A DNA stretch of 64,000 nt from Rhodococcus rhodochrous (GTDB taxonomy: Bacteria; Actinomycetota; Actinomycetes; Mycobacteriales; Mycobacteriaceae): positions 62,001 through 126,000 of the forward strand of contig NZ_CP027557.1 in assembly GCF_014854695.1 (NCBI RefSeq). The letters run 5' to 3'. The first letter of the stretch is position 1. Every line of letters begins with the position of its first letter. Shown in pieces: positions 1 to 64,000 of the stretch. A model generated the notes under the pieces. The model saw only the letters and a list, made by a program, of their open reading frames with translations, ran no database searches and was not told the origin of the DNA. Made by a program: the position numbers and the translations under genes.

Positions 1-2
1 CC

Positions 3-920
3 GAGGATTCGCCGGCCTCGGCTCCGGCATCGGACCTCGCCGATTCCGTGGGCTGGTACCTCTCGACGGCCGGCGAGATGGTGGGGAGGGGTGTGCCATG
101 GCTCGTGCGTTCCGGTCTGCGGTCGGTGACGAATCCGGTCGCGGCGCTGCGCAGCGTCGTGGACACGGCCCGTTCGACGGCCCGGTTCGTGCAGCCGGTG
201 TTCACGACGCTGTCTCCGGTGATGGTCGGCCGCAGCACGGTTCGGGAGGTCGCGGCCCTCGATCTGCCGCTCGACGCGCTGCGGCGGGCCGGACGGGCAG
301 CGGACTCCTCGCTCAACGACGCCTTCCTGGCCGGAATCCTGCTGGGGCTGAGGCACTACCATTCCCGGCACGGTGAGCAGGTCGCCGAACTGAGGACGAC
401 GCTGCCGATCAGTCTCCGGCGCGAGGGCGACGCGATCGGAGGCAACCGGATCACCCTGGCGCGGTTCGCGCTTCCCCTCGACATCGCCGATCCGGTCGCA
501 TCGATGCACCGGGTGGACCGGATCGTCCGGTCGTGGCGGGACGAACCGGCCGTGCCGCTCTCGTCCGCCATCGCGGGTGTGCTGAACGTGCTCCCGGCCG
601 GTGTGCTGGGTGGAATCCTCGAGCACATCGACTTTCTCGCGTCGAACGTCCCGGGTTCCCCGATCCCGCTGTACATGGCCGGGGCGGAGGTGCTGAGGTA
701 CTACCCGTTCGCTCCCACCGTCGGCTCGGCCGTCAACATCACCCTGATGTCGCACACGAACCACTGCTGCATCGGAATCAACGCCGACTCCGCCGCCGTC
801 CCCGACCTGCCCGTCCTCGTCGAGTCGCTGGCCGAGGGCTTCGGTGAGGTGCTCGCGGTGGGAGGCGAGGGCACGCGCATCGAGACCACGCTGTCCGCAA
901 CGGCGGTCTCGCACCCCTGA
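3..920 (+). CDS. WS/DGAT-family O-acyltransferase, 3' part
   Basis: This is the C-terminal part of a wax ester synthase/diacylglycerol acyltransferase; the frame is open from the left edge, so the start and the catalytic HHxxxDG motif lie outside the window. The visible 305 codons hold the family's second half: an NDAFLAGIL segment, a LPISLR strand, a SNVPGSPIPLYMAGAE segment, and near the end GINADSAAVPDLPVL followed by a closing helix, as in the WS/DGAT C-terminal domain (DUF1298). Such enzymes make triacylglycerol or wax esters from acyl-CoA at the membrane or lipid-body surface, and rhodococci carry many paralogues. It converges directly on the regulator that follows, with no gap. Whether it prefers diacylglycerol or long-chain alcohols cannot be judged from this part. 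Confidence 0.85.
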   Translation, partial: EDSPASAPASDLADSVGWYLSTAGEMVGRGVPWLVRSGLRSVTNPVAALRSVVDTARSTARFVQPVFTTLSPVMVGRSTVREVAALDLPLDALRRAGRAADSSLNDAFLAGILLGLRHYHSRHGEQVAELRTTLPISLRREGDAIGGNRITLARFALPLDIADPVASMHRVDRIVRSWRDEPAVPLSSAIAGVLNVLPAGVLGGILEHIDFLASNVPGSPIPLYMAGAEVLRYYPFAPTVGSAVNITLMSHTNHCCIGINADSAAVPDLPVLVESLAEGFGEVLAVGGEGTRIETTLSATAVSHP

Positions 921-1676
921 TCAGTCGAGGAGATCGCGCACCGGTGTGCCGGCATCCCCCTCGAGCGTGAGCAGCCGGGACGCGTGCATGTGCCGCTGCC
1001 AGTGCTCGAACGCACCGTCGCCGTCGCGTAGGCGCAGCAACCGGATCAGACGCCGCAGCGATCGCACGAGCAGCATGAAGTTCTCCGCGGTATCCGGATT
1101 CGCGAGCGACATGCGTTCGCGTGCCACCTCGCCGGTGTGCCGGGCGAAGATCTCGTGGAGCATTCCCGCGATGAGCGCCAGCGTCGCGTTCCCGGACAGT
1201 TGCACCATCCGCAGATGGAACCGCGCGGCCGCCACACCGAGATCGCGGGTCGTGAACGCTGCGGGGATCTCCTCGTCGACGAAGCGCTCGAGTTCGTCGA
1301 ACGCCACCTCGGTCCCGGTGATCGCGAGGAGACGTGCGGCAGGAGGTTCCACCGCCTCGAGAGCATCGAACACGTCGGCGACTGTGGCACCGGACAATTC
1401 GAGCAACAACGATGCCGGTCGCGCGACGACCTCCGAACCCGGAACCCGGACCCGCGCTCCGGCCCGGGAACCTCGCCGCACCTCGACGAGACGTTCGGCC
1501 TCGAGCACCCGGACGGCCTCGCGCAGGGTGGGCCGGCTGATCGCGAAGTGCTCCATGAGTTCTGCCTCGTGCGGCAGATGATCGCCGTCGACGAGGGCTC
1601 CCTCGACGATCATCCGGCGCAGGGTCCGCGCCACCACTTCCGCGGCCTTCGGGCTGCGGATCGCTCGGGTCTCCAC
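921..1676 (-). CDS. GntR/FadR-family transcriptional regulator
   Basis: A 251-residue FadR-type regulator. An N-terminal winged helix-turn-helix (about residues 10-75, with ISRPTLREAVRVLEAERLVEV as the recognition and wing segment) is followed by a helical FCD ligand domain with the expected Asp/His metal-site pattern (ARFHLRMVQLSGN and later HEIFARH). It starts with GTG only 5 bp downstream of the phosphotransferase stop on the same strand, so the two are almost certainly co-transcribed. FadR-family proteins usually bind organic acids or acyl-CoA and repress neighbouring catabolic genes. I infer a role in controlling the phosphotransferase or the divergent CoA genes. The ligand is unknown. 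Confidence 0.88.
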   Translation of the reverse strand: METRAIRSPKAAEVVARTLRRMIVEGALVDGDHLPHEAELMEHFAISRPTLREAVRVLEAERLVEVRRGSRAGARVRVPGSEVVARPASLLLELSGATVADVFDALEAVEPPAARLLAITGTEVAFDELERFVDEEIPAAFTTRDLGVAAARFHLRMVQLSGNATLALIAGMLHEIFARHTGEVARERMSLANPDTAENFMLLVRSLRRLIRLLRLRDGDGAFEHWQRHMHASRLLTLEGDAGTPVRDLLD

Positions 1677-1681
1677 CGTGC

Positions 1682-3049
1682 CTACAGGACGTCGAAGTGA
1701 CGTTCGGCGAGAACGCCCATGGCCGAACGCAACTGCTGGGTGCGCCCGGCGATCTGGCGGGCGAACACCGTCAGGACGTCGTCGATGGGGATCTCACCGG
1801 CGAGGTGCCGTTCGACCAGCACGGTGGTGCCGTCGACGACGGTGTCGGGTCGCGACCCGAGCGCGGTTTCGAGATCGTCCAGATCGCGCTCGGTGATGCG
1901 ATCTGCGTACCGGTCCGCGTCGCGGAGATACTTCAGGATGCGGGCGAGTCCCTTGCTGCGCTGGATGACGAAGGCGTCCTCGCTGCGCGGCACGATGATG
2001 TGCCGGATCTGTTCGAGGGCAGCGTCGTAGAGCCATTCGCGCTCGGTCGATTCCGCCTCGACGTCGTTCGGCGTGTCGAGGTCGATGCCGAGGACGTCGG
2101 CGAGGGCCTCGACGAGCAGGCGGCGGTGCAGAAGCCCGTAGGGCAACGCATTTCCCACCTCGGCCAACGGATCCGGATGGGCGGCGTTCCCCTGCCCGAG
2201 GATCACGATGCGCAGTTCCGCGAGCACCCGGTAGTAGCGCACCCGATCGAGGTCGACCGTGGTCCCGGATGCGCGTTCGTAGTCGGCGAAGCGATCGTGG
2301 ATGTCGGTGAACGGCTCCTGGACCGCGCGGGTCGTGACCCAGGCGAGGTCGTCGTGAGGGTCGCCGAGATGACCGAGTTCGAGATCGAGAACTGCGGTGA
2401 CCCTGCCGTTCTCGTAGAGGAAGTTCCCCGGACCGGTGTCGCCCTGGACGATGACGACGGGGCCGTCGACGTCCGGAATGTTCCGCTTCACCCAGGTCAG
2501 TGCGAGTTCGATCAGCGGATCGGCCTTCCCGCCGGCGTCGCGGTAGACGGTCTCCCAGGTGTCGATCTCCTGCGCGACCAGCTGTCGCAGTCCCGTCTCC
2601 GGATGCTGGTCGGGCAGCTGCAAACGGTGCGGGTCGACGCGGTGCATCTCGGCCAGGATGCGCATGAAATCGGAGGCCACCGACACGCGTTCGTCCTCGT
2701 CGCGGATCCGGGAGAACCAGGCCTGCCCGGGAACTCGCTCGGACAGGATGGCCTGTTCGGTGGGGTGGACTCCGACGATGCGGGGCACCGGCACCGGGGA
2801 ATCGGCGAACGCGCGGTAGAAGTGCGCTTCGCGGTGCAGGGTGAACGGGTCTCCGCGTTGCGCCGGATCGAGCCGGTCGTAGCGCAGGAAGAGCGGAAGG
2901 ATCGTGCCGTCGCCGGTCTCGACGTCCACGATCCACGCCTCGCGGCGGCCGCCGCCCGGTCGCCGGTCGATCTCCACGATGGTTCCGCCGGCCGTCTCGG
3001 ACACCCACTCCAGCAGGGCCGGTTCGAGTGCGCCTCGGTTCTCGGTCAT
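1682..3049 (-). CDS. APH-fold phosphotransferase (possible hydroxyacyl-CoA kinase)
   Basis: A 455-residue kinase-fold protein of the aminoglycoside-phosphotransferase/ACAD10-like group. The catalytic loop is VQGDTGPGNFLY (Gln instead of the usual His before Gly-Asp) and the metal loop is LDLELGHLGDP, both near residues 200-235. Beyond the kinase there is a helical C-terminal extension of about 120 residues. Family members beside fatty-acid genes are not drug-resistance enzymes: LvaA of Pseudomonas and human ACAD10/11 phosphorylate 4-hydroxyacyl-CoA so that the hydroxyl can be eliminated. The neighbouring CoA-transferase, thiolase-like protein and FadR regulator make that the best guess here (inference). 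It is the first gene of a leftward unit with the FadR regulator and diverges from the DUF35-thiolase gene. Confidence 0.82.
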   Translation of the reverse strand: MTENRGALEPALLEWVSETAGGTIVEIDRRPGGGRREAWIVDVETGDGTILPLFLRYDRLDPAQRGDPFTLHREAHFYRAFADSPVPVPRIVGVHPTEQAILSERVPGQAWFSRIRDEDERVSVASDFMRILAEMHRVDPHRLQLPDQHPETGLRQLVAQEIDTWETVYRDAGGKADPLIELALTWVKRNIPDVDGPVVIVQGDTGPGNFLYENGRVTAVLDLELGHLGDPHDDLAWVTTRAVQEPFTDIHDRFADYERASGTTVDLDRVRYYRVLAELRIVILGQGNAAHPDPLAEVGNALPYGLLHRRLLVEALADVLGIDLDTPNDVEAESTEREWLYDAALEQIRHIIVPRSEDAFVIQRSKGLARILKYLRDADRYADRITERDLDDLETALGSRPDTVVDGTTVLVERHLAGEIPIDDVLTVFARQIAGRTQQLRSAMGVLAERHFDVL

Positions 3050-3187
3050 GTGCGTGCCCTGCTCCTTCGTGCGCTGTCACCCCGATGGTTGTGCACTAGG
3101 TTATATATCTCGATGCGGTCTGGGTAGTGTTCCGCACGCTTTCCCACGAGCTTCGGCATGGATGGTGACGTGGGTCATAGTCGGTGC

Positions 3188-3217
3188 TAGCATCCGTCCC
3201 CAAGTTGTCTAACTTGG
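3188..3217 (+). promoter_or_regulatory. Probable promoter -10 with overlapping palindromic operator
   Basis: TAGCAT at 3188-3193 is a plausible -10 box. Immediately downstream, 3200-3217 is a perfect palindrome: CCAAGTT, four bases, AACTTGG. It would sit on the transcription start and precede the ribosome-binding site AGGGAGGA of the DUF35-thiolase gene. A single AACTTGG half-site recurs at 6971-6977 upstream of the TetR gene. The most likely binder is that TetR protein or the FadR-type protein; the sequence does not decide which. Confidence 0.5.
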
Positions 3218-3239
3218 TGATCGGACAGGGAGGATACCT

Positions 3240-4892
3240 GTGGGAGCGTCCCGAAGACCGTTGCCTCAACCCACCCTGACCACAGCGGGGTTCTGGGCCT
3301 CCGGTGCCGACGGTGTCCTGAGGGTCGCACAGTGCGATGCCTGCGGAAAGCTCATGCATCCCACCGCGGTGCTGTGCTCGGAGTGCGCATCGCGCGAGAT
3401 CTCGCTGCAGCCCGTCTCGGGACGCGCCGTCGTCGTCGGCGCGACCGTCAACGCCCAGCCGTGGCTTCCGGATCTCCCACCGCCCTACGTCATCGCGATC
3501 GTCGCACTGGAGGAGGACCCGAGCGTCCGGCTCACGACGAACATCGTCGGATGCGAACCGGGCGAGGTCGCGGTGGGCGACCGTGTGCGGGTCGTCTTCG
3601 AACAGGCCGCCGACGACATCTGGTTGCCGCTGTTCGAACCCGACCCCGAGGCCGGCGACGAACCCGGCCCGTTGCCGGAACCCGAGGACGTGCGCGCGCA
3701 TGTCCGTACCCCGGTCTCGACCGACAGGTTCGAGGACCGGGTCGCGATCACCGGTGTCGGCCAGTCCGCCGTCGGCCGACGCCTCATGGTGGATCCGCTG
3801 ACCCTCACCGTCGATGCGTGCCTGCGCGCCGTGGAGGACGCCGGCCTCACGCTCGCCGACATCGACGGCCTGTCCACCTATCCCGGCGCGGCTCCCGGAG
3901 GCATCTCCGAGGGCGGCATCATGCCGGTCGAACAGGCCCTCCGCATCCGCCCGGTGTGGGTGAACGGCGGCGGCGACCTGCCGGGGCAGAACGGTTCGAT
4001 CGTCGCGGCGATGCTCGCCGTCGCATCCGGTCTGTGCCGCCACGTGCTGTGCTTCCGCACCGTCTGGGAGTCGACGCACTCCGAACTGGTGAAGGCCGGG
4101 AAGTGGTCGGGCGGGGGCGGCAGGGCTTCGGGCATGCTCGAATTTCGGCACCCCTTCGGCGCGGTGTCCGCCGCCAACTGGATCGCGTGCCAGGCCTCGC
4201 ACTACTTTCACCGCTACGGCGACGCCAAGGACGCCCTGGGCGCGATCGCTGTCACGGCCCGCGACCACGCATCGGCCAATCCCGAAGCGGTGTACCGGGA
4301 TCCGATCACGATGGACGACTACCTCTCGGCCCGCGTCGTCTCGACCCCCTTCGGGCTGTACGACTGCGACGTGCCCGTCGACGGGGCCGTCGCCGTCGTC
4401 GTCTCCGCGATCGACGCCGCCGCGGATCTGCGGCACGAACCCGTGCTCGTCGAGGCCGTCGGTACCCAGATCACGGAGAACCTCTCCTGGGACCAGGGCA
4501 CGCTCACACACCTCCCGCAGTCGCTCGGCCCGGCTGCACACCTGTGGAGTCGCACGGATCTGCGACCCGACGACGTCGACGTGGCCCTGCTGTACGACGG
4601 CTTCACGTTCAACGCGCTGTCGTGGCTCGAAGGTCTCGGTTTCTGCGAATTCGGTGGTGCCGCCGACTTCATCGACGGCGGCAAGGGCATCTCCGTCGAC
4701 GGTGTGCTGCCCCTCAATCCGCACGGCGGTCAGCTGTCGGCCGGTCGCACCCACGGCTACGGCTTCGTCCGCGAGGCGGTGCTGCAGTTGAGGGGACAGG
4801 CCCCCGGGGTGCAGGTCGCCGACGCGAAGGTCGCCGTCGTGACCGCCGGCGGTGGCGTGCCGTCCGGCGCGATGCTCCTCCGGACCCGCTAG
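3240..4892 (+). CDS. DUF35 (zinc ribbon/OB)-thiolase-fold fusion protein, Ltp2-like
   Basis: A 550-residue fusion. Residues 1-150 are a DUF35 acyl-CoA-binding module: a rubredoxin-like zinc ribbon with Cys32, Cys35, Cys46 and Cys49, then an OB-fold ending in GDRVRVVFE. From about residue 165 (VAITGVGQSAVG) to the end it is a thiolase fold of the lipid-transfer-protein type, with the late motif LNPHGGQLSAGRTHGYGF. I cannot find the nucleophilic Cys in a CxSG setting; the corresponding stretch reads GGDLPGQNGSIVAAM. Proteins of this type (Ltp2 with its DUF35 partner ChsH2 in steroid side-chain breakdown) work as retro-aldolases on beta-hydroxyacyl-CoA rather than thiolases. I infer aldolase chemistry here. 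The GTG start at 3240 is chosen for the AGGGAGGA box just upstream. The CoA-transferase follows 46 bp later in the same direction. Confidence 0.85.
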   Translation: MGASRRPLPQPTLTTAGFWASGADGVLRVAQCDACGKLMHPTAVLCSECASREISLQPVSGRAVVVGATVNAQPWLPDLPPPYVIAIVALEEDPSVRLTTNIVGCEPGEVAVGDRVRVVFEQAADDIWLPLFEPDPEAGDEPGPLPEPEDVRAHVRTPVSTDRFEDRVAITGVGQSAVGRRLMVDPLTLTVDACLRAVEDAGLTLADIDGLSTYPGAAPGGISEGGIMPVEQALRIRPVWVNGGGDLPGQNGSIVAAMLAVASGLCRHVLCFRTVWESTHSELVKAGKWSGGGGRASGMLEFRHPFGAVSAANWIACQASHYFHRYGDAKDALGAIAVTARDHASANPEAVYRDPITMDDYLSARVVSTPFGLYDCDVPVDGAVAVVVSAIDAAADLRHEPVLVEAVGTQITENLSWDQGTLTHLPQSLGPAAHLWSRTDLRPDDVDVALLYDGFTFNALSWLEGLGFCEFGGAADFIDGGKGISVDGVLPLNPHGGQLSAGRTHGYGFVREAVLQLRGQAPGVQVADAKVAVVTAGGGVPSGAMLLRTR

Positions 4893-4938
4893 CGAAGAAC
4901 ATCCCGAACACCCGTACCCGATCAGGTCAGGAGTCGTC

Positions 4939-6168
4939 ATGGACCGTCCCTTGGAGGGCATCCGCATTCTCGAGGTCGCACAGTTCACCTTCGTTCCCGC
5001 CGCCGGCGCCGTGCTCGCCGACTGGGGAGCCGACATCGTGAAGGTCGAGCACGCCGAGAACGGTGACGCCCAGCGCGGACTCGTCCGTGTGCTCGGGCTC
5101 GACGCGAGCAAGGCGGGATCGTCGTTCGCGCCGATCATGGAAGGACCCAACCGCAGCAAACGCAGCATCGGAATCGACCTCGCCAACCCCGAGGCGCGAC
5201 CGGTCCTCGAGGAGTTGATCCGGCGCAGCGACGTCTTCCTGACCAACTACCTCCCCGGACCGCGCGCGAAGCTCTCGATCACCCTCGAAGACGTCCGCGC
5301 CATCAACCCGAAGATCATCTACGTCACCGGAAGCGGTTTCGGCACCGAAGGTCCCGACGCCGACAAGGGTGCCTACGACGCCACGGCATTCTGGGCGCGC
5401 GGCGGAAGCGCCGACGGTGTCATGCCGCCGGATGCCGACCACATGGCGTTCATGCCGTCCGGCGCGTACGGAGACAACATCGGTGGCATGACCATCGCGG
5501 GCGGGATCGCCGCCGCGATCGCCGGCCGGGAACGCACGGGGCAGCCGTCGGAGGTCGACGTCTCGTTGCTCGCGGTGGGAGCCTGGGCCACCCAGTTCTC
5601 CGTCAACCTCTCGTTGTTCACCGGTGGTCCGCTGCCGAAGGTGCAGCGCAAGACCGCCGCGCCCGGCAATCCCCTCAGCGGCTCGTACCGCACTGCCGAC
5701 GGACGCTGGCTGCAGTTCTCGATGCTCCAGCCCACGCGCTACTGGAACGAATTCGTCACCGCTCTCGGTCTCGCACACCTCGTCGACGACGAGCGCTTCG
5801 CGTCGATGGAGGCGATCTTCCAGCACGCCGAGGAGATCGGCGGCTGGTTCGCCGACGCGATCGCGCAACGCGACTACGACGACTGGCTCGAGGTGTTCGC
5901 GTCCCTGACCGGGCAGTGGGCGCCGGTGCAGGACGGTTGGGATCTCGGGCACGACGAAGCGCTCGTGGCGAACGGGCGGATCGTGGAGGTGGTCGACGCC
6001 GACGGCAAGCCGCAGAAGCTCGTGGCGAGCCCGGTGAAGTTCGACAACGCGCCGGTGAAGATGACGCGGGCACCCCAGTTCGCCGAACACACCGACGACA
6101 TCCTGCGCGAACTCGGGTTCGACGACGACAAGCTCATCGAACTCAAGATCGCCGGGGCCGTCACGTAA
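4939..6168 (+). CDS. CoA-transferase family III (CaiB/BaiF)
   Basis: A 409-residue class III CoA-transferase. It opens with PLEGIRILEVAQFTFVPAAG and WGADIVKVEH, the usual N-terminal signature, followed by PNRSKRSIGIDL. The catalytic Asp is expected in GAYDATAFWARGG, near residue 170. These enzymes move CoA from a donor thioester to a carboxylic acid. The ATG at 4939 was preferred over upstream in-frame codons because CAGGAG lies just before it and homology begins there. It is co-directional with the DUF35-thiolase, 46 bp downstream of it, so the pair probably forms an operon that activates an acid and then cleaves the CoA ester. It ends 49 bp before the convergent TetR stop. Confidence 0.92.
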   Translation: MDRPLEGIRILEVAQFTFVPAAGAVLADWGADIVKVEHAENGDAQRGLVRVLGLDASKAGSSFAPIMEGPNRSKRSIGIDLANPEARPVLEELIRRSDVFLTNYLPGPRAKLSITLEDVRAINPKIIYVTGSGFGTEGPDADKGAYDATAFWARGGSADGVMPPDADHMAFMPSGAYGDNIGGMTIAGGIAAAIAGRERTGQPSEVDVSLLAVGAWATQFSVNLSLFTGGPLPKVQRKTAAPGNPLSGSYRTADGRWLQFSMLQPTRYWNEFVTALGLAHLVDDERFASMEAIFQHAEEIGGWFADAIAQRDYDDWLEVFASLTGQWAPVQDGWDLGHDEALVANGRIVEVVDADGKPQKLVASPVKFDNAPVKMTRAPQFAEHTDDILRELGFDDDKLIELKIAGAVT

Positions 6169-6217
6169 TACGGTCCACGACCATCCCGTGACGTCAGGAT
6201 CACCCTGTAGCGTCACG

Positions 6218-6913
6218 TCATTCGGTGGCGTCGTGCCTCAACCTGCGTGCCGCGCGGTTCGCGACGGCGAGCGCCTCGGTGGCCGCCTCGAGGGCCTTCT
6301 CGAGGTCCTCGCGTGCGGCATCGCCACCGCCCTCGGAGGGCTGAGGGCGTAGGGCGGGGACGACATATCTGCGAAAGCGCAGGCGTGCGGCCTCGTCGGA
6401 GCGCTTGGGGTCCTCGGCCGCGAGAAAGGTCTGCTCGATGAGGTATTCGAGCAATTCCTCCAGCGGGATGTCGGTGCGGATGAGTCCTGCCTCCTGTCCG
6501 GTGCGGAGCAGGGGCTCGGAGACCGCCGAGGTGACGGCGAGGATGTCGGGATGGCGCGCCGACGCCGAATGCTGAGCCATGAGAGCGACGATCACCGGGT
6601 CCTCGGGGAGTTCCCGGGCGTTATAGGCCATCGTGTCTTCCATCTTGGCGAAGATGTCGCCGTGGCCGGCCGAGCGGTCGAGTGCGCGTTCGATATGACG
6701 CTCGGCGCGAAGCAGCCCTACCTGGACGATCATCTCCTGGGCCCCGCCGAGCTGCCGGAACGCCGTCGCTCGGGAGACACCTGCGCGTTCAGCGATCGCG
6801 GTCATGCTCACGGACACGGTGCCGCGGTGCCGGATCTCCTCGTCGGCGGCGCGGACGAGGCGCTCGCGCAAGCTCATCTCGTTGGTCGTCACGGACTCGT
6901 CCATCGGCACCAC
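6218..6913 (-). CDS. TetR-family transcriptional regulator
   Basis: A 231-residue TetR repressor. The N-terminal helix-turn-helix reads SVSMTAIAERAGVSRATAFRQLGG (about residues 35-60), and the remainder is the helical ligand-binding and dimerisation domain, ending in a charged helix with many Arg and Glu. It faces the ferredoxin-SDR-ALDH-P450 operon across a 220-bp gap, the usual arrangement for local repression of a catabolic operon. The same gap contains AACTTGG at 6971-6977, half of the palindrome found in front of the DUF35-thiolase gene, so it could control both rightward units (inference). Confidence 0.88.
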   Translation of the reverse strand: MVPMDESVTTNEMSLRERLVRAADEEIRHRGTVSVSMTAIAERAGVSRATAFRQLGGAQEMIVQVGLLRAERHIERALDRSAGHGDIFAKMEDTMAYNARELPEDPVIVALMAQHSASARHPDILAVTSAVSEPLLRTGQEAGLIRTDIPLEELLEYLIEQTFLAAEDPKRSDEAARLRFRRYVVPALRPQPSEGGGDAAREDLEKALEAATEALAVANRAARRLRHDATE

Positions 6914-7037
6914 CTCACCCTAACGGTGGTCACTGCACGTCGTCCGGGGCACGCACACCGCGACATAGTAAACTTGGTAAAAAGTGTGATCCAGGTCTCG
7001 ACTTACGCATCCGATGTTGCTACGGTGTGTCCAATGA

Positions 7038-7076
7038 GTCTCAGGCAGTGAGACCGATCGGGGGATTCGGTCTCAC
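7038..7076 (+). promoter_or_regulatory. Nested inverted repeats of GTCTCA/TGAGAC in the ferredoxin leader
   Basis: Two alternative dyads share half-sites: GTCTCA (7038-7043) with TGAGAC (7049-7054), and GTGAGACCGA (7048-7057) with TCGGTCTCAC (7067-7076), both perfect. A further TGAGAC overlaps the ferredoxin start (7135-7140, within ATGAGAC). This could be an operator cluster or a set of mutually exclusive RNA hairpins able to mask the start codon. Position and symmetry are seen; function is inferred. Confidence 0.45.
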
Positions 7077-7133
7077 GATCTGCCGCGACCGTCAGTACTT
7101 CGTCTCTTTCGTCCACGTCGAAAGCAGGGCTTC

Positions 7134-7322
7134 ATGAGACTTACGATCGACACCGCCAAATGCTCCGGCCACGCGCGCTGCTGGGAAGCCGCCCCCGAGG
7201 TCTTCGATATCGACGACAACGGATACGCCCTACCGCTCGACCGCGAGGTCTCCGAACCCGTCGACGCCGCGGTGCGCGCCGGCGTCGCCGCTTGCCCCGA
7301 GCGGGCCATCACGCTCTCCTGA
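7134..7322 (+). CDS. 3Fe-4S ferredoxin, probable P450 redox partner
   Basis: A 62-residue ferredoxin with Cys10, Cys16 and Cys54. The first motif is CxxHxxC (His13 where 4Fe-4S ferredoxins have a Cys), typical of actinobacterial single [3Fe-4S] ferredoxins that feed electrons to cytochromes P450. The C-terminal motif CPERAI is also typical. It is the first gene of the operon that contains a P450 2.5 kb downstream. No ferredoxin reductase is encoded in the window, so one must be supplied from elsewhere. The ATG at 7134 gives a protein of normal length. Confidence 0.93.
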   Translation: MRLTIDTAKCSGHARCWEAAPEVFDIDDNGYALPLDREVSEPVDAAVRAGVAACPERAITLS

Positions 7323-7419
7323 ATTCTCGTTACCTATGTGAACAGTCTGCACGACAACCGATCTCGTCCGTTTCTTCACACCTCCCCTCCCACCGGATCC
7401 GAAGCAAAGGACACCCCTC

Positions 7420-8280
7420 ATGGGCCGTTTGCAGGACAAAGTCGTCTTCGTCACCGGCGTCGCCCGCGGTCAGGGACGCACTCACGCAGTGCGTCTGGCG
7501 CGCGAAGGCGCGAAGATCATCGGCGTCGACCTCTGCGACAACATCAAGACCAACGCCTACCCCCTGGCGTCGCCGGAGGATCTCACCGAGACCACCCGCC
7601 TCGTCGAGGAGGCCGGCGGCACACTGCTCACCACCGTCGCCGACGTCCGCGACCGCCAGGCCCTGTTCGACGCCGTGCAGCGCGGCGCCGAGGAGTTCGG
7701 CCGGCTCGACGGCATCGTGGCCCAGGCGGGAATCTGCCCCTTGGGAACCGACGATCCGCAGGCCTTCATGGACGCCTTCACCGTCGACTTCGTCGGTGTC
7801 GTCAACGCGGTCGAGGCCGGCCTTCCGCACCTCGCCGACGGCGGGTCGATCGTGGCCACCGGCAGCCTCGCGGCCCTGCTCCCCGGCGCCACCGACAATC
7901 CCACCAACGGCACGGGCGGACTCGGTTACTCCCTGGCCAAGCGGATGATCTCGTCGTTCGTCAACGACCTGTCGGTCGTGCTGGGACCGAAGAAGATTCG
8001 CGTCAACGCAGTACACCCCACGAACTGCAACACCGACATGCTCAACAGCGAGGTGATGTACCGGCAGTTCCGGCCCGATCTCGAGTCGCCCACCCTCGAG
8101 GACGCCCTGCCGGTCTTCCCCGTCATGAGCGTGATGAACGTGCCCTACGTCGAACCCGAGGACGTCACCGACACGGTGCTGTTCCTGCTCTCCGACGAGT
8201 CGCGGTACATCACGGGCATGCAGATGCGCGTCGATGCCGGCGGCTACGTGCGCAATCGTCCCGCCACCCCGGCCTTCTGA
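7420..8280 (+). CDS. Mycofactocin-type SDR family oxidoreductase
   Basis: A 286-residue short-chain dehydrogenase. The cofactor motif is VFVTGVARGQGRTHAVRLA with VDLCDNI after strand 2; the active site has ATGSLAAL (Ser) and YSLAK (Tyr and Lys). ARGQGRTHAVRLAREGA is the hallmark of the mycofactocin-coupled SDR subfamily (TIGR03971), which holds NAD without exchange and passes electrons to mycofactocin. It probably oxidises the alcohol produced by the P450. It lies 97 bp after the ferredoxin and 37 bp before the aldehyde dehydrogenase. No mycofactocin biosynthesis genes are present in this window. Confidence 0.93.
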   Translation: MGRLQDKVVFVTGVARGQGRTHAVRLAREGAKIIGVDLCDNIKTNAYPLASPEDLTETTRLVEEAGGTLLTTVADVRDRQALFDAVQRGAEEFGRLDGIVAQAGICPLGTDDPQAFMDAFTVDFVGVVNAVEAGLPHLADGGSIVATGSLAALLPGATDNPTNGTGGLGYSLAKRMISSFVNDLSVVLGPKKIRVNAVHPTNCNTDMLNSEVMYRQFRPDLESPTLEDALPVFPVMSVMNVPYVEPEDVTDTVLFLLSDESRYITGMQMRVDAGGYVRNRPATPAF

Positions 8281-8317
8281 ACTGCGCACGCAGTTCCTGC
8301 CCAGTACGGAGAATCCT

Positions 8318-9790
8318 GTGACACACGACTTTTCCCGGCTGTTCATCGACGGTGCCTGGGTCGACAGCGACGGCGGCGAGATCCTCGACGTCCACAATCC
8401 CGCGAACGGCGAACTCGTCGGCCGCGCCCCGCAGGCCACCGTCTCCGACGTCCGCCGGGCGATCGCCGCCGCCCGGCGCGCGTTCGACGAGGGACCATGG
8501 CCGCTCATGACCCCGCACGAACGCGCCCAGGTGATGCTGCGCATGGCCGACGCCCTCGACAAGCGCCGCGCCGAACTGGTCGACCTGAGCATCGCCGAGG
8601 CCGGTTCCACCCGGGCACTCGCCGAATACCTGCAGGTGGGTATTCCACTGCAGCACTTCCGCGACATGGCCGAACGCATCCTGCCGTCCTTCGATTTCGA
8701 GAAGCCCGTGCTCCCGACCATCGGACAGGGCATCGGGCAGGGCGTCGTGCTGCGCGAACCCGCCGGTGTCGCGGCCCTGATCTCGGCGTACAACTTCCCG
8801 CTCTTCCTCAACATCATGAAGGTCGCGCCCGCGCTCGCCGCCGGATGCACCGCGGTCCTCAAGCCGGCACCCACGACGCCTCTCGAGGCGCTGATCCTCG
8901 GCACGATCGCCGAGGAGGCCGGGCTCCCGCCGGGCGTGCTCAACATCGTCACCGGCGACACCGAGGCCGGCCGCGAACTCACCACCAGCCGCGACGTCGA
9001 CCTGGTGAGCTTCACCGGCTCCGACACGGTGGGCCGCGCGGTCTACGAACAGGCCGCCCCCACCCTGAAGAAGGTCGTTCTCGAACTCGGCGGCAAGTCG
9101 GCCAACATCATCTGCGAGGACGCCGACCTGGCGAAGGTCGCCGAATCGGTGATCGGCAACATGGTCACCCACTCCGGGCAGGGATGCTCGCTGTTCACCC
9201 GCACTCTCGTGCACCGTTCCCGCTACGACGAACTCGTCGCCTACGTGACCGCGGGACTGGGGACCATCACGGTCGGCGACCCCGCAGATCCGAGTGTCAT
9301 GATGGGTCCGCTCATCAGCGAGGCGCAGCGCACCAAGGTCGAGAAGCTCATCGCCCGCGGGGTCGAGGAAGGCGCGAAGATCGCTTTCGGTGGAGGTCGC
9401 CCCGCCGGACTCGACAAGGGTTACTTCGTCGAACCGACCCTGTTCGTCGACGTCGACAACTCGATGGACATCGCGCAGAAGGAGTTCTTCGGCCCGGTCG
9501 GTGTCATCATCCCGTTCGACGACGACGATCACGCCGTCCGTCTCGCCAACGAGAGCGAATTCGGCCTCGGGGGAAGCATATTCGCCGCCGACCCGGCGCG
9601 CGCCTACGGCATCGCCAAGCGCATCCGCACCGGTTTCGTGTCGATCAACGGAGGCGGTGGGGGAGTGACCCCGCACGTTCCGTTCGGTGGCTACAAGCAG
9701 TCGGGACTCGGACGCGAATGGGGCGCAGCCGGACTCGACGAGTACCTGGAAACCAAGGCCGTCACATGGAGCGCCGCCAGCGGCGGCTGA
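8318..9790 (+). CDS. Aldehyde dehydrogenase family protein
   Basis: A 490-residue NAD(P)-dependent aldehyde dehydrogenase. It begins FIDGAWVDSDGGEILDVHNPANGE. The catalytic Glu is in LELGGKSAN and the nucleophilic Cys in SGQGCSLFTR; the C-terminal FGGYKQSGLGRE segment is complete. The GTG at 8318 is chosen because GGAG precedes it and homology starts there; an upstream in-frame extension would run into the SDR gene. In the operon it lies between the SDR and the P450, fitting oxidation of an aldehyde to an acid that the class III CoA-transferase could then activate (inference). Confidence 0.93.
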   Translation: MTHDFSRLFIDGAWVDSDGGEILDVHNPANGELVGRAPQATVSDVRRAIAAARRAFDEGPWPLMTPHERAQVMLRMADALDKRRAELVDLSIAEAGSTRALAEYLQVGIPLQHFRDMAERILPSFDFEKPVLPTIGQGIGQGVVLREPAGVAALISAYNFPLFLNIMKVAPALAAGCTAVLKPAPTTPLEALILGTIAEEAGLPPGVLNIVTGDTEAGRELTTSRDVDLVSFTGSDTVGRAVYEQAAPTLKKVVLELGGKSANIICEDADLAKVAESVIGNMVTHSGQGCSLFTRTLVHRSRYDELVAYVTAGLGTITVGDPADPSVMMGPLISEAQRTKVEKLIARGVEEGAKIAFGGGRPAGLDKGYFVEPTLFVDVDNSMDIAQKEFFGPVGVIIPFDDDDHAVRLANESEFGLGGSIFAADPARAYGIAKRIRTGFVSINGGGGGVTPHVPFGGYKQSGLGREWGAAGLDEYLETKAVTWSAASGG

Positions 9791-9824
9791 ACCCCCTCAC
9801 ACTTTCTCTTCGTAAGGATCTGAC

Positions 9825-11042
9825 ATGACCCGAGCCGAATCCGACCGAGCCACCACCTCCGGTTGCCCCGTCCACAACTTCAACTACACCGAGCTGCAGA
9901 AGGCCGGCACGTGGTTCGAGAAGTACGACGAGCTGCGCAGTGAATCCGCCGTCTACCGGAACGAATTCGGTCCGGGTTTCTACTCGGTGGTGAATTACGA
10001 GGGCATCCTCGACCTGCTCCAGCGGCCCGACACCTTCTCGAACAGCGTCGTCACTCCGCTCGACCCGAACCCGGCCTTCAAGTGGATCCCGGAGATGCTC
10101 GACGGCGACGAGCACCACCAGTGGCGACGGCAGCTCGGCCCACTGTTCTCACCCAAGTGGGTGGAGTCGCTCGAACCACACATCCGTGAGTGTGCCGCGG
10201 GACTGGCCGACGAGATCGCGTCGCGGTCGGACAACCAGGTGGACTTCATGCGCGAGTTCGCGCAGGTCTTCCCCGCGACGATCTTCCTCGAACTCATGGG
10301 CATGCCGGTCGAGGAACTCGACCAGTTCATGGAGTGGGAACACGCGATCCTGCACGCCACCGCGAACGATCTCGAAGCCCACGGGGAGCGTCAGTTCGCG
10401 GCCATGCAGGCCGTGATGGGACGGTTCGCCTCGATCATCGCCGAGCGGCGTGCCGAACCCAAGGACGACATCGTCAGCAAGGCACTGACCTTCGAGATCG
10501 ACGGTGAGCCCGTCAAGGACGAGGATCTGCTCTCCTTCTGCCTCCTGATGTTCATGGCCGGACTCGACACGGTGGCCGCGACCCTGGGATGGACGTTCTA
10601 TCACCTGGCGTCGCATCCGGAGGATCGGGCGCGCATCGTCGAGGATCCGTCGATCATCCCCAGTGCGGTCGAGGAGTTCCTCCGCGCCTACGCGATCGTC
10701 GTTCCGGCCCGGAAGGTCATGCACGACACCGAACTCCAGGGTGTGCAGCTGAAGGCCGGCGACATGGTGAACTTCCCGCTGAGCGGCGCGACCCGCGACG
10801 AGGAGGCCTTCGACGGTGCTGCGGAGGTCGACATCGAACGCTCACCGAACAACCACATCGCCTTCGGTGCGGGTCCACACCGCTGCCTCGGCTCCCACCT
10901 CGCGCGACGTGAACTGCGTATCGCTCTGGAGGAGTGGCACAAGCGGATTCCGGAGTACCGCCTCGTTCCGGGTGTCGAGCTCACCGAGACCGGCGGTCAG
11001 CTCGGTCTCACCTCGCTGCCGATCGAATGGGACCGGGCCTGA
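9825..11042 (+). CDS. Cytochrome P450
   Basis: A 405-residue soluble bacterial P450. The I-helix reads FMAGLDTVAATLGW (the acid/alcohol pair is replaced by Asp-Thr), the ExxR motif is EEFLR, and the haem-thiolate loop is FGAGPHRCLGSHLARRE near residue 350. It begins with a Cys-Pro-containing segment (SGCPVHNFNYTEL) common in terpene, steroid and aromatic P450s of actinobacteria. It follows the aldehyde dehydrogenase by 34 bp and is presumably driven by the ferredoxin at the head of the operon. CYP family number and substrate cannot be assigned by reading alone. Confidence 0.95.
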   Translation: MTRAESDRATTSGCPVHNFNYTELQKAGTWFEKYDELRSESAVYRNEFGPGFYSVVNYEGILDLLQRPDTFSNSVVTPLDPNPAFKWIPEMLDGDEHHQWRRQLGPLFSPKWVESLEPHIRECAAGLADEIASRSDNQVDFMREFAQVFPATIFLELMGMPVEELDQFMEWEHAILHATANDLEAHGERQFAAMQAVMGRFASIIAERRAEPKDDIVSKALTFEIDGEPVKDEDLLSFCLLMFMAGLDTVAATLGWTFYHLASHPEDRARIVEDPSIIPSAVEEFLRAYAIVVPARKVMHDTELQGVQLKAGDMVNFPLSGATRDEEAFDGAAEVDIERSPNNHIAFGAGPHRCLGSHLARRELRIALEEWHKRIPEYRLVPGVELTETGGQLGLTSLPIEWDRA

Positions 11043-11097
11043 GTTCGCCGGCCGCGAGCTCCCCGCACGGCGATCCCCGCACATCCAGGAGGACGTA

Positions 11098-12285
11098 ATG
11101 CCATTGCAGGACCACATGCACCTGATCTCCACCGACGATCACCTGATCGAGCACCCGGCGTTGTGGTCGGACCGGTTGCCGTCGAAGTTCCTCGAAGCCG
11201 GCCCGAAGATCGTCGAGAAAGAACTGCCGAAGGCCATCCACGTCGGCGACGGCGACCGCGCGCTCGACGCCGCGACCAAGATCGCGCAGGTGTGGGAGTA
11301 CGAGGGACGTATCTACCCGTACATCGGCCTCAACGCCGTGGCGGGCAAGAAGCCCGAGGAGTACGGCGTCGAACCCACGCGGTACGACGAGATGCTGCCG
11401 GGCTGCTACGACCCGAAGGCCCGTGTGCAGGACATGGACATCGACGGTGTGCAGGCCACCCTGTCGTTCCCGTCCTTCCCCCGGTTCGCCGGCACCGTCT
11501 TCCTCGAGGGGCAGGACAAGGATTTGGCCCTGCTCTGCGTGCAGGCGTGGAACGACTACATTCTCGACGAATGGTGCCCCACCGCACCCGATCGCCTGGT
11601 CCCGCTGACGATCCTGCCGCTGTGGTCGGTGGAGGAGGCCGTCAAGGAGGTGCACCGCACCGCCGCGAAGGGTTCGCGCGCCATCTCGTTCGTGGAGAAC
11701 CCCGTCCCGCTCGGTCTGCCGTCCTTCCACACCGATCACTGGGACCCGCTGTTCTCGGCGGTGGAGGAGACCGGCCAGCCGCTGTGTGTGCACTTCGGCA
11801 CGTCGGGTCAGGCACCGATCACCGCTCCCGAAGCACCGATGGCGGTGATGATCGCACTCTTCGGCTGCAACTCGATGTACGCGACCGCCGACCTGCTGTT
11901 CTCGCCGGTCTTCCACAAGCATCCGCGCCTGAAGTTCATGCTCTCCGAGGGTGGCATCGGCTGGGTGCCCTACATGCTCGAGCGGATGGACCAGACCTGG
12001 CAGAAGCACCGCTACTACCAGAACATCAATCAGAGCGTCCGGCCGTCGGAGTTGTTCGCCAAGCATATCTACGGCTGCTTCATCGACGACCAGTTCGGTG
12101 TCGACAACCGCGCGGCCGTGGGCATCGACAACATCACCTGGGAGGGTGACTACCCGCACTCCGACTCGAACTGGCCCAACAGTCGCAAGGTGGTCCAGGA
12201 GCAGATGCGCCTGGTGCCCGACGAGGACGTCCATAAGATCGTCGAACTCAACGCGCGGGGGCTGTTCAATTTTCCGCGTGCGTGA
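11098..12285 (+). CDS. Amidohydrolase 2 family metal-dependent hydrolase
   Basis: A 395-residue TIM-barrel protein of the amidohydrolase_2/ACMSD group. It opens with LISTDDHLIEHPALW, where the first metal motif is Asp-Asp-His rather than HxH. VHFGTSG and FMLSEGGIGWVPY supply the later His and Glu positions, and WEGDYPHSDSNWP near the end gives the conserved Asp. Family members hydrolyse C-C or C-N bonds or decarboxylate. In actinobacteria, close relatives accompany P450/SDR/CoA-transferase clusters without known substrates. The ATG at 11098 is preceded by AGGAGG. It sits 55 bp after the P450. Confidence 0.88.
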   Translation: MPLQDHMHLISTDDHLIEHPALWSDRLPSKFLEAGPKIVEKELPKAIHVGDGDRALDAATKIAQVWEYEGRIYPYIGLNAVAGKKPEEYGVEPTRYDEMLPGCYDPKARVQDMDIDGVQATLSFPSFPRFAGTVFLEGQDKDLALLCVQAWNDYILDEWCPTAPDRLVPLTILPLWSVEEAVKEVHRTAAKGSRAISFVENPVPLGLPSFHTDHWDPLFSAVEETGQPLCVHFGTSGQAPITAPEAPMAVMIALFGCNSMYATADLLFSPVFHKHPRLKFMLSEGGIGWVPYMLERMDQTWQKHRYYQNINQSVRPSELFAKHIYGCFIDDQFGVDNRAAVGIDNITWEGDYPHSDSNWPNSRKVVQEQMRLVPDEDVHKIVELNARGLFNFPRA

Positions 12286-12311
12286 TCCGGCCCGACGAGA
12301 GGGAATCCGAC

Positions 12312-12572
12312 ATGGAGGAACCGATCACGCAGATCCCGGAGGACGACTGGGCCGATCAGGATCTGCTGACCCGCGATCTGGCGGGATCTCTCCTCGACGA
12401 GGAGATCGAGGCCGAACGCGAACGTCTCGCGAGGCTCGACCGAGGTGAAGGGGGAGACGACATCGTGATGTCGCGGGAAGACATGGAGCGCAGACTCGCC
12501 GCGATGATCGCCGTGCGCGATCGCGTGCGCGGCGAGGGCCGGCCGGCTCCGTTGAGAGGACTTCCGGAATGA
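12312..12572 (+). CDS. Small acidic hypothetical protein
   Basis: An 86-residue protein rich in Asp, Glu and Arg, predicted mainly helical; residues 25-70 are strongly charged and suitable for a coiled coil. It has no Cys, no signal peptide and no membrane segment. The ATG at 12312 is chosen over an in-frame GTG at 12282 because GAGAGGGA lies 8-15 bases upstream. Its stop overlaps the next start by four bases (ATGA), so the two proteins are probably made in coupled amounts and may interact. I do not recognise the family. By analogy LvaA-type kinases need a small partner, but that gene is elsewhere and the link is speculative. Confidence 0.72.
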   Translation: MEEPITQIPEDDWADQDLLTRDLAGSLLDEEIEAERERLARLDRGEGGDDIVMSREDMERRLAAMIAVRDRVRGEGRPAPLRGLPE

Positions 12573-13519
12573 CGGATTCCACTGTTGCCGAAGAATTCAC
12601 GACGGACGGTGGATTCACGGCGGAGGACGACGGTCTGCATCCCGTCTCCGACAACTTCTACGAGACGGAGACCTTCTGGTTCTCGTTCTTCGTGCCGGAG
12701 CGCAACATCGGTGCCTGGGTGTACGTGAGCGTCCGGGCCAACGCCGGCACGACCGGTGGGGGATTGTGGTTGTGGGACCACACCGGTAGCGAACCGTGGA
12801 ATGTTCCCTTCTTCGAGGGGTTCTCGCATCTCAAGCCACCGAAGTTCGAGGACGGTGTGCTGACGAGCCCCACGGGAGCGACGATCACGGTCGTGCAGCC
12901 GGGGATGGAGTACTCGGTCCGCTACGACGATCGCGACCGCATCACCGCCGACCTGCACTTCGTCGGGCTCGAGCGGCCGGTGCCGCTCCGCAGCGGGTCA
13001 CCGCCGTATCCGTCGGCGTCGCACTACGACCAGACCGGACGCGTCACCGGCACCGTCGTGCTCGACGGCGAACGCATCGACGTCGACTGCTACGCGATGC
13101 GCGACCGTTCGTGGGGGCCGCGGACCGAACGTGGCTACCGCCGTGTGGGTTACACATGGCTGGCCGATCCGCAGCTCACCCTCCTCACCTATTCGGCACC
13201 CACCGACGACAGCGACGACATCCACTCCGGGTATGTGCGCCGGGGAGAGGACGTCGTCGCGGTGCGCGGCGGGCACCGGAAGGCCGGCCGCGATCCCGAG
13301 CGAGGATGGATCGAGTCGCTGGATCTGACCGCGGTCGACGAGAGCGGTGCCGAGATCACCGTGAGCGGTCGCGCTCGGAGCCGCCTGATCCTGCCGGGAT
13401 CGACGAACATCTGCATCAACACGTTGCTCGAGTTCGACGTGGACGGCCGCATCGTCTACGGCGAGGACCAGGACGTCTGGCCGATCAAGGAGTTCCGGGC
13501 AGCGGTACGTCCCGGCTGA
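12569..13519 (+). CDS. DUF7064/DUF7065-like beta-barrel protein
   Basis: A 316-residue protein, rich in beta strands, resembling the AttH/CrtC-like lipocalin-fold superfamily that Pfam divides into DUF7065 and DUF7064. Recognisable features are FWFSFFVPERNIGAWVYV near the start, GLWLWDH, and the conserved centre YAMRDRSWGPR, followed by GYTWLADP. Trp and Asp-Arg-Ser-Trp-Gly motifs of this type mark CrtC/AttH-like proteins, some of which are hydratases or bind terpenoid ligands. It ends the P450 operon and is translationally coupled to the small acidic protein. Function is unproven; binding or transforming the hydrophobic substrate is the simplest guess. Confidence 0.7.
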   Translation: MTDSTVAEEFTTDGGFTAEDDGLHPVSDNFYETETFWFSFFVPERNIGAWVYVSVRANAGTTGGGLWLWDHTGSEPWNVPFFEGFSHLKPPKFEDGVLTSPTGATITVVQPGMEYSVRYDDRDRITADLHFVGLERPVPLRSGSPPYPSASHYDQTGRVTGTVVLDGERIDVDCYAMRDRSWGPRTERGYRRVGYTWLADPQLTLLTYSAPTDDSDDIHSGYVRRGEDVVAVRGGHRKAGRDPERGWIESLDLTAVDESGAEITVSGRARSRLILPGSTNICINTLLEFDVDGRIVYGEDQDVWPIKEFRAAVRPG

Positions 13520-13527
13520 CGATCGGT

Positions 13528-13584
13528 CGTCAACCCAGGGTTGACGGGTTCCATGCGTCAACTTAGAGTTGACGCATGGAACCC
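13528..13584 (+). promoter_or_regulatory. Double operator GTCAAC-N5-GTTGAC covering a start codon
   Basis: Two palindromes with the same core lie side by side. The first, 13528-13546, has core GTCAAC-CCAGG-GTTGAC. The second has core GTCAAC-TTAGA-GTTGAC and extends to perfect 17-base arms (13546-13562 and 13568-13584). The centres are 28 bp apart. The ATG of the HTH/Clp-N gene (13576) lies inside the right arm of the second. The obvious inference is autoregulation by that gene's product. Confidence 0.7.
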
Positions 13585-14322
13585 ATTCGTCCTTCCCATC
13601 CCATCCGGCTCGACGACCTCATCGACGCGATCAAGAAGGTCCACGATGATCCACTCGAACAGCTCTCCGATGCCGTCATCGCGGCCGACCACCTCGGCGA
13701 GGTCGCCGATCACCTGATCGGACACTTCGTCGACCAGGCCCGACGTTCCGGCAAGTCGTGGTCGGAGATCGGCCAGAGCATGGGCGTGTCCAAGCAGGCA
13801 GCCCAGAAACGGTTCGTGTCGAAGAGCGACAACGACCTCGACCCCGAGCAGGGGTTCTCGCGATTCACCCCGCGCGCACAGAACACCGTGATGGCGTCGA
13901 TGAACGAAGCACGTGCCACGGGAAGCCGCGAGATCACGCCCGTCCATCTGATCCTCGGTCTGCTCGTCGACACCGAGTCGCTCGCCGCCCGCGCACTCGC
14001 GGCCCAGGACGTCGACTTCGCGGCGCTGCGCTCGGCCGCCGTGGCGACGCTCCCCGAACCGACGAGCGACGTCCCCGAACTCGTCCCGTACGACGCGGGT
14101 GCCCGCAAGGCCCTCGAGCTGACCTTCCGCGAAGCCCTGCGACTCGGGCACAACTACATCGGCACCGAGCACATCCTCCTCGCGCTCCTCGAACTCGAGA
14201 ACGGCGACGGCGTGCTCTCGGCGGCCGGCGTGAACAAGAGCGCCGTGGAGAAGAAGGTCGCGGAGGATCTCGCCGCGATCGTCGAGGCCCAGCAGGCCGA
14301 GGACGGCAAGACCGGGTCGTAG
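13576..14322 (+). CDS. HTH plus Clp N-terminal domain protein
   Basis: A 248-residue protein in two parts. Residues 1-90 contain a helix-turn-helix (SWSEIGQSMGVSKQAAQKRF, about residues 57-76). Residues 95-235 hold two Clp-N (ClpA/ClpC R) repeats: FTPRAQNTVMASMNEA followed by ITPVHLILGLL, then ALELTFREALRLGHNYIGTEHILLALL. There is no ATPase domain, so it is not a Clp chaperone. Such HTH/Clp-N proteins occur across actinobacteria; they probably sense substrate or proteolytic state through the Clp-N repeats while binding DNA. The start codon lies inside a palindrome that is a likely self-operator. It is monocistronic as far as can be seen. Confidence 0.85.
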   Translation: MEPIRPSHPIRLDDLIDAIKKVHDDPLEQLSDAVIAADHLGEVADHLIGHFVDQARRSGKSWSEIGQSMGVSKQAAQKRFVSKSDNDLDPEQGFSRFTPRAQNTVMASMNEARATGSREITPVHLILGLLVDTESLAARALAAQDVDFAALRSAAVATLPEPTSDVPELVPYDAGARKALELTFREALRLGHNYIGTEHILLALLELENGDGVLSAAGVNKSAVEKKVAEDLAAIVEAQQAEDGKTGS

Positions 14323-14406
14323 GACCGGCGGGACCTGCGCGCCCGTGGCGCGGGCACGTTCCTGCGGCCAGGTTCGCCGACGGCCCCCTCGGGGTACGTC
14401 GAAGTC

Positions 14407-15063
14407 ATGAACACACGCCACGCATGTCTCGTCGCGGGCTTCTCCGTCGCCACGCTCGTGGCCGCCGGGTGCAGCAGCGACGACTCGTCGACCGATACCG
14501 AGACCACCGTCGAGACCCCGCCCACTTCGCTCACGACCACCACCACCGATTCCATGCCCACGCCGCTGCCCGGAATGAGTGGCGACGCCTTCGGGCTCCC
14601 GAACGAGGGAGGCGACGACGACAACGCCTTCACCTACGACGAAGCGGCCGTGCCGGTCGGCGCGACCTTCGACGTCGAATCCGAAGAGGAGAACGGCCGG
14701 ACCACCGTCACCCTCAGGGTGATGGGTCTGCAACCCGATCGGGACTTCGGGGCGCACGTCCACACGCAGCGGTGCGGGCCGAACCCGCCCGATTCGGGGC
14801 CGCACTACCAGAACCAGGTCGACCCGGCGGCGAACCCCGACTCGCCGTCCACCGATCCCGCCTACGCCAATCCTCAGAACGAGATCTGGCTCGACATCAC
14901 CACCGACGCGCAGGGCAACGCCGAGGCGTCCACGACCGTCGATTGGGAGTTCCGCGACGACGAGGCCAATTCGGTGGTGCTCCACGCCCAGCACACCATG
15001 ACCGCACCGGGTGAGGCAGGGCAGGCCGGCGACCGGCTCGCCTGCATCGACGAGGACTTCTGA
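14407..15063 (+). CDS. Cu/Zn superoxide dismutase-family lipoprotein
   Basis: A 218-residue secreted lipoprotein: signal peptide with lipobox LVAAGC (Cys near residue 22), then a Ser/Thr/Asp-rich linker to about residue 75, then a SodC-like domain. Metal-ligand candidates are visible: HVH in GAHVHTQRCG, PHYQNQ, and HAQH near the C-terminus, plus Cys in RCG and LACIDE for the structural disulphide. The PHYQN loop is extended compared with classical SodC, and the catalytic C-terminal Arg context is not standard, so dismutase activity is likely but not certain. With the catalase 1.7 kb downstream it suggests defence against envelope oxidants. Confidence 0.82.
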   Translation: MNTRHACLVAGFSVATLVAAGCSSDDSSTDTETTVETPPTSLTTTTTDSMPTPLPGMSGDAFGLPNEGGDDDNAFTYDEAAVPVGATFDVESEEENGRTTVTLRVMGLQPDRDFGAHVHTQRCGPNPPDSGPHYQNQVDPAANPDSPSTDPAYANPQNEIWLDITTDAQGNAEASTTVDWEFRDDEANSVVLHAQHTMTAPGEAGQAGDRLACIDEDF

Positions 15064-15087
15064 CCCGGACGACGCAATGACGACCCG

Positions 15088-15122
15088 ACGGTCCGGTGGG
15101 TGACGGCCACCCGCCGGACCGT
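15088..15122 (+). terminator. Hairpin terminator after the SOD-like gene
   Basis: A 15-bp stem (15088-15102 with 15108-15122, one G-T wobble) and a five-base loop, starting 24 bp after the stop codon and followed by TTCTCGT. It is strong as a structure but lacks a long T-run, as is common in high-GC actinobacteria. Confidence 0.65.
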
Positions 15123-15199
15123 TCTCGTGCCGTGAATCGGGCTCGGGCGAACGACTTCCGTGCCATGCTGACGCCGGAACCGGTGAAGGAGGAGCGTGG

Positions 15200-16681
15200 A
15201 TGGAACCCGTCGTCGACACCACCGGCGGACGAGTACGCGGTACGACCGTCGGCGGCACGGCCGTCTTCAAGGGCATCCCGTACGCCGCCGCACCTTTCGA
15301 TGAACTGAGATTCGCGGCGCCCGCACCTGTTCCCCGGTGGGACGGCGTGCGCCCCGCGACCGAGTTCGGTCCCACCGCCCCGAAGGCGCCGTACGCCCCG
15401 CCGATCGACCAGCTCCTGCACGAACCGTCGATCCCTGGCGAGGACGTCCTCGGCCTCAACGTGTGGAGTCCCGATCTCTCCGGCTCGCTGCCCGTGATGG
15501 TATGGATCCACGGTGGTGCGTTCGCGCACGGCAGCAGCGCGGTGGCGCTGTACGACGGTGCGAACTTCGCGCGCGACGGTGTCGTCTTCGTCAGCATCAA
15601 CTACCGACTGGGCGCAGAGGGATTCGCGCTCCTCGACGACGCGCCGGCGAACCGCGGTCTCCTCGATCAGGTTGCCGCCCTCGAATGGGTCCGCGACAAC
15701 ATCGCGGCCTTCGGCGGCGACCCGGATCGAGTGACGATCGCCGGTGAATCGGCGGGGGCGATGAGTGTGGTCTCCTTGCTGGCGATGCCCGCCGCCCGCG
15801 GGCTGTTCCGTCGCGCGATCGCCCAGAGCGGCGCCGGACACTCGGTGATGTCGGCCGGCACCGCGCGGACGGTCGCCGGCGCCCTGGGCGACATGCTCGG
15901 CGTCGCCCCGACCCGCGTGGCGTTCGCCGGGATCGACCCGAAGGTGCTCGTCGACGCGCAGGAACGTCTCACGGCCCGGATCCGCGGTGAGCGCGACCCG
16001 GCGACATGGGGTGAGATCGCCACCGATTCGATGGCCTTCGAACCGTGCGTGGACGGGACCGTGCTCCCGGGCCGGCCGATCGACCTCGTGGGGAAGGGCG
16101 CGGGATCCGACGTCGATGTGCTCATCGGCCACAACGACGACGAGATGACGCTGTTCTTCGTGCCTCTCGGGGTCGACGGACTGCTCGACGAGGCCGCTGC
16201 GCGCGGACTCGCCGCCGCCTACGGCCTCACCGATCCGGAGGCGTTCGACGCCTACCGTCGCGCCCGGCCCGATGCTCGTCCCGGTGAGGTGGCCATGCAC
16301 ATCGTGCGCGACTGGATGTACCGCATCCCGGTGCTCCGCGTCGCGGAGGCGCGTGCCGCACACGACGCCGAAACCCATGTCTACCGGTTCGATTGGAAGT
16401 CGCCGCTGTTCGACGGCCGGCTCGGCGCGACCCACGCGCTCGACATCGGTTTCGTGTTCGACAATCTCCATCTCCCTCAGGCCGCGGCGCTCGCGGGTTC
16501 CGCACCTCCGCAGGAGCTGGCGACGCGGATGCACCGGGCGTGGGTGGACTTCGCGACCACGGGTTCGCCGGGATGGCCGCCCTACGGGGACGAACGCACC
16601 GAGATGCTCTTCGGCGACACGTGTACGACCGCCGACGACCACGAGGCCGATCTGCGGACGCTGTGGGACGGAATTCGCTGA
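15200..16681 (+). CDS. Type B carboxylesterase
   Basis: A 493-residue carboxylesterase/lipase family protein. The N-terminus has GRVRGTTVGGTAVFKGIPYA, the oxyanion loop is WIHGGAFAHGSS, and the catalytic Ser is in GESAGAMSVVSLL near residue 188. The acid is probably Glu or Asp in the HNDDEMTLFF region and the His in the ATHALDIGFVF region, which matches the para-nitrobenzyl-esterase type. No signal peptide is seen, so it should act in the cytoplasm on small esters. An ATG with GGAGGAG upstream sets the start. It precedes the catalase by 96 bp but is probably transcribed separately. Confidence 0.9.
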   Translation: MEPVVDTTGGRVRGTTVGGTAVFKGIPYAAAPFDELRFAAPAPVPRWDGVRPATEFGPTAPKAPYAPPIDQLLHEPSIPGEDVLGLNVWSPDLSGSLPVMVWIHGGAFAHGSSAVALYDGANFARDGVVFVSINYRLGAEGFALLDDAPANRGLLDQVAALEWVRDNIAAFGGDPDRVTIAGESAGAMSVVSLLAMPAARGLFRRAIAQSGAGHSVMSAGTARTVAGALGDMLGVAPTRVAFAGIDPKVLVDAQERLTARIRGERDPATWGEIATDSMAFEPCVDGTVLPGRPIDLVGKGAGSDVDVLIGHNDDEMTLFFVPLGVDGLLDEAAARGLAAAYGLTDPEAFDAYRRARPDARPGEVAMHIVRDWMYRIPVLRVAEARAAHDAETHVYRFDWKSPLFDGRLGATHALDIGFVFDNLHLPQAAALAGSAPPQELATRMHRAWVDFATTGSPGWPPYGDERTEMLFGDTCTTADDHEADLRTLWDGIR

Positions 16682-16777
16682 CCGAGTTTGATCTTTGTTC
16701 CCACGGGTAGTCGTGGGGAAGACGTGCCCAGCCCCGGATATCCACTCGACAGACGACAGCCACGAATCGGAGTTCCC

Positions 16778-18895
<2,118 letters not shown>

Positions 18896-18956
18896 CAGAC
18901 CTCACCCGAGCTCGTCTTCCGAAGTTCGGGTGCCCCAAGTTATTCTTTCGTTACCT

Positions 18957-18998
18957 CTGGCCGCAGCTGATTCTCATCGCTGCGGCCAGTTGTTATTT
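18957..18998 (+). terminator. Rho-independent terminator after katE
   Basis: Perfect 11-bp stem (CTGGCCGCAGC with GCTGCGGCCAG, 18957-18967 and 18979-18989), an 11-base loop and the tail TTGTTATTT. It lies between the convergent katE and flavin monooxygenase genes; the T-rich tail points to the plus strand. Confidence 0.85.
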
Positions 18999-19024
18999 AC
19001 GCCCAGGTCAGGGCACGAATCGCA

Positions 19025-20068
19025 TCATCGGGTGAATCGCGCTGCCGCGCCCACGAACGGGTCGCGCAGAGCCGTGAACCGGCGTGCGGTCGCCACCCGG
19101 GCAAGGGTTCGGGACGCGCGCACCAGCCGCTGGGTGCGGCGCCGCCGGGTGCGGTCGTATCGCTCCAGCGCCTCGGTCACCGGATGCTCGGACAGCAGGA
19201 CCGCGAGTGTCGCGCCGTCGATCATCGCCTCGCACGCGCCGCGACCGAGATTCGGTGCCATCGCGTGAGCGGCGTCACCGATCAGCGCGACGTTGCCGTG
19301 GACGAAGGACGGCAGCGGGGGCGATTCGTACAGATCGTGGTGCAGCACGTCGGCGGGGTCGATCCGATCGAGCACGTCGCGCACGGCCGGGTGCCAGTCG
19401 CGGTAACGCTCGCGCAGTTCGTCGATGCTCCCCGCTCCGCCGGCCGGGGCGCGCACGGCGGCGAACCAGTTGGTCAGATCCCCGTCACGCGGGGTGATGC
19501 CGAACAGCGCGCCCGGTCCCCACGACTCGCTCGTCGTCGGCACCGTGCCCGATACCCAGCCGCGCCACGCCGAGTAGCCGGTGTACACGGGACGGTAGGC
19601 GGGACCGAACAGCCGGTCGCGCGTCGCGCTGTTGATGCCGTCCGCTGCGATCACGACGTCGTAGGCGGCGAGATCGGGCAACCCGGGTGCCGGCGCTCCG
19701 AACCGGACGGCATCGGACGGAAGCCCCTCGGCCAGGATCGTGAGCAGTTTCGGCCGGGAGAGAAGGACGACCGGTCGCGCCAAGGTGCGGATGCGTCCGA
19801 TCACCCGCCCGTCCCATCGCAGGAAGGCCGCGCCGTCCTGCAGCACGCCGAGCTTCTCCACCTGCCCGCCGAGACCGGAGCCGCAGCCGGCGGTGGTCAG
19901 GGCGTCGAGGGCTTCGGCCCACATGCCGAGTGCGGTGCCCGTCTCCGGAAGGGAGGGTGCGCGTTCGAAGACGTCGACGTGCCAGTCGCGCCGGACGAGC
20001 GCGTTGGCGACGGTGAGCCCGCCGATCCCTCCGCCGAGGATCGCTGCTTTGCCGTGTCGTGCGGTCAT
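19025..20068 (-). CDS. FAD-dependent monooxygenase
   Basis: A 347-residue class A flavoprotein monooxygenase. The dinucleotide fold is AAILGGGIGGLTVANAL, the DG motif is VVIAADGINSATR, and the second FAD motif is ALIGDAAHAMAPNLGRGACEAM. These enzymes hydroxylate aromatic or polyketide-like substrates with NAD(P)H and oxygen, and some confer resistance to antibiotics. It diverges from a TetR repressor across 67 bp that contain two copies of the same palindrome, so it is very probably induced by a small aromatic or antibiotic-like ligand (inference). The substrate cannot be told from sequence. Confidence 0.9.
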   Translation of the reverse strand: MTARHGKAAILGGGIGGLTVANALVRRDWHVDVFERAPSLPETGTALGMWAEALDALTTAGCGSGLGGQVEKLGVLQDGAAFLRWDGRVIGRIRTLARPVVLLSRPKLLTILAEGLPSDAVRFGAPAPGLPDLAAYDVVIAADGINSATRDRLFGPAYRPVYTGYSAWRGWVSGTVPTTSESWGPGALFGITPRDGDLTNWFAAVRAPAGGAGSIDELRERYRDWHPAVRDVLDRIDPADVLHHDLYESPPLPSFVHGNVALIGDAAHAMAPNLGRGACEAMIDGATLAVLLSEHPVTEALERYDRTRRRRTQRLVRASRTLARVATARRFTALRDPFVGAAARFTR

Positions 20069-20079
20069 GACCCGACCGT

Positions 20080-20116
20080 ACTACGGATGTAGTGTCGTGT
20101 CACTACTCCTGTAGTG
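20080..20116. promoter_or_regulatory. Twin TetR operators ACTAC-N4-GTAGT
   Basis: Two perfect palindromes with the same core occupy the divergent gap: ACTACGGATGTAGT (20080-20093) and CACTACTCCTGTAGTG (20101-20116). The centres are 22 bp apart, two helical turns, suited to two dimers binding the same face. They lie between the flavin monooxygenase (start 20068) and the TetR gene (start 20136), so both promoters would be blocked. Confidence 0.75.
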
Positions 20117-20135
20117 AATCTCGTAGGATCGAGTC

Positions 20136-20720
20136 GTGACCGACGAACGCCCTCGGGTGGCAACCGACAAGCGCACAGCGGTTCTCGACGCTGCGATCCA
20201 TCTGGTGGGGACCGAAGGGCTGCGCGCCCTCACCCACCGCCGCGTCGATGCCATGGCGGGTGTGCCGGCCGGATCCACGTCGAACTACTTCCGCACCCGC
20301 CAGGCCCTCGTCGAAGGAGTGCTCGACAGGCTCCTCGAGCAGGACCGGGTCCAGCTCGCGGCGATCGGCGCCGCGTTGCCGGGCGACGCGCGTGAGCTCG
20401 AAGACCTGATGCACGGTTATGTGATGTTCGTTACGGGGGACGACCTCGTGCGAACCCGCGCACGCTTCGCGATGTTCGTCGAGGCGATGGCGACGCCCGA
20501 ACTGCGTGCCGGGGTCGAGACCCGCCGCAGCGAACTGCGCGGATGGATCGGGACGGTGCTCGCGGGCCTCGACGTCGACGATTCCGTCACCGCCGCGCGG
20601 GTTCTCATCGACTACCTGGACGGACTGATCCTGCATCGCTGCACCTCGCACGACGACGGACCGGACCCGCGCGACGGCGTGTCCCGGATGGTGCGAATGC
20701 TCCTTTCCACGGCAGGGTGA
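20136..20720 (+). CDS. TetR-family transcriptional regulator
   Basis: A 194-residue TetR repressor starting at GTG. The N-terminal helix-turn-helix is LTHRRVDAMAGVPAGSTSNYFRTRQAL (about residues 32-58), close to the AcrR/YxaF type with the ST-NYF recognition helix. The C-terminal half is the helical ligand domain, with a DGLILHR segment near residue 170. It faces the flavin monooxygenase and probably represses it and itself through the twin ACTAC-N4-GTAGT palindromes. The inducer is unknown. Confidence 0.9.
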   Translation: MTDERPRVATDKRTAVLDAAIHLVGTEGLRALTHRRVDAMAGVPAGSTSNYFRTRQALVEGVLDRLLEQDRVQLAAIGAALPGDARELEDLMHGYVMFVTGDDLVRTRARFAMFVEAMATPELRAGVETRRSELRGWIGTVLAGLDVDDSVTAARVLIDYLDGLILHRCTSHDDGPDPRDGVSRMVRMLLSTAG

Positions 20721-21021
20721 CGCCCGCGATTCCGGTGCGTTACGGCTGCGTTTCCGCAGGTGGGCGGGAGAATAGGGCAGGCTTGCTTGCATTACCCCCC
20801 GCCACCTGGCATATCGTTCATTTCGAAGACGGTGGGACCACGACGTCCCACCGGTCGCCGGATCCACGCTCGTGCTGCCGAAAAAGGCACCCGCACCGTC
20901 GCGGATGAGCGGATACTGGCGATGTCGAAGGTATCGGGCACCCGGCCGATACCCGTCTACGGCAGTAGATGGCCATCAGCGCTGCTGGTCGTCGGTGCTA
21001 TCGCATCAACGAAGGCTAGGT
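20721..21021 (+). other. Leader region upstream of gltB with two hairpins
   Basis: A 301-bp gap with no convincing gene. It contains two perfect stem-loops: CGGTGGGA with TCCCACCG (20830-20853) and GGTATCGG with CCGATACC (20930-20953). The first may end the TetR transcript, though it has no T-run. The second lies 69 bp before the gltB start and may be part of its leader. I recognise no riboswitch class in it. Confidence 0.4.
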
Positions 21022-24000
21022 ATGACTCATCTCCCCGGGCCTCGAGGGCTCTACCACCCGGCGAACGAGCACGACTCCTGTGGCGTCGCGTTCGTCGTCG
21101 ACATGCACGGTCGTCGCAGTCGCGACATCGTGGAGAAGGCGATCACCGCCCTGGTGAATCTCGAACACCGCGGTGCAGCGGGAGCGGAACAGAACACCGG
21201 CGACGGCGCCGGCATCCTGATCCAGGTCCCCGACGCCTACTTCCGTGAGGTCGTCGACTTCGATCTTCCCGCCGAAGGCGCATACGCGACCGGTATCGCG
21301 TTCCTGCCCAAGGACACAGCCAAGGCCGACGCCGCGGCCGCCGAGGTCGACCGCATCGTCGCCGAAGAGGGCCTCGAGGTCCTCGGCTGGCGCGAGGTGC
21401 CGATCGACGAGTCCGAGCTGGGTTCCATGGCCAAGGACGCCATGCCTACCTTCCGGCAGATCTTCATCGCCTCCGGCGCCCGCGCGCTCACCGGCCTCGA
21501 GCTCGAGCGCCGCGCGTACGTCGTGCGCAAGCGCACCGAGCACGAGCTCGGCCACCACGGCGCGGGCGAGGACGGTCCCGGCAGCGAGACCGTCTACTTC
21601 CCGAGCCTGTCGGCATCGACCTTCGTCTACAAGGGCATGCTCACCACGCCCCAGATGAAGGGCTTCTACCGCGACCTGCAGGACGAGCGCGTCGTCTCGG
21701 CCCTCGGCCTCGTGCACTCGCGGTTCTCCACCAACACGTTCCCGTCGTGGCCGCTCGCGCATCCCTTCCGCCGCGTGGCGCACAACGGCGAGATCAACAC
21801 CGTCACGGGCAACGCCAACTGGATGCGCGCCCGTGAGGCACTCATCGACACCGAGGTCTTCGGCGGTCGCGACAAGCTCGAGAAGATCTTCCCGGTCTGC
21901 ACGCCGGGCGCGTCCGACACCGCGCGTTTCGACGAGGTGCTCGAACTGCTGCACCTCGGTGGCCGCAGCCTGCCGCACGCCGTGCTCATGATGATCCCCG
22001 AGGCGTGGGAGCGCCACGACTCGATGGATCCGGCACGTCGCGCGTTCTACGAGTACCACGCGGCCCTCATGGAGCCGTGGGACGGACCGGCCTCGGTGTG
22101 CTTCACCGACGGCACCGTCATCGGCGCCGTGCTCGACCGCAACGGCCTGCGCCCCTCGCGTGCCTGGGTCACCGACGACGGCCTCGTCGTCATGGCCTCC
22201 GAAGTGGGTGTGCTCGACATCCCCACCGAGAAGATCGTCAGCAAGCGCCGCCTGCAGCCGGGCCGCATGTTCCTCGTCGACACGGCCAAGGGCCGCATCG
22301 TCGAGGACGAGGAGATCAAGCGCGAGCTCGCCGCCGAGCATCCCTACGAGGAGTGGGTCGCCAACGGCGTCACCCGTCTCGAGGATCTGCCCGAGAGCAA
22401 GTACACCTACATGTCGCACGAGCGTGTCGTGCTGCGGCAGCAGGTCTTCGGCTACACCCGCGAAGAGGTCGACCTCCTCGTCAAGCCGATGGCGGCCTCC
22501 GGCGCCGAGGCGCTCGGCTCGATGGGCACCGACACGCCGATCGCCGTGCTGTCGTCGCGTCCGCGTCAGCTGTTCGACTTCTTCTCGCAGCTGTTCGCCC
22601 AGGTCACCAACCCGCCGCTCGACGCGATCCGCGAGGAGATCGTCACCAGCATGGGCGGCATGCTCGGCCCCGAGGGCGACCTGCTGAACCCGACCGAGGC
22701 GTCGTGCAGGCAGATCCTCATCGGTGCGCCGGTCATCGACAACGACGACCTGCAGAAGCTCATCCACGTCAACGACGAGAAGCAGTTCCCCGGCTTCAAC
22801 AGCGTCATCATCCGCGGCCTGTACCCGGTCGCGGAGGGCGGTGAGGGTCTGCGTCGCGCGCTCGCCTCGATCCGCGAGCAGGTCTCGCAGGCCATCGAGA
22901 AGGGCGCACGCCTGATCGTGCTGTCCGACCGCGAGTCCGACGAGAAGCTGGCGCCGATCCCGTCGCTGCTGCTCACCTCCGCGGTGCACCACCACCTCGT
23001 CCGTGAGAAGACCCGCACCAAGGTCGGTCTGCTCGTCGAGGCCGGCGACGCCCGCGAGGTCCACCACATCGCCGCCCTGTGCGGTTTCGGTGCGGCCGTG
23101 GTCAACCCGTACATGGCGTTCGAGAGCATCGACGAGCTGCTGCAGAACGGCGACCTGCCCGAGGGCATGACCCTCGACAAGGCCATCGCCAACTACATCA
23201 AGGCGGCCTCGAAGGGCGTGCTCAAGGTGATGTCCAAGATGGGCATCTCCACGCTCGCCTCCTACACCGGTGCGCAGCTGTTCCAGGTCATCGGCCTGTC
23301 GCAGGAACTCGTCGACGAGTACTTCACCGGTCTGCAGTCGCAGCTCGGCGGCGTCGGTCTCGACGAGATCGCCGCGGACGTCGCGGCCCGTCACCGCACG
23401 GCCTTCCTCGACCGCCAGTCCGAGCGCGCGCACCGTGAGCTCGAAGTGGGCGGCGAGTACCAGTGGCGTCGTGAGGGCGAGTACCACCTGTTCAACCCGG
23501 ACACGGTGTTCAAGCTCCAGCACGCGACCCGCACCGGCCAGTACTCGATCTTCAAGGAGTACACGAAGCTCGTCGACGACCAGTCGGAGCGACTCGCGTC
23601 GCTGCGCGGTCTGTTCGAGTTCAAGAAGGGCGTGCGCCCGCCGGTGCCGCTCGACGAGGTCGAGTCGGCGAGCGAGATCGTCAAGCGCTTCTCGACCGGT
23701 GCGATGAGCTACGGCTCCATCTCGGCCGAGGCGCACGAGACCCTCGCGATCGCGATGAACCGTCTCGGTGGCCGCTCGAACTCCGGTGAGGGCGGCGAGC
23801 ACCCGAGCCGCTTCACCCCGGACGAGAACGGCGACTGGCGGCGCTCGGCGATCAAGCAGGTCGCCTCGGGTCGCTTCGGTGTGACCGCGCACTACCTGAG
23901 CAACTGCACCGACATCCAGATCAAGATGGCGCAGGGCGCGAAGCCCGGTGAAGGCGGCCAGCTGCCGCCGCACAAGGTGTACCCGTGGGTCGCCGAGGTC

Positions 24001-25617
24001 CGTGGTTCGACGCCGGGCGTCGGCCTGATCTCGCCGCCGCCGCACCACGACATCTACTCGATCGAGGATCTCGCGCAGCTGATCCACGACCTCAAGAACG
24101 CCAACCCGAAGGCCCGCATCCACGTGAAGCTGGTCTCCGAGCTCGGTGTCGGCACGGTCGCCGCGGGTGTGTCGAAGGCACACGCCGACGTCGTGCTCAT
24201 CTCGGGTCACGACGGTGGTACCGGTGCGTCGCCGCTGACCTCCCTCAAGCACGCGGGTGCTCCCTGGGAGATCGGTCTCGCCGAGACCCAGCAGACGCTG
24301 ATGCTCAACGGTCTGCGCGACCGCATCGTCGTGCAGGTCGACGGTCAGATGAAGACCGGCCGCGACGTCGTCGTCGCCGCTCTCCTCGGTGCCGAGGAGT
24401 ACGGTTTCGCGACCGCGCCGCTCGTGGTCTCGGGCTGCATCATGATGCGCGTGTGCCACCTCGACACCTGCCCCGTGGGTGTCGCGACGCAGAACCCGGT
24501 GCTGCGCAAGCGGTTCACCGGCAAGCCGGAGTTCGTCGAGAACTTCATGCTGTACATCGCCGAAGAGGTGCGCGAGTACCTCGCCGAGCTCGGTTTCCGC
24601 AGCCTCGACGAGGCCATCGGCCAGGTGGACGTCCTCGACACCCGCAAGGCCGTCGAGCACTACCGCGCGTCGAAGCTCGACCTGTCGCCGCTGCTCGAGA
24701 AGGTCACCTCCCCGATCTACGGGGAGCAGGACATGCACTGCACCAAGGAGCAGTACCACGCTCTCGACAAGGCACTCGACAACGAGCTGATCGCGAAGGC
24801 GCAGCCCGCTCTCGAGTCGGGCACGCCGGTCTCGTTCGACACCCCGATCACCAACGTCAACCGCACCGTCGGCACGATGCTCGGCCACGAGCTCACCAAG
24901 AAGTACGGTGCGGAAGGGTTGCCGGACAACACGATCGACATCACCTTCACGGGTTCGGCCGGCAACAGCTTCGGTGCGTTCGTCCCGCGCGGCATCACGA
25001 TGCGGCTCAACGGCGACGCGAACGACTTCGTCGGCAAGGGCCTGTCGGGTGGTCGCATCATCGTGCGCCCGCCGCACAATGCGGCCGAGGGTTTCGTGCC
25101 CGAGGACAACATCATCGCCGGCAACGTCATCCTGTTCGGTGCCACCTCGGGTGAGGTCCTCATCCGCGGCATCGCGGGTGAGCGCTTCGCGGTCCGCAAC
25201 TCCGGAGCCACGGCCGTCGTCGAAGGCGTCGGCGACCACGGCTGCGAGTACATGACGGGTGGCAAGGTCGTCATCCTCGGCAAGACCGGCCGCAACTTCG
25301 GTGCAGGCATGTCCGGTGGCGTCGCGTTCGTGTACAACCCGGACAAGGACTTCGAGAACAACCTGAACACCGAGCTGGTCGACCTCGAGGATCTCGAGGG
25401 CGAGGACTTCGCGTGGCTCAAGGGCGCCGTCGAACGGCATCGTGACGAAACGGGCTCCGAGGTCGCAGCCCGCATCCTGGCCGACTGGTCACAACAGGTC
25501 AGCCACTTCGCGAAGGTCATGCCTCGCGATTACAAGAAGGTACTCATGGCTATCAAGGACGCCACCATCCGTGGTGCGAACGTGGACGAGGCGATCATGG
25601 AGGCTGCTCGTGGCTGA
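21022..25617 (+). CDS. gltB: Glutamate synthase (GOGAT) large subunit
   Basis: A 1531-residue alpha subunit of NADPH glutamate synthase, which transfers the glutamine amide nitrogen to 2-oxoglutarate. The class II amidotransferase nucleophile is Cys20 in [10 protein letters not shown], exposed after removal of a 19-residue propeptide. The central and FMN-binding domains follow ([16 protein letters not shown] and [20 protein letters not shown], then [14 protein letters not shown]). The 3Fe-4S cysteines are in [18 protein letters not shown]. The C-terminal beta-helix ([19 protein letters not shown]) is complete. ATG 21022 was chosen because homology starts there, although the ribosome-binding site is weak. 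It overlaps gltD by eight bases. Confidence 0.98.
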
Positions 25618-27061
25618 TCCCACCGGTTTCCTCAAGCACGGTTCCCGCGAGACGCCGGTCCGCCGGCCCGTCCCGCTGCGACTCCTCGACTGGAAGGAGG
25701 TCTACGAGCCGTTCCCGCTCGACACCCTCCGGACCCAGGCAAGCCGTTGCATGGACTGCGGTATCCCCTTCTGCCACAACGGTTGCCCGCTCGGGAATCT
25801 CATCCCCGAGTGGAACGACCTCGCCTACAAGGGCAAGTGGGAGGACGGGATCGAGCGTCTCCACGCCACGAACAACTTCCCCGAGTTCACCGGCCGGCTC
25901 TGCCCGGCGCCCTGCGAGGCGTCGTGCGTGCTCGGCATCAACCAGGACCCGGTGACCATCAAGCAGGTCGAGGTCGAGCTGGTCGAGAAGGCCTTCGACG
26001 ACGGCCGCGTCAAGCCGGTTCCGCCGTCGAAGCTCACCGGCCGCAAGGTCGCGGTCGTCGGTTCCGGGCCCGCGGGCCTCGCTGCGGCACAGCAGCTCAC
26101 GCGTGCCGGTCACTCCGTGACGGTGTTCGAGCGGGCCGACCGCATCGGTGGTCTGCTCCGATACGGCATCCCCGAGTTCAAGATGGAGAAGCGCTTCATC
26201 GACCGCCGTCTCGCGCAGATGGAGGCCGAGGGCACCGTCTTCAAGCCGGGCGTGAACGTGGGTGTCGACATCACCGCCGACGAGCTGCGCGAGCAGTTCG
26301 ACGCCGTGGTGCTCGCCGGCGGCGCGACCGTCGCCCGCGACCTGCAGATCCCCGGACGCGAACTCGACGGCATCCACCAGGCGATGGAATTCCTGCCGAT
26401 CGCCAACCGCGTGCAGCTCGGCGACCTGCCGGCCCCGACCATCACGGCCGAGGGTAAGAAGGTCGTCATCATCGGCGGTGGCGACACCGGCGCAGACTGC
26501 CTGGGCACCTCGCACCGTCAGGGTGCGGCGAGCGTCCACCAGTTCGAGATCATGCCGCGGCCGCCGGAGCAGCGCGCCGAGTCCACCCCGTGGCCGACCT
26601 ACCCCCTCATGTACCGCGTCTCGTCGGCGCACGAGGAGGGCGGCGAGCGCGTCTTCTCCGTCAACACCGAGGAATTCGTCGGTAAGGACGGCAAGGTCAC
26701 CGCGCTCAAGGCACACGAGGTGCAGATGGTCGACGGTCGCTTCGAGAAGGTCGAAGGCAGCGACTTCGAACTCGAGGCCGATCTGGTGCTGCTCGCCATG
26801 GGCTTCACCGGTGCCGAGAAGCCCGGTCTGCTCACCGATCTCGGTGTCGACTTCGACCAGCGCGGCAACGTCGCCCGCTCGTCGGAGTGGGCCACCAACG
26901 TCGACGGCGTCTTCGTCGCCGGCGACATGGGTCGCGGACAGTCGCTCATCGTCTGGGCGATCGCCGAGGGTCGCGCGTGCGCCGCTGCGGTGGATCGTTT
27001 CCTCGAGGGTGAGACGGCACTGCCGGCGCCGATCGCGACCACCACGATGCCGCAGCGCTGA
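25610..27061 (+). CDS. gltD: Glutamate synthase small subunit
   Basis: A 483-residue beta subunit that passes electrons from NADPH to GltB. Two cysteine clusters for the 4Fe-4S centres lie at the N-terminus ([17 protein letters not shown] and [12 protein letters not shown]). An FAD Rossmann motif ([17 protein letters not shown]) and an NADPH motif ([15 protein letters not shown]) follow, and the closing [18 protein letters not shown] binds FAD. The GTG start at 25610 lies eight bases inside gltB, giving translational coupling that keeps the subunits at equal ratio. A strong stem-loop lies 76 bp after the stop. Confidence 0.98.
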
Positions 27062-27136
27062 GCGCGGAAATCTATCGGCGTCCGAGTGGCGCCGGAGAGT
27101 TGAGCGCTCCAGCGTCGCAGCGCTGAACGAGGTACG

Positions 27137-27176
27137 ACCACTGGGCCGCACACCGGAAGGTGTGCGGCCCAGTGGT
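27137..27176 (+). terminator. Strong stem-loop after gltBD
   Basis: A perfect 18-bp stem (27137-27154 with 27159-27176; arm starts ACCACTGGGCC) closed by the tetraloop GGAA. No T-run follows. A GNRA loop on such a stem is very stable, so it should end or stabilise the 3' end of the gltBD message. Confidence 0.7.
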
Positions 27177-27193
27177 GTTCGTGGGTCCAGATC

Positions 27194-27234
27194 TCGGTGG
27201 ATCCGCCCCCGTTTTCCGGGGTTGGATCCACCGA
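27194..27234. terminator. Second stem-loop between gltD and the convergent thiolase
   Basis: TCGGTGGATCC (27194-27204) pairs perfectly with GGATCCACCGA (27224-27234), and the loop contains a further CCCCG/CGGGG stem. It lies seven bases from the stop of the convergent thiolase, so it probably serves that gene's transcript on the minus strand. Confidence 0.6.
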
Positions 27235-27241
27235 AATCCGT

Positions 27242-28429
27242 TCAGCACCGCCGCAGGATGAGCGCCGCTCCGAGACCGAGTGCCGCGGGAATCGTGACGA
27301 GCGCGTACTCGCCACCCGTCCGCTCCAGCCGGTCGAGGGCCCGGGCGACGAGGATCCCACCGGTGGCGCCGAGCGGATGACCGACGGCCAGCGCGCCACC
27401 GAAGGTGTTGACGCAGGCGGGATCGAGATCCAGTTCCTCGATCATCATCAGGGGAGTGACCGCGAAGGATTCGTTGACCTCGACGACGTCCAGGTCCGCC
27501 GCCGTGATCCCGGCCCGTTCCAGCGCACGCGTCGAGGCGTCGACGGGTGCGGTGAGAAGCGGTGAGCGGACAGCGCTCTGGGCCGCGGCGACGATCTGTG
27601 CCCGAGGCTCCCGCGACAGTTCGGACCCCACCTCGGCGTCGCCGATCAGCACCGCGGACGCACCGTCCACCAATTGCGGTGCGGTGGCCACGGTGTGCAG
27701 TCCCGTCGCAGGTCGCGGTGAACCGGGCAGGTGCCGCGCCACGCGTTCCCAGGCGGGATCGTCGCCGAAGAGAGCGGGTAGTGCCGCGAGATCGCCGACG
27801 GTCACGTCGGCTCGAACGCCTTCGTCCGAATCGAGTTCCACATCACCGGCTTTCGTCGCGACCAGGGACGAGCCGGCCGGTGCCTGCGCGGCGCGGTGGT
27901 GCGAGGACACGGCGTACTCGTCGAGTTGTTCCCGGGTGAAGCCGTAGCGCGCCGCCGTGAGATCGGCCGACACGCCGATGGTGACGAAACCGGTGCGCTC
28001 GCCGAGTTCCGGATCGACGGCGATCGGTGGCGAATCGGCGAACATCGGTACGCGCGACATCGACTCGACACCCCCGGCGACGACGGCGCGCGCGTTGCCG
28101 GTGGCCACGCGCATCGCACCGGTCTCCACGGCGTCGAGCCCGGAACAGCACAGTCTCGACACGACGCCACCGGAGACGTGATCCGGCCAGCCGGCCCACT
28201 GCACCGCGGCCCGTGCGATGTTGCCCGACTGTTCGCCGGTGACGGTGCTGATGCCGAGCACGACGTCGTCGACGACATCGGAGGCGCCGCACCGTTCGTC
28301 GAGTGCCTCGAGCAACCGCCCGATCAGTTCGACGGGCGGAACACCCGCGAGGGTGCCCCCGCCCTTCCGTACGCGCGCCCGGGGGAGTCGGACGGCGTCG
28401 TAGACGTAGGCGGGATTGTTGCTGTTCAC
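27242..28429 (-). CDS. Thiolase-family protein with altered third active-site motif
   Basis: A 395-residue thiolase (acetyl-CoA acyltransferase type). The nucleophile region is SRLCCSGLDAVE, the Asn motif is VNESFAV, and the His motif is FGGALAVGHPLGATGG, all in normal order. The third motif, which normally carries the catalytic base Cys (TxCxGxGxG), reads TIPAALGLGAAL here, with Pro381 in the Cys position. Degradative thiolases usually need that Cys, so the enzyme may be inactive, use another base, or do different chemistry. It is the only gene between the HxlR regulator and the gltBD terminators and runs in the same direction as the regulator, 67 bp downstream of it. Confidence 0.85.
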   Translation of the reverse strand: MNSNNPAYVYDAVRLPRARVRKGGGTLAGVPPVELIGRLLEALDERCGASDVVDDVVLGISTVTGEQSGNIARAAVQWAGWPDHVSGGVVSRLCCSGLDAVETGAMRVATGNARAVVAGGVESMSRVPMFADSPPIAVDPELGERTGFVTIGVSADLTAARYGFTREQLDEYAVSSHHRAAQAPAGSSLVATKAGDVELDSDEGVRADVTVGDLAALPALFGDDPAWERVARHLPGSPRPATGLHTVATAPQLVDGASAVLIGDAEVGSELSREPRAQIVAAAQSAVRSPLLTAPVDASTRALERAGITAADLDVVEVNESFAVTPLMMIEELDLDPACVNTFGGALAVGHPLGATGGILVARALDRLERTGGEYALVTIPAALGLGAALILRRC

Positions 28430-28496
28430 CGTTATCGACTCCGACCGACGTATTCACTACAACTACCGAAGTGATACCGGTCTCCCGCGGACGGTG

Positions 28497-29441
28497 TCAA
28501 GCGTGGGGACGCGGCACGATCGACTCGATACGCGCGGACTCCCGATTCACGGGACCGTCGCAACCCCGGCACTGGAGTTCGGGACGCAACAGACCGCCGC
28601 AGTCCCGATGCAGGACCTGCAGCGGGCCTGGCACCTGCGGAAACGCCTGCATCGACCACCGGATCAGGAAGACGAAGACCCCGAACAGTGCGCGACCCCG
28701 CGGTGTCAGGCGGTACTCCCGCTCGGAGCCGGCCGGACGCTCCAGGATCTCGACGGCGCACAGGCGGGCCAGCCGGTCGGTGAGTGTCGTGGGGGAGATG
28801 TCGAGCGCCGACCGGAACCGGCCGAAACGGCGGGTGCCGGCCAGGGCCAGGCCGGTGATCGCGCCGCTCCACCGGTCGCCGATCGCCTCCATGACGGCGT
28901 TGAACTGCATGTCCGCGCCCGCGGCGCCGCGAGCCGGACCTCGGGTGGATCGTCGCCGCGCACCCGAGGTGACGGTCCAGATCGCTTCGGCATCCATCTC
29001 GATGTCGGTATCGGCGCCGGTCACCGGGGTGCCGCACGCCCCGCACCGGATCGTGGCCGGACCGCGGTGCCCACACGCGGTGTGGACGAGATCGGGCTGC
29101 CATGCCCCCTCGGGTGTCCACTCCCGCTGCCAGCCCCAGATGCACACGAGGATCGGCCAGGTCGCGTTCCCGAGTTCGGTCAGCAGGTAGTCGTGACGAT
29201 CCGAGCCGGCCGACTGCGGTGAACGTTCCAGCACACCGGCCTCGGCCAGCGAGTTCAGCCGGTCGGTCAGCACCGACGGCGGTGCGCCGGTCAGCTCGAG
29301 CCACCGGGTGAAGCGGGTCGTGCCGCTCACGAAGGCGTGCCCGAGCAGCGCGAGGGTCAGGCGGTCTCCCAGCAGGTCGAGGGTGGCCGCGACCGGATTG
29401 ACGGCAGCGCGGGTCTCGTCCGGTGTGTTGTTCGGATCCAC
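28497..29441 (-). CDS. Double-domain HxlR-family regulator
   Basis: A 314-residue protein made of two HxlR (MarR-like) winged-helix domains in tandem, where most HxlR proteins have one and work as dimers. The first spans about residues 15-105 (LLGDRLTLALLGHAFVSG, then PSVLTDRLNSLAEAGVLER). The second spans about 175-270 (AIGDRWSGAITGLALAG, then PTTLTDRLARLCAVEILER). Each is followed by a Cys-containing tail: CGHRGPATIRCGACG, and CGGLLRPELQCRGCDG, both resembling zinc ribbons. It is thus a covalent pseudo-dimer with two probable zinc knuckles. It diverges from the second thiolase/carotenoid-oxygenase operon. It starts at GTG. Confidence 0.85.
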   Translation of the reverse strand: MDPNNTPDETRAAVNPVAATLDLLGDRLTLALLGHAFVSGTTRFTRWLELTGAPPSVLTDRLNSLAEAGVLERSPQSAGSDRHDYLLTELGNATWPILVCIWGWQREWTPEGAWQPDLVHTACGHRGPATIRCGACGTPVTGADTDIEMDAEAIWTVTSGARRRSTRGPARGAAGADMQFNAVMEAIGDRWSGAITGLALAGTRRFGRFRSALDISPTTLTDRLARLCAVEILERPAGSEREYRLTPRGRALFGVFVFLIRWSMQAFPQVPGPLQVLHRDCGGLLRPELQCRGCDGPVNRESARIESIVPRPHA

Positions 29442-29564
29442 GACCGACCTCTCTCGGATGCGTGACCGTCGTTGCGGGCCCTCTGTCCGAATGCTTCAAT
29501 AACTGTACTGATCGAGGCGGGGACACCCGCCGTGAACCCACTCTTCCAATTCGACCCTTGCGGA

Positions 29565-29636
29565 GTCGAACCGTGCGGGACGGAGCCGCACAGGTCGAAC
29601 CGCCCGGGACGGAACCGCACAGGTCGAGCCGAACCG
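29565..29636 (+). repeat. 29-bp tandem direct repeat upstream of the thiolase start
   Basis: Units begin GTCGAACCG at 29565 and 29594, with a third, truncated unit (GTCGAGCCG) at 29623; the period is exactly 29 bp. Units 1 and 2 differ at only a few positions and both contain GGGACGG and CCGCACAG. The array ends 14 bp before the ATG at 29651, so it lies in the leader or promoter. Confidence 0.75.
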
Positions 29637-29650
29637 GAGAGCGAGACGAC

Positions 29651-30856
29651 ATGACATCGACGCAGGTGTGGATCGCCGGCGGGCACCAGAGCGACTTCGC
29701 GCGGAACGTCACCCGCGAGGGCCTCGACATCGCAGATCTCACCGGCGAGGTCGTGCGGGGAACCCTCGTCGACGCCGGGATCGAGCCGGAGCAGGTGGAC
29801 GTCGTCCACGTCGGCAACGCCTTCGGGCAGTTGTACACCGGTCAGGGTCATCTCGGAGCGATGCCCGCCTCGGTGATCCCCGAACTGTGGCACGTGCCCG
29901 CGAGCCGTCACGAGGGTGCGTGTGCGTCCGGTTCGCTCGCGATCCTCGCGGCGATGGCCGACCTCGAATCCGGCCGGTACGACTGCGCACTCGTGCTCGG
30001 GGTGGAGATCGAGAAGTCGGTGCCCGGCGACATCGGGACGGACTACATGAGCCCCGCCTCCTGGGTCGGCCACGAAGGACAGGACGCGAAGTACATCTGG
30101 CCGTACATGTTCGCGCGCATCGCCGACGAGTACTCGGCGCGCTACGGGCTCGACCCCGAGCACCTGTGGGCGATCTCCGAACTGAACATCCGCAACGCTC
30201 GGCGCAACCCCCTGGCACAGACCCGCACCCGTACGTATCCGTCCGGGGCGTTCACCGCCGACGACACCGCGAACCCGATCGTCGAGGGCAGCCTGCGCCG
30301 GATCGACTGCGGCCCACTGACCGACGGAGCCGTGGGCCTCGTGCTCGTCAGCGACCGCTTCGTCGACCGGCACCCGGACTTCGGTTCGCGGCCCCGCTCC
30401 CGGATCCTCGGCTGGGGACACCGCACCGTCGGGCTCGCCCTCGACGACAAGTTCGCCCGCACGTCGGGCGACGAGCTGATGTTCCCGCACCTGCGCGCCA
30501 CCATCGACGATGCCTTCGGACGGGCCGGCATCGGGGACGTCGACGATCTCGACCTCATCGAGACGCACGACTGCTTCAGCATCAGCGAATATCTCGCGAT
30601 CGACCACTTCGGCCTCACCCCACCGGGGAAGAGCGGTCGCGCCGTCGAGTCGGGTGATCTCGAGATCGGCGGGCGGATGCCGGTCAATCCCAGCGGTGGA
30701 CTGATCGGTGGTGGGCATCCCGTCGGCGCGACCGGTGTGCGGATGGCGCTCGACTGTCACCGGCAGGTCACCGGCACGGCGGGCGGCTATCAGGTCGACG
30801 GTGCCCGGCCGCCACGCTCAACTTCGGTGGCAGTACGACCACCACCGTGTCCCTGA
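29651..30856 (+). CDS. Thiolase (SCP2/acetyl-CoA acetyltransferase type) with probable 3' frameshift
   Basis: A 401-residue thiolase as read. Nucleophile Cys in GACASGSLAIL and catalytic His in NPSGGLIGGGHPVGATG are both present, so the core looks active. After YQVDGAR the frame gives a family-unlike Pro/Arg tail (PPRSTSVAVRPPPCP). In the neighbouring frame from 30811 the DNA reads ATLNFGGSTTTTVSLIIG and stops at 30865-30867, which is the family's normal C-terminus. Two C residues (30809-30810) stand where a codon is expected, so one base appears to be missing in a GC-rich run. This is either a sequencing error or a real lesion. The gene starts an operon with the carotenoid oxygenase 17 bp after the corrected end. 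Confidence 0.85.
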   Translation: MTSTQVWIAGGHQSDFARNVTREGLDIADLTGEVVRGTLVDAGIEPEQVDVVHVGNAFGQLYTGQGHLGAMPASVIPELWHVPASRHEGACASGSLAILAAMADLESGRYDCALVLGVEIEKSVPGDIGTDYMSPASWVGHEGQDAKYIWPYMFARIADEYSARYGLDPEHLWAISELNIRNARRNPLAQTRTRTYPSGAFTADDTANPIVEGSLRRIDCGPLTDGAVGLVLVSDRFVDRHPDFGSRPRSRILGWGHRTVGLALDDKFARTSGDELMFPHLRATIDDAFGRAGIGDVDDLDLIETHDCFSISEYLAIDHFGLTPPGKSGRAVESGDLEIGGRMPVNPSGGLIGGGHPVGATGVRMALDCHRQVTGTAGGYQVDGARPPRSTSVAVRPPPCP

Positions 30857-30883
30857 TCATCGGTTGATTCCCAAGGAGCATTG

Positions 30884-32401
30884 ATGGACCTCGAGATCCT
30901 CGGCCGCGCGCTCTCCACGCTGCCCGCCGACGACGATCACCCCTATCGCACCGGTCCGTGGCGTCCGCAGACCACGGAGTACCGCGCCGACGACCTGGAG
31001 GTGATCGGAGATCTGCCCGACGACCTGGACGGCGTGTACATCCGCAACACCGAGAACCCGGTGCACCCCGCCCAGCAGGGGTTCTACCATCCGTTCGACG
31101 GCGACGGCATGGTGCACCTCGTCGGATTCCGGAACGGGAAGGCGTTCTACCGCAATCGCTTCGTCGAGACGGACGGTTTCCTCGCCGAGCAGGAGGCCGG
31201 CCGGGCCCTGTGGGCGGGTATCGCCGAGAAGCCGCACAGGTCGGAGCGACAGGACGGCTGGGGTGCCCGCGGCAGGATGAAGGACGGTTCGAGCACCGAC
31301 GTCGCCTTCCACAACGGTGTCGCGCTGACGAGCTTCTGGCAGTGCGGCGACCTCTACCGGATCGACCCGATCTCCCTCGAGACCCTCGGCAAGGCCGACT
31401 GGAACGGCGCCTTCCCGTTCGATCTCGGTGTCTCCGCGCACCCGAAGCCGGATCCGCACACGGGGGAGATGCTGTTCTTCAACTACGGCACCGACGCCCC
31501 GTACATGCACTACGGCGTCGTCGACTCGTCCGACAACCTCGTCCACTACACGGGAATCGAGCTGCCCGGACCACGCCTGCCGCACGACATGGCATTCACC
31601 GAGAACTACGCGATCCTCAACGACTGTCCGCTGTTCTGGATCCCGGAGGCACTCGAGGCAGGCAAGTACCACTCGAAGTTCCACCCCGACATGCCGATGC
31701 GGCTCGGCGTGATCCCGCGTCGCGGCGACGGCAGCGAGATCGTCTGGTTCGAGGCCGAATCGACGTACGTCCTGCACTGGACGAACGCCTACGAGGACGG
31801 CGACGAGATCGTGCTCGAGGGCTTCCACCAGGAGACGCCCGAACCCGAGGACACCGGGCGGGGATCGATCTACGAACGGGCCTTCCGCGCTCTCGCCCTC
31901 GACCGCCTGGGGACCCATCTGCACCGCTGGCGGATGAACCTGCGCACGGGAACGCTGAAGGAGGAACGTCTGTCCGAGAGCATCACCGAGTTCGGGATGA
32001 TCAACCCGGCGTACGGGGGCCGCCCGCACCGGTACACCTACGCCGCGACCGGGGTCCCCGGCTGGTTCCTGTTCGACGGACTCGTCAAGCACGACACCGT
32101 GACCGGCACCGAGGAACGCTACGCACTGGGCGAGGGAGTCTTCGGCAGCGAGACGGTGATGGCACCGCGCATCGGATCGACGGGCGAGGACGACGGCTAT
32201 CTCGTCACCATGACCGTCGACATGAACCGCGACCTGTCCGAATGCCTCGTCTTCGACGCGCAGCGACTCGCCGACGGACCGCTGGCGCGCATCCGGTTGC
32301 CCGAGCGGATCAGTTCCGGCACCCACTCGACGTGGGCGTCGGGCGCGGAGATTCCGGGATGGCGGATCACCGACCGGCCGGAGGACGCTCTGCGCTTGTG
32401 A
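30884..32401 (+). CDS. Carotenoid oxygenase family dioxygenase
   Basis: A 505-residue RPE65/lignostilbene-dioxygenase family protein, a seven-bladed propeller that cleaves C=C bonds with Fe(II) and O2. The four iron-binding His are visible in SAHPKPD, LPHDMAF, LHWTNAYEDG and GTHSTW. The ATG at 30884 has AAGGAG at the right distance; a TTG three bases earlier is too close. It is co-transcribed with the thiolase and probably controlled by the divergent HxlR protein. Substrates in the family include apocarotenoids, stilbenes and isoeugenol-type phenylpropenes. A linked thiolase suggests the cleavage product enters CoA-dependent degradation (inference). Confidence 0.92.
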   Translation: MDLEILGRALSTLPADDDHPYRTGPWRPQTTEYRADDLEVIGDLPDDLDGVYIRNTENPVHPAQQGFYHPFDGDGMVHLVGFRNGKAFYRNRFVETDGFLAEQEAGRALWAGIAEKPHRSERQDGWGARGRMKDGSSTDVAFHNGVALTSFWQCGDLYRIDPISLETLGKADWNGAFPFDLGVSAHPKPDPHTGEMLFFNYGTDAPYMHYGVVDSSDNLVHYTGIELPGPRLPHDMAFTENYAILNDCPLFWIPEALEAGKYHSKFHPDMPMRLGVIPRRGDGSEIVWFEAESTYVLHWTNAYEDGDEIVLEGFHQETPEPEDTGRGSIYERAFRALALDRLGTHLHRWRMNLRTGTLKEERLSESITEFGMINPAYGGRPHRYTYAATGVPGWFLFDGLVKHDTVTGTEERYALGEGVFGSETVMAPRIGSTGEDDGYLVTMTVDMNRDLSECLVFDAQRLADGPLARIRLPERISSGTHSTWASGAEIPGWRITDRPEDALRL

Positions 32402-32444
32402 CATTTCCGTGTCGCCGGGCGTCACACCCGTTATGGTTCTGCGC

Positions 32445-33215
32445 ATGACGGCTACGAGACGGGCACTGGCGACGGTCGTGATGGGTGCGGGTGCCGTCGT
32501 GGCCGCCGTCGCGGCGGCTCCCGCCGCGGCCGCGGATCCTGCGGACGCGTGCATCCGCAACGGTGGTGGGCTCGTGACGATCGACGGCGCCGAGCCCGTC
32601 CCACCGGTTTTCGGATTCGACGGTCCCCGCCTGCTCGGACTCCAGGGCGGGGTCGGCAACGCGTGCATCACCAACGTGGGTCCCGGCGCCGTGACGGTCA
32701 CGCATCCCGAGGGACGTGTCCCGGGACGCACCGAGGTGTCCACCGCGCTCGTGGAGATGCGGGTCGACGGCGGGCTCGGCAACGTCGCCGTCACCAACGT
32801 CGGTACCGGTGCGGTCACGGTGCACCGGACGGAGGTCACGCCCGAGCCCGTTGCGGCGCCCGCACAGGCTCCGCTCCCCGGGATGCCGGAGCTGATCCTC
32901 GACGCAGGAACCGACGGCGTCTTCGTCACGAACGTCGGTACGGGCGGTGTCACGGTCGTCGACCGTGCCGTCGCGCCGGCGGAGCTCCCGGCCCCGCCGC
33001 CGCCTCCCCCGGGTGCGGTCGTCACCGATCCGTTCAGCGGAAACATCTATGTTACAAACCTCTTCGGGCCCGACATCGTCGTCGCGGAACCCGCCTCGAC
33101 CGCCGAAGGGAGCGTGGTCGAGCGGCCGGTTCCGGGAACGGCGGTCGACTACGGGACGGGCAACGTCTTCGTGACGAACATCGGCGGGGGACAGGTGACC
33201 GTCATCCGCGGCTGA
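32445..33215 (+). CDS. Secreted protein of TNVG-type repeats
   Basis: A 256-residue exported protein with a Sec signal peptide (residues 1-30, ending APAAAA before Asp31). The mature part is built of six repeats centred on a conserved Asn (residues 39, 77, 118, 163, 205, 245; spacing 38-45). The consensus is GxGNxxVTNVGTGxVTV, joined by Pro-rich linkers. The first two copies contain Cys (ACIRN, ACITN), which may pair. The repeats alternate strands and turns, suggesting a small beta structure. I recognise no family. ATG 32445 was chosen because the signal peptide begins there; no good ribosome-binding site is visible, so a leaderless message is possible. It lies 43 bp after the dioxygenase. 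Confidence 0.75.
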   Translation: MTATRRALATVVMGAGAVVAAVAAAPAAAADPADACIRNGGGLVTIDGAEPVPPVFGFDGPRLLGLQGGVGNACITNVGPGAVTVTHPEGRVPGRTEVSTALVEMRVDGGLGNVAVTNVGTGAVTVHRTEVTPEPVAAPAQAPLPGMPELILDAGTDGVFVTNVGTGGVTVVDRAVAPAELPAPPPPPPGAVVTDPFSGNIYVTNLFGPDIVVAEPASTAEGSVVERPVPGTAVDYGTGNVFVTNIGGGQVTVIRG

Positions 33216-33346
33216 TCCGCCGGCCCCGTCGTTTCCCGACAACGTTCCGGACTCGGATACATCACATCCGGTTCACGAATATGTCATCCTTCTACTCGAT
33301 ACTGCCGGGGAGGGACGCGGCACCAGGACAGTAGCGGGGCGGGGGC

Positions 33347-34258
33347 ATGGCTATGAGAAGAGTGTGGGCGGCAACGGTGGCCGCAGTGGCGGCATGTGCA
33401 GCAGTATTCGTCGCAATGCCTGCGGCCCAAGCGAATCCGCCCGCATGCCCGACGCTGAACGTGGTCGCGGTGCCCGGAACGTGGGAGACCTCGAACACCC
33501 CCGACCCCGGCCGCGGGAACGGCATGCTCGCCCAGGTCACGTCCAATCTTCCCGCCGGGGCGCGCGTCGACTACGTCGCGTATCCCGCCACGGCCTTCCC
33601 GTGGGAGGGCGACGTGTACGCGGCCTCCCGCAACCGCGCCGTCGACAATGCGCGCGGCATCATCGCGGCCACCGCCGAACGGTGCCCCCTCACGAACTTC
33701 GCCCTCGTCGGCTACAGCCAGGGTGCCGATGCCGCAGGTGATCTCGCCGCCGAGATCGGCACCGGGCTGGGAGTGGTCGGTCCGCACCGCCTCGTCGCGG
33801 TGGGTCTGCTGTCCGATCCGCGCCGCTCCGAACTCGACCCGTTCGTCGGTCCGCCCGTCGCCGGCACCGGTGCCGGAGGTGCCCGCGCGGGAGGCTTCGG
33901 ATTCGTAACGCCCAACGTGCGCACCATCTGCGCGGTGGGCGACCTCTATTGCTCGACGCCGCCGGAGGACTTCGTCACGCGACTGGCCGGCTTCCTCGCC
34001 ATCTCGGCGGGCAGCCCGTTCGAGCAGCTCGAGAACTACCGCGACGAGGCGACCGCGCTCTACAACGACATCATGACCGCCGGGGGCATCCCGATGCTGC
34101 AGCTGCAGCTCACGCCCGAGGCGAACGAGCTGCGCGAGCAGAAGATCCGCACCTTCTACGAGTCGCAGATCCACCAGGACTACTCGAACTACGTGGTCGA
34201 CGGTCGCGGAACGACGGCCACACGGTGGCTGCACGACTGGATCGCCTCCAAGGCCTGA
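33347..34258 (+). CDS. Secreted cutinase-family serine esterase
   Basis: A 303-residue alpha/beta hydrolase with a signal peptide (residues 1-27, ending AAQA before Asn). The catalytic Ser is in GYSQGADAAGD, and the Asp is probably in CAVGDLYCSTP, a classic cutinase segment flanked by two Cys that form a disulphide. Further Cys lie in ACPTLNVVAVPGT and RCPLTNF. The catalytic His is likely in the QIHQDYSNYVVDG stretch. Mycobacterial homologues (Culp type, also called PE-PPE-like domain proteins) are lipid esterases of the cell envelope. It follows the repeat protein in the same direction but has its own 131-bp gap. Confidence 0.88.
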   Translation: MAMRRVWAATVAAVAACAAVFVAMPAAQANPPACPTLNVVAVPGTWETSNTPDPGRGNGMLAQVTSNLPAGARVDYVAYPATAFPWEGDVYAASRNRAVDNARGIIAATAERCPLTNFALVGYSQGADAAGDLAAEIGTGLGVVGPHRLVAVGLLSDPRRSELDPFVGPPVAGTGAGGARAGGFGFVTPNVRTICAVGDLYCSTPPEDFVTRLAGFLAISAGSPFEQLENYRDEATALYNDIMTAGGIPMLQLQLTPEANELREQKIRTFYESQIHQDYSNYVVDGRGTTATRWLHDWIASKA

Positions 34259-34261
34259 CCA

Positions 34262-35191
34262 TCAGTCGATATCGAATCGTGCGCCCACACGCATGACACG
34301 GGGCGCGAAGCGCATCAGCCACTTGCGGACCTTCGCACCCGGGGCGACCGTCACCACAGGTTTGTTGTGACGGACCGCCCCGACGATCGCCTTGGCCACC
34401 TTCTCCGGCGCGATGTGCAGGCGCCGGTACATCGCGAGGGTGCGGGTGCGTCGCGCTGCTCGTAGTTCCTTGTTCGGCGCGACGTACTCCGTCGCCCGGG
34501 TGAGGTTGGTGTCCACCAGGTCGGGACACACGACGGTCACGCCGATCCCGTGTTCGAGCAGTTCGGCGCGCAGGCACTCCGACAACATGAACACCCCGGC
34601 CTTGCTCGTCGTGTAGGCGGCGAGGTTGCGTTGCGGCATGTACGCCGCCGCCGACGAGACGTTGACGATCTGCCCGCCCGTGCCGGCTTCGATCATCTGC
34701 TCGGTGAAGGCACGGCAGCCGTAGACCACGCCCCAGAAGTTCACGTCCATCACGTTCTCGAAGACGCTCTGCGGGGTGTCGGCGAAGGCACCGATGACAC
34801 CGATGCCCGCGTTGTTGACGAGCACGTCGGCGACGCCGTGCCGCTCGCGGACGGTCTGCGCGAACTTCCGGACCTGCTGTTCGTCGGAGACGTCGAGTTC
34901 GTAGGCGTGGGCGGCGCCGCCGAAGACGGCCTCGGAACCGCCGGCGCCGGGAGCCGGGACGTTCACGAGCGCCACCGTCTCGCGGGCACTGTCGAGATCC
35001 TTGTCGGCGACGACGACGATGGCGCCTTCGGCGGCGAAGGCGATCGCCGACGCCCGGCCGATCCCGCTACCGCCGCCGGTGACGACGACGAGGGCGCCGG
35101 TCAGGTCGCGCAGACGGCTGCGTAGTGCAGCGCCGGCGCGCCAGCGGCGTATCTGAGCGATCCGAGAGGGCACCCCACCATCGTGACGCAC
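34262..35191 (-). CDS. SDR family NAD(P)-dependent oxidoreductase
   Basis: A 309-residue short-chain dehydrogenase. The Rossmann motif is VVVTGGGSGIGRASAIAFA, with Asp-Lys-Asp after strand 2 (ADKD), the NNAGIG motif is present, and the catalytic triad is Ser in NVSSAAAY and Tyr/Lys in YTTSKAG. It carries about 30 extra residues before the Rossmann fold, rich in Arg; an alternative GTG at 35173 would shorten these. The C-terminal Arg-rich tail (RKWLMRFAPRVMRVGARF) is usual for mycobacterial/rhodococcal SDRs thought to act at membranes. Its substrate is unknown. It converges on the cutinase gene with three bases between. Confidence 0.88.
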   Translation of the reverse strand: MRHDGGVPSRIAQIRRWRAGAALRSRLRDLTGALVVVTGGGSGIGRASAIAFAAEGAIVVVADKDLDSARETVALVNVPAPGAGGSEAVFGGAAHAYELDVSDEQQVRKFAQTVRERHGVADVLVNNAGIGVIGAFADTPQSVFENVMDVNFWGVVYGCRAFTEQMIEAGTGGQIVNVSSAAAYMPQRNLAAYTTSKAGVFMLSECLRAELLEHGIGVTVVCPDLVDTNLTRATEYVAPNKELRAARRTRTLAMYRRLHIAPEKVAKAIVGAVRHNKPVVTVAPGAKVRKWLMRFAPRVMRVGARFDID

Positions 35192-35209
35192 TCGCCGCGT
35201 GTGGTCCGG

Positions 35210-35851
35210 TCAGTACAGGAACTCGCGGTAGAGCTCGCGCTTGCCCGGCTCGGCGTCGGCCGGGATCTCGATCGAGTGGAGTTCGGCGTGCATGTCGCGC
35301 ATCGACGGGACCGCCGCGCGGTCGGGATAGGTCGACGGATCCCACAGTTTGGCGCGCAGCAACGCCCGCGCGCAGTGCAGGAAGACCTCGTCGATCTGCA
35401 CGATCACAGCGAGCTGCGCCGGCTTGTTCTGCAGCGACAGCTTCTCGAGCAGGTCGGGGTCGGTCGACAGGGTGGCACGGCCGTTGATCCGCAGCACCTC
35501 CTCGTCGCCGGGGACGAAGAACAGCAGCCCGACGTGAGGATTCTCGAGGATGTTCCGGTACGAGTCGGCGCGGCGGTTGCCGGGCCGGTCGGGCAGCGCG
35601 ATCGTCTGGTCGTCGAGGACGAGCACCGCCGACTCGATGTCGCCACGCGGCGAGCAGTCGCAGTTGCCGACGGCGTCGGCGGTGGCGATCGTGAAGAACC
35701 GCGCCAGCGACAAGAAATGCCTGATGAGCGGGGTCAGGTGTGGTCGTGCCTTGTCGACGATCGCCGGGTGCGGAATGCCCAGGACGGCCTCGAGCTCGCC
35801 CTGTGTCCGTATCCCGCCCTGTACGAGCTCGTCGATCCTGTCCGCATCCAT
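35210..35851 (-). CDS. Pyridoxamine 5'-phosphate oxidase-family protein
   Basis: A 213-residue flavin-binding split-barrel protein of the MSMEG_1061/PPOX type. Landmarks are FFTIATADAVGNCDCSPRGD, IALPDRPGNRRADSYRNILENPHVGLLFFVPG and LRINGRATLSTDPDLL, all typical of F420 or FMN-binding oxidoreductases of this group. The ATG at 35851 is used because GGAGGTG precedes it; an in-frame TTG 30 bases upstream has no such box. It lies 18 bp upstream of the SDR gene on the same strand, so they probably form an operon. The cofactor (FMN or F420) cannot be decided by eye. Confidence 0.88.
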   Translation of the reverse strand: MDADRIDELVQGGIRTQGELEAVLGIPHPAIVDKARPHLTPLIRHFLSLARFFTIATADAVGNCDCSPRGDIESAVLVLDDQTIALPDRPGNRRADSYRNILENPHVGLLFFVPGDEEVLRINGRATLSTDPDLLEKLSLQNKPAQLAVIVQIDEVFLHCARALLRAKLWDPSTYPDRAAVPSMRDMHAELHSIEIPADAEPGKRELYREFLY

Positions 35852-36027
35852 CCGGTGCACCTCCGGCGGTGACCGTACCAATCCTGCGGGCGAAGATCAC
35901 GTCGGCATCCGGATCGTGCCTGATCAGGTGGTGGTCGCCGGAGCTTCCGGTCACCGGGACAGACCGGGAGCGCACGCTCCCGATCCCGGTAGAACGGAAG
36001 GCGATGCCCCCGTCCGGAAGGATCGAG

Positions 36028-36510
36028 ATGACCGACTCCGCCCTGCTGGCCTCCCTCCTCGAACGCGTACAGCTCCTCGAGGACAAGGCTGCGATCCACG
36101 AGGTCCTCACGGCCTACGGCCCGGCCGTCGACGCCGGTGACGCCGAGGCGGTGGGGGAACTGTGGACGCAGGACGCCGTCTACGACATCGACATCCGCTT
36201 GATGGAGGGGCGCGACACGATCATGGAGATGGTGCGCACCCGGCCGCACCAGGACTACATCGAGGAGGGCTGCGGTCATCTGCTGGACCCGGTGCACATC
36301 CGGGTCGACGGCGACACCGCCGTCGCGACCTGTCACTCCCTGCTGCTGCGCCGCAACGCCGATTCGGATTCGTTCCGGGTGTGGCGGGTGAGCGCCAATC
36401 GATTCGAACTCGCCCGGATCGACGGCAGTTGGAAGATAGCGCGCCGCACGTCGCGGTTGCTCGACGGCAGCACCGCCGCCCGCGACCTCTTCGCGAGCGC
36501 ACGGCGCTGA
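36028..36510 (+). CDS. SnoaL/NTF2-like protein
   Basis: A 160-residue NTF2-fold protein of the SnoaL_4 (dehydratase/ring-hydroxylating beta-subunit-like) kind. The start contains LEDKAAIHEVLTAYGPAVDAGD, then VGELWTQDAVYDI, GRDTIMEMV, GCGHLLDPVHIRVDGDTAVATCHSLLL, and RIDGSWKIARRTSRLLDGS. Such proteins are small pockets used as isomerases, hydratases or ligand binders. The ATG at 36028 has GGAAGG in front. No operon partner runs in the same direction; it faces the histidine phosphatase. Confidence 0.85.
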   Translation: MTDSALLASLLERVQLLEDKAAIHEVLTAYGPAVDAGDAEAVGELWTQDAVYDIDIRLMEGRDTIMEMVRTRPHQDYIEEGCGHLLDPVHIRVDGDTAVATCHSLLLRRNADSDSFRVWRVSANRFELARIDGSWKIARRTSRLLDGSTAARDLFASARR

Positions 36511-36549
36511 ACCCACGACTCGTGGGTGGGCGCTGGGGGCTCACCCACG
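36511..36549. terminator. Overlapping hairpins between convergent genes
   Basis: Two mutually exclusive stems share the segment CGTGGGT: ACCCACGA with TCGTGGGT (36511-36527), and CGTGGGTG (36521-36528) with CACCCACG (36542-36549). They lie directly after the NTF2-like gene stop and 20 bp from the convergent phosphatase stop, so a two-way terminator is likely. Confidence 0.5.
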
Positions 36550-36568
36550 GGCCGGCTGCCGGAGGGGC

Positions 36569-37168
36569 TCAGACGCGCAGGGTGTCGCGTACGTGCCCGG
36601 TCTCGTTGATCGACGCGACGCGGCGCGCGCCGCTGCGTGAGACGAGGATGCGCGTCACCGACGCGTACTCGATGGGGAACATCAGCGGCCGGGGCAGCTC
36701 GAGCAGGTGCTGCAGCACGATGTTCACGACCCCGCCGTGGACGAACAGCGCCACGGTCTCGGCGTGGTCGCACGAGCCCACCACCTGGTCGATCCCGCGC
36801 AGCACCCGTGTGCGGAAGGCGTCCCCGTCTACGAAATCGGGTAGGTGACCTGCCAGGATGCGCTTGTAGGCAGCCGGTGCGACGTCCTTCGCGGCGTCGA
36901 TCGTGAAGTAGTGATCGTGGCCGTAGTCGTACTCGGCGATGTCCTCCATCTTCTCCACGTCGAGCCCGCGTCGTTCCGCGACCGGCTCGGCCGTCTGCAG
37001 GGCCCGCAACTGCGGGCTCGAGAACAGGCGGGTGATGTTGTAGGGGGACAGCGCGTCCGGTAACCGCGACGCCTGGAGACGACCGGTCTCCGTGAGCGGC
37101 GGGTCGGCGACCCCGGTCTCGGCGCGGGCGTTGTTCGGCTCGGCGTGGCGGATCAGGAGTAGCTGCAC
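36569..37168 (-). CDS. Histidine phosphatase family protein
   Basis: A 199-residue phosphoglycerate-mutase-like phosphatase. The catalytic motif is LLLIRHAEPNN at the N-terminus, the second Arg lies in SSPQLRALQTAEPVAE, and the C-terminal His in LFVHGGVVNIVLQHLLE. The fold is complete and the length normal. Specific substrate is unknown; family members remove phosphate from sugar phosphates, cobalamin intermediates or nucleotides. It starts with GTG. It lies upstream of nothing on its own strand before the SDR/PPOX pair, which is separated from it by the NTF2-like gene on the other strand. Confidence 0.9.
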   Translation of the reverse strand: MQLLLIRHAEPNNARAETGVADPPLTETGRLQASRLPDALSPYNITRLFSSPQLRALQTAEPVAERRGLDVEKMEDIAEYDYGHDHYFTIDAAKDVAPAAYKRILAGHLPDFVDGDAFRTRVLRGIDQVVGSCDHAETVALFVHGGVVNIVLQHLLELPRPLMFPIEYASVTRILVSRSGARRVASINETGHVRDTLRV

Positions 37169-37212
37169 GACCTCACGATGCCAGGTGGAGCGGTTTCACG
37201 TGAAACGACCCG

Positions 37213-40200
37213 TCAGGAGCGTCGCGGCTTCGTGAACGGGAACGCCAGCGACTCGCGGATGCTGCCTCCGAGGACGAGCATCACGATCCGGTCGACACCC
37301 ATGCCGAGACCGCCGGTGGGAGGCATCGCGTATTCGAGTGCTTCGAGGAAGTCCTCGTCGAGTTCCATCGCCTCCTCGTCACCGCCCGCGGCGAGCAGCG
37401 ACTGCTCGGTGAGGCGGGCACGCTGGTCGAGGGGATCGGTGAGCTCGCTGTAGGCGGTCCCCAGCTCGACACCCCAGGCCACCAGGTCCCACTTCGCTGC
37501 GACACCCGGTTTGCGGGGGTGCGGCCGGGTCAGCGGCGACACCGAGGTCGGGAAGTCGGTGTAGAAGGTGGGGAACTCCGTCTTCGATTCGACGAGGTGC
37601 TCGTACATCTCCTGTGCGGTGGCGCCGGCGTCCCAGGCCGGGTTGTAGGGGATCTCGTGTTCGTCGCACATGCGTCGCAGGACGTCGACGGGGGTCTGCG
37701 CGTCGACGAACGTCCCGAGCGCCTCGGAGATCGCGTCGTGGAAGGTCTTGACGGGCCACTCGCCGGAGATGTCGATCTCGACCGGGGTGCCGTCGGGGCC
37801 GGGTCGCAGGATGATCTCGCGTCCGTGTGCCGCGCGGGCCGCTGCCTGGATCAACTCGCGTGCAACGACCCGCATCTTCTCGTAGTCGCTGTGCGCCTCG
37901 TACGCCTCGAGGATCGTGAACTCCGGGTTGTGCTTGAAATCCGCACCCTCGTTGCGGAACACCCGGCCGATCTCGAAGACCTTCGCCATGCCCGCGACGC
38001 ACAGCCGCTTCAGGTACAGCTCGGGGGCGATCCGCAGGTACAGATCGGCGTCGTAGGCGTTGATGTGCGTGACGAACGGTGCGGCGTTCGCGCCGCCGTG
38101 CACCGACTGCAGGATCGGCGTTTCCACCTCGAGATAGCCGCGGGCCTGCAGTTCGTCGCGCAGCGACCGCACCACCGCGCTGCGAGCCGCGAGGTGGTCG
38201 CGTGCGCCGCGGTCGATCGCGAGATGCAGATAGCGTTGCCGCACGCGGGCTTCCGGGTCGACGAGACCGTGGTACTTGTCGGGCAGCGGGTGCAGGCACT
38301 TGCCGTCGATGCGCCACGAATCGGCGAGCACCGAGATCTCGCCGGTGCGGCTGCGTCCCGTCTCGCCGGACACCTCGACGAGGTCGCCGAGGTCGAACAG
38401 GAAGCGTTGTCCGGCAACCCGTTGCCGATCGACGAGGATCTGGATGTCACCCGACCAGTCGCGCAGCACCGCGAACAGCACACCGCCGAAGTTGCGGATG
38501 CGCAGCAGGCGTCCCGCCACGGTCACCGGAGTGCCGGGCTTCGCGGCCCGGGCCTCGGCGGCGGTGTGGGTCGGGGGATGCGCGACCGGATAGGGATCGA
38601 CACCGTGTTCGACGATCCGCTGCAGGGTGTTCATCCGCACCTGGACCTGCTCGGGGCGGCGACGTCCGTGCGAGACGGCGGGCGTGCCGTCGGCGAGTTC
38701 GACGCCGGGTGCGCTGCCGTCGTCGTGCAGTTCCGCCGCGACCACCTGGTCCTCGGGGAACGCCGAATGTGTTCCCGTGTGCTGCCGGGTGTTCCGGCGA
38801 CCGAAGGTGGGGAGGGTGAGGAAGCCCTCGGCGATCGCCGACGCGAGCGCGACGCGCGGGATGAGCCGGTTGTCGCGGAAACACAGGAAGCGGGGCACCC
38901 ACTCGGGGTGGTACTTGACGTTGGACCGGTACAGCGCCTCGAGCTGCCACCACCGCGAGAAGAACAGCAGGATCGACCGCCACAACCGCAGGATCGGGCC
39001 GGCGCCGATCCGCGCGCCCTCCTCGAAGACCGACCGGAAGACCGCGAAGTTCAGCGAGATCCGCTCGACGTCGAATTCGGCACCACGTGAGGCGAGCTCG
39101 GAGACCATGAGTTCGACGACCCCGTTGGGTGCCTGCGGGTCGCGGCGCATCAGGTCGAGCGACACCCCGTCCGATCCCCACGGCACGAGCGACAGCATCG
39201 CGACGACCTTGCCGTCCGCGACCGCTTCGACGAGCAGGCAGTCGCCGTCGAGTGGATCACCGAGCCGGCCGAGGGCCATCGAGAAACCGCGCTCGTTCTC
39301 GGTGTCGCGCCAGGCCTCGGCGCGCTGGATCGCCGCCGACAGCTCGATGGGCGACAGTTCGCGGTGACGCATGATACGTGCGGTTACACCGTGTTTGCGA
39401 GCGCGGTTGACGGCCTGCCGCACCGGTCGCATGTCGCGTCCGGCGAGACTGAAGTCGCGGGTGAGCAGGACGGCCTCGTCGCCGAGCTGTAGCGCGTTCA
39501 GGCCCGCCCGGTGATAGGCCGTCGCGCCGTCCTCGCTCGCCCCCATCACCGCGGGTGTCCACCCGTAGGCGCGGGCGAGATCGAGCCATTCGTCGATGGC
39601 GTGCGGCCACGCCTCGGGGTTGCCGATCGGATCACCGCTCGCGAGGCACACACCGAGTTCGACGCGATAGGTCACCGCGGCCTTGCCACTGGGGGCGAAC
39701 ACCACGGCCTTGTCGCGGCGCGTCGCGAAGTAGCCGAGTGAATCGTCGCTGTGGGCGAGCAGGCCGCGGATGGCCGATTCGTCACTGCCGGTGAGCGCAT
39801 TGCTCGCTCGCTGCGAGCGGAACAGCACCACGACGGCCGCGAGCACGGCGAGCGCGCCGAGCAGGCCGAGGACCGTGTTGACCAGCCCGTTCGGGCGACC
39901 ACCGAACTGGTCGTTGTCGATGAAGGTCAGCGCGGTGACACGGTTGAGCGCCCACAGGAACCGGTCGGGAGCGGGCAGGGTGCCGGGGAACAGCTCCACC
40001 AGACCCCAGCCGATCAGCGTCGCGACGGCCAGGCCACCCACGAGCACACCGAGTGCGGCCCAGACGTTTCCGCGCCGCACGCGCGTGTAGAACTCGGGAT
40101 AGGACAGCAGCAGGAGCGCGACGATCAGCAGGTGGACGACCAACGCGACGAGGTGGTTCGGGTCGCGCTCGACGATGCTCATCACGAGATTGGTGATGGT

Positions 40201-40545
40201 GAATCCGCCGAGATAGATCGTCAGGATCCACCACGCGATGCGCTTGCGGCCGGCGACGGCACCGGCGAGCAGGCCCAGGACGAGAGCGAACGACAGGCTC
40301 GTGTCGGGAGCGTCGAAGTAGTACTCGTCGAGATATTCGCGCGGAGCGTGGATCCAGTAGCGCAGGGTCGGGGAGATCGACCACAGCGCGACCACCACCG
40401 CGTAGATGCCCAGGATCAGGCCGAGGATGTGCGGTACGGCGGACAGACGCCCACCGACGAGGTCGGTCGGCGATGGACGGGAGGGCGCTGGGTCGTCCTC
40501 CACCGGACGCGGGCGCTCGACAGGAGCGGTGGAATCCGCAGACAT
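37213..40545 (-). CDS. lysX: Bifunctional lysyl-phosphatidylglycerol synthase/lysyl-tRNA synthetase LysX
   Basis: An 1110-residue membrane enzyme that charges tRNA with lysine and transfers it to phosphatidylglycerol, lowering surface charge and giving resistance to cationic peptides. Residues 25-240 hold about six membrane segments. The MprF-type DUF2156 domain follows (residues 260-560, [26 protein letters not shown]). Next is an OB fold ([21 protein letters not shown]), then a class II LysRS core with motif 2 [20 protein letters not shown] and motif 3 [16 protein letters not shown]. The arrangement is that of Mycobacterium tuberculosis LysX. The start [12 protein letters not shown] follows a gap with the MmpL terminator. 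A separate housekeeping LysRS is expected elsewhere. Confidence 0.97.
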
Positions 40546-40585
40546 GGAATAGAACGGTAACGGGCAAACGCGGCAGACGTGGGAC

Positions 40586-40630
40586 GAACGGCCGCGGGAC
40601 CGGGTCGCATTCCCGGTCCCGCGGCCGTTC
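40586..40630 (-). terminator. Terminator after the MmpL gene
   Basis: A perfect 19-bp stem (40586-40604 with 40612-40630; arm begins GAACGGCCGCGGG) and a seven-base loop, 20 bp after the MmpL stop on the minus strand and 41 bp before the lysX start. It separates the two leftward genes. Confidence 0.75.
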
Positions 40631-40649
40631 TCATCCGTTCATGCGCCCG

Positions 40650-42764
40650 TCAGGAACGGGGTGCTCCCGCGGTCGCGACGTCCTCGGTGGCGTCGGGCTC
40701 GGACGGTTCGGTCCGCGCCAGCTTGCTCGGCCACCAGATCTTCTTGCCGATGTCGATCGTCAGTGCCGGCACCACCAGCGACCGCACGAGCAGTGCGTCG
40801 AGGAGGACGCCGAAGGCGACGATGAACGCGAGTTGCGCCAGGAACAGCAGCGGGATCACCGCCAGCGCCGAGAACGTCGCAGCGAGGACCACGCCGGCGG
40901 ACGTGATGACACCGCCGGTGACGGTCAGTGCCCGCAGTGTGCCGGCGCGGGTACCGACCTTCTTCGTCTCCTCGCGGACGCGAGTCATGAGGAAGATGTT
41001 GTAGTCGATACCCAGCGCCACGAGGAAGACGAACCCGAACAGCGGCACCACCGGGTCGGCGCCGGGGAAACCGAGCAGGTCGTTGAACACGAGCGACGAG
41101 ATGCCGAGGGTCGCCGCGAACGAGACGATCACGGTCAGCATCAGCAGGATCGGTGCGACGACCGCCCGCAGCAGTGCGATGAGCACCAGCAGCACCACGA
41201 GCGTCACGGCCGGGATGATGACGGTGCGGTCGCGGGTCGCGGTGTCCTTCGTGTCGAGGTCGACGGCCGTGGGTCCGCCGACGAGTGCCTCGGCGTCGGG
41301 CACGGAGCCCACCGCGTCGCGGATGCGTTCGACGGTCTCCTCGGCGGCGAGGGAGTCGGCAGGATCCGACAGCGTCGCCTGCACCGCGACCAGTCCGTCG
41401 ACCACGCGCGGCGCGCCGTCGGGGCCGGGGACGGGCTGGACGGTCGTCACGCCCTCGACGCCTTCGGTGGCGTCGACGACACCCTCGAGCGCGCCTTCGC
41501 GGGCGACGACGATGCTGGGCGAACCGGTGCCGGCGTCGAAGTGCTCACCGAGCACCTCCTGGCCGGACTTCGAATCGGTCTGCAGGAGGAACAGATCCGA
41601 GGACGCGACACCGCTCGCCTTGAACTGCGGTGCCAGCAGGGCGAAGGCGACGAGCACGAGGCTGCACACGATCCAGATGGGACGCGGCTTCGACCCGACG
41701 AAGTCGGCCACCCGGCCCCACACCTTGTGGGACTTCTGCATGTCGTCGGCATCGGCGTTCGCGTCGTAGACCGGGCGGGTGGGCCAGAACGCGACGCGGC
41801 CGAGCAGCACGAGCGCTGCGGGCAGGAAGGTGAGCGACGCGAGGAACGATGTCGCGATGCCGATGGCGGCCACCGGGCCGAGACCGCGGTTGGAGTTCAG
41901 GTCCGACAGCAGCAGGCACAGCACGCCGAGGATGACTGTGCCGGCGGACGCAGCGATCGGCTCGATCGAACCGCGGAGCGCGCTGCGCATCGCGGCGTAC
42001 TTGTCCTGCTGCAGTCGCAGTTCCTCGCGGTACCGGGAGACCAGTAGCAGTGCGTAGTCGGTGGCGGCACCGAACACCAGGATGAACATGATGCCCTGGC
42101 TCTGGCCGTTGAGCGCGATCGCTCCGGCATCGGCGAGCACGTAGACCAGCAGGCTCGCGAGGGCGAGTGCGAACAGCGCCGAGATGATGACGACGAACGG
42201 CAGGATCGGGCTGCGGTAGACCACCACGAGGATGACGAGAACGACACCGCCCGCGACGAGCAGGAGCAGTCCGTCGATGCCGCCGAAGGCAGACGACAGG
42301 TCTGCGGCCTGCCCGGCGGGGCCGGTGACGTAGACGGTCAGGCCGTCCGGGGCGCCTTCGAGGGCCGTCCGGAGTTCCTCGACGGCCTCCTGGACCTCCC
42401 CGGAGGCGTCGAGTGGCACGATCATCTGCGCCGCTGCGCCGTCCTCGGACGGGATCGGCGGCGGTCCTGCGGATTCGGTGGCCAGGAAGGCGAGGTCCTC
42501 GTCGGTGATCCCGCCGTCGCGTTCGGCGACGACGATCGCGGGGATGAACTCGCTCTCGTTGAACTGCGCGTACAGCTCGTCCGCGCGGGTGGATTCGGCG
42601 GAAGCCGGGAGGAAGGTGCTCGCGTCGTTGGAGGCGACCTCGCTGAGCTTGCCTGCGAACGGACCGCCGCCACCGGCGGCCACAAGCCACGCGATGAGCA
42701 ACAGGGCGGGTAGGAGCCACCGCCATCGGCTGGTTCTGCGTGGGGGCTCGGTAGCAGTGCTCAA
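40650..42764 (-). CDS. MmpL/RND-family transporter
   Basis: A 704-residue MMPL-domain transporter with about 12 membrane segments in two halves, each half led by an extracytoplasmic loop. Helix 4 of the first half has FGAATDYALLLVSRYREEL, and the second half has FVFLVALGIDYNIFLMTRVREE, the Asp-Tyr pairs that relay protons in this family. It is shorter than lipid-exporting mycobacterial MmpL3, close to the drug or lipid exporters of the YdfJ type. The TTG start at 42764 is chosen because AGGAGGAATC precedes it perfectly. It diverges from a MarR gene with a palindrome at its start, so it is probably a repressed efflux pump. Confidence 0.93.
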   Translation of the reverse strand: MSTATEPPRRTSRWRWLLPALLLIAWLVAAGGGGPFAGKLSEVASNDASTFLPASAESTRADELYAQFNESEFIPAIVVAERDGGITDEDLAFLATESAGPPPIPSEDGAAAQMIVPLDASGEVQEAVEELRTALEGAPDGLTVYVTGPAGQAADLSSAFGGIDGLLLLVAGGVVLVILVVVYRSPILPFVVIISALFALALASLLVYVLADAGAIALNGQSQGIMFILVFGAATDYALLLVSRYREELRLQQDKYAAMRSALRGSIEPIAASAGTVILGVLCLLLSDLNSNRGLGPVAAIGIATSFLASLTFLPAALVLLGRVAFWPTRPVYDANADADDMQKSHKVWGRVADFVGSKPRPIWIVCSLVLVAFALLAPQFKASGVASSDLFLLQTDSKSGQEVLGEHFDAGTGSPSIVVAREGALEGVVDATEGVEGVTTVQPVPGPDGAPRVVDGLVAVQATLSDPADSLAAEETVERIRDAVGSVPDAEALVGGPTAVDLDTKDTATRDRTVIIPAVTLVVLLVLIALLRAVVAPILLMLTVIVSFAATLGISSLVFNDLLGFPGADPVVPLFGFVFLVALGIDYNIFLMTRVREETKKVGTRAGTLRALTVTGGVITSAGVVLAATFSALAVIPLLFLAQLAFIVAFGVLLDALLVRSLVVPALTIDIGKKIWWPSKLARTEPSEPDATEDVATAGAPRS

Positions 42765-42797
42765 GATTCCTCCTGGCGTGAGCGAATGTGTCGGAAC

Positions 42798-42818
42798 TAG
42801 ATTATTCAGCGTGCTGAA
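42798..42818 (+). promoter_or_regulatory. Leaderless promoter and palindrome at the MarR start
   Basis: TAGATT (42798-42803) is a good -10 box, seven bases before the GTG start at 42811, the spacing expected of a leaderless message. The palindrome TTCAGCGTGCTGAA (42805-42818) overlaps the start codon. A MarR dimer bound there would block its own transcription and perhaps the divergent MmpL gene. Confidence 0.6.
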
Positions 42819-43311
42819 CGATGGGGGTGGAGACGACCTCGACGAGTGGCCCACCGGACGTCTGCTGTCCACCGCGGCCCGGCTCGTCGAGCAGGCCTGG
42901 GAGCAGTCCTTGCGACGGCGAGGGCTCACCCACGCGGGGGTGATCGCACTGCACGCGGTGGCCCACGCCCCGCTGTCGCAACGGGAGATGGCGCGCGCAT
43001 GCCGGGTGACCGACCAGACCATGAGCCGGACCGTCGACCATCTCGTCCGCGGCGGTTTCGTCACGCGCGCGGTCGACCCGGAGGACGAACGGAGGATGCG
43101 GGTGGAGATCACGCCGTCGGGCGTGGACGCCTACCGGCGCGTGATCGAACTCGAACGCGACGACGAGCCCGGCGGTGATTCTCCGGTCGCGGTGTCGGAC
43201 CCGGCTACCCTGCGCCGGCTCCTGCTCGAAATCGTTCGTTCGCACAGCACTCCTCGTGACAGCGCCGGGAGTACCCACGATCGGGAGAGTCCACCCCTCG
43301 GCGGGATGTGA
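42811..43311 (+). CDS. MarR-family transcriptional regulator
   Basis: A 166-residue MarR protein. The winged helix is complete: HAPLSQREMARACRVTDQTMSRTVDHLVRGGFVTRAVDPEDERRM (about residues 55-100), with the wing at DPEDERR. GTG 42811 fits a leaderless transcript and normal family length; longer in-frame extensions run antisense to MmpL. The last 40 residues are charged and unstructured-looking. The neighbouring MmpL pump is the obvious target. Ligand unknown. Confidence 0.88.
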   Translation: MLNDGGGDDLDEWPTGRLLSTAARLVEQAWEQSLRRRGLTHAGVIALHAVAHAPLSQREMARACRVTDQTMSRTVDHLVRGGFVTRAVDPEDERRMRVEITPSGVDAYRRVIELERDDEPGGDSPVAVSDPATLRRLLLEIVRSHSTPRDSAGSTHDRESPPLGGM

Positions 43312-43371
43312 GCTGCCACCCTCTCCGGAAAACGAGAAGATCCGTCCGGAGCGCGCGCGGTAGGGTGCCGC

Positions 43372-44148
43372 ATGGTCTCCGCCCCCCGGACCCACGCCGA
43401 CGTCGTCTCCGCACTGCGAGCAGCCGGGTGCGTGTTCGCCGAGGAGGAGGCGCAGCTGCTCGTCGAAGCCGCTCCCACACCCTCGGATCTGGAGCGGCTC
43501 ATCGCGCGGCGGGTCGGCGGCGAACCCCTCGAACACGTACTGGGACAGGTCTTCTTCCACGGCAGGCGCATCGCGGTGCGAGAAGGGGTGTTCGTCCCCC
43601 GTCGCCGCACCGAGTATCTGGTGGACTGCGCGATCGAACTCGCGCGGCCCGGTGCCGTGATCGTCGACATGTGTTGCGGGTGCGGTGCCGTCGGTGCCGC
43701 GCTCGCCACCGCCGTCGAGGACTGTGAGGTCTACGCGGCCGACATCGATCCCGTCGCCACCGCGTGTGCCCGCCTGAACCTGCCGCCCCACCGGGTGTTC
43801 GACGGCGATCTGTTCGACGCCCTGCCGGGCACGCTGCGCGGTCGCGTCGACGTGCTCGTCGCCAATGCACCCTACGTGCCGTCGGGGGCGATCGGGTCGA
43901 TGCCGCGGGAGGCGCGCTGCAGCGAGCCGCGACACGCACTGGACGGCGGACCCGACGGACTGGACGTCCACCGCCGGCTCGTCGCCGACGCGGGCCGGTG
44001 GCTCACCGACGGTGGGTCGCTGCTCGTCGAGTCGGCCGCATCGCAGGCACCCGTCGTGCGCGACCTCGTGACCCGGGCCGGACTCGACGCCGACACGCGG
44101 GGTTCCGAGGAGTCCGACGCGACGGTCGTCATCGGCACCCGTCGATGA
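43372..44148 (+). CDS. PrmC-related protein-glutamine N5-methyltransferase-like protein
   Basis: A 258-residue Rossmann methyltransferase of the PrmC-related group (TIGR03704). The N-terminal helical part (residues 1-70) contains GEPLEHVLGQVFFHGRRI. The SAM loop is VDMCCGCGAVGAALA, and the substrate motif is NAPYVPSGAI where PrmC has NPPY. EARCSEPRHALDGGPDGLDVHRRL follows, typical of this subgroup. True PrmC methylates the Gln of release-factor GGQ loops; the NAPY form has an unknown substrate. It follows the MarR gene by 60 bp on the same strand and may or may not be co-transcribed. Confidence 0.9.
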   Translation: MVSAPRTHADVVSALRAAGCVFAEEEAQLLVEAAPTPSDLERLIARRVGGEPLEHVLGQVFFHGRRIAVREGVFVPRRRTEYLVDCAIELARPGAVIVDMCCGCGAVGAALATAVEDCEVYAADIDPVATACARLNLPPHRVFDGDLFDALPGTLRGRVDVLVANAPYVPSGAIGSMPREARCSEPRHALDGGPDGLDVHRRLVADAGRWLTDGGSLLVESAASQAPVVRDLVTRAGLDADTRGSEESDATVVIGTRR

Positions 44149-44170
44149 CGTGCTCGCTGCCGCGAACATG

Positions 44171-44989
44171 TCAGTCGAGCGGTAGCTGAGCGAAGATCGC
44201 GGTCGGCTGGGTCGACCCGCCCGTCGGTTCGACGCTGAAGGCGAGCGCGGTGGCACCCGAGATGTCCTCGAGCACCGCGGTCGTCGACGGCGCGACGTCG
44301 TCGGGTGTCATCGTGCCCGCGGGTTCCATGCCCTCGGGCCCGACCAGCCACATCTGGTAGACGCTGCCCTCGGCCGGCGGGGCGACGTTGTTCATCACCA
44401 GCACGCCCGCGTCCTCCTCCTTGGAGAACACCACGGTCGCGGTGCCGCCACCGTCGAGCTCGCCCGACGAGGTCCGTACGTCCTCGGCGGCGAAGACCCG
44501 CTCGCTCGTGCCCGGCTCGGACGTGGTCTGCCACTGACCGGCCACCACGACGCCGCCGATCGCGACGATCACGGCCGCTGCCGCGGCGAGCAGGAAGTTC
44601 CGCCGTCGGGCCTGGCGGCGCTCGTCGAGGGAGACGGGCGGGGGGAGGTGATCGTCCTCCGCCCGAGCTGCCTCGGTCGCCTCCGGCTCACCGGGTCGTT
44701 CCGTGTGCGTCTTCTCGGCGGGCGTTTTCGCAGTGAGTTCGGCGTGGACCAGATCGAGCAGTCGCACCCGGAGTTCGGGCGGCGGCTCGGTCGCGGTAGC
44801 GGCCGACATCGCCGCGAGGGTCTCGTGGACCTCGCGGACCTCGGCGTCGAACCGTTCGGCCACCTCCGGGTCTGCTTCCGCGAGTCGCTCGGCGAGCTCC
44901 CGACGCTCGTCGGGCGTGACGGCATCCAATGCGAAGACGGGTGCCATGTCGAGCAGATCGCGCGAGGAATCGTTCGCCTCATCAGCCAT
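44171..44989 (-). CDS. rskA: Anti-sigma-K factor RskA
   Basis: A 272-residue single-pass membrane anti-sigma factor. Residues 1-85 are the cytoplasmic anti-sigma domain (LLDMAPVFALDAVTPDERRELAERL), residues about 131-152 the membrane helix (FLLAAAAAVIVAIGGVVVA), and the rest the extracytoplasmic RskA domain with MVNNVAPPAEGSVYQMWLVGPEG-like motifs (here VMNNVAPPAEG then YQMWLVGPEG). It should hold SigK inactive until the outer domain is cleaved by site-2 proteolysis. It overlaps sigK by eight bases, giving coupled translation, and ends the operon that begins with the alpha/beta hydrolase. Confidence 0.9.
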   Translation of the reverse strand: MADEANDSSRDLLDMAPVFALDAVTPDERRELAERLAEADPEVAERFDAEVREVHETLAAMSAATATEPPPELRVRLLDLVHAELTAKTPAEKTHTERPGEPEATEAARAEDDHLPPPVSLDERRQARRRNFLLAAAAAVIVAIGGVVVAGQWQTTSEPGTSERVFAAEDVRTSSGELDGGGTATVVFSKEEDAGVLVMNNVAPPAEGSVYQMWLVGPEGMEPAGTMTPDDVAPSTTAVLEDISGATALAFSVEPTGGSTQPTAIFAQLPLD

Positions 44990-45554
44990 CCACAGTCACC
45001 CCCAGACAATTCTTCAGTCGTTTCAGGCCGTCCCGGATGCGCGACTTGACCGTCGGCAACGGGGACGAAAGTTCTTCTGCCACTTCGGTATACGTAAAGC
45101 CTCTGTAGTAGGCGAGCTCGACCGAGCGTCGCTGCAGTTCGGTGAGCGAACCCAGACACTCGTTCACCCGGCGGCGATCGTCGCGCTGCGCGACCTCCTC
45201 GCTCACCGAGTCGAAGGCCGCGTCGACGTTCGTCGAACCGTACTGCGACTCGCGGTCGGCTCCGGACTGTTCGCTTCGGACCCGGTCGACGGCGCGCCGA
45301 TGGGCGAGCGTGATGATCCACGACAGAGCGGAACCCTGACGCGGGTCGTACTTGTCGGCCGACCTCCACACCTGGAGGTAGACCTCCTGGGTGGTCTCCT
45401 CGCTGTAGCCGGGATCCCGCAGGACCCGCAGCACCATGCCGAAGACTCGGGAACGCGTCGCGTCGTACAGTTCGGCGAACGCCGTGGGGTCTTGCCGGGC
45501 CACCCGCCCGAGCAGTTCGCCGAGGGTATCGGTATGGCCTCCGACGCCGGTCAT
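44982..45554 (-). CDS. sigK: ECF RNA polymerase sigma factor SigK
   Basis: A 190-residue ECF sigma factor. Region 2 is FAELYDATRSRVFGMVLRVLRD with the -10-reading segment TTQEVYLQVWR, and region 4 is LTELQRRSVELAYYRGFTYTEVAEEL followed by PTVKSRIRDGLKRLK. Assignment to SigK rests on sequence style, on coupling to RskA, on the neighbouring DUF1365 gene (as in mycobacteria) and on three promoters nearby that match the SigK consensus. ATG 45554 was chosen because homology begins there; the ribosome-binding site is weak, suggesting low translation. Because its own operon promoter matches the consensus it should be autoregulated. Confidence 0.88.
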   Translation of the reverse strand: MTGVGGHTDTLGELLGRVARQDPTAFAELYDATRSRVFGMVLRVLRDPGYSEETTQEVYLQVWRSADKYDPRQGSALSWIITLAHRRAVDRVRSEQSGADRESQYGSTNVDAAFDSVSEEVAQRDDRRRVNECLGSLTELQRRSVELAYYRGFTYTEVAEELSSPLPTVKSRIRDGLKRLKNCLGVTVDG

Positions 45555-45631
45555 CGGCTCAGTCCGCTCATCGGGGGAAAGCCTAGCCGGGACATTCCCT
45601 CCACTCAAGGCAACCGTGTCGCCCACGAGCG

Positions 45632-46255
45632 TCACCCCATCCACATCCGAGCACGGAGAACCGTCGTGAGATCGACGGGCAGCCGTTCGCCGCTGACGGT
45701 CGCGGTGAACACCGGGACGCCGGGCCGCCGCAGGGCGACCGAAACCGCGAACATGTCGCCCGCCCGGGTGATGATGTCGATCTCGTCCGAGCGCAGCGTG
45801 TAGCAGTGCCGTCCGTTCCGGCGCGAATGGATCTCCGCGACCACACAGGCCAGGGAACCACTCGGATCGTGGCACCAGAACAGGTTCAGCGGATCCGATC
45901 CGAGACCGAGACGCCGGATGTTCAGCAGCGCCGTGATCCGCCCGCCCGCAACCCGCACCCCGTCGGCCACGAGCTGGTCCTCGACCCGGCCGCGGAAGGT
46001 GTCGGAATCACTCGCGACGAAGTGGTCCCACGGCTCGAACCGCATCAGCGTGCGCAGCCACCAGGACGAGGGCGTCGTCTCGTCGACGTCCATGACCCAG
46101 CTGAAGCCGCGGTACTCGAGCGAGGGGCACTCGGCCGAGCCCTGCGCGTGGCGGACGAAGGTCCGGTAGATCGCCGGCGCGACCGCTTCCCGGCCACCCC
46201 GGAACTCGACGTCGTCGCCGATCATCGCGACTGCGCGGGGAAGGTCAGGATGCAT
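45632..46255 (-). CDS. DUF1365 protein, shortened
   Basis: A 207-residue DUF1365 protein. It has the family's [11 protein letters not shown], then [35 protein letters not shown] and [15 protein letters not shown]. The central motif normally following (Lys-x-Phe-Tyr-Val-Ser-Pro-Phe) is absent: the sequence passes from HCYTLRSDE directly to [14 protein letters not shown], about 25 residues short, and the C-terminus is also short. DUF1365 proteins sit beside FAD oxidoreductases and cyclopropane-type methyltransferases (Rv0447c-Rv0449c in M. tuberculosis) and are linked to fatty-acid modification under light or oxidative stress. Those partners are missing here. It overlaps the hydrolase gene by 11 bases. 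Confidence 0.8.
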
Positions 46256-46880
46256 GGTCGTCTCCGGGGCACGTGGTCGGTTTCCCCGCCAGTGTGCACG
46301 TGAGGAAATCGGCCGTGGTGTCGGCCCACCAGCGCGGGTCGGTGAGGAGGAAATGTCCGGCTCCGGGCAGGGGCCGCCAGCGCGTGTTCACGCCCCGGTC
46401 TCCCGCCGCCATCGTCTGGCTCTGCGCCATCCGTGGATCGGTCCTGGTGTCCTCCGTACCGTGCGCGACCAGCAGGTGCCGGCCCGCAGGGATCAGGTCG
46501 GCGTCGTCGGCCGGCCACCACGGAGCCAGGGCGACGAGCGACTCGACTCCGTGCTGGGCCGCGAGATGCGCGATCGCCCGCGCACCCATCGCGTGCCCGA
46601 CCAGACCGAACCGGACGTCCCCACGACGCCGGGTCACCGACTCGATCGCCCGCAGACCGTCGCGGACCGGGCTCATGTGATCGTCGTTCCACCCGCAGTA
46701 CCGGTAGTCGACGAGGTCGACCGCGATGTCGTACTTGCTCAGCCTCAGGCGCAGTGCATCGGTGAACAGACGCATGCGCAGCTGCGACGGATGCCACGGA
46801 CGTGGCGGTGTGGTGCCGACCGGACGCCCACCGGGCAACACGAGTACGTGAGCCGGTCGGAGATCCTCGACGTTGTCCAT
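46245..46880 (-). CDS. Alpha/beta hydrolase-fold protein lacking the nucleophile Ser
   Basis: A 211-residue alpha/beta hydrolase fold. The nucleophile elbow reads [14 protein letters not shown], with Ala (codon GCG) where Ser is expected. The acid (HGTEDTRTD) and the His (GAGHFLL) are present, so the fold looks intact but classical esterase catalysis should not work. The first strand is [10 protein letters not shown]. The ATG at 46880 is preferred to 46889 because the SigK-type -10 hexamer covers 46888-46893, putting transcription start at about 46880 and making the message leaderless. It is the first gene of the hydrolase-DUF1365-sigK-rskA operon and overlaps DUF1365. Confidence 0.78.
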
Positions 46881-46887
46881 GACCTGC

Positions 46888-46914
46888 ATTCGGAGCCGAC
46901 CGCGATCCGGATGG
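46888..46914 (-). promoter_or_regulatory. SigK-type promoter of the hydrolase-sigK-rskA operon
   Basis: On the minus strand CCATCC (46914-46909), 15 bases, CCGAAT (46893-46888). These are exactly the -35 and -10 hexamers I recall for M. tuberculosis SigK. The extended upstream element CGACCCATCCG is shared with two other promoters in the window. It implies SigK autoregulation. Confidence 0.75.
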
Positions 46915-46959
46915 GTCGAACACCGGATACCGATCCGAAAAAAATTCTTTCGATCCGAC

Positions 46960-46986
46960 CCATCCGCACCGCCCCGGGGATCGAAT
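46960..46986 (+). promoter_or_regulatory. SigK-type promoter of the fasciclin-lipocalin operon
   Basis: CCATCC (46960-46965), 15 bases, TCGAAT (46981-46986), with the same extended CGACCCATCCG. It is divergent to the sigK operon promoter, with the two -35 boxes 45 bp apart. Start of transcription should be near 46993, leaving about a 58-base leader before the fasciclin ATG. Confidence 0.72.
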
Positions 46987-47051
46987 GCTCAGTGACACAC
47001 CTGGTCGACGTGGCTGCTTTCCGGCCACGGCATACGAAGGGAACCACGATC

Positions 47052-47726
47052 ATGAACATCACTGCGCGCAAGAGCCTGGCCGCCGTCGGAATCGGTGCGA
47101 TGTCCCTGCTGGGTGTCGCGGCATGCTCCGACGATTCGGGGAGCGACACGGACGAGACCACGATGGAGGAAACCGTCGAGGAGACCATCGTCGAGGAAAC
47201 CACCACTGCTGCAACGGGAACCGCTGCTCCCGCTGCCGGCCCCGTCGGCCCGGGTTGTGCCGACTATGTCGCCGCGAACCCGACCGGCCCGTCGTCCGTC
47301 GAGGAACTCGCGAACCAGCCTGTCGCCGAGGCCGCCGGAAACGTGCCGATCCTGACCACTCTCACGCAGGCCGTATCCGGCCAGCTCAACCCCGACGTCA
47401 ACCTGGTCGAGACACTCAACGGTGGCGAGTTCACCGTCTTCGCACCGGTCGACGACGCGTTCGCCGCCCTGCCGCCGGAGACCGTCCAGACGCTGCAGAC
47501 GGATTCGGCTCTGCTCACCGACATCCTCACCTACCACGTGGTTCCCGGTGAGCTGACCACCGCCGACATCGCCGGCACGCAGACCACCGTCCAGGGCGGC
47601 ACCGTCGAGGTCGCCGGCGAGGGTGAGATGTGGACCGTCAACGACGCCAACGTCATCTGCGGTGGCATCGAGACCGAGAACGCCACCGTGTACCTGATCG
47701 ACGGCGTTCTCATGCCCCAGCAGTAA
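47052..47726 (+). CDS. Fasciclin-domain lipoprotein (MPT83-like)
   Basis: A 224-residue lipoprotein with lipobox LLGVAAC (Cys near residue 25), an acidic Glu/Thr linker to residue 65, and one fasciclin (FAS1) domain. Its landmarks are [46 protein letters not shown] and the closing [12 protein letters not shown]. This is the architecture of mycobacterial MPT83/MPT70, which are the main SigK-dependent antigens. Cys in GPGCADYV and NVICGGIE probably form a disulphide. AAGGGA precedes the ATG. It is driven by the SigK-type promoter upstream and shares its message with the lipocalin 30 bp downstream. Role: envelope-anchored adhesion or lipid-contact protein (family knowledge). Confidence 0.92.
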
Positions 47727-47756
47727 CCGATACCGGACGACGGAAAGGTAGAAGAC

Positions 47757-48347
47757 ATGCGTAGGTCCCGACACGGCGTTCGGGGGCTTGCGGCGGCGTT
47801 CATCGCCGCCGCAGGCGCGCTCCTGTTCGCCACGCCCGCCGCCGCAGCCCCGCTCACCCCGGTTCCCGAGCTCGACGTGAACCGATATGTGGGGCAGTGG
47901 TATCAGCTCGCCGCCAATCCGGCTCCCTACAACATCGACTGCGCTCGCGACACGACGGCGTTCTACACGCTGCTCGACGAACGCAACGTGCGCGTGGAGA
48001 ACTCGTGCACCACGTTCACCGGTGATCGTCGCGGGATCATCGGGAGCGCTCGTGTGAACGACACTGCTGCACTGCACGTGTCGTTCCCGGGGGTGCCGTT
48101 CCAGGATTCGCTCGACGGACCGAGCAACTACATCGTCACGTATCTCGCGGACGATTACTCGTGGGCATTCGTCGGTGACCCGACGCGCATCTCCGGATTC
48201 GTACTGTCGCGTTCGCCCGTCGTGAGCGACGACGCGTGGCGCGAGATCCGGAACGTCGTCGAGGCGAGCGGGTACAACTCGTGCCTGATGCTCACCTCGC
48301 CCACCACCGAGGGACTGCAGGAGATCAAACCGCTCTGCACCGTGTGA
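47757..48347 (+). CDS. Secreted lipocalin (Blc-like)
   Basis: A 196-residue lipocalin with a Sec signal peptide (residues 1-31, ending TPAAA before Ala-Pro). The diagnostic GxW motif is in NRYVGQWYQLAANP near residue 47, and the third conserved region is near YIVTYLADDYSWAFVGDP. Cys in IDCARD, NSCTTF, NSCLML and LCTV can form two disulphides. Blc-type lipocalins bind fatty acids or lysophospholipids and are common in light- and stress-induced clusters. It is the second gene of the fasciclin operon, followed by a strong terminator. Confidence 0.9.
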   Translation: MRRSRHGVRGLAAAFIAAAGALLFATPAAAAPLTPVPELDVNRYVGQWYQLAANPAPYNIDCARDTTAFYTLLDERNVRVENSCTTFTGDRRGIIGSARVNDTAALHVSFPGVPFQDSLDGPSNYIVTYLADDYSWAFVGDPTRISGFVLSRSPVVSDDAWREIRNVVEASGYNSCLMLTSPTTEGLQEIKPLCTV

Positions 48348-48361
48348 CTCTCGGGACGATC

Positions 48362-48403
48362 GGGGTGGTGTGCGGATCCAGAGGAAGATCCGCACACCAC
48401 CCC
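48362..48403 (+). terminator. Terminator of the fasciclin-lipocalin operon
   Basis: A perfect 17-bp stem (48362-48378 with 48387-48403; arm begins GGGGTGGTGTGCGG) with an eight-base loop, 14 bp after the lipocalin stop. It can also serve the convergent SDR gene. Confidence 0.75.
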
Positions 48404-48492
48404 CGATTCGTCGTCTCGGTAGATCCGCTCGCGAATTCGCCATCTGCTACAGCAATTGCCGCAGCGGATGGCGAAAGATGTAGCGGATCGCT

Positions 48493-49956
48493 CTAGCGGC
48501 CGGCGGTGCCCGCGATGTTCTCGAGCATCCCGCGGAAGATGATGCCGTGGAAGGGAACCAGCGCGTACCAGTAGAGACGGCCGGCGACGCCGCGCGGGAA
48601 GAAGATCGCCCGCTGGTGCACGCGCGACCGACCCGACTCCAGAGGCTCGACCCGCCATTCGAGCCACGCCCCGCCGGGTGCCCGCATCTCCGCGCGCAGG
48701 CGGAGCAGCGTCGGGCGTTCGATCCGTTCGACGCGCCAGAAGTCCAGGGCGTCGCCGGTGTGCAGGGTCTTCGGGTCGCGGCGACCCCGGTGGAGTCCGA
48801 CGCCGCCGACGAACCGGTCGAGCCAGCCGCGGATGGTCCACGCCAACGGGAAGGAATACCAACCGTTCTCGCCGCCGATGCTCTCGACGACGGCGAACAC
48901 CTTCTCCGGAGACGAATCCGACTCGAGTGACCGTTCGTCGGTGAAGACGACCTCGCCGGCCCAGTCCGGATCGGACGGAAGCGGATCGGCGGGTGCACCG
49001 ACCGGTGACGCGTTCGTCCACGTCGTCTCGACCTCTCCCCGTTCGATACGGCCGAGGGCGAGCCGGACGGCGTCGCGGTAACCGGTGAGGCCGGATTCCG
49101 GTGGGGGGATGATCGAGTCGACGTCGCGATTGCGCATCACCGCGTCGGTCGACAGCGATTCGAGGAGCGCCCGGCCGAGAGGCGGAGGGATCGGCGTGAC
49201 CAGACCGATCCACAGACCGGCGAGCTTCGGGGTGAGGACGGGAAGGACGAGGATCCGGCGTTTCGTCAGACCGGCGACCTCCGAGTACTGCTGCATCATC
49301 TCGCCGTACCGCAGCACGTCGGGCCCACCGATGTCGTAGGTGCCGCTGCGGGGGAGGGGTGCATCGGCGGCGGCGACCAGATAGTGCAGGACGTCGCGCA
49401 CCGCGATGGGCTGGATCCGGTTGTTCACCCAGCGCGGAGTGGTCATGACGGGGAGCCGGTTGCTCAGGTGCCGGATCATCTCGAACGACGCCGAACCCGA
49501 ACCGATCACGACCCCGGCCTGCAGCACGAGCGTCGGCACACCGGAATCCGTCAGGATGCGTCCGACCTGGGCGCGCGAATACAGGTGCGGTGAGAGATCA
49601 CCCGACTCCGGGTGCAGCCCACCGAGGTACACGATGCGGGAGACTCCGGTGTCGCGTGCCGCGTCGGCGACGTTCTGTGCGGCCCGCTTCTCCGCGTCGA
49701 CGAACTCGTCGCGGCCGCCCATCGAATGCACCAGGTAGTACACGACGTCGATGTCGCGACACGCCTCGTGCAGCGATTCGGCGTCGTCGAGGTCGCCGCG
49801 GACGATCTCGACGTCGTCGGCCCACGGCACGTCGCGCAGTTTGTCGGGGCTGCGCGCGAGCACCCGTACCCGGTAACCCGCCTCGAGCAGGCGTGGAGCG
49901 AGCCGGCCACCGATGTAACCGGTCGCTCCGGTGACCAGGACTCGCTTTCCGCTCAC
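48493..49956 (-). CDS. NAD(P)-binding SDR with DUF2867 C-terminal domain
   Basis: A 487-residue two-domain protein. Residues 1-300 form an atypical SDR (NmrA/complex I intermediate-associated type), starting KRVLVTGATGYIGGRLAP and with DVVYYLVHSMGG and YLGGLHPESGD. Residues 320-487 form DUF2867, a START/SRPBCC-like module (FAVVESIGGENGWYSFPLAWTIRGWLDRFVGGVGLHRGRRD). The GTG start has GGAGGAG upstream. Its start overlaps the stop of the upstream TIGR01777 gene by four bases (GTGA), so the two are one operon. Such proteins accompany photolyase and carotenoid clusters in many bacteria, but their reaction is unknown. Confidence 0.88.
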   Translation of the reverse strand: MSGKRVLVTGATGYIGGRLAPRLLEAGYRVRVLARSPDKLRDVPWADDVEIVRGDLDDAESLHEACRDIDVVYYLVHSMGGRDEFVDAEKRAAQNVADAARDTGVSRIVYLGGLHPESGDLSPHLYSRAQVGRILTDSGVPTLVLQAGVVIGSGSASFEMIRHLSNRLPVMTTPRWVNNRIQPIAVRDVLHYLVAAADAPLPRSGTYDIGGPDVLRYGEMMQQYSEVAGLTKRRILVLPVLTPKLAGLWIGLVTPIPPPLGRALLESLSTDAVMRNRDVDSIIPPPESGLTGYRDAVRLALGRIERGEVETTWTNASPVGAPADPLPSDPDWAGEVVFTDERSLESDSSPEKVFAVVESIGGENGWYSFPLAWTIRGWLDRFVGGVGLHRGRRDPKTLHTGDALDFWRVERIERPTLLRLRAEMRAPGGAWLEWRVEPLESGRSRVHQRAIFFPRGVAGRLYWYALVPFHGIIFRGMLENIAGTAGR

Positions 49957-51317
49957 GGCTCCTCCAGGATGTGGCCGAGTTGATGGCGCAGCGACGCTTC
50001 GAGATCGGGACGCCGGAACCGGTGCCCGACGTCGATCAGCGCCTTCGGGACGACGAACTGATCGGCCTGGGCGACCTCGCGTGCACCCTCGTCGCCGAGC
50101 AGCAACCGTGGGCCGAAACCGGGGACGGGCAGCAGTGCGGGACGGTGCAGCACCGACGCCAGTACTCGGGTGTACTCCTCGTTGCGCACCGGTTGCGGTG
50201 CAACGGCGTTCACCGGCCCGGCCAGGCCCGGGTCGGTGAGGGCGCGGTGATAGACCTCGAGGAGGTCGTCGATGTCGATCCAGGAGAACCACTGCCGGCC
50301 GTCGCCGAGCCGGCCTCCGAGACCACTCGCGAACAGCGGCCGCATCAACTGGAGCGTTCCGCCGCGAGGTGTCTGGACGATGCCGGTGCGCACGTGCACG
50401 ACCCGCATGCCCTTCTTCTCCGCGGGATGTGCCGCGGCCTCCCAGTCGGCGACGACGTCGGCGAGGAAACCCGTTCCACGTGACGCTTTCTCGTCGAGCG
50501 GTGTGTCTCCTCGGTCGTAACCGTAGAAGCCGATCGCGGACGCGGAGACGAAGGTCGCAGGACCGTTGGGTGTCGTCGCGGCGAGTTCGGCGAGTCGGCG
50601 TGTCGGTTCGATGCGGCTGTCGCGGATCGCGGCCTTGTGGGAGTCGGTGAACCGTCCCGCGATCGACGCGCCCGCGAGGTAGACGACGGCGTCGACGCCT
50701 TCGAGCAGGTCGGGCGCCGGATCCTGCGGGTCCCAGCGTCGTTCGTCGGGGCGCTGCGGTTTCCGGCGCACCAGGCGGACGACCTGGTAGCCACCCGTGG
50801 ACAGAAATGCCGTCAGGGCGGTACCCACGAGTCCGCTCGATCCCGTCACCGCGACCGTCCCGGGCCGGATGCCCTGCGCGTGCGACCAGCGGTGGCTCGC
50901 GAGATCGTCGGCGAGCTGGCGATGCCGGTAACGGAAGGTCTGGGTGAGGAAACGGCCCGGTACCGGCGTGTCGACGCGATCGGTGACGCGGGTGCGGAAT
51001 TCGTCGACGACGTCGAAGCGGTGTTCGTGGCGCCACGAGCCGATGACGGTGGCGGGGCGCGACAACAGACCGTCGTGGGAGAGTTCGTCGACGAAACGCG
51101 CTGGTGGATCGTAATCCTCGGGTCTGTGCCGGGAGATCCAGCGTAGTCCGCCGGGGAGACCGAGGACGGCCGTGCCGGATTCGAGGGAGTCGGCCTCGGC
51201 GACGACGCTCATCGGTTGCCAGGGCGGGATCAGACGGAGGATGGCGCCGGGACGGGAGTGCCAGTCGAACACTTCGTCACGCGGTGCGTCGACGGCGCTC
51301 GAGAATTCGATGCCCAT
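49953..51317 (-). CDS. TIGR01777 oxidoreductase with N-terminal SRPBCC domain
   Basis: A 454-residue protein. Residues 1-145 are an SRPBCC/cyclase-like domain (SSAVDAPRDEVFDWHSRPGAI). From residue 152 (TVAVTGSSGLVGTALTAFL) it is a TIGR01777 (YfcH-type) epimerase-fold protein with VYLAGASIAGRFTDSHKAAIRDSRI, FVSASAIGFYGYDRGD, and DIDDLLEVYHRALTD. The C-terminal DUF1731 segment (LGHILEEP) is present. It is the mirror of the next gene, which has an SDR followed by an SRPBCC-like domain. Both lie downstream of the SigK-type microprotein promoter, with a hairpin between that may let some transcripts through (inference). Confidence 0.9.
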   Translation of the reverse strand: MGIEFSSAVDAPRDEVFDWHSRPGAILRLIPPWQPMSVVAEADSLESGTAVLGLPGGLRWISRHRPEDYDPPARFVDELSHDGLLSRPATVIGSWRHEHRFDVVDEFRTRVTDRVDTPVPGRFLTQTFRYRHRQLADDLASHRWSHAQGIRPGTVAVTGSSGLVGTALTAFLSTGGYQVVRLVRRKPQRPDERRWDPQDPAPDLLEGVDAVVYLAGASIAGRFTDSHKAAIRDSRIEPTRRLAELAATTPNGPATFVSASAIGFYGYDRGDTPLDEKASRGTGFLADVVADWEAAAHPAEKKGMRVVHVRTGIVQTPRGGTLQLMRPLFASGLGGRLGDGRQWFSWIDIDDLLEVYHRALTDPGLAGPVNAVAPQPVRNEEYTRVLASVLHRPALLPVPGFGPRLLLGDEGAREVAQADQFVVPKALIDVGHRFRRPDLEASLRHQLGHILEEP

Positions 51318-51379
51318 GCCCTACCTCCCGTTCGCAGAGTGCTCACCCGGTGGTGACGGCGCCGGGGCGCCCAGTGGTC

Positions 51380-51407
51380 ACGGCGCCGGAGCGGACTCCG
51401 GCGCCGT
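51380..51407 (-). terminator. Terminator or attenuator after the microprotein gene
   Basis: A perfect 12-bp stem: ACGGCGCCGGAG (51380-51391), loop CGGA, CTCCGGCGCCGT (51396-51407). It lies six bases after the microprotein stop on the minus strand, in the position expected for a gene-specific terminator, and 62 bp before the TIGR01777 gene start. Confidence 0.7.
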
Positions 51408-51413
51408 ATCCAC

Positions 51414-51503
51414 TCAAGCAGGAAGGACGCTGATCAGGAAGGTGTATGCGTCGACGAGCGGGTTGTGGATGGCCATGAAAGCTGCTTCGACGAGAGCGCG
51501 CAC
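51414..51503 (-). CDS. 29-residue hydrophobic microprotein under a SigK-type promoter
   Basis: A short frame of 29 codons starting with GTG, with AAAGGA seven bases upstream. It begins (M)RALVEAAFMAIHNP and ends TFLISVLPA: an N-terminal charged helix followed by a hydrophobic, Pro-terminated segment, suggesting membrane or protein docking. Three independent marks support it: a ribosome-binding site, a SigK-type promoter 53 bp upstream (51556-51582) and a perfect terminator hairpin six bases after the stop. I recognise no family. It lies between the photolyase and the SDR pair, all on the minus strand. Confidence 0.62.
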   Translation of the reverse strand: MRALVEAAFMAIHNPLVDAYTFLISVLPA

Positions 51504-51555
51504 TGCGGTGTCCTTTCGTTGGGTGTACGGCGAACACGTTGTCCGTCCGGAAGTT

Positions 51556-51582
51556 GTTCGGAGCACCGCCACGACCGGATGG
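51556..51582 (-). promoter_or_regulatory. SigK-type promoter of the microprotein gene
   Basis: On the minus strand CCATCC (51582-51577), 15 bases, CCGAAC (51561-51556), differing from the sigK operon promoter only in the last -10 base. The extended CGACCCATCCG and the GCTCCGAA around the -10 box are identical to those of the sigK operon promoter. It sits 19 bp beyond the photolyase stop. Confidence 0.7.
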
Positions 51583-51600
51583 GTCGTTTCGCCGTCTTTT

Positions 51601-52956
51601 TCATCGGGGTGAGCGAATCCGCTCGTATCTGTCCAGAGCGACGCGACGTTCGTGTGCGTGATCGACGACCGGTTCCGGATATCCGTCCGGAGGGCCGTCG
51701 GGCAGGCTGTGCACACGAGCGCCGTCGATGCTCCGCAGTTCGGGTACCCACCTGCGCACGTATTCACCCCTCGGATCGAACTTCTCGCCCTGCCGGGTCG
51801 GATTGAACACCCGGAAGTAGGGAGCGGCGTCGGTGCCGCTACCTGCCGTCCACTGCCAATTGTGTTGGTTGGACGCCAGATCGCCGTCCACCAGATGCTT
51901 CATGAAATGTCGTGCCCCGCGCCACCACGGCAGGTGCAGATCCTTCGTCAGGAACGACGCGACGATCATCCGCACCCGATTGTGCATGACGCCCTCGGCG
52001 AGAAGCTGCCGCATCCCGGCGTCCACGATCGGGAATCCCGTCCGGCCCTCGCACCATGCCGCGAACAGGGCGTCGGCGTCGGGTCCGGAATCGTAGGTGA
52101 TGGCGTCGAAGTCGCTGTTGTAGTTGGTCCGGGCGGTCTCGGGCCGCTGGAACAGGACGTCGGCGTAGAAGTCGCGCCACGCCAGTTCGCTGCGGAAGGT
52201 GACGGCCCCGTCGTCGGACCGGTTCCTCATGTCGTGCAGCAGGGTCCGCGGATGGATACAGCCGAATTTCAGATAGGGCGACAGGCCGCTCGTGCCGTCG
52301 AAGGCCGGCCGGTCGCGGTCGGTGGCGTACCGCTCGAGACCGTCGTCGAGGAATTCGCGCCACCGCACCAGCGCGGCCGCCTCTCCGGGGGGAGGTGCGG
52401 GTTCGTAGCCCGCCTCGGGAATCGGCACGCGTGCGGAGCAGCCGCTCGGGTCGACCCAGTCGGCGGTGTCCGGTCCGGTCGCCGCGGGTGTGTGCCATCC
52501 GTGGTCGTTCCAGGCGCGGCGGAAGGCCGAGAACACCTTGTATACAGTGCCGTCGGGTTTCGTCACGCGGCCCGGCGTGACGGCATACGGCGAGCCGGTG
52601 GCCACCAGCGGGACGTCGCCGAGCGCTTCGGCGACCGCCCGGTCACGTCGCGTGCCGTAGGGCCCGTGATCCGAGCTGATGTGGACCGCGGTCGCATCGA
52701 ACTCGGCGGCGACCTGCGGCACCAGGGTCACCGGGTCTCCCTCGACGACGAGCAGGCGCCCGCCGAGATCCCGGTCGAGGGCTCGCAGGCATCCCATGAG
52801 GAAGTCGCGCCGGCGGGCCCCGGACGGGCGGAGCAGTGCGTCGTCGAGGACGAACAGGGCGAGGACGTCGTCGGCGGCCTCGGTCGCCGAGAGCAGGGTG
52901 GGCAGATCGTTCAGTCGGAGATCACGACGGAACCAGATGATGCTGGGGCGGGCCAT
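51601..52956 (-). CDS. phr: Deoxyribodipyrimidine photolyase
   Basis: A 451-residue class I photolyase that uses light to split cyclobutane pyrimidine dimers. The N-terminal alpha/beta domain opens ARPSIIWFRRDLRLNDLPTL. The FAD pocket is marked by LSPYLKFGCIHPRTLL, ELAWRDFYADVLF, TGFPIVDAGMRQL, GVMHNRVRMIVASFLTKDLH, and GDLASNQHNWQWTAGSGTDAAPYFRVFNP, with the catalytic Trp and Asn in place. ATG 52956 is chosen because the family begins there; a second ATG at 52986 would overlap the divergent S4 gene's start. It lies upstream of the SigK-type microprotein promoter, inside the stress island. No LitR gene is visible. Confidence 0.96.
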   Translation of the reverse strand: MARPSIIWFRRDLRLNDLPTLLSATEAADDVLALFVLDDALLRPSGARRRDFLMGCLRALDRDLGGRLLVVEGDPVTLVPQVAAEFDATAVHISSDHGPYGTRRDRAVAEALGDVPLVATGSPYAVTPGRVTKPDGTVYKVFSAFRRAWNDHGWHTPAATGPDTADWVDPSGCSARVPIPEAGYEPAPPPGEAAALVRWREFLDDGLERYATDRDRPAFDGTSGLSPYLKFGCIHPRTLLHDMRNRSDDGAVTFRSELAWRDFYADVLFQRPETARTNYNSDFDAITYDSGPDADALFAAWCEGRTGFPIVDAGMRQLLAEGVMHNRVRMIVASFLTKDLHLPWWRGARHFMKHLVDGDLASNQHNWQWTAGSGTDAAPYFRVFNPTRQGEKFDPRGEYVRRWVPELRSIDGARVHSLPDGPPDGYPEPVVDHAHERRVALDRYERIRSPR

Positions 52957-52984
52957 GGATCCAGTGTCGGGGACAATGGGTGCC

Positions 52985-53206
52985 ATGTCCGACGCATTCG
53001 ATGTACCGATCCGTGACGAGTCGATCCGGCTCGGTCAGTTCCTCAAGCTCGCAAGCCTCATCGAGTCGGGTGCGGAGGCCAAGGAAGTGATCGCCGACGG
53101 CCTGGTGTCGGTCAACGGTGACGTGGAGGTGCGTCGCGGCCGTCAGCTGAAGGTGGGCGACGTGGTGGAGATCGCCGGGGCGAGCGCGCGGGTCGCGCAC
53201 GAATAG
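52985..53206 (+). CDS. S4-domain RNA-binding protein
   Basis: A 73-residue single S4 domain of the YbcJ/YaaA kind. IRLGQFLKLASLIESGAEAKEVIADGLVSVNGDVEVRRGRQLKVGDVVEI covers almost the whole protein (residues 13-62). Such small proteins bind structured RNA, often near ribosome biogenesis. Its ATG is 28 bp from the divergent photolyase start, so the two promoters overlap. Function otherwise unknown. Confidence 0.88.
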   Translation: MSDAFDVPIRDESIRLGQFLKLASLIESGAEAKEVIADGLVSVNGDVEVRRGRQLKVGDVVEIAGASARVAHE

Positions 53207-53231
53207 CGGGTCGACCCGCGCGCTCGGCTGA

Positions 53232-53720
53232 TCAGTTCTCGGCGCGGACGACGACGCCGTCGGAGTCGCTGTAGACGATCTCGCCCGGGTTGAACGTCAC
53301 GCCGCCGATCTCGACGGGCACGTTCTTCTCACCGGAGCCGGTCTGGGTGCTCTTGCGCGGGTTGGTGCCGAGGGCCTTGATACCGATGTCGAGCGTGCGC
53401 AGGATCGCGGAGTCGCGGACCGCGCCGTTGACGATGACCCCGGCCCAGCCGTTGTCGACACCGCGACCGGCGATGATGTCGCCGACGAGCGCGGTGTGGA
53501 TGCTGCCACCGCCGTCGACGACGAGCACGCCGCCGTTGCCCGGCTCGGAGAGAGTCTGCTTGACGAGCAGGTTGTCCTGGAAGCAGCGGATGGTGGTGAT
53601 GGGGCCGACGAACTCGGTGCGGCCGCCGAACTGGATGAACTGCGTGTCGCAGCTGCGGATGTCCGGGCCGATCTCGTCGGCGAGGTCTGCTGTGGCTGTG
53701 AAGGCAGGGGCGTCACTCAT
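53232..53720 (-). CDS. rraA: RraA-family protein
   Basis: A 162-residue RraA-like protein. [30 protein letters not shown] and [25 protein letters not shown] match RraA closely, as does [25 protein letters not shown] at the end. In E. coli RraA binds RNase E and restrains it; in actinobacteria members may instead be metal-dependent aldolases (HMG/CHA aldolase type), for which Arg-Asp in VRDS would be key. ATG 53720 is preferred to longer frames because homology begins at MSDAPAF. It is 26 bp convergent to the S4 gene. Confidence 0.9.
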
Positions 53721-53767
53721 GGTGCGAGGATAAGCGGACGCGCTGCCCCGCACAGGGGGAGGCCCGA

Positions 53768-54151
53768 TCAGGACGCGCGGCCGAAACGGCGCTCGTAGTC
53801 CTCTCGTTCGCGCGCGGCGCGGGCGCGTGCCTTCGCGCTGAGCAGCTCCGGATCGAGACCGTGCTGCTGGAGGCGGTGCCGTTGCCAGATGGGCATCAAC
53901 GCCACCGAGAAGTAGACCCACGGCAGCAGCAGCAACAGCATCATCGCGATCGGGATCCACACCGGCCCCGGGATCAGCAGGAACAGCAGGAGCAGCGGGA
54001 TGATCGGCAGATTCCATCGCAGCAGGTAGCGGCGTGTTCCGCCGGGGCCCAGGACGTCGTCGCGTACCCACTGCCGCATCTCGGGCGGTAGCGCGCGACC
54101 GAACATGTAGCCGATCCGCTGCAGAAAATTCGGTCGTGCACTACTCATCAT
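53768..54151 (-). CDS. DUF5313 family membrane protein
   Basis: A 127-residue protein with two hydrophobic segments close together ([18 protein letters not shown] and [20 protein letters not shown], residues 48-85), preceded by [31 protein letters not shown] and followed by the charged tail [34 protein letters not shown]. This arrangement is that of DUF5313, found in mycobacteria and relatives, with no known role. Two start codons are adjacent (ATGATG). It lies 18 bp downstream of the acyl-CoA ligase on the same strand and is probably co-transcribed. Confidence 0.85.
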
Positions 54152-54169
54152 GAGACCCAGGATAGGCCG

Positions 54170-56014
54170 TCACCCTTCGTAGAGGCCTGCCAGCCTGTCG
54201 GCGAAGTTGTCGACGACGACCTTCCTGCGCAACTTCATGCTCGGCGTCAGATCGCCCGATTCGATCGACAGTTCACGCTCGATGATCGTGAACTTCTTGA
54301 TCTGCTCCCACCGATTGAGCTGCAGGTTCAGATCGTCGATGTAGCCGGAGACGAGTTCGTGGGTCTTGTCGTGCCGTGCGATGTCCTCGAACGACCCGCT
54401 CACACCGTTCTTGTTCGCCCATTCGCCGATGGATTCCGGATCGAGCGCCACCAGCGCCACGCAGTAGGGCCTGCCCTCGCCGTAGACGACGATCTCCGAG
54501 GCGTATGGGCACATGCCCTTGAAGGTCGCTGCCAGCGACGACGGGGCGACGTACTTGCCCTGCGACGTCTTGAACATGTCCTTCTTGCGGTCGGTGATGC
54601 GCAGATAGCCCTCGTCGTCGAGGCTGCCGATGTCGCCGGTGTGGAACCATCCGTCGTCGGAGAGCGACTCGGCGGTCGCGTCGGGCCGGTTGTGGTAGCC
54701 GGTCATCACACCGGGGCCGCGGACGAGCACCTCGCCGTCCTCCGCGATGCGGACCTCCGTGCCCGGGACGGGCCAGCCCACCGTGCCGATGCGGTTGGCG
54801 TAGGGACGGTTGACGAATGTCGCGGCAGAGGTTTCGGTGAGGCCGTAACCCTCGAGGACGGGGATGCCGACGGCGTCGAACCATTCGCCGACCTCGGGGT
54901 TGAGCGCCGCCGAACCGGAGATGAAGAACCGCAGGTGACCACCGAAGCGTTCGCGGATGGTGGAGAAGACCAGCTTGTCGGCGAGGCCGTGCTGCAGCTT
55001 GGCGAGCAGTCCGGGCGACCTGCCGGCCTGCTTCGCTTTCGAGACCTTCCGGCCCACGCCCACGGCCCAGTCGAAGATCTTCTTCTTGGCGCCGCCTTCC
55101 TCCTCCATCATTCCCTCGACGCGCGCGTGGGCCTTCTCGAAGATGCGAGGGGCCGCACCCATGAAGGTCGGGCGGACGACCGCGAGGTTCTCGACGATCT
55201 TGTCGACGCGCCCGTCCACCGCGGTGGGGAAGCCGATCTGCAGGGGGAGGGTGAGCAGCACCTTGCCGAAGACGTGCGACAGCGGCAGCCACAGATACTG
55301 CAGGTCGTCGGAGCTGAGCATGTGCAGCGCATCGATGGCGGCGGCCTCGTAGGTCCACGCCGAGTGCGGCAGGCGCACGCCCTTGGGCTTGCCGGTGGTG
55401 CCCGAGGTGTAGATGAGTGTGGCCAGGTGCTCGGCCCTGATGCTGTGGATGCGGTTGAGCACCGCTCCGGAGTCCTCGGCGAGCAGGCTGCGGCCCAGTT
55501 CGGCGAGCTCGTCGAAGTTGATGACCCAATCACCGTCGCCGGTGCCGTCGACGACCACGACCTTCGCCACGTCGGGCAGATCGCCGCGGTGGCTCACGAG
55601 CTTCTCGACCTGCCCGGCGTCCTCGGCGATGACGATGCGGCTGCCGGAGTCGGCGACGATGAACGCCACGTCGTCGGCGTGGGTGGTGGGGTAGACGGTG
55701 GTGGTCGCGGCGCCCGCGCACATGACGGCGAGGTCGGAGAGCACCCATTCGTACCGGGTGGACGATGCGAGGGCCACACGGTCCTCGGATTCGATGCCCA
55801 GGGAGATCAGGCCGGCCGCGAGCAGCCGCACCCGGTCTCCGGTCTGTTCCCAGGTGACCGAGGTCCAGCCGCCGGCCCCGTCGGGGAAGCGGAAGGCCTC
55901 GGCGTCGGGCGTGGTGGACACTCGGTCGAGCAACAGGCGGGCGACCGAGGGAGCCCGGTTGTCGATGACCGCTCGGTCGACCTTTTCCTCGGAGACGCGC
56001 GTTGTTGTCGTCAT
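54170..56014 (-). CDS. Long-chain fatty-acid--CoA ligase (FadD15-like)
   Basis: A 614-residue AMP-forming acyl-CoA synthetase. The ATP motif is TLIYTSGTTGKPKGV, the second is VLEGYGLTETSAATFVN, and the third is DGWFHTGDIGSLDDEGYLRITDRKKDMFKTSQGKYVAP, with the catalytic Lys near the C-terminus (LTPSMKLRRKVV). Length and segments match FadD15/AAS-type long-chain ligases of mycobacteria. ATG 56014 was chosen over a longer frame because homology starts at MTTTTRVSEEKVD. It is divergent from the ArsR/AHSA1 pair across 68 bp that contain the ArsR palindrome, so the ArsR may affect it too. Confidence 0.95.
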   Translation of the reverse strand: MTTTTRVSEEKVDRAVIDNRAPSVARLLLDRVSTTPDAEAFRFPDGAGGWTSVTWEQTGDRVRLLAAGLISLGIESEDRVALASSTRYEWVLSDLAVMCAGAATTTVYPTTHADDVAFIVADSGSRIVIAEDAGQVEKLVSHRGDLPDVAKVVVVDGTGDGDWVINFDELAELGRSLLAEDSGAVLNRIHSIRAEHLATLIYTSGTTGKPKGVRLPHSAWTYEAAAIDALHMLSSDDLQYLWLPLSHVFGKVLLTLPLQIGFPTAVDGRVDKIVENLAVVRPTFMGAAPRIFEKAHARVEGMMEEEGGAKKKIFDWAVGVGRKVSKAKQAGRSPGLLAKLQHGLADKLVFSTIRERFGGHLRFFISGSAALNPEVGEWFDAVGIPVLEGYGLTETSAATFVNRPYANRIGTVGWPVPGTEVRIAEDGEVLVRGPGVMTGYHNRPDATAESLSDDGWFHTGDIGSLDDEGYLRITDRKKDMFKTSQGKYVAPSSLAATFKGMCPYASEIVVYGEGRPYCVALVALDPESIGEWANKNGVSGSFEDIARHDKTHELVSGYIDDLNLQLNRWEQIKKFTIIERELSIESGDLTPSMKLRRKVVVDNFADRLAGLYEG

Positions 56015-56052
56015 GCATCGAAGTCTAGGGAGCAGGACCGTGCTTCTGGCCA

Positions 56053-56072
56053 ATATAAGTAGAAACTTATAT
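56053..56072. promoter_or_regulatory. ArsR operator ATATAAGT-N4-ACTTATAT
   Basis: A perfect palindrome, ATATAAGT, AGAA, ACTTATAT, 10 bp before the ArsR start and 38 bp from the ligase start. This AT-rich block stands out in the high-GC surroundings. TATAAG-type halves are usual for ArsR proteins paired with AHSA1 genes. Confidence 0.75.
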
Positions 56073-56082
56073 AGTGGGGTCC

Positions 56083-56466
56083 ATGCACGGGTTCGAGGTC
56101 CTCGCAGATCCGGTTCGCCGCCGCATTCTCGAACTGCTCGCGGGAGGCCCGCAGGCGGCCGGTGAGATCGCCGCGGCGATCGGCCGGGAGTTCTCCATCT
56201 CCCAGCCGGCGGTCTCGCAACATCTCAAGATCCTGCGCGACCAGCGGTTCGCAGCTGTCCACAAGGACGGCACCCGCCGCTACTACGAACTCGATCCCGC
56301 GGTCCTCGTCGAACTCGAGGACTGGCTGGCGGGTCTGCATCCCCCGGTCTTCGCGGCTCTGGACGCGCTGGAGACCGAGATCGCGCGCGGCAAGCGTGAG
56401 CGGCGGAGCTGCGACGCCGTCCCGCCCGCGCTCCCTGCTTCCGACGAGAGAAGGAAATCCTCATGA
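56083..56466 (+). CDS. ArsR-family transcriptional regulator
   Basis: A 127-residue winged-helix ArsR protein: HGFEVLADPVRRRILELLAGGPQAAGEIAAAIGREFSISQPAVSQHLKILRDQRFAAVHKDGTRRYYEL covers residues 2-70. It has no CxC metal motif in helix 3, so it senses something other than arsenite. The last 25 residues are Arg/Ser-rich. Its stop overlaps the AHSA1 gene by four bases (ATGA), as is typical of ArsR-SRPBCC pairs. The ATG at 56083 is used; a GTG nine bases earlier lies inside the leader. Autorepression through the palindrome upstream is likely. Confidence 0.92.
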   Translation: MHGFEVLADPVRRRILELLAGGPQAAGEIAAAIGREFSISQPAVSQHLKILRDQRFAAVHKDGTRRYYELDPAVLVELEDWLAGLHPPVFAALDALETEIARGKRERRSCDAVPPALPASDERRKSS

Positions 56467-57089
56467 AGAACGTGATCACGAGCAACGAGACGAGTCGCCG
56501 CACGGTCGGGCGTCGCACCGTCGAGGGCCGCGAGGCCAAGGTCGTCACGATCTCGCGCAGCTACCGCACGAGCGCCGAGGACCTGTGGGAGGCGTGCACC
56601 GACCCGCGGCGCATCCCCCGCTGGTTCCTGCCCGTCGAGGGCGACCTCGAGGTCGGTGGCCGGTACCAGCTCCAGGGCAACGCCGGTGGCGAGGTCCTCA
56701 CCTGCGAACCGCCCCGGACGTTCACGGCCACCTGGGAATTCGCGGGTCAGGTGAGTTGGATCGAGGTGTCGGTCCTGCCCGAACCGGGAGACCGTGCGCG
56801 CCTGGAACTGACACACATCGCCCGTCCCGACGAGCACTGGGAGCAGTACGGACCCGGCGCGGTCGGTATCGGTTGGGATCAGGCCCTTCTCGGACTCGGC
56901 CTGCACATCGAATCGGGAGAGGCGGTGGATCCGAAGGAATTCGAGACGTGGTCGATGTCCGAGGAAGGTCTGCAGTTCGTCCGCGACAGCAGCGCGGCCT
57001 GGTGCGAGGCCGACATCGCCGCGGGCGAGGACCCCGAACAGGCACGCGCCGCCGCCGAGCGGACGAGTGCGTTCTACACGGGCGGATAG
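56463..57089 (+). CDS. SRPBCC/AHSA1-family protein
   Basis: A 208-residue Bet v1-fold protein of the AHSA1 (activator of Hsp90 ATPase homologue) family. ITISRSYRTSAEDLWEACTDPRRIPRWFLPV-type motif (here VTISRSYRTSAEDLWEACTD then RIPRWFLPVEGDLEVGGRYQL) is diagnostic, followed by YTFTAT-like FTATWEF. Such proteins bind hydrophobic ligands. It is translated together with ArsR and ends the pair. Reaction unknown. Confidence 0.9.
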   Translation: MKNVITSNETSRRTVGRRTVEGREAKVVTISRSYRTSAEDLWEACTDPRRIPRWFLPVEGDLEVGGRYQLQGNAGGEVLTCEPPRTFTATWEFAGQVSWIEVSVLPEPGDRARLELTHIARPDEHWEQYGPGAVGIGWDQALLGLGLHIESGEAVDPKEFETWSMSEEGLQFVRDSSAAWCEADIAAGEDPEQARAAAERTSAFYTGG

Positions 57090-57123
57090 AACGGACTCGG
57101 GCTGCGTCTCCGACGCACGTGGG

Positions 57124-58329
57124 TCAGGCGGGGGCTCCGACGCCGACCACGTCGAGGTCGTGGCCGATGACCAGGCGCCCGTCGAATCCGGCGCCGCATC
57201 CTTCCCAAGTGGAATCGGGGCGATTGCCCGGGACCATGTGCGAGAGCACCAAGGTTCCCACGCCGGCTTCCTGGGCGATCGGACCGAGATCCTCGATGAG
57301 GGTGTGGGATTGGATGAGGTGCTGGTAGAGCCCTTCCTGAGCATCCGTGCGGGGTTCGGGGAACAACGATTCCGGCCAGGCGGGGTCGATCACCTCATGC
57401 ACCAGAACGTCCGCTCCCCGTGCGAGTTTCACGAGATTGGGGGTGGGGCCGGTGTCCCCGGAGAAGACGATCGACCCGTCGTCGCTGTCGAAACGGTAGG
57501 CGAGAGCGGGAAAGACGGGAGCGTGGTCGACCAGGATCGCGGACACCCGGACGCGGTCGTCCTCGAAGAAGGTGAACGGTTCCATGTCCGGGCAGGGATT
57601 ACCGTTCGGATCGGCGAGATACTGCGCCGGTACCGGAACGTCGAAGGCCTCCCACAAGGCGTCGGGGGCGGGCTTACGGTTGTCGAACAGGCGGTCGTTG
57701 AAGTCGGTGGCGAACGCCTGCACGAGCAGGTCGGTCATCTCCCGGGTGCCCGGTGTGGGATTGCCCGGTGCCACGGGTTCCGGTGCGGGGCCCTCCCCGA
57801 ACAGGGGTGGAAGTACTCCGCGATTGCCCGGGCCGTAGACGGGGATTTTCTCCACGTGCTGCAGTCCGTTGTAGATCCCCTCGGTGAGGATGTTGTTGAG
57901 GTCGACAACGTGATCGGAATGGAGATGCGTCAGGAAGATGCCGCCCAGCGCGTCGAGGGGGCCGTCGAGGTCGGTGGCGAAGTTGGGTCCGAGTTCCGCC
58001 CCGCGTAGGCGTCGCATGACACCGTGACCGGCGTCGACGAGGTAGTACCGGTCTCCAACCACGACGGCGGAGGAGATGCCTTCGCGTTCGCTCCCGGGCC
58101 AGTAGGGAGGACCACCCGAGGTGCCGAGCAGGACCAGGCGTGTCCGTTGCCCTCGATACGGCTCCGGCGCGAACCGGCGATCGGGTGTCGGAGCCGCAAC
58201 GGCGGTGTCGGCACCGGGACTGCATGCGGTGGCCGCCACGGCCGTCGCGCCGACGGCGAAACTGGCCAACAACTTTCGCCGGGATACCCCGGCCGTGTGC
58301 AGTCGTCCCAGAACATCACACATGTGCAC
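57124..58329 (-). CDS. Tat-exported metallo-beta-lactamase-fold hydrolase
   Basis: A 401-residue protein. The N-terminus has a twin-arginine signal (SRRKLLASFAVGATAVAATAC, residues 16-36) whose end is also a lipobox, so it is probably a Tat lipoprotein. The MBL fold has LVDAGHGV, the metal motif HLHSDHVVDL, VFSGDTGPTPN and LSHMVPGN. Such exported MBL proteins are often arylsulfatase-, lactonase- or RNase Z-like; the FSGDTGPTPN loop resembles RNase Z/AHL-lactonase relatives. GTG 58329 has GGAGGGGA before it; ATG 58323 is possible. Confidence 0.88.
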   Translation of the reverse strand: MHMCDVLGRLHTAGVSRRKLLASFAVGATAVAATACSPGADTAVAAPTPDRRFAPEPYRGQRTRLVLLGTSGGPPYWPGSEREGISSAVVVGDRYYLVDAGHGVMRRLRGAELGPNFATDLDGPLDALGGIFLTHLHSDHVVDLNNILTEGIYNGLQHVEKIPVYGPGNRGVLPPLFGEGPAPEPVAPGNPTPGTREMTDLLVQAFATDFNDRLFDNRKPAPDALWEAFDVPVPAQYLADPNGNPCPDMEPFTFFEDDRVRVSAILVDHAPVFPALAYRFDSDDGSIVFSGDTGPTPNLVKLARGADVLVHEVIDPAWPESLFPEPRTDAQEGLYQHLIQSHTLIEDLGPIAQEAGVGTLVLSHMVPGNRPDSTWEGCGAGFDGRLVIGHDLDVVGVGAPA

Positions 58330-58408
58330 GCTCCCCTCCGGCCGCGTTGCCGCGAACCGTTCCGCGATCGAATGTGACGCAGACCATATGGGTGGGGTGT
58401 GTGGGTGT

Positions 58409-58448
58409 CGATCCGGTGAGCGCGGTCGCGATCCGGTGAGCGCGGTCG
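58409..58448 (+). repeat. 20-bp tandem duplication
   Basis: CGATCCGGTGAGCGCGGTCG occurs twice in exact tandem (58409-58428 and 58429-58448) in the 159-bp gap upstream of the MBL gene and downstream of the hydrolase-cyclase stop. No gene covers it. It looks like replication slippage. Confidence 0.8.
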
Positions 58449-58488
58449 GGCCGAACGGTCCTCGATGTTCGTGCTCAGCAGACCGTGT

Positions 58489-59973
58489 TCAGTCGTCCGA
58501 GCGCCGCCGCTGCTGGGCGTTCGCGTGTGCGGCAGCCGAACGCAGCACCTGCGGCGTGCGTCGCGCCGCTCGGAGAACGGCGCGGTCGAAGGGGTTGAGC
58601 GAGACCCGCTTCCGTGGTGCCTGCAGGGACGGACGGCCGCCGGTCAGGGCGAAGAGGCGGACCTTGCCCGGCACACCGGCGAGCCGATGCGATCCCCTGT
58701 CGGCGAACTGCAGTCCCGACCCACCGGCCAGCTCACGCACGTGGCTCGAGACGAGCACCTCGCCGGGACGGGCCGCCGCGCCGATGCGCGCTCCCACGTG
58801 CACCGTCAGGCCGGTGACGTCCGTCCCGGTCGGCTCGACGGTGCCGGCGTGCACCCCGGCGCGCACCTCGAACCCGAGGCGGCGGGCCTCCGCGACGATC
58901 CGCGCCGCGCACTGCACGGCGGCCACGGGTCCGTCGAACAGGCTGAAGGTGCCGTCCCCGACGGTGCTCACCAGTTGCCCGCCCATTTCGGTCACGGCGA
59001 ACCGCACGTCGCGTTCGTGACGTGCGAGCAGTGCCCGGTAGGAGGTGTCGCCGATGCGTGCGAGGAGCTTGGTCGACCCGACGATGTCGGTGAACAGGGT
59101 CGCCGCGAAGCGCCGGCCGGCGTCGACGGGTGGGACGGACCCGCGGACGAGTTCCTCGACCATCGTCTGGACCTGCGACCACGCTTCGCCGAGCGCGGCG
59201 CCACGCGGTGACGGCCGGGTGATCACGAGCTCTCCGTGAGGCACCAGATCGGCCAGATGTCTCGCCGGACCCACCGGTATCGAACCCCCGGCGACCAGCA
59301 CCACCTTCGTCGGGCACTGCACCGAGCCGAGGGCGTGCGAATAGTCGATCCGCAGGCTCGCCTCGAGGTGCGCGCTCATCGTGCTCGGCGACGCGGAGCA
59401 CCGCTCGAGCATGGCCATCAACCGGCGGTTGTAGGGACTGTCGACGTGGCCGTCGGTCAACGGAACCGTGCGTCCCTCACCCCAGTGCCGGACGGCGTCG
59501 CGCCACAGCTCGACGAACTCGGCGATCTCGGCCTCCGTCCACCCGTGCGGTGGCCGGTCGTGGTCGAGCAGCGGTTCGCAGTACGGCGCGATCAGCATCA
59601 ACGCATTGACCCGTTCGGGGGCGGTCGCCGCGACGAGCACCTGGGGGCCGCACGTGCTGTGGATCCCGACGAGGGTGGCGTGCCGGATCTGCTCGGCGTC
59701 CATGACGGCGAGGACGTCCTCGGCCTGCTGTTCGATCGTGGGCACGTGGTCGACGGGATCGGAGAGCCCGAAACCGCGGCGCTGGAAGTAGACGGCGCGC
59801 GAATAGGTGGCGAGTCGTTCGAAGAGCGAGTGCATGTACGGATCGGTCCACAACAGGTCCAGATGCATCTGGACCTCGAAGAACCACACGACGTCGGTCG
59901 GGCCCGTTCCGACCACCCCGTAGGCCAGATTGTGACCGTCGCGGGGCAGATACCGGGTCACCGGCGGATCCAT
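58489..59973 (-). CDS. Alpha/beta hydrolase fused to class III adenylate/guanylate cyclase domain
   Basis: A 494-residue fusion. Residues 1-280 are an alpha/beta hydrolase fold (RYLPRDGHNLAYGVVGTGP, then VYFQRRGFGLSDPV) with elbow LVGIHSTCGPQ, not the standard GxSxG. Residues 290-450 are a class III cyclase domain: RFAATLFTDIVGSTKLLARIGD with the first metal Asp, and GGQLVSTVGDGTFSLFDGPVAAVQCAARI with the second; AGVHAGTVEPTGTDVTGLTVHVGARI follows. The C-terminus is Arg-rich. Mycobacterial cyclases of this arrangement (hydrolase-CHD, such as Rv1900c) make cAMP, though slowly. Whether this one cyclises ATP or GTP is not clear by eye. It is monocistronic. Confidence 0.92.
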   Translation of the reverse strand: MDPPVTRYLPRDGHNLAYGVVGTGPTDVVWFFEVQMHLDLLWTDPYMHSLFERLATYSRAVYFQRRGFGLSDPVDHVPTIEQQAEDVLAVMDAEQIRHATLVGIHSTCGPQVLVAATAPERVNALMLIAPYCEPLLDHDRPPHGWTEAEIAEFVELWRDAVRHWGEGRTVPLTDGHVDSPYNRRLMAMLERCSASPSTMSAHLEASLRIDYSHALGSVQCPTKVVLVAGGSIPVGPARHLADLVPHGELVITRPSPRGAALGEAWSQVQTMVEELVRGSVPPVDAGRRFAATLFTDIVGSTKLLARIGDTSYRALLARHERDVRFAVTEMGGQLVSTVGDGTFSLFDGPVAAVQCAARIVAEARRLGFEVRAGVHAGTVEPTGTDVTGLTVHVGARIGAAARPGEVLVSSHVRELAGGSGLQFADRGSHRLAGVPGKVRLFALTGGRPSLQAPRKRVSLNPFDRAVLRAARRTPQVLRSAAAHANAQQRRRSDD

Positions 59974-60106
59974 CAGTCCAGACTATCGGGGTAAAAACTG
60001 AAGAGGCCGTGTTCCGACGAGGAGTGCGGCGGTGTAGAACTCGCGGAATCGGGCAATCCGGTCTCGAATCTGCGGGCGACGAGTTCTGTGGAGAAGGGAT
60101 GAAACG

Positions 60107-60838
60107 ATGACACGTTCGTCGGAAGCGGGTGATATCGGACGCCGTATGGCGCAGCTCGCGCGCGGTTTCTACCACCCCACCGATCTCGACGAGACCCTGC
60201 GCGGCGTGACGGCGGCCGCGGTCGAATTGGTGGAGGGGGCCGATTGCGCCGACATCCTCATCGTGACCGGCCGCAAGCAGTTCCGTTCCCTCGCCGCGAC
60301 CTCGGAACTCGCCGAACACCTCGACGACGTCCAGGAGCAGTTCGGTGAGGGTCCGTGCCTCGATGCGAGCTTCAAGTACCTGGTGGTGCGCTCGGAAGAT
60401 CTTCGATCGGAGACGCGCTGGCCGCGTTTCGCGAAGGCCGCGGTGGATGCGGGTGTACTCAGCACGTTGTCGTTCCAGTTGTATCTCGAGCAGGAGAGCA
60501 TGGGTGCGCTGAACATGTTCTCCTTCGAGGCCGATGCCTTCGATCCGCTCGCGGAGGCGACCGCCGAGGTCCTGGCCGCCCACGCGGCGATGGCGATGAG
60601 TGCGGCGCGCAGCCAGGGACAGTTCGCCTCCGCCCTGGCGACCCGCGACATCATCGGACAGGCCAAGGGCATGATCATGGAACGTTTCGGCATCGACGCC
60701 GTCGCGGCCTTCGAACTTCTGCGCAGGCTCTCGCAGGACAGCAACGTCCCCCTCGCCGAGGTAGCCCAGGGAGTCGTCCAGGCAGGGCCCGAGCGGCACG
60801 ACGATCGGGAGACCGGACTCGACTCCTCGTCTGTGTGA
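60107..60838 (+). CDS. GAF and ANTAR domain RNA-binding antiterminator
   Basis: A 243-residue protein with an N-terminal GAF sensor (residues 15-165, including VTAAAVELVEGADCADILIVTG and FGEGPCLDA) and a C-terminal ANTAR domain (ALATRDIIGQAKGMIMERFGIDAVAAFELLRRLSQDSNVPLAEVA). ANTAR proteins bind paired hexaloop hairpins in mRNA leaders and prevent termination. The ligand for the GAF domain is unknown. The ATG at 60107 has GAGAAGGG upstream. It is upstream of the succinic-semialdehyde dehydrogenase gene by 66 bp, in the same direction, but I see no obvious ANTAR target hairpin pair in that gap. Confidence 0.92.
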   Translation: MTRSSEAGDIGRRMAQLARGFYHPTDLDETLRGVTAAAVELVEGADCADILIVTGRKQFRSLAATSELAEHLDDVQEQFGEGPCLDASFKYLVVRSEDLRSETRWPRFAKAAVDAGVLSTLSFQLYLEQESMGALNMFSFEADAFDPLAEATAEVLAAHAAMAMSAARSQGQFASALATRDIIGQAKGMIMERFGIDAVAAFELLRRLSQDSNVPLAEVAQGVVQAGPERHDDRETGLDSSSV

Positions 60839-60904
60839 CAGCGCACACCCCACCCGGGTAGGTTTGGTGAAACCGCAAGTACTACTCACCGGTAGGGGTG
60901 CATC

Positions 60905-62458
60905 ATGCCAGCTCCGAGCGCTGCGACCTTCCAGCGTCTTGCCGACCTCATAGCCATCCCCGACGCCGCCGAGCGGACCACCCGCCCGGTCGTCGAGGCA
61001 TTCACCGGACGGGAGCTGGCCACCGTGCCGGTCGGCACGGCCGAGGATACGAAGGCCGCGATCGACCGGGCCCGCACCGCGCAGGTGGCGTGGGCGAAGC
61101 TGCCCGTGGAGAAGCGTGCCGCGATCATGCACCGCTACCGCGAACTCGTGCTCTCCCGGCGCGAGCAGCTCATGGACATGGCGCAGGCCGAGACCGGCAA
61201 GTCCCGCGTCTCCGCACAGGAAGAGGTTCTCGACATCTCGATGACCGCGCGGTTCTACGCGCGCATCGCACCGAAGCTGCTGCGTCCCCGCAAGGCCACG
61301 GGCATGCTGCCGGTCCTGACGAAGACCACCGTCCTGCACCATCCCAAAGGTGTCGTCGGCGTGATCGCGCCGTGGAACTACCCGATGACGCTGGCGGTCT
61401 CGGATGCGATCCCCGCCCTGCTCGCCGGCAACAGTGTGGTGCTCAAGCCCGACAGTCAGACGCCCTACTGCGCGCTCGCGGTCGTCGAACTCCTCTACGA
61501 GGCCGGTGTTCCCCGCGACGTCTTCGCCGTGGTCACCGGTCCCGGCACCGTGGTGGGCACCGCGATCGTCGAGAACACCGATTACCTGATGTTCACGGGT
61601 TCGTCGGAGACGGGACGTCTGCTCGCCGAGCAGGCCGGCCGGCGCCTCATCGGGTTCTCCGCCGAACTCGGCGGCAAGAACCCCATGATCGTCACCTCGG
61701 GGGTGAACCTACGCGAGGTCACCGACGCCGCCGTGCGGGCATGCTTCTCGAACTCCGGGCAGCTGTGCATCTCGATCGAGCGGATCTACGTCGAGAAGTC
61801 GATCGCCCCCGAGTTCATCCGGATGTTCGGGGCGCGGGTACGCGAGATGTCGCTCGGTCCCGACTACGACTTCGGCACCGAGATGGGCTGCCTCATCAGC
61901 GAGAGCCAGGTCAAGACGGTGACCCGGCACATCGAGGACGCCGTCGCCAAGGGCGCGACCGTCGTCGCGGGCGGCAAGGCCCGGCCCGATCTCGGCCCGC
62001 TGTTCTTCGAACCCACCGTGCTCACCGACGTGCCCGAGGACGCCGAGTGCTACCGGAACGAGACGTTCGGCCCGGTGGTGTCGATCTATCCGGTGGAGAA
62101 CGTCGAGGAGGCGATCCGCGAGGCCAACGACACCGAGTACGGACTCAACGCGTCGGTGTGGGGCGCGACGAAGGCGCAGGGCGAGGCCATCGCGGCGCGG
62201 GTGCGTGCCGGCACGGTGAACGTCGACGAGGGATACGCTCCGGCGTGGGGTAGCACCGACGCGCCGATGGGCGGCATGGGCATCTCCGGCATGGGACGCC
62301 GCCACGGCGCGGAGGGTTTGTACAAGTACACCGAGGCACAGACCATCGCGACGACGCGACTGCTCAATCTCGATGGCCCGCGCGGACTTCCGCGACGGAT
62401 GTGGACGAAGATGCTCGCCCCCTTCGTCAAGTCGATGCAGTGGCTGCCGGGTCGTTAG
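60905..62458 (+). CDS. gabD2: Succinic-semialdehyde dehydrogenase (NADP)-like
   Basis: A 517-residue aldehyde dehydrogenase. The catalytic Glu is in SAELGGKNPM and the Cys in SNSGQLCISIERIYV; the cofactor region is VVGVIAPWNYPMTLAVSDAIPALLAGNSVVLKPDSQTPY. Length and the MGISGMGRRHGAEGLYKYTEAQTIA C-terminus match GabD2 (Rv1731) of M. tuberculosis, which oxidises succinic semialdehyde to succinate in the 2-oxoglutarate/GABA bypass. The last 32 bases overlap the convergent MFS gene's end. Confidence 0.9.
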   Translation: MPAPSAATFQRLADLIAIPDAAERTTRPVVEAFTGRELATVPVGTAEDTKAAIDRARTAQVAWAKLPVEKRAAIMHRYRELVLSRREQLMDMAQAETGKSRVSAQEEVLDISMTARFYARIAPKLLRPRKATGMLPVLTKTTVLHHPKGVVGVIAPWNYPMTLAVSDAIPALLAGNSVVLKPDSQTPYCALAVVELLYEAGVPRDVFAVVTGPGTVVGTAIVENTDYLMFTGSSETGRLLAEQAGRRLIGFSAELGGKNPMIVTSGVNLREVTDAAVRACFSNSGQLCISIERIYVEKSIAPEFIRMFGARVREMSLGPDYDFGTEMGCLISESQVKTVTRHIEDAVAKGATVVAGGKARPDLGPLFFEPTVLTDVPEDAECYRNETFGPVVSIYPVENVEEAIREANDTEYGLNASVWGATKAQGEAIAARVRAGTVNVDEGYAPAWGSTDAPMGGMGISGMGRRHGAEGLYKYTEAQTIATTRLLNLDGPRGLPRRMWTKMLAPFVKSMQWLPGR

Positions 62459-63992
62459 GAACCGGATCGTTCTTCCGCACGATGGTGGTCGCGAGGGGCT
62501 TCTCGACGACGAGACACAGCAGGACCCCCGCGACCACCACGAGTGGCGCGATGTACAGGTAGATCGGGACGAGCGCGTCGTTGTACGCCTCGAGAACCGG
62601 TTGCCGGAGCGCGTCGGGTAGTGCCCGGACCGCGCCGGGGGTCAGCGAATCCGGATTGTCGATGCCGGTTCCCGACAGTCCACCGGCCAGGCGCGTGGCG
62701 AAGACACTGCCGACGACGGCGGAACCGAGGGTCGCGCCGATCTGCCGGAAGTAGTTGTTGCCCGCCGTCGCGGTGCCGACCTCCTCGACGGGGAAGGAAT
62801 TCTGCACGACCAGCACGAGAAGCTGCATGGACGTGCCGAATCCGATGCCGAGCACGGCGAACCAGCAGCCCAGCACCCAGATCGGGGTGTCCGCGCCGAG
62901 GGTCGACAGGAGCACCAGACCGGCCGTGACGAAGACCGACCCGATGATCGGGATCCTTTTGTAGCGGCCGGTTCTCGTGACGTACCGTCCCGCGAGCGTC
63001 GACGTCAGGAACAACGTCCCCATCATGGGGAGCATCAGCAGACCGGCGGCGGTGGCGCTCACACCCGCGACCATCTGGAGGTAGGTGGGCATGTAGGCGG
63101 CCACGCCGAACAGTGCGACGCTCATGACGAATCCGGCTGCGGTGACGAGATCGAAGTTGCGGTCGCAGAACAGGTGCAGGCCGATCACGGGTTCGGCGGC
63201 ACGTCGTTCCACCGCGACGAACAACACCACACCGGCTGCCGTAGCGGCGATCAGCGCGATCACGACCGGCGACGACCACGGATAGCGTGAACCGCCCCAG
63301 GTCGCGACGAGCACGAGAAGCGTCGTGACGATGGACAGCACGGCCATGCCGAGCACGTCGATCCGCCGGCCCGAACCGGAGACGCGGGGCAGGCGCAGGA
63401 AGACCAGCGCCGCGACGACGGCGACAGCACCGAGCGGCACGTTCATCCAGAACACCCACCGCCAACCGGGACCCTCGGTGAACCATCCGCCGAGCAACGG
63501 ACCGGCCACCGACGACAGGGCGAAGACGCTGCTCATGATGCCGAGATACTTCCCGCGCTGACGAGCGGGGATCACATCGGCGATGGTGGCCTGCGACAGC
63601 ACCATCAGGCCACCGCCACCGGCGCCCTGGACGGCCCGGCCGACGATGAGCCACGTGATGTCCCCGGCGAGAGCGCCGATCGTCGATCCGACGACGAAGA
63701 TCGTCAACGCGGTGAGCAGCAGCGGTTTTCGTCCGAAGAGATCCCCAAGTTTGCCGTAGGCGGGCATTGTGATCGTCGACGCGAGGATGTAGGCGGTGAT
63801 GACCCAGAGCATCCGGTCCACGCCGTGGAGTTCGCCGACGATGGTCGGCAGTGCGGGATTCAGGACGGTCTGATTGAGCGACGCGGCCAGCATGGCGAGC
63901 ATGAGGCCGGCAAAGACGAAGGTGACCCGCGGGGTGCTCTGTTCCGGTGCGGGCGTGGCTCCTTCGGACTCGTCTCGGAGTGGGTCCGTCAC
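62427..63992 (-). CDS. DHA2-family MFS exporter (14 TM)
   Basis: A 521-residue major facilitator of the DHA2 (EmrB/QacA) type with about 14 membrane helices. It has LNQTVLNPALPTIVGEL in helix 1, GKLGDLFGRKPLLL as motif A, and VQGAGGGGLMVLSQATIADVIPARQRGKYLGI including motif C-like QGAGGG. Such pumps expel drugs or dyes by proton exchange. The GTG start is eight bases from the window edge, so its ribosome-binding site is not visible. It converges with the succinic-semialdehyde dehydrogenase, sharing 32 bp. Confidence 0.92.
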   Translation of the reverse strand: MTDPLRDESEGATPAPEQSTPRVTFVFAGLMLAMLAASLNQTVLNPALPTIVGELHGVDRMLWVITAYILASTITMPAYGKLGDLFGRKPLLLTALTIFVVGSTIGALAGDITWLIVGRAVQGAGGGGLMVLSQATIADVIPARQRGKYLGIMSSVFALSSVAGPLLGGWFTEGPGWRWVFWMNVPLGAVAVVAALVFLRLPRVSGSGRRIDVLGMAVLSIVTTLLVLVATWGGSRYPWSSPVVIALIAATAAGVVLFVAVERRAAEPVIGLHLFCDRNFDLVTAAGFVMSVALFGVAAYMPTYLQMVAGVSATAAGLLMLPMMGTLFLTSTLAGRYVTRTGRYKRIPIIGSVFVTAGLVLLSTLGADTPIWVLGCWFAVLGIGFGTSMQLLVLVVQNSFPVEEVGTATAGNNYFRQIGATLGSAVVGSVFATRLAGGLSGTGIDNPDSLTPGAVRALPDALRQPVLEAYNDALVPIYLYIAPLVVVAGVLLCLVVEKPLATTIVRKNDPVPNDPAATAST

Positions 63993-64000
63993 GGTCGCGT

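Follow-up and report, generated by a model that had tools for sequence, protein, structure and literature searches.

Four copies of a two-box promoter motif, three in the window (the 64,000-nucleotide stretch of Rhodococcus rhodochrous DNA analysed here) and one beyond its end, are almost certainly promoters of the ECF sigma factor SigK, and we propose that they are SigK-dependent and control four short transcription units, an overall explanation to which we assign a probability of about 0.85. There is good support for the motif, for its conservation and association with sigK, and for the identity of the genes behind it; from these we infer that SigK binds at these sites and that transcription starts there. 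According to this model, the membrane anti-sigma factor RskA would hold SigK until a signal frees it, and the freed SigK would transcribe (i) a hydrolase gene, a DUF1365 gene, sigK and rskA from P1, resulting in positive autoregulation along with production of its own inhibitor, (ii) fasciclin and lipocalin genes from P2, (iii) a 29-aa small ORF followed by the genes of two epimerase-like enzymes, a unit that comes immediately after a photolyase gene, from P3, and (iv) a 43-aa small ORF followed by the carotenoid synthesis genes crtI-crtB-idi from P4. SigK autoregulation is already known in mycobacteria; the target set seems new.

P1 (46888..46914, minus strand) consists of the -35 box CCATCC and the -10 box CCGAAT separated by N15; P2 (46960..46986, plus strand), divergent from P1, reads CCATCC-N15-TCGAAT, and P3 (51556..51582, minus strand), in the gap that separates the photolyase gene from the epimerase genes, reads CCATCC-N15-CCGAAC. 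The -35 box of each of these three sites is contained in CGACCCATCCG, and the positions, strands, common -35 element and equal 15-bp spacer reported for them in an earlier note on this DNA are exact. P4 (C1:131372-131401) precedes the carotenoid operon, 5.4 kb beyond the window end, and had been missed by the earlier reader as lying outside the window. The promoter core can be written (A)CCCATCC-N16-CGAA(T), and its CCATCC and CGAAT boxes, its preferred spacing and its position upstream of sigK and fasciclin genes are those of a SigK promoter. This comparison is based on the published SigK promoter consensus, the source paper of which was not found in our literature search.

The genome scan that the earlier note had proposed returned only four matches to the strict motif CGACCCATCC-N15-NCGAA in 6.09 Mb, all of them inside 22.5 kb, and none for the reversed control; were sites placed uniformly, the chance of another three lying within 22.5 kb of the first would be ~4e-7. 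The loose pattern CCATCC-N14-17-CGAA has four matches in the window (P1, P2, P3 and an unrelated one at 16550-16576) where 0.89 are expected, an excess that is weak evidence for the motif; 2 of 100 shuffles reach the same count. When one mismatch is allowed (ACCCATCC-N16-CGAA), 37 additional sites appear in the genome against 7 for the reversed control; one of the 37 (C1:3429950) ends in TCCGAA as do P1 and P3. The reversed control is lenient, however: across 80 named sigK loci, the forward motif occurs ~6 times per wrong spacing and the reversed one less than once, which would explain the excess. Clustering and spacing are therefore better evidence than this control, and the one-mismatch sites, some of which may be further weak targets, were left out of the regulon because the control understates chance and their assignment would be made by motif alone.

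Behind P1, the ATG of the first gene starts 8 nt past the -10 box, so the P1 mRNA is probably leaderless; in line with this notion, CATG stands at a constant distance in all 14 aligned P1 sites. The first gene (46245..46880, minus strand) is alpha/beta-hydrolase-like by eye, with no Pfam or NCBIfam match, and is followed on the same strand by the genes for a DUF1365 protein (45632..46255; PF07103), SigK (44982..45554) and the anti-SigK RskA (44171..44989), the last overlapping the sigK stop. SigK scores 303.9 bits against NCBIfam PRK09646 (cut-off 226), its best PDB match is SigK chain 4nqw_A (E 1.6e-67), and its neighbour carries both RskA_N and RskA_C above their Pfam cut-offs, as in the partner of a SigK (ECF19) factor. 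Since P1 precedes the sigK-rskA operon, autoregulation is the natural reading. Two cysteines, invariant in 15 aligned Rhodococcus SigK proteins, align with those of 4nqw_A; the conserved cysteines of M. tuberculosis SigK are C133 and C183 (PMC7509140, in part). A MarR-like ORF was also noticed by eye near sigK.

The predicted P2 operon (plus strand) encodes a fasciclin-domain protein (47052..47726; PF02469) with a lipoprotein-like signal by eye and a lipocalin-like protein (47757..48347; PF08212). On the minus strand, the predicted P3 transcript begins with an unannotated 29-aa small ORF (51414..51503) preceded by an AAAGGA ribosome-binding site, which the earlier reader had overlooked directly behind the promoter, and continues through a TIGR01777-family NAD-dependent epimerase (49953..51317) to an NAD(P)-binding/DUF2867 protein (48493..49956). 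A strong GC hairpin (51378..51407, minus strand) separates the small ORF from the epimerase genes; folding of the 103-nt leader 51318-51420 gives a z of -3.0, 1 of 200 shuffles being equally good, and relatives have, by eye, GC hairpins of different sequence at the same place behind P3. The DNA photolyase gene (51601..52986, minus strand) is located just upstream of P3. As a direct SigK target it is unsupported, since P3 lies behind it, and the scan saw no SigK motif in the part of its upstream region that it covered.

The P3 small ORF was initially doubted on account of an in-frame stop in one genome (G006), a doubt that was dropped as 9 of 10 translated P3 leaders keep it intact, with changes mostly at third positions. 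Its NG86 dN/dS is 0.12-0.41 (four pairs); it has no match in Pfam or NCBIfam, and no copy was found in four other species, in which the P3 leader measures only ~60 nt. In the P4 unit, the stop codon of the 43-aa small ORF overlaps the start of crtI, and the three codon positions of the small-ORF core vary 45/0/217 times, a core found via a regular expression and hence conserved by construction. Two of the four predicted transcripts open with conserved, unannotated small ORFs, which would be translated.

Regarding the signal, we propose light-driven (photo-oxidative or singlet-oxygen-type) membrane damage, which would be answered by carotenoids and lipid modification; a photo-oxidative-stress regulon of this kind has, in our judgement, even odds or slightly better. 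In eight genomes of a related group, a hydrolase-FAD oxidase-DUF1365-CFA-CFA-DUF1295 operon carries the motif (seven exact, one with one mismatch) far from sigK, at 280-350 kb in seven and on another contig in one. In R. erythropolis, two cyclopropane-synthase-family proteins with the consecutive accessions WP_060938639 and WP_060938640 increase 22- and 44-fold after 40 h of white light and 19- and 32-fold after 122 h, in passages of PMC9416670 that name SigF and SigB, not SigK. They are possibly the tandem CFA pair behind the SigK-type promoter: besides the consecutive accession numbers, a search of these relatives at E <= 1e-40 shows no tandem CFA gene pair other than that of this operon, although more distant tandem pairs may escape such a threshold. 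Additionally, mpk83 and mpk70 of M. kansasii, which have putative SigK sites, are light-induced 6- and 3-fold, far under most genes of its crt and photolyase loci, in the accessible text of PMC9861118, a recent paper on the best-known SigK targets, the mpt70/mpt83-type antigen genes, that calls the SigK stimuli obscure. RskA abundance drops after UV in Nesterenkonia (PMC8965627, in part), and the singlet-oxygen-induced RpoE/ChrR of Rhodobacter capsulatus resembles SigK/RskA more closely than it does its R. sphaeroides counterpart (PMC7074977, in part).

The same promoters could also be SigK-dependent and respond to envelope or redox stress in general (lipid peroxides, thiol oxidation, nutrient limitation), with carotenoids as one of several membrane antioxidants, a serious contender to which we give somewhat less than an even chance. 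Much of the gene content is lipid- or envelope-related, the two conserved SigK cysteines have a role in activity (PMC7509140, in part) and sigK of M. tuberculosis forms a bridge to a community of sigma factors for which the authors propose a link with nutrient limitation (PMC4821874, in part). However, the light and UV data from R. erythropolis, M. kansasii and Nesterenkonia, the singlet-oxygen link of R. capsulatus and the photolyase gene adjoining P3 speak for a photo-oxidative signal instead.

The carotenoid operons bear on whether P4 is in use. The exact motif is found upstream of 12 of 12 examined type-A crt operons, including those with a cruF-like first enzyme gene instead of crtI, whereas the type-B crt copy of Rhodococcus lacks it, with no match in the ~4 kb ahead of any of 17 type-B crtI paralogues. 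P4 might be an inherited relic in an operon run by another regulator, such as a MarR/CrtR-type repressor as in Corynebacterium, which would accord with the MarR-like ORF near sigK and with CrtR-type light control of carotenoids in actinobacteria (PMC6739363, PMC5401885, both in part); we consider this unlikely, given that core and spacing are unchanged in all 12 type-A operons, whereas the mean identity of spacer and flanks has fallen to 58% and 43%. C. glutamicum shares with the proposed SigK system a light-responsive carotenogenesis, although it uses a MarR-type regulator rather than an ECF sigma factor (PMC6739363, in part). In M. kansasii, light raises fasciclin genes with putative SigK sites, and crt, MarR and MmpL genes lie together; its crt locus, in contrast, is under a MarR-type CrtR, and the available sections of PMC9861118 report no SigK site at crt. 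A general SigK-crt link in mycobacteria was rejected, as only 1 of 82 crtI genes has the motif upstream (strict motif only, coordinates matched by eye). This one exception, in M. palauense, where the full CGACCCATCCG stands 1.2 kb before crtI (L207:5663, minus strand), may represent independent recruitment or chance. No published SigK-carotenoid link was found in a literature search that covered only a minority of subscription papers.

Across the genus, the motif is present in 15 of 18 genomes, and its reversed control in none of the 18. P1 is exact in 13 of the 18, has one mismatch in one and is missing in four, two of which offer short or incomplete contigs; on adequate contigs it is absent (<=1 mismatch) from 2 of 16 loci (L081, L086). 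P2 is exact in all 16 loci with a fasciclin gene, a gene not found in the other two genomes, whereas P3 is exact in 13 of the 15 loci showing that stretch, with one mismatch in one and no site in L079. The alignments of P1 to P4 hold only sites with the motif (<=1 mismatch), so that high core identity is there by construction; spacer and flanks have diverged. The 80 named sigK loci, the best 80 of 230 and not independent, since they include close relatives, also of the 18 genus genomes, hold 92 matches at N16 spacing in 59 loci, compared with 2-12 at any other spacing between 10 and 23 and none at N16 when the pattern is reversed or permuted. Some latitude in spacing exists: at N17, ACCCATCC-CGAA occurs seven times, where the remaining wrong spacings give 0-1. 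The motif stands ahead of sigK, the sigK operon or a fasciclin gene at many named loci of Rhodococcus, Nocardia and Mycobacterium.

Among mycobacteria, the strict motif is found in 58 of the 97 genomes that have sigK and in 1 of the 21 that lack it (p = 3.6e-6, relatedness and completeness being ignored, and G127, G151 and G171, whose SigK matches are only 51-53% identical, counted as having sigK or a second copy). This co-occurrence and the named loci make it improbable that other ECF sigma factors read the motif and that its position at sigK is incidental, even though 29-45 loose first-look SigK-like candidates per Rhodococcus genome show that other such factors exist and mycobacterial sigma factors are cross-regulated (PMC4821874, in part). 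The promoter role of the sites rests on sequence, but that they are instead an operator or other DNA element is very hard to reconcile with the strongly preferred 16-base spacing, the asymmetric two-box form oriented towards genes and the ATG at a fixed short distance from P1. Where the earlier note held that the three sites define a local SigK regulon with autoregulation, conservation, fixed spacing and co-occurrence with sigK thus lend support, and "define" should read "suggest".

The SigK-RskA regulon of M. tuberculosis and M. bovis, reportedly described by Veyrier et al. in 2008, is said to comprise mpt70, mpt83 and the sigK operon, of which a DUF1365 gene is presumably a member there too. 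We rely for this regulon on its mention in parts of PMC7509140, PMC9861118 and PMC4821874. Both systems have orthologous SigK and RskA, two aligned cysteines, a promoter before the sigK operon and fasciclin-domain targets, whereas the carotenoid operon, the lipocalin, the small ORFs and the P3 epimerase genes distinguish the Rhodococcus system. In R. wratislaviensis, the SigK operon holds FAD oxidase, CFA and DUF1295 genes; in the window, none of them is present in the interval from the hydrolase gene to sigK.

The next-best PDB match of SigK is RpoE chain 2q1z_A, which we take to be the Rhodobacter protein. The R. sphaeroides ChrR is a zinc-cupin anti-sigma factor, unlike the Rhodococcus RskA, which matches only RskA_N and RskA_C in Pfam, and the likeness, known here from genes, would be one of working only. 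RpoE-ChrR is likewise an ECF sigma/anti-sigma pair, its R. sphaeroides targets include cyclopropane-synthase-family genes and a photolyase, and in R. capsulatus a cryptochrome/photolyase operon adjoins the pair (PMC7074977, in part).

Together, these findings lead us to a broader, tentative idea, one that may well prove wrong: that SigK-RskA is a dedicated photo-oxidative switch in actinobacteria which in Rhodococcus drives a duplicated carotenoid operon, with the two small-protein families as working parts, for example as membrane helpers of lipid or carotenoid enzymes or as feedback regulators. If true, such a switch would give the SigK regulon the stimulus that it has been missing. Because SigK apparently drives carotenoid synthesis in this pigmented soil relative, the read-out would be visible and the light/singlet-oxygen hypothesis could be tested without a pathogen; a further lead comes from the two families of conserved small ORFs with which SigK transcripts would begin.

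An earlier note had proposed three SigK-type promoters with a common -35 element and a fixed 15-bp spacer, and all three are present in the sequence exactly as given: P1 (window 46914-46888, minus strand) ahead of the hydrolase-DUF1365-sigK-rskA genes, P2 (46960-46986, plus strand) ahead of the fasciclin and lipocalin genes, and P3 (51582-51556, minus strand) ahead of a small ORF and epimerase genes. The genome scan that the note had called for, run with the strict pattern CGACCCATCC-N15-NCGAA, returned four sites in 6.09 Mb, and none when the motif was read in reverse order (reversed control). In this whole-genome search, all four fall inside C1:108889-131401 of the host contig, three in the window and the fourth, P4, 5.4 kb past its end. 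A looser motif gave four matches in the window against 0.89 expected, one of them unrelated, and would not have been convincing by itself. Based on sequence comparison and published data on relatives, P1 to P4 are predicted to be SigK-dependent, and P1 to give a leaderless start. The -35 boxes of P1 and P2, which point in opposite directions, are separated by an A/T-rich tract (window 46915-46955) that visual inspection shows in most of 16 aligned P2 sites; it is a possible UP element common to both promoters.

The ECF gene near these sites is SigK by its NCBIfam model, with 4nqw_A as top PDB match, and the overlapping gene is RskA, with both Pfam domains matched. The two cysteines that passages of PMC7509140 describe as important for SigK activity are conserved here, and the closest named SigK among the matches listed is that of Rhodococcus gordoniae (97%), which suggests a host from this part of the genus. 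Adjoining sigK, window 40650-43311 holds an MmpL transporter gene and, by eye, a divergent MarR-like ORF, a pair resembling the crt/mmpL/crtR locus that light induces in M. kansasii.

The motif CGACCCATCC-N14-16-CGAA was matched in 15 of 18 genus genomes, at some places away from sigK, and its reversed control in 0 of 18. In the sigK loci of these genomes P1 is exact in 13, carries one mismatch in 1 and is missing from 4; the contig is short or incomplete in two of these (L080, L085) and adequate in the other two (L081, L086). P2 is exact in all 16 genus loci with a fasciclin gene, and P3, among the 15 loci where the stretch is visible, is exact in 13, has one mismatch in 1 and is absent from L079. 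Facing away, near a methyltransferase gene, SigK-like sites occur in three other species (L085:10403, plus; L075:7566 and L088:7347, minus), one exact and two with one mismatch; these are possible additional targets there.

In the best 80 of 230 named sigK loci (L096-L175; mostly Rhodococcus, Mycobacterium/Mycolicibacterium, Nocardia and Gordonia), CCATCC-Nx-CGAA gave 92 matches in 59 loci at x = 16, 2-12 at every other x from 10 to 23, and none at N16 for reversed and permuted patterns; most sites lie upstream of sigK, its operon or fasciclin genes. The longer ACCCATCC-CGAA matched 58 times at N16, 7 times at N17 and 0-1 times at other spacings, so one additional spacer base is probably tolerated, and the N17 sites are possibly SigK promoters with that extra base. 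The strict ACCCATCCG-N15-CGAAT occurs in 59 of 118 mycobacterial genomes (reversed control, 0 of 118), namely in 58 of the 97 that have sigK and in 1 of the 21 that lack it (Fisher p = 3.6e-6), a co-occurrence linking the putative promoter motif with SigK. As a gauge of chance the reversed control is lenient, since each wrong spacing yields about 6 matches of the forward motif but fewer than one of its reverse; the spacing and co-occurrence tests are independent of it.

P4 (L005:11373-11402) stands ahead of crtI (a TIGR02734 match), crtB and an IPP-isomerase-like NUDIX gene. Among 28 crtI matches in the genus, 11 are type A (73-100% identical to the host copy) and 17 type B (65-68%); one 75%-complete genome gave no match. 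Exact CCATCC-N16-CGAAT precedes all 11 type-A operons, within 1.5 kb of crtI in 10 and, in G017, about 2.5 kb upstream, before PF04240 carotenoid-synthesis and glycosyltransferase genes. A twelfth such operon, from Rhodococcus sp. OK519, has the exact motif at the same position as G017; base A of ACCC is lost in 3 of the 12 sites (L059, L089, L206). No exact site was found on either strand within about 4 kb upstream of the 17 type-B genes. Thus, one crt copy is under a putative SigK-type promoter, whereas the other is not. Among named genomes outside the genus set (50), the 1.5-kb flanks of 30 crtI loci contain no exact motif, OK519 included, whose site lies farther upstream, and the strict motif precedes 1 of 82 mycobacterial crtI genes; the predicted link between motif and crt is therefore lineage-specific. 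The single mycobacterial case, Mycolicibacterium palauense (L207:5663, minus), carries the motif in full (CGACCCATCCG) some 1.2 kb ahead of crtI, possibly an independent recruitment.

Behind P3 lies an unannotated small ORF of 29 codons (window 51414-51503, minus) with an AAAGGA ribosome-binding site. It is unbroken in 9 of 10 translated leaders (in-frame stop in G006; start one codon earlier in L083), with NG86 dN/dS of 0.12-0.41 in four pairs; four further species (L081, L082, L087, L088), with a P3 leader of just about 60 nt, gave no tblastn match to it. A strong GC hairpin 3' of it (window 51378-51407, minus; 103-nt leader z -3.0), whose place is taken in relatives, by eye, by hairpins of other sequence, is a possible partial terminator or processing site. 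Between P4 and crtI, outside the window, another small ORF (L005:11502-11633, plus; core GFLQLFMEA) recurs as GFL(Q/H)(L/M)FM(E/D)A in 12 of 12 type-A operons. Its stop codon lies within RTGA in all 12, and the RTG visibly starts the next long ORF in 9 (crtI in 7, a cruF-like gene in 2), an overlap suggesting that this predicted ORF may be translationally coupled to the first enzyme. In G002 (L062) the P4 leader ahead of the carotenoid operon also contains a P3 small-ORF homologue, sharing 17 of 28 residues with the copy behind P3 in that genome (0 of 100000 shuffles as good). Neither family has a Pfam or NCBIfam match.

In the SigK operon of R. wratislaviensis (L109), sigK is preceded by genes for a FAD protein resembling amine oxidases, a DUF1365 protein, two members of the cyclopropane-synthase family and a DUF1295 protein. 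In 10 of 28 genomes of its wider group the tandem cyclopropane-synthase pair lies away from sigK (280-350 kb on the same contig in 7, another contig in 2, sigK unmatched in 1); the remaining matches there (E <= 1e-40) include no tandem. In all 8 examined of these ten, the motif remains at the head of the operon, exactly in 7 and with a single mismatch in 1, and an exact site of its own precedes sigK-fasciclin in each of the 8.

SigK autoregulation and fasciclin targets in mycobacteria were reportedly described by Veyrier in 2008. Both are cited in parts of PMC7509140, PMC9861118 and PMC4821874, and the literature searched yielded no account of carotenoid synthesis being controlled by SigK; the predicted system is hence a variant of the already known SigK regulon with apparently new targets, not a new kind of system.

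As to the signal, photo-oxidative stress is suggested by the gene content, which combines carotenoid and lipid enzymes with a photolyase gene next door. Sections of PMC9416670 report two R. erythropolis cyclopropane-synthase-family proteins with consecutive accessions, 22- and 44-fold up after 40 h of light, which we infer to be the tandem pair of the SigK-type operon. In M. kansasii, according to passages of PMC9861118, which term the SigK-RskA stimuli obscure, fasciclin genes with putative SigK sites are light-induced 6- and 3-fold, less than most crt and photolyase-locus genes. RskA drops after UV (part of PMC8965627), and portions of PMC7074977 describe Rhodobacter capsulatus RpoE and ChrR as singlet-oxygen-induced and more similar to SigK/RskA (34%/25%) than to their R. 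sphaeroides counterparts (24%/13%). Taken together, gene content and these four reports, each line indirect, make light damage the leading candidate signal, with a probability of about 50-55%.
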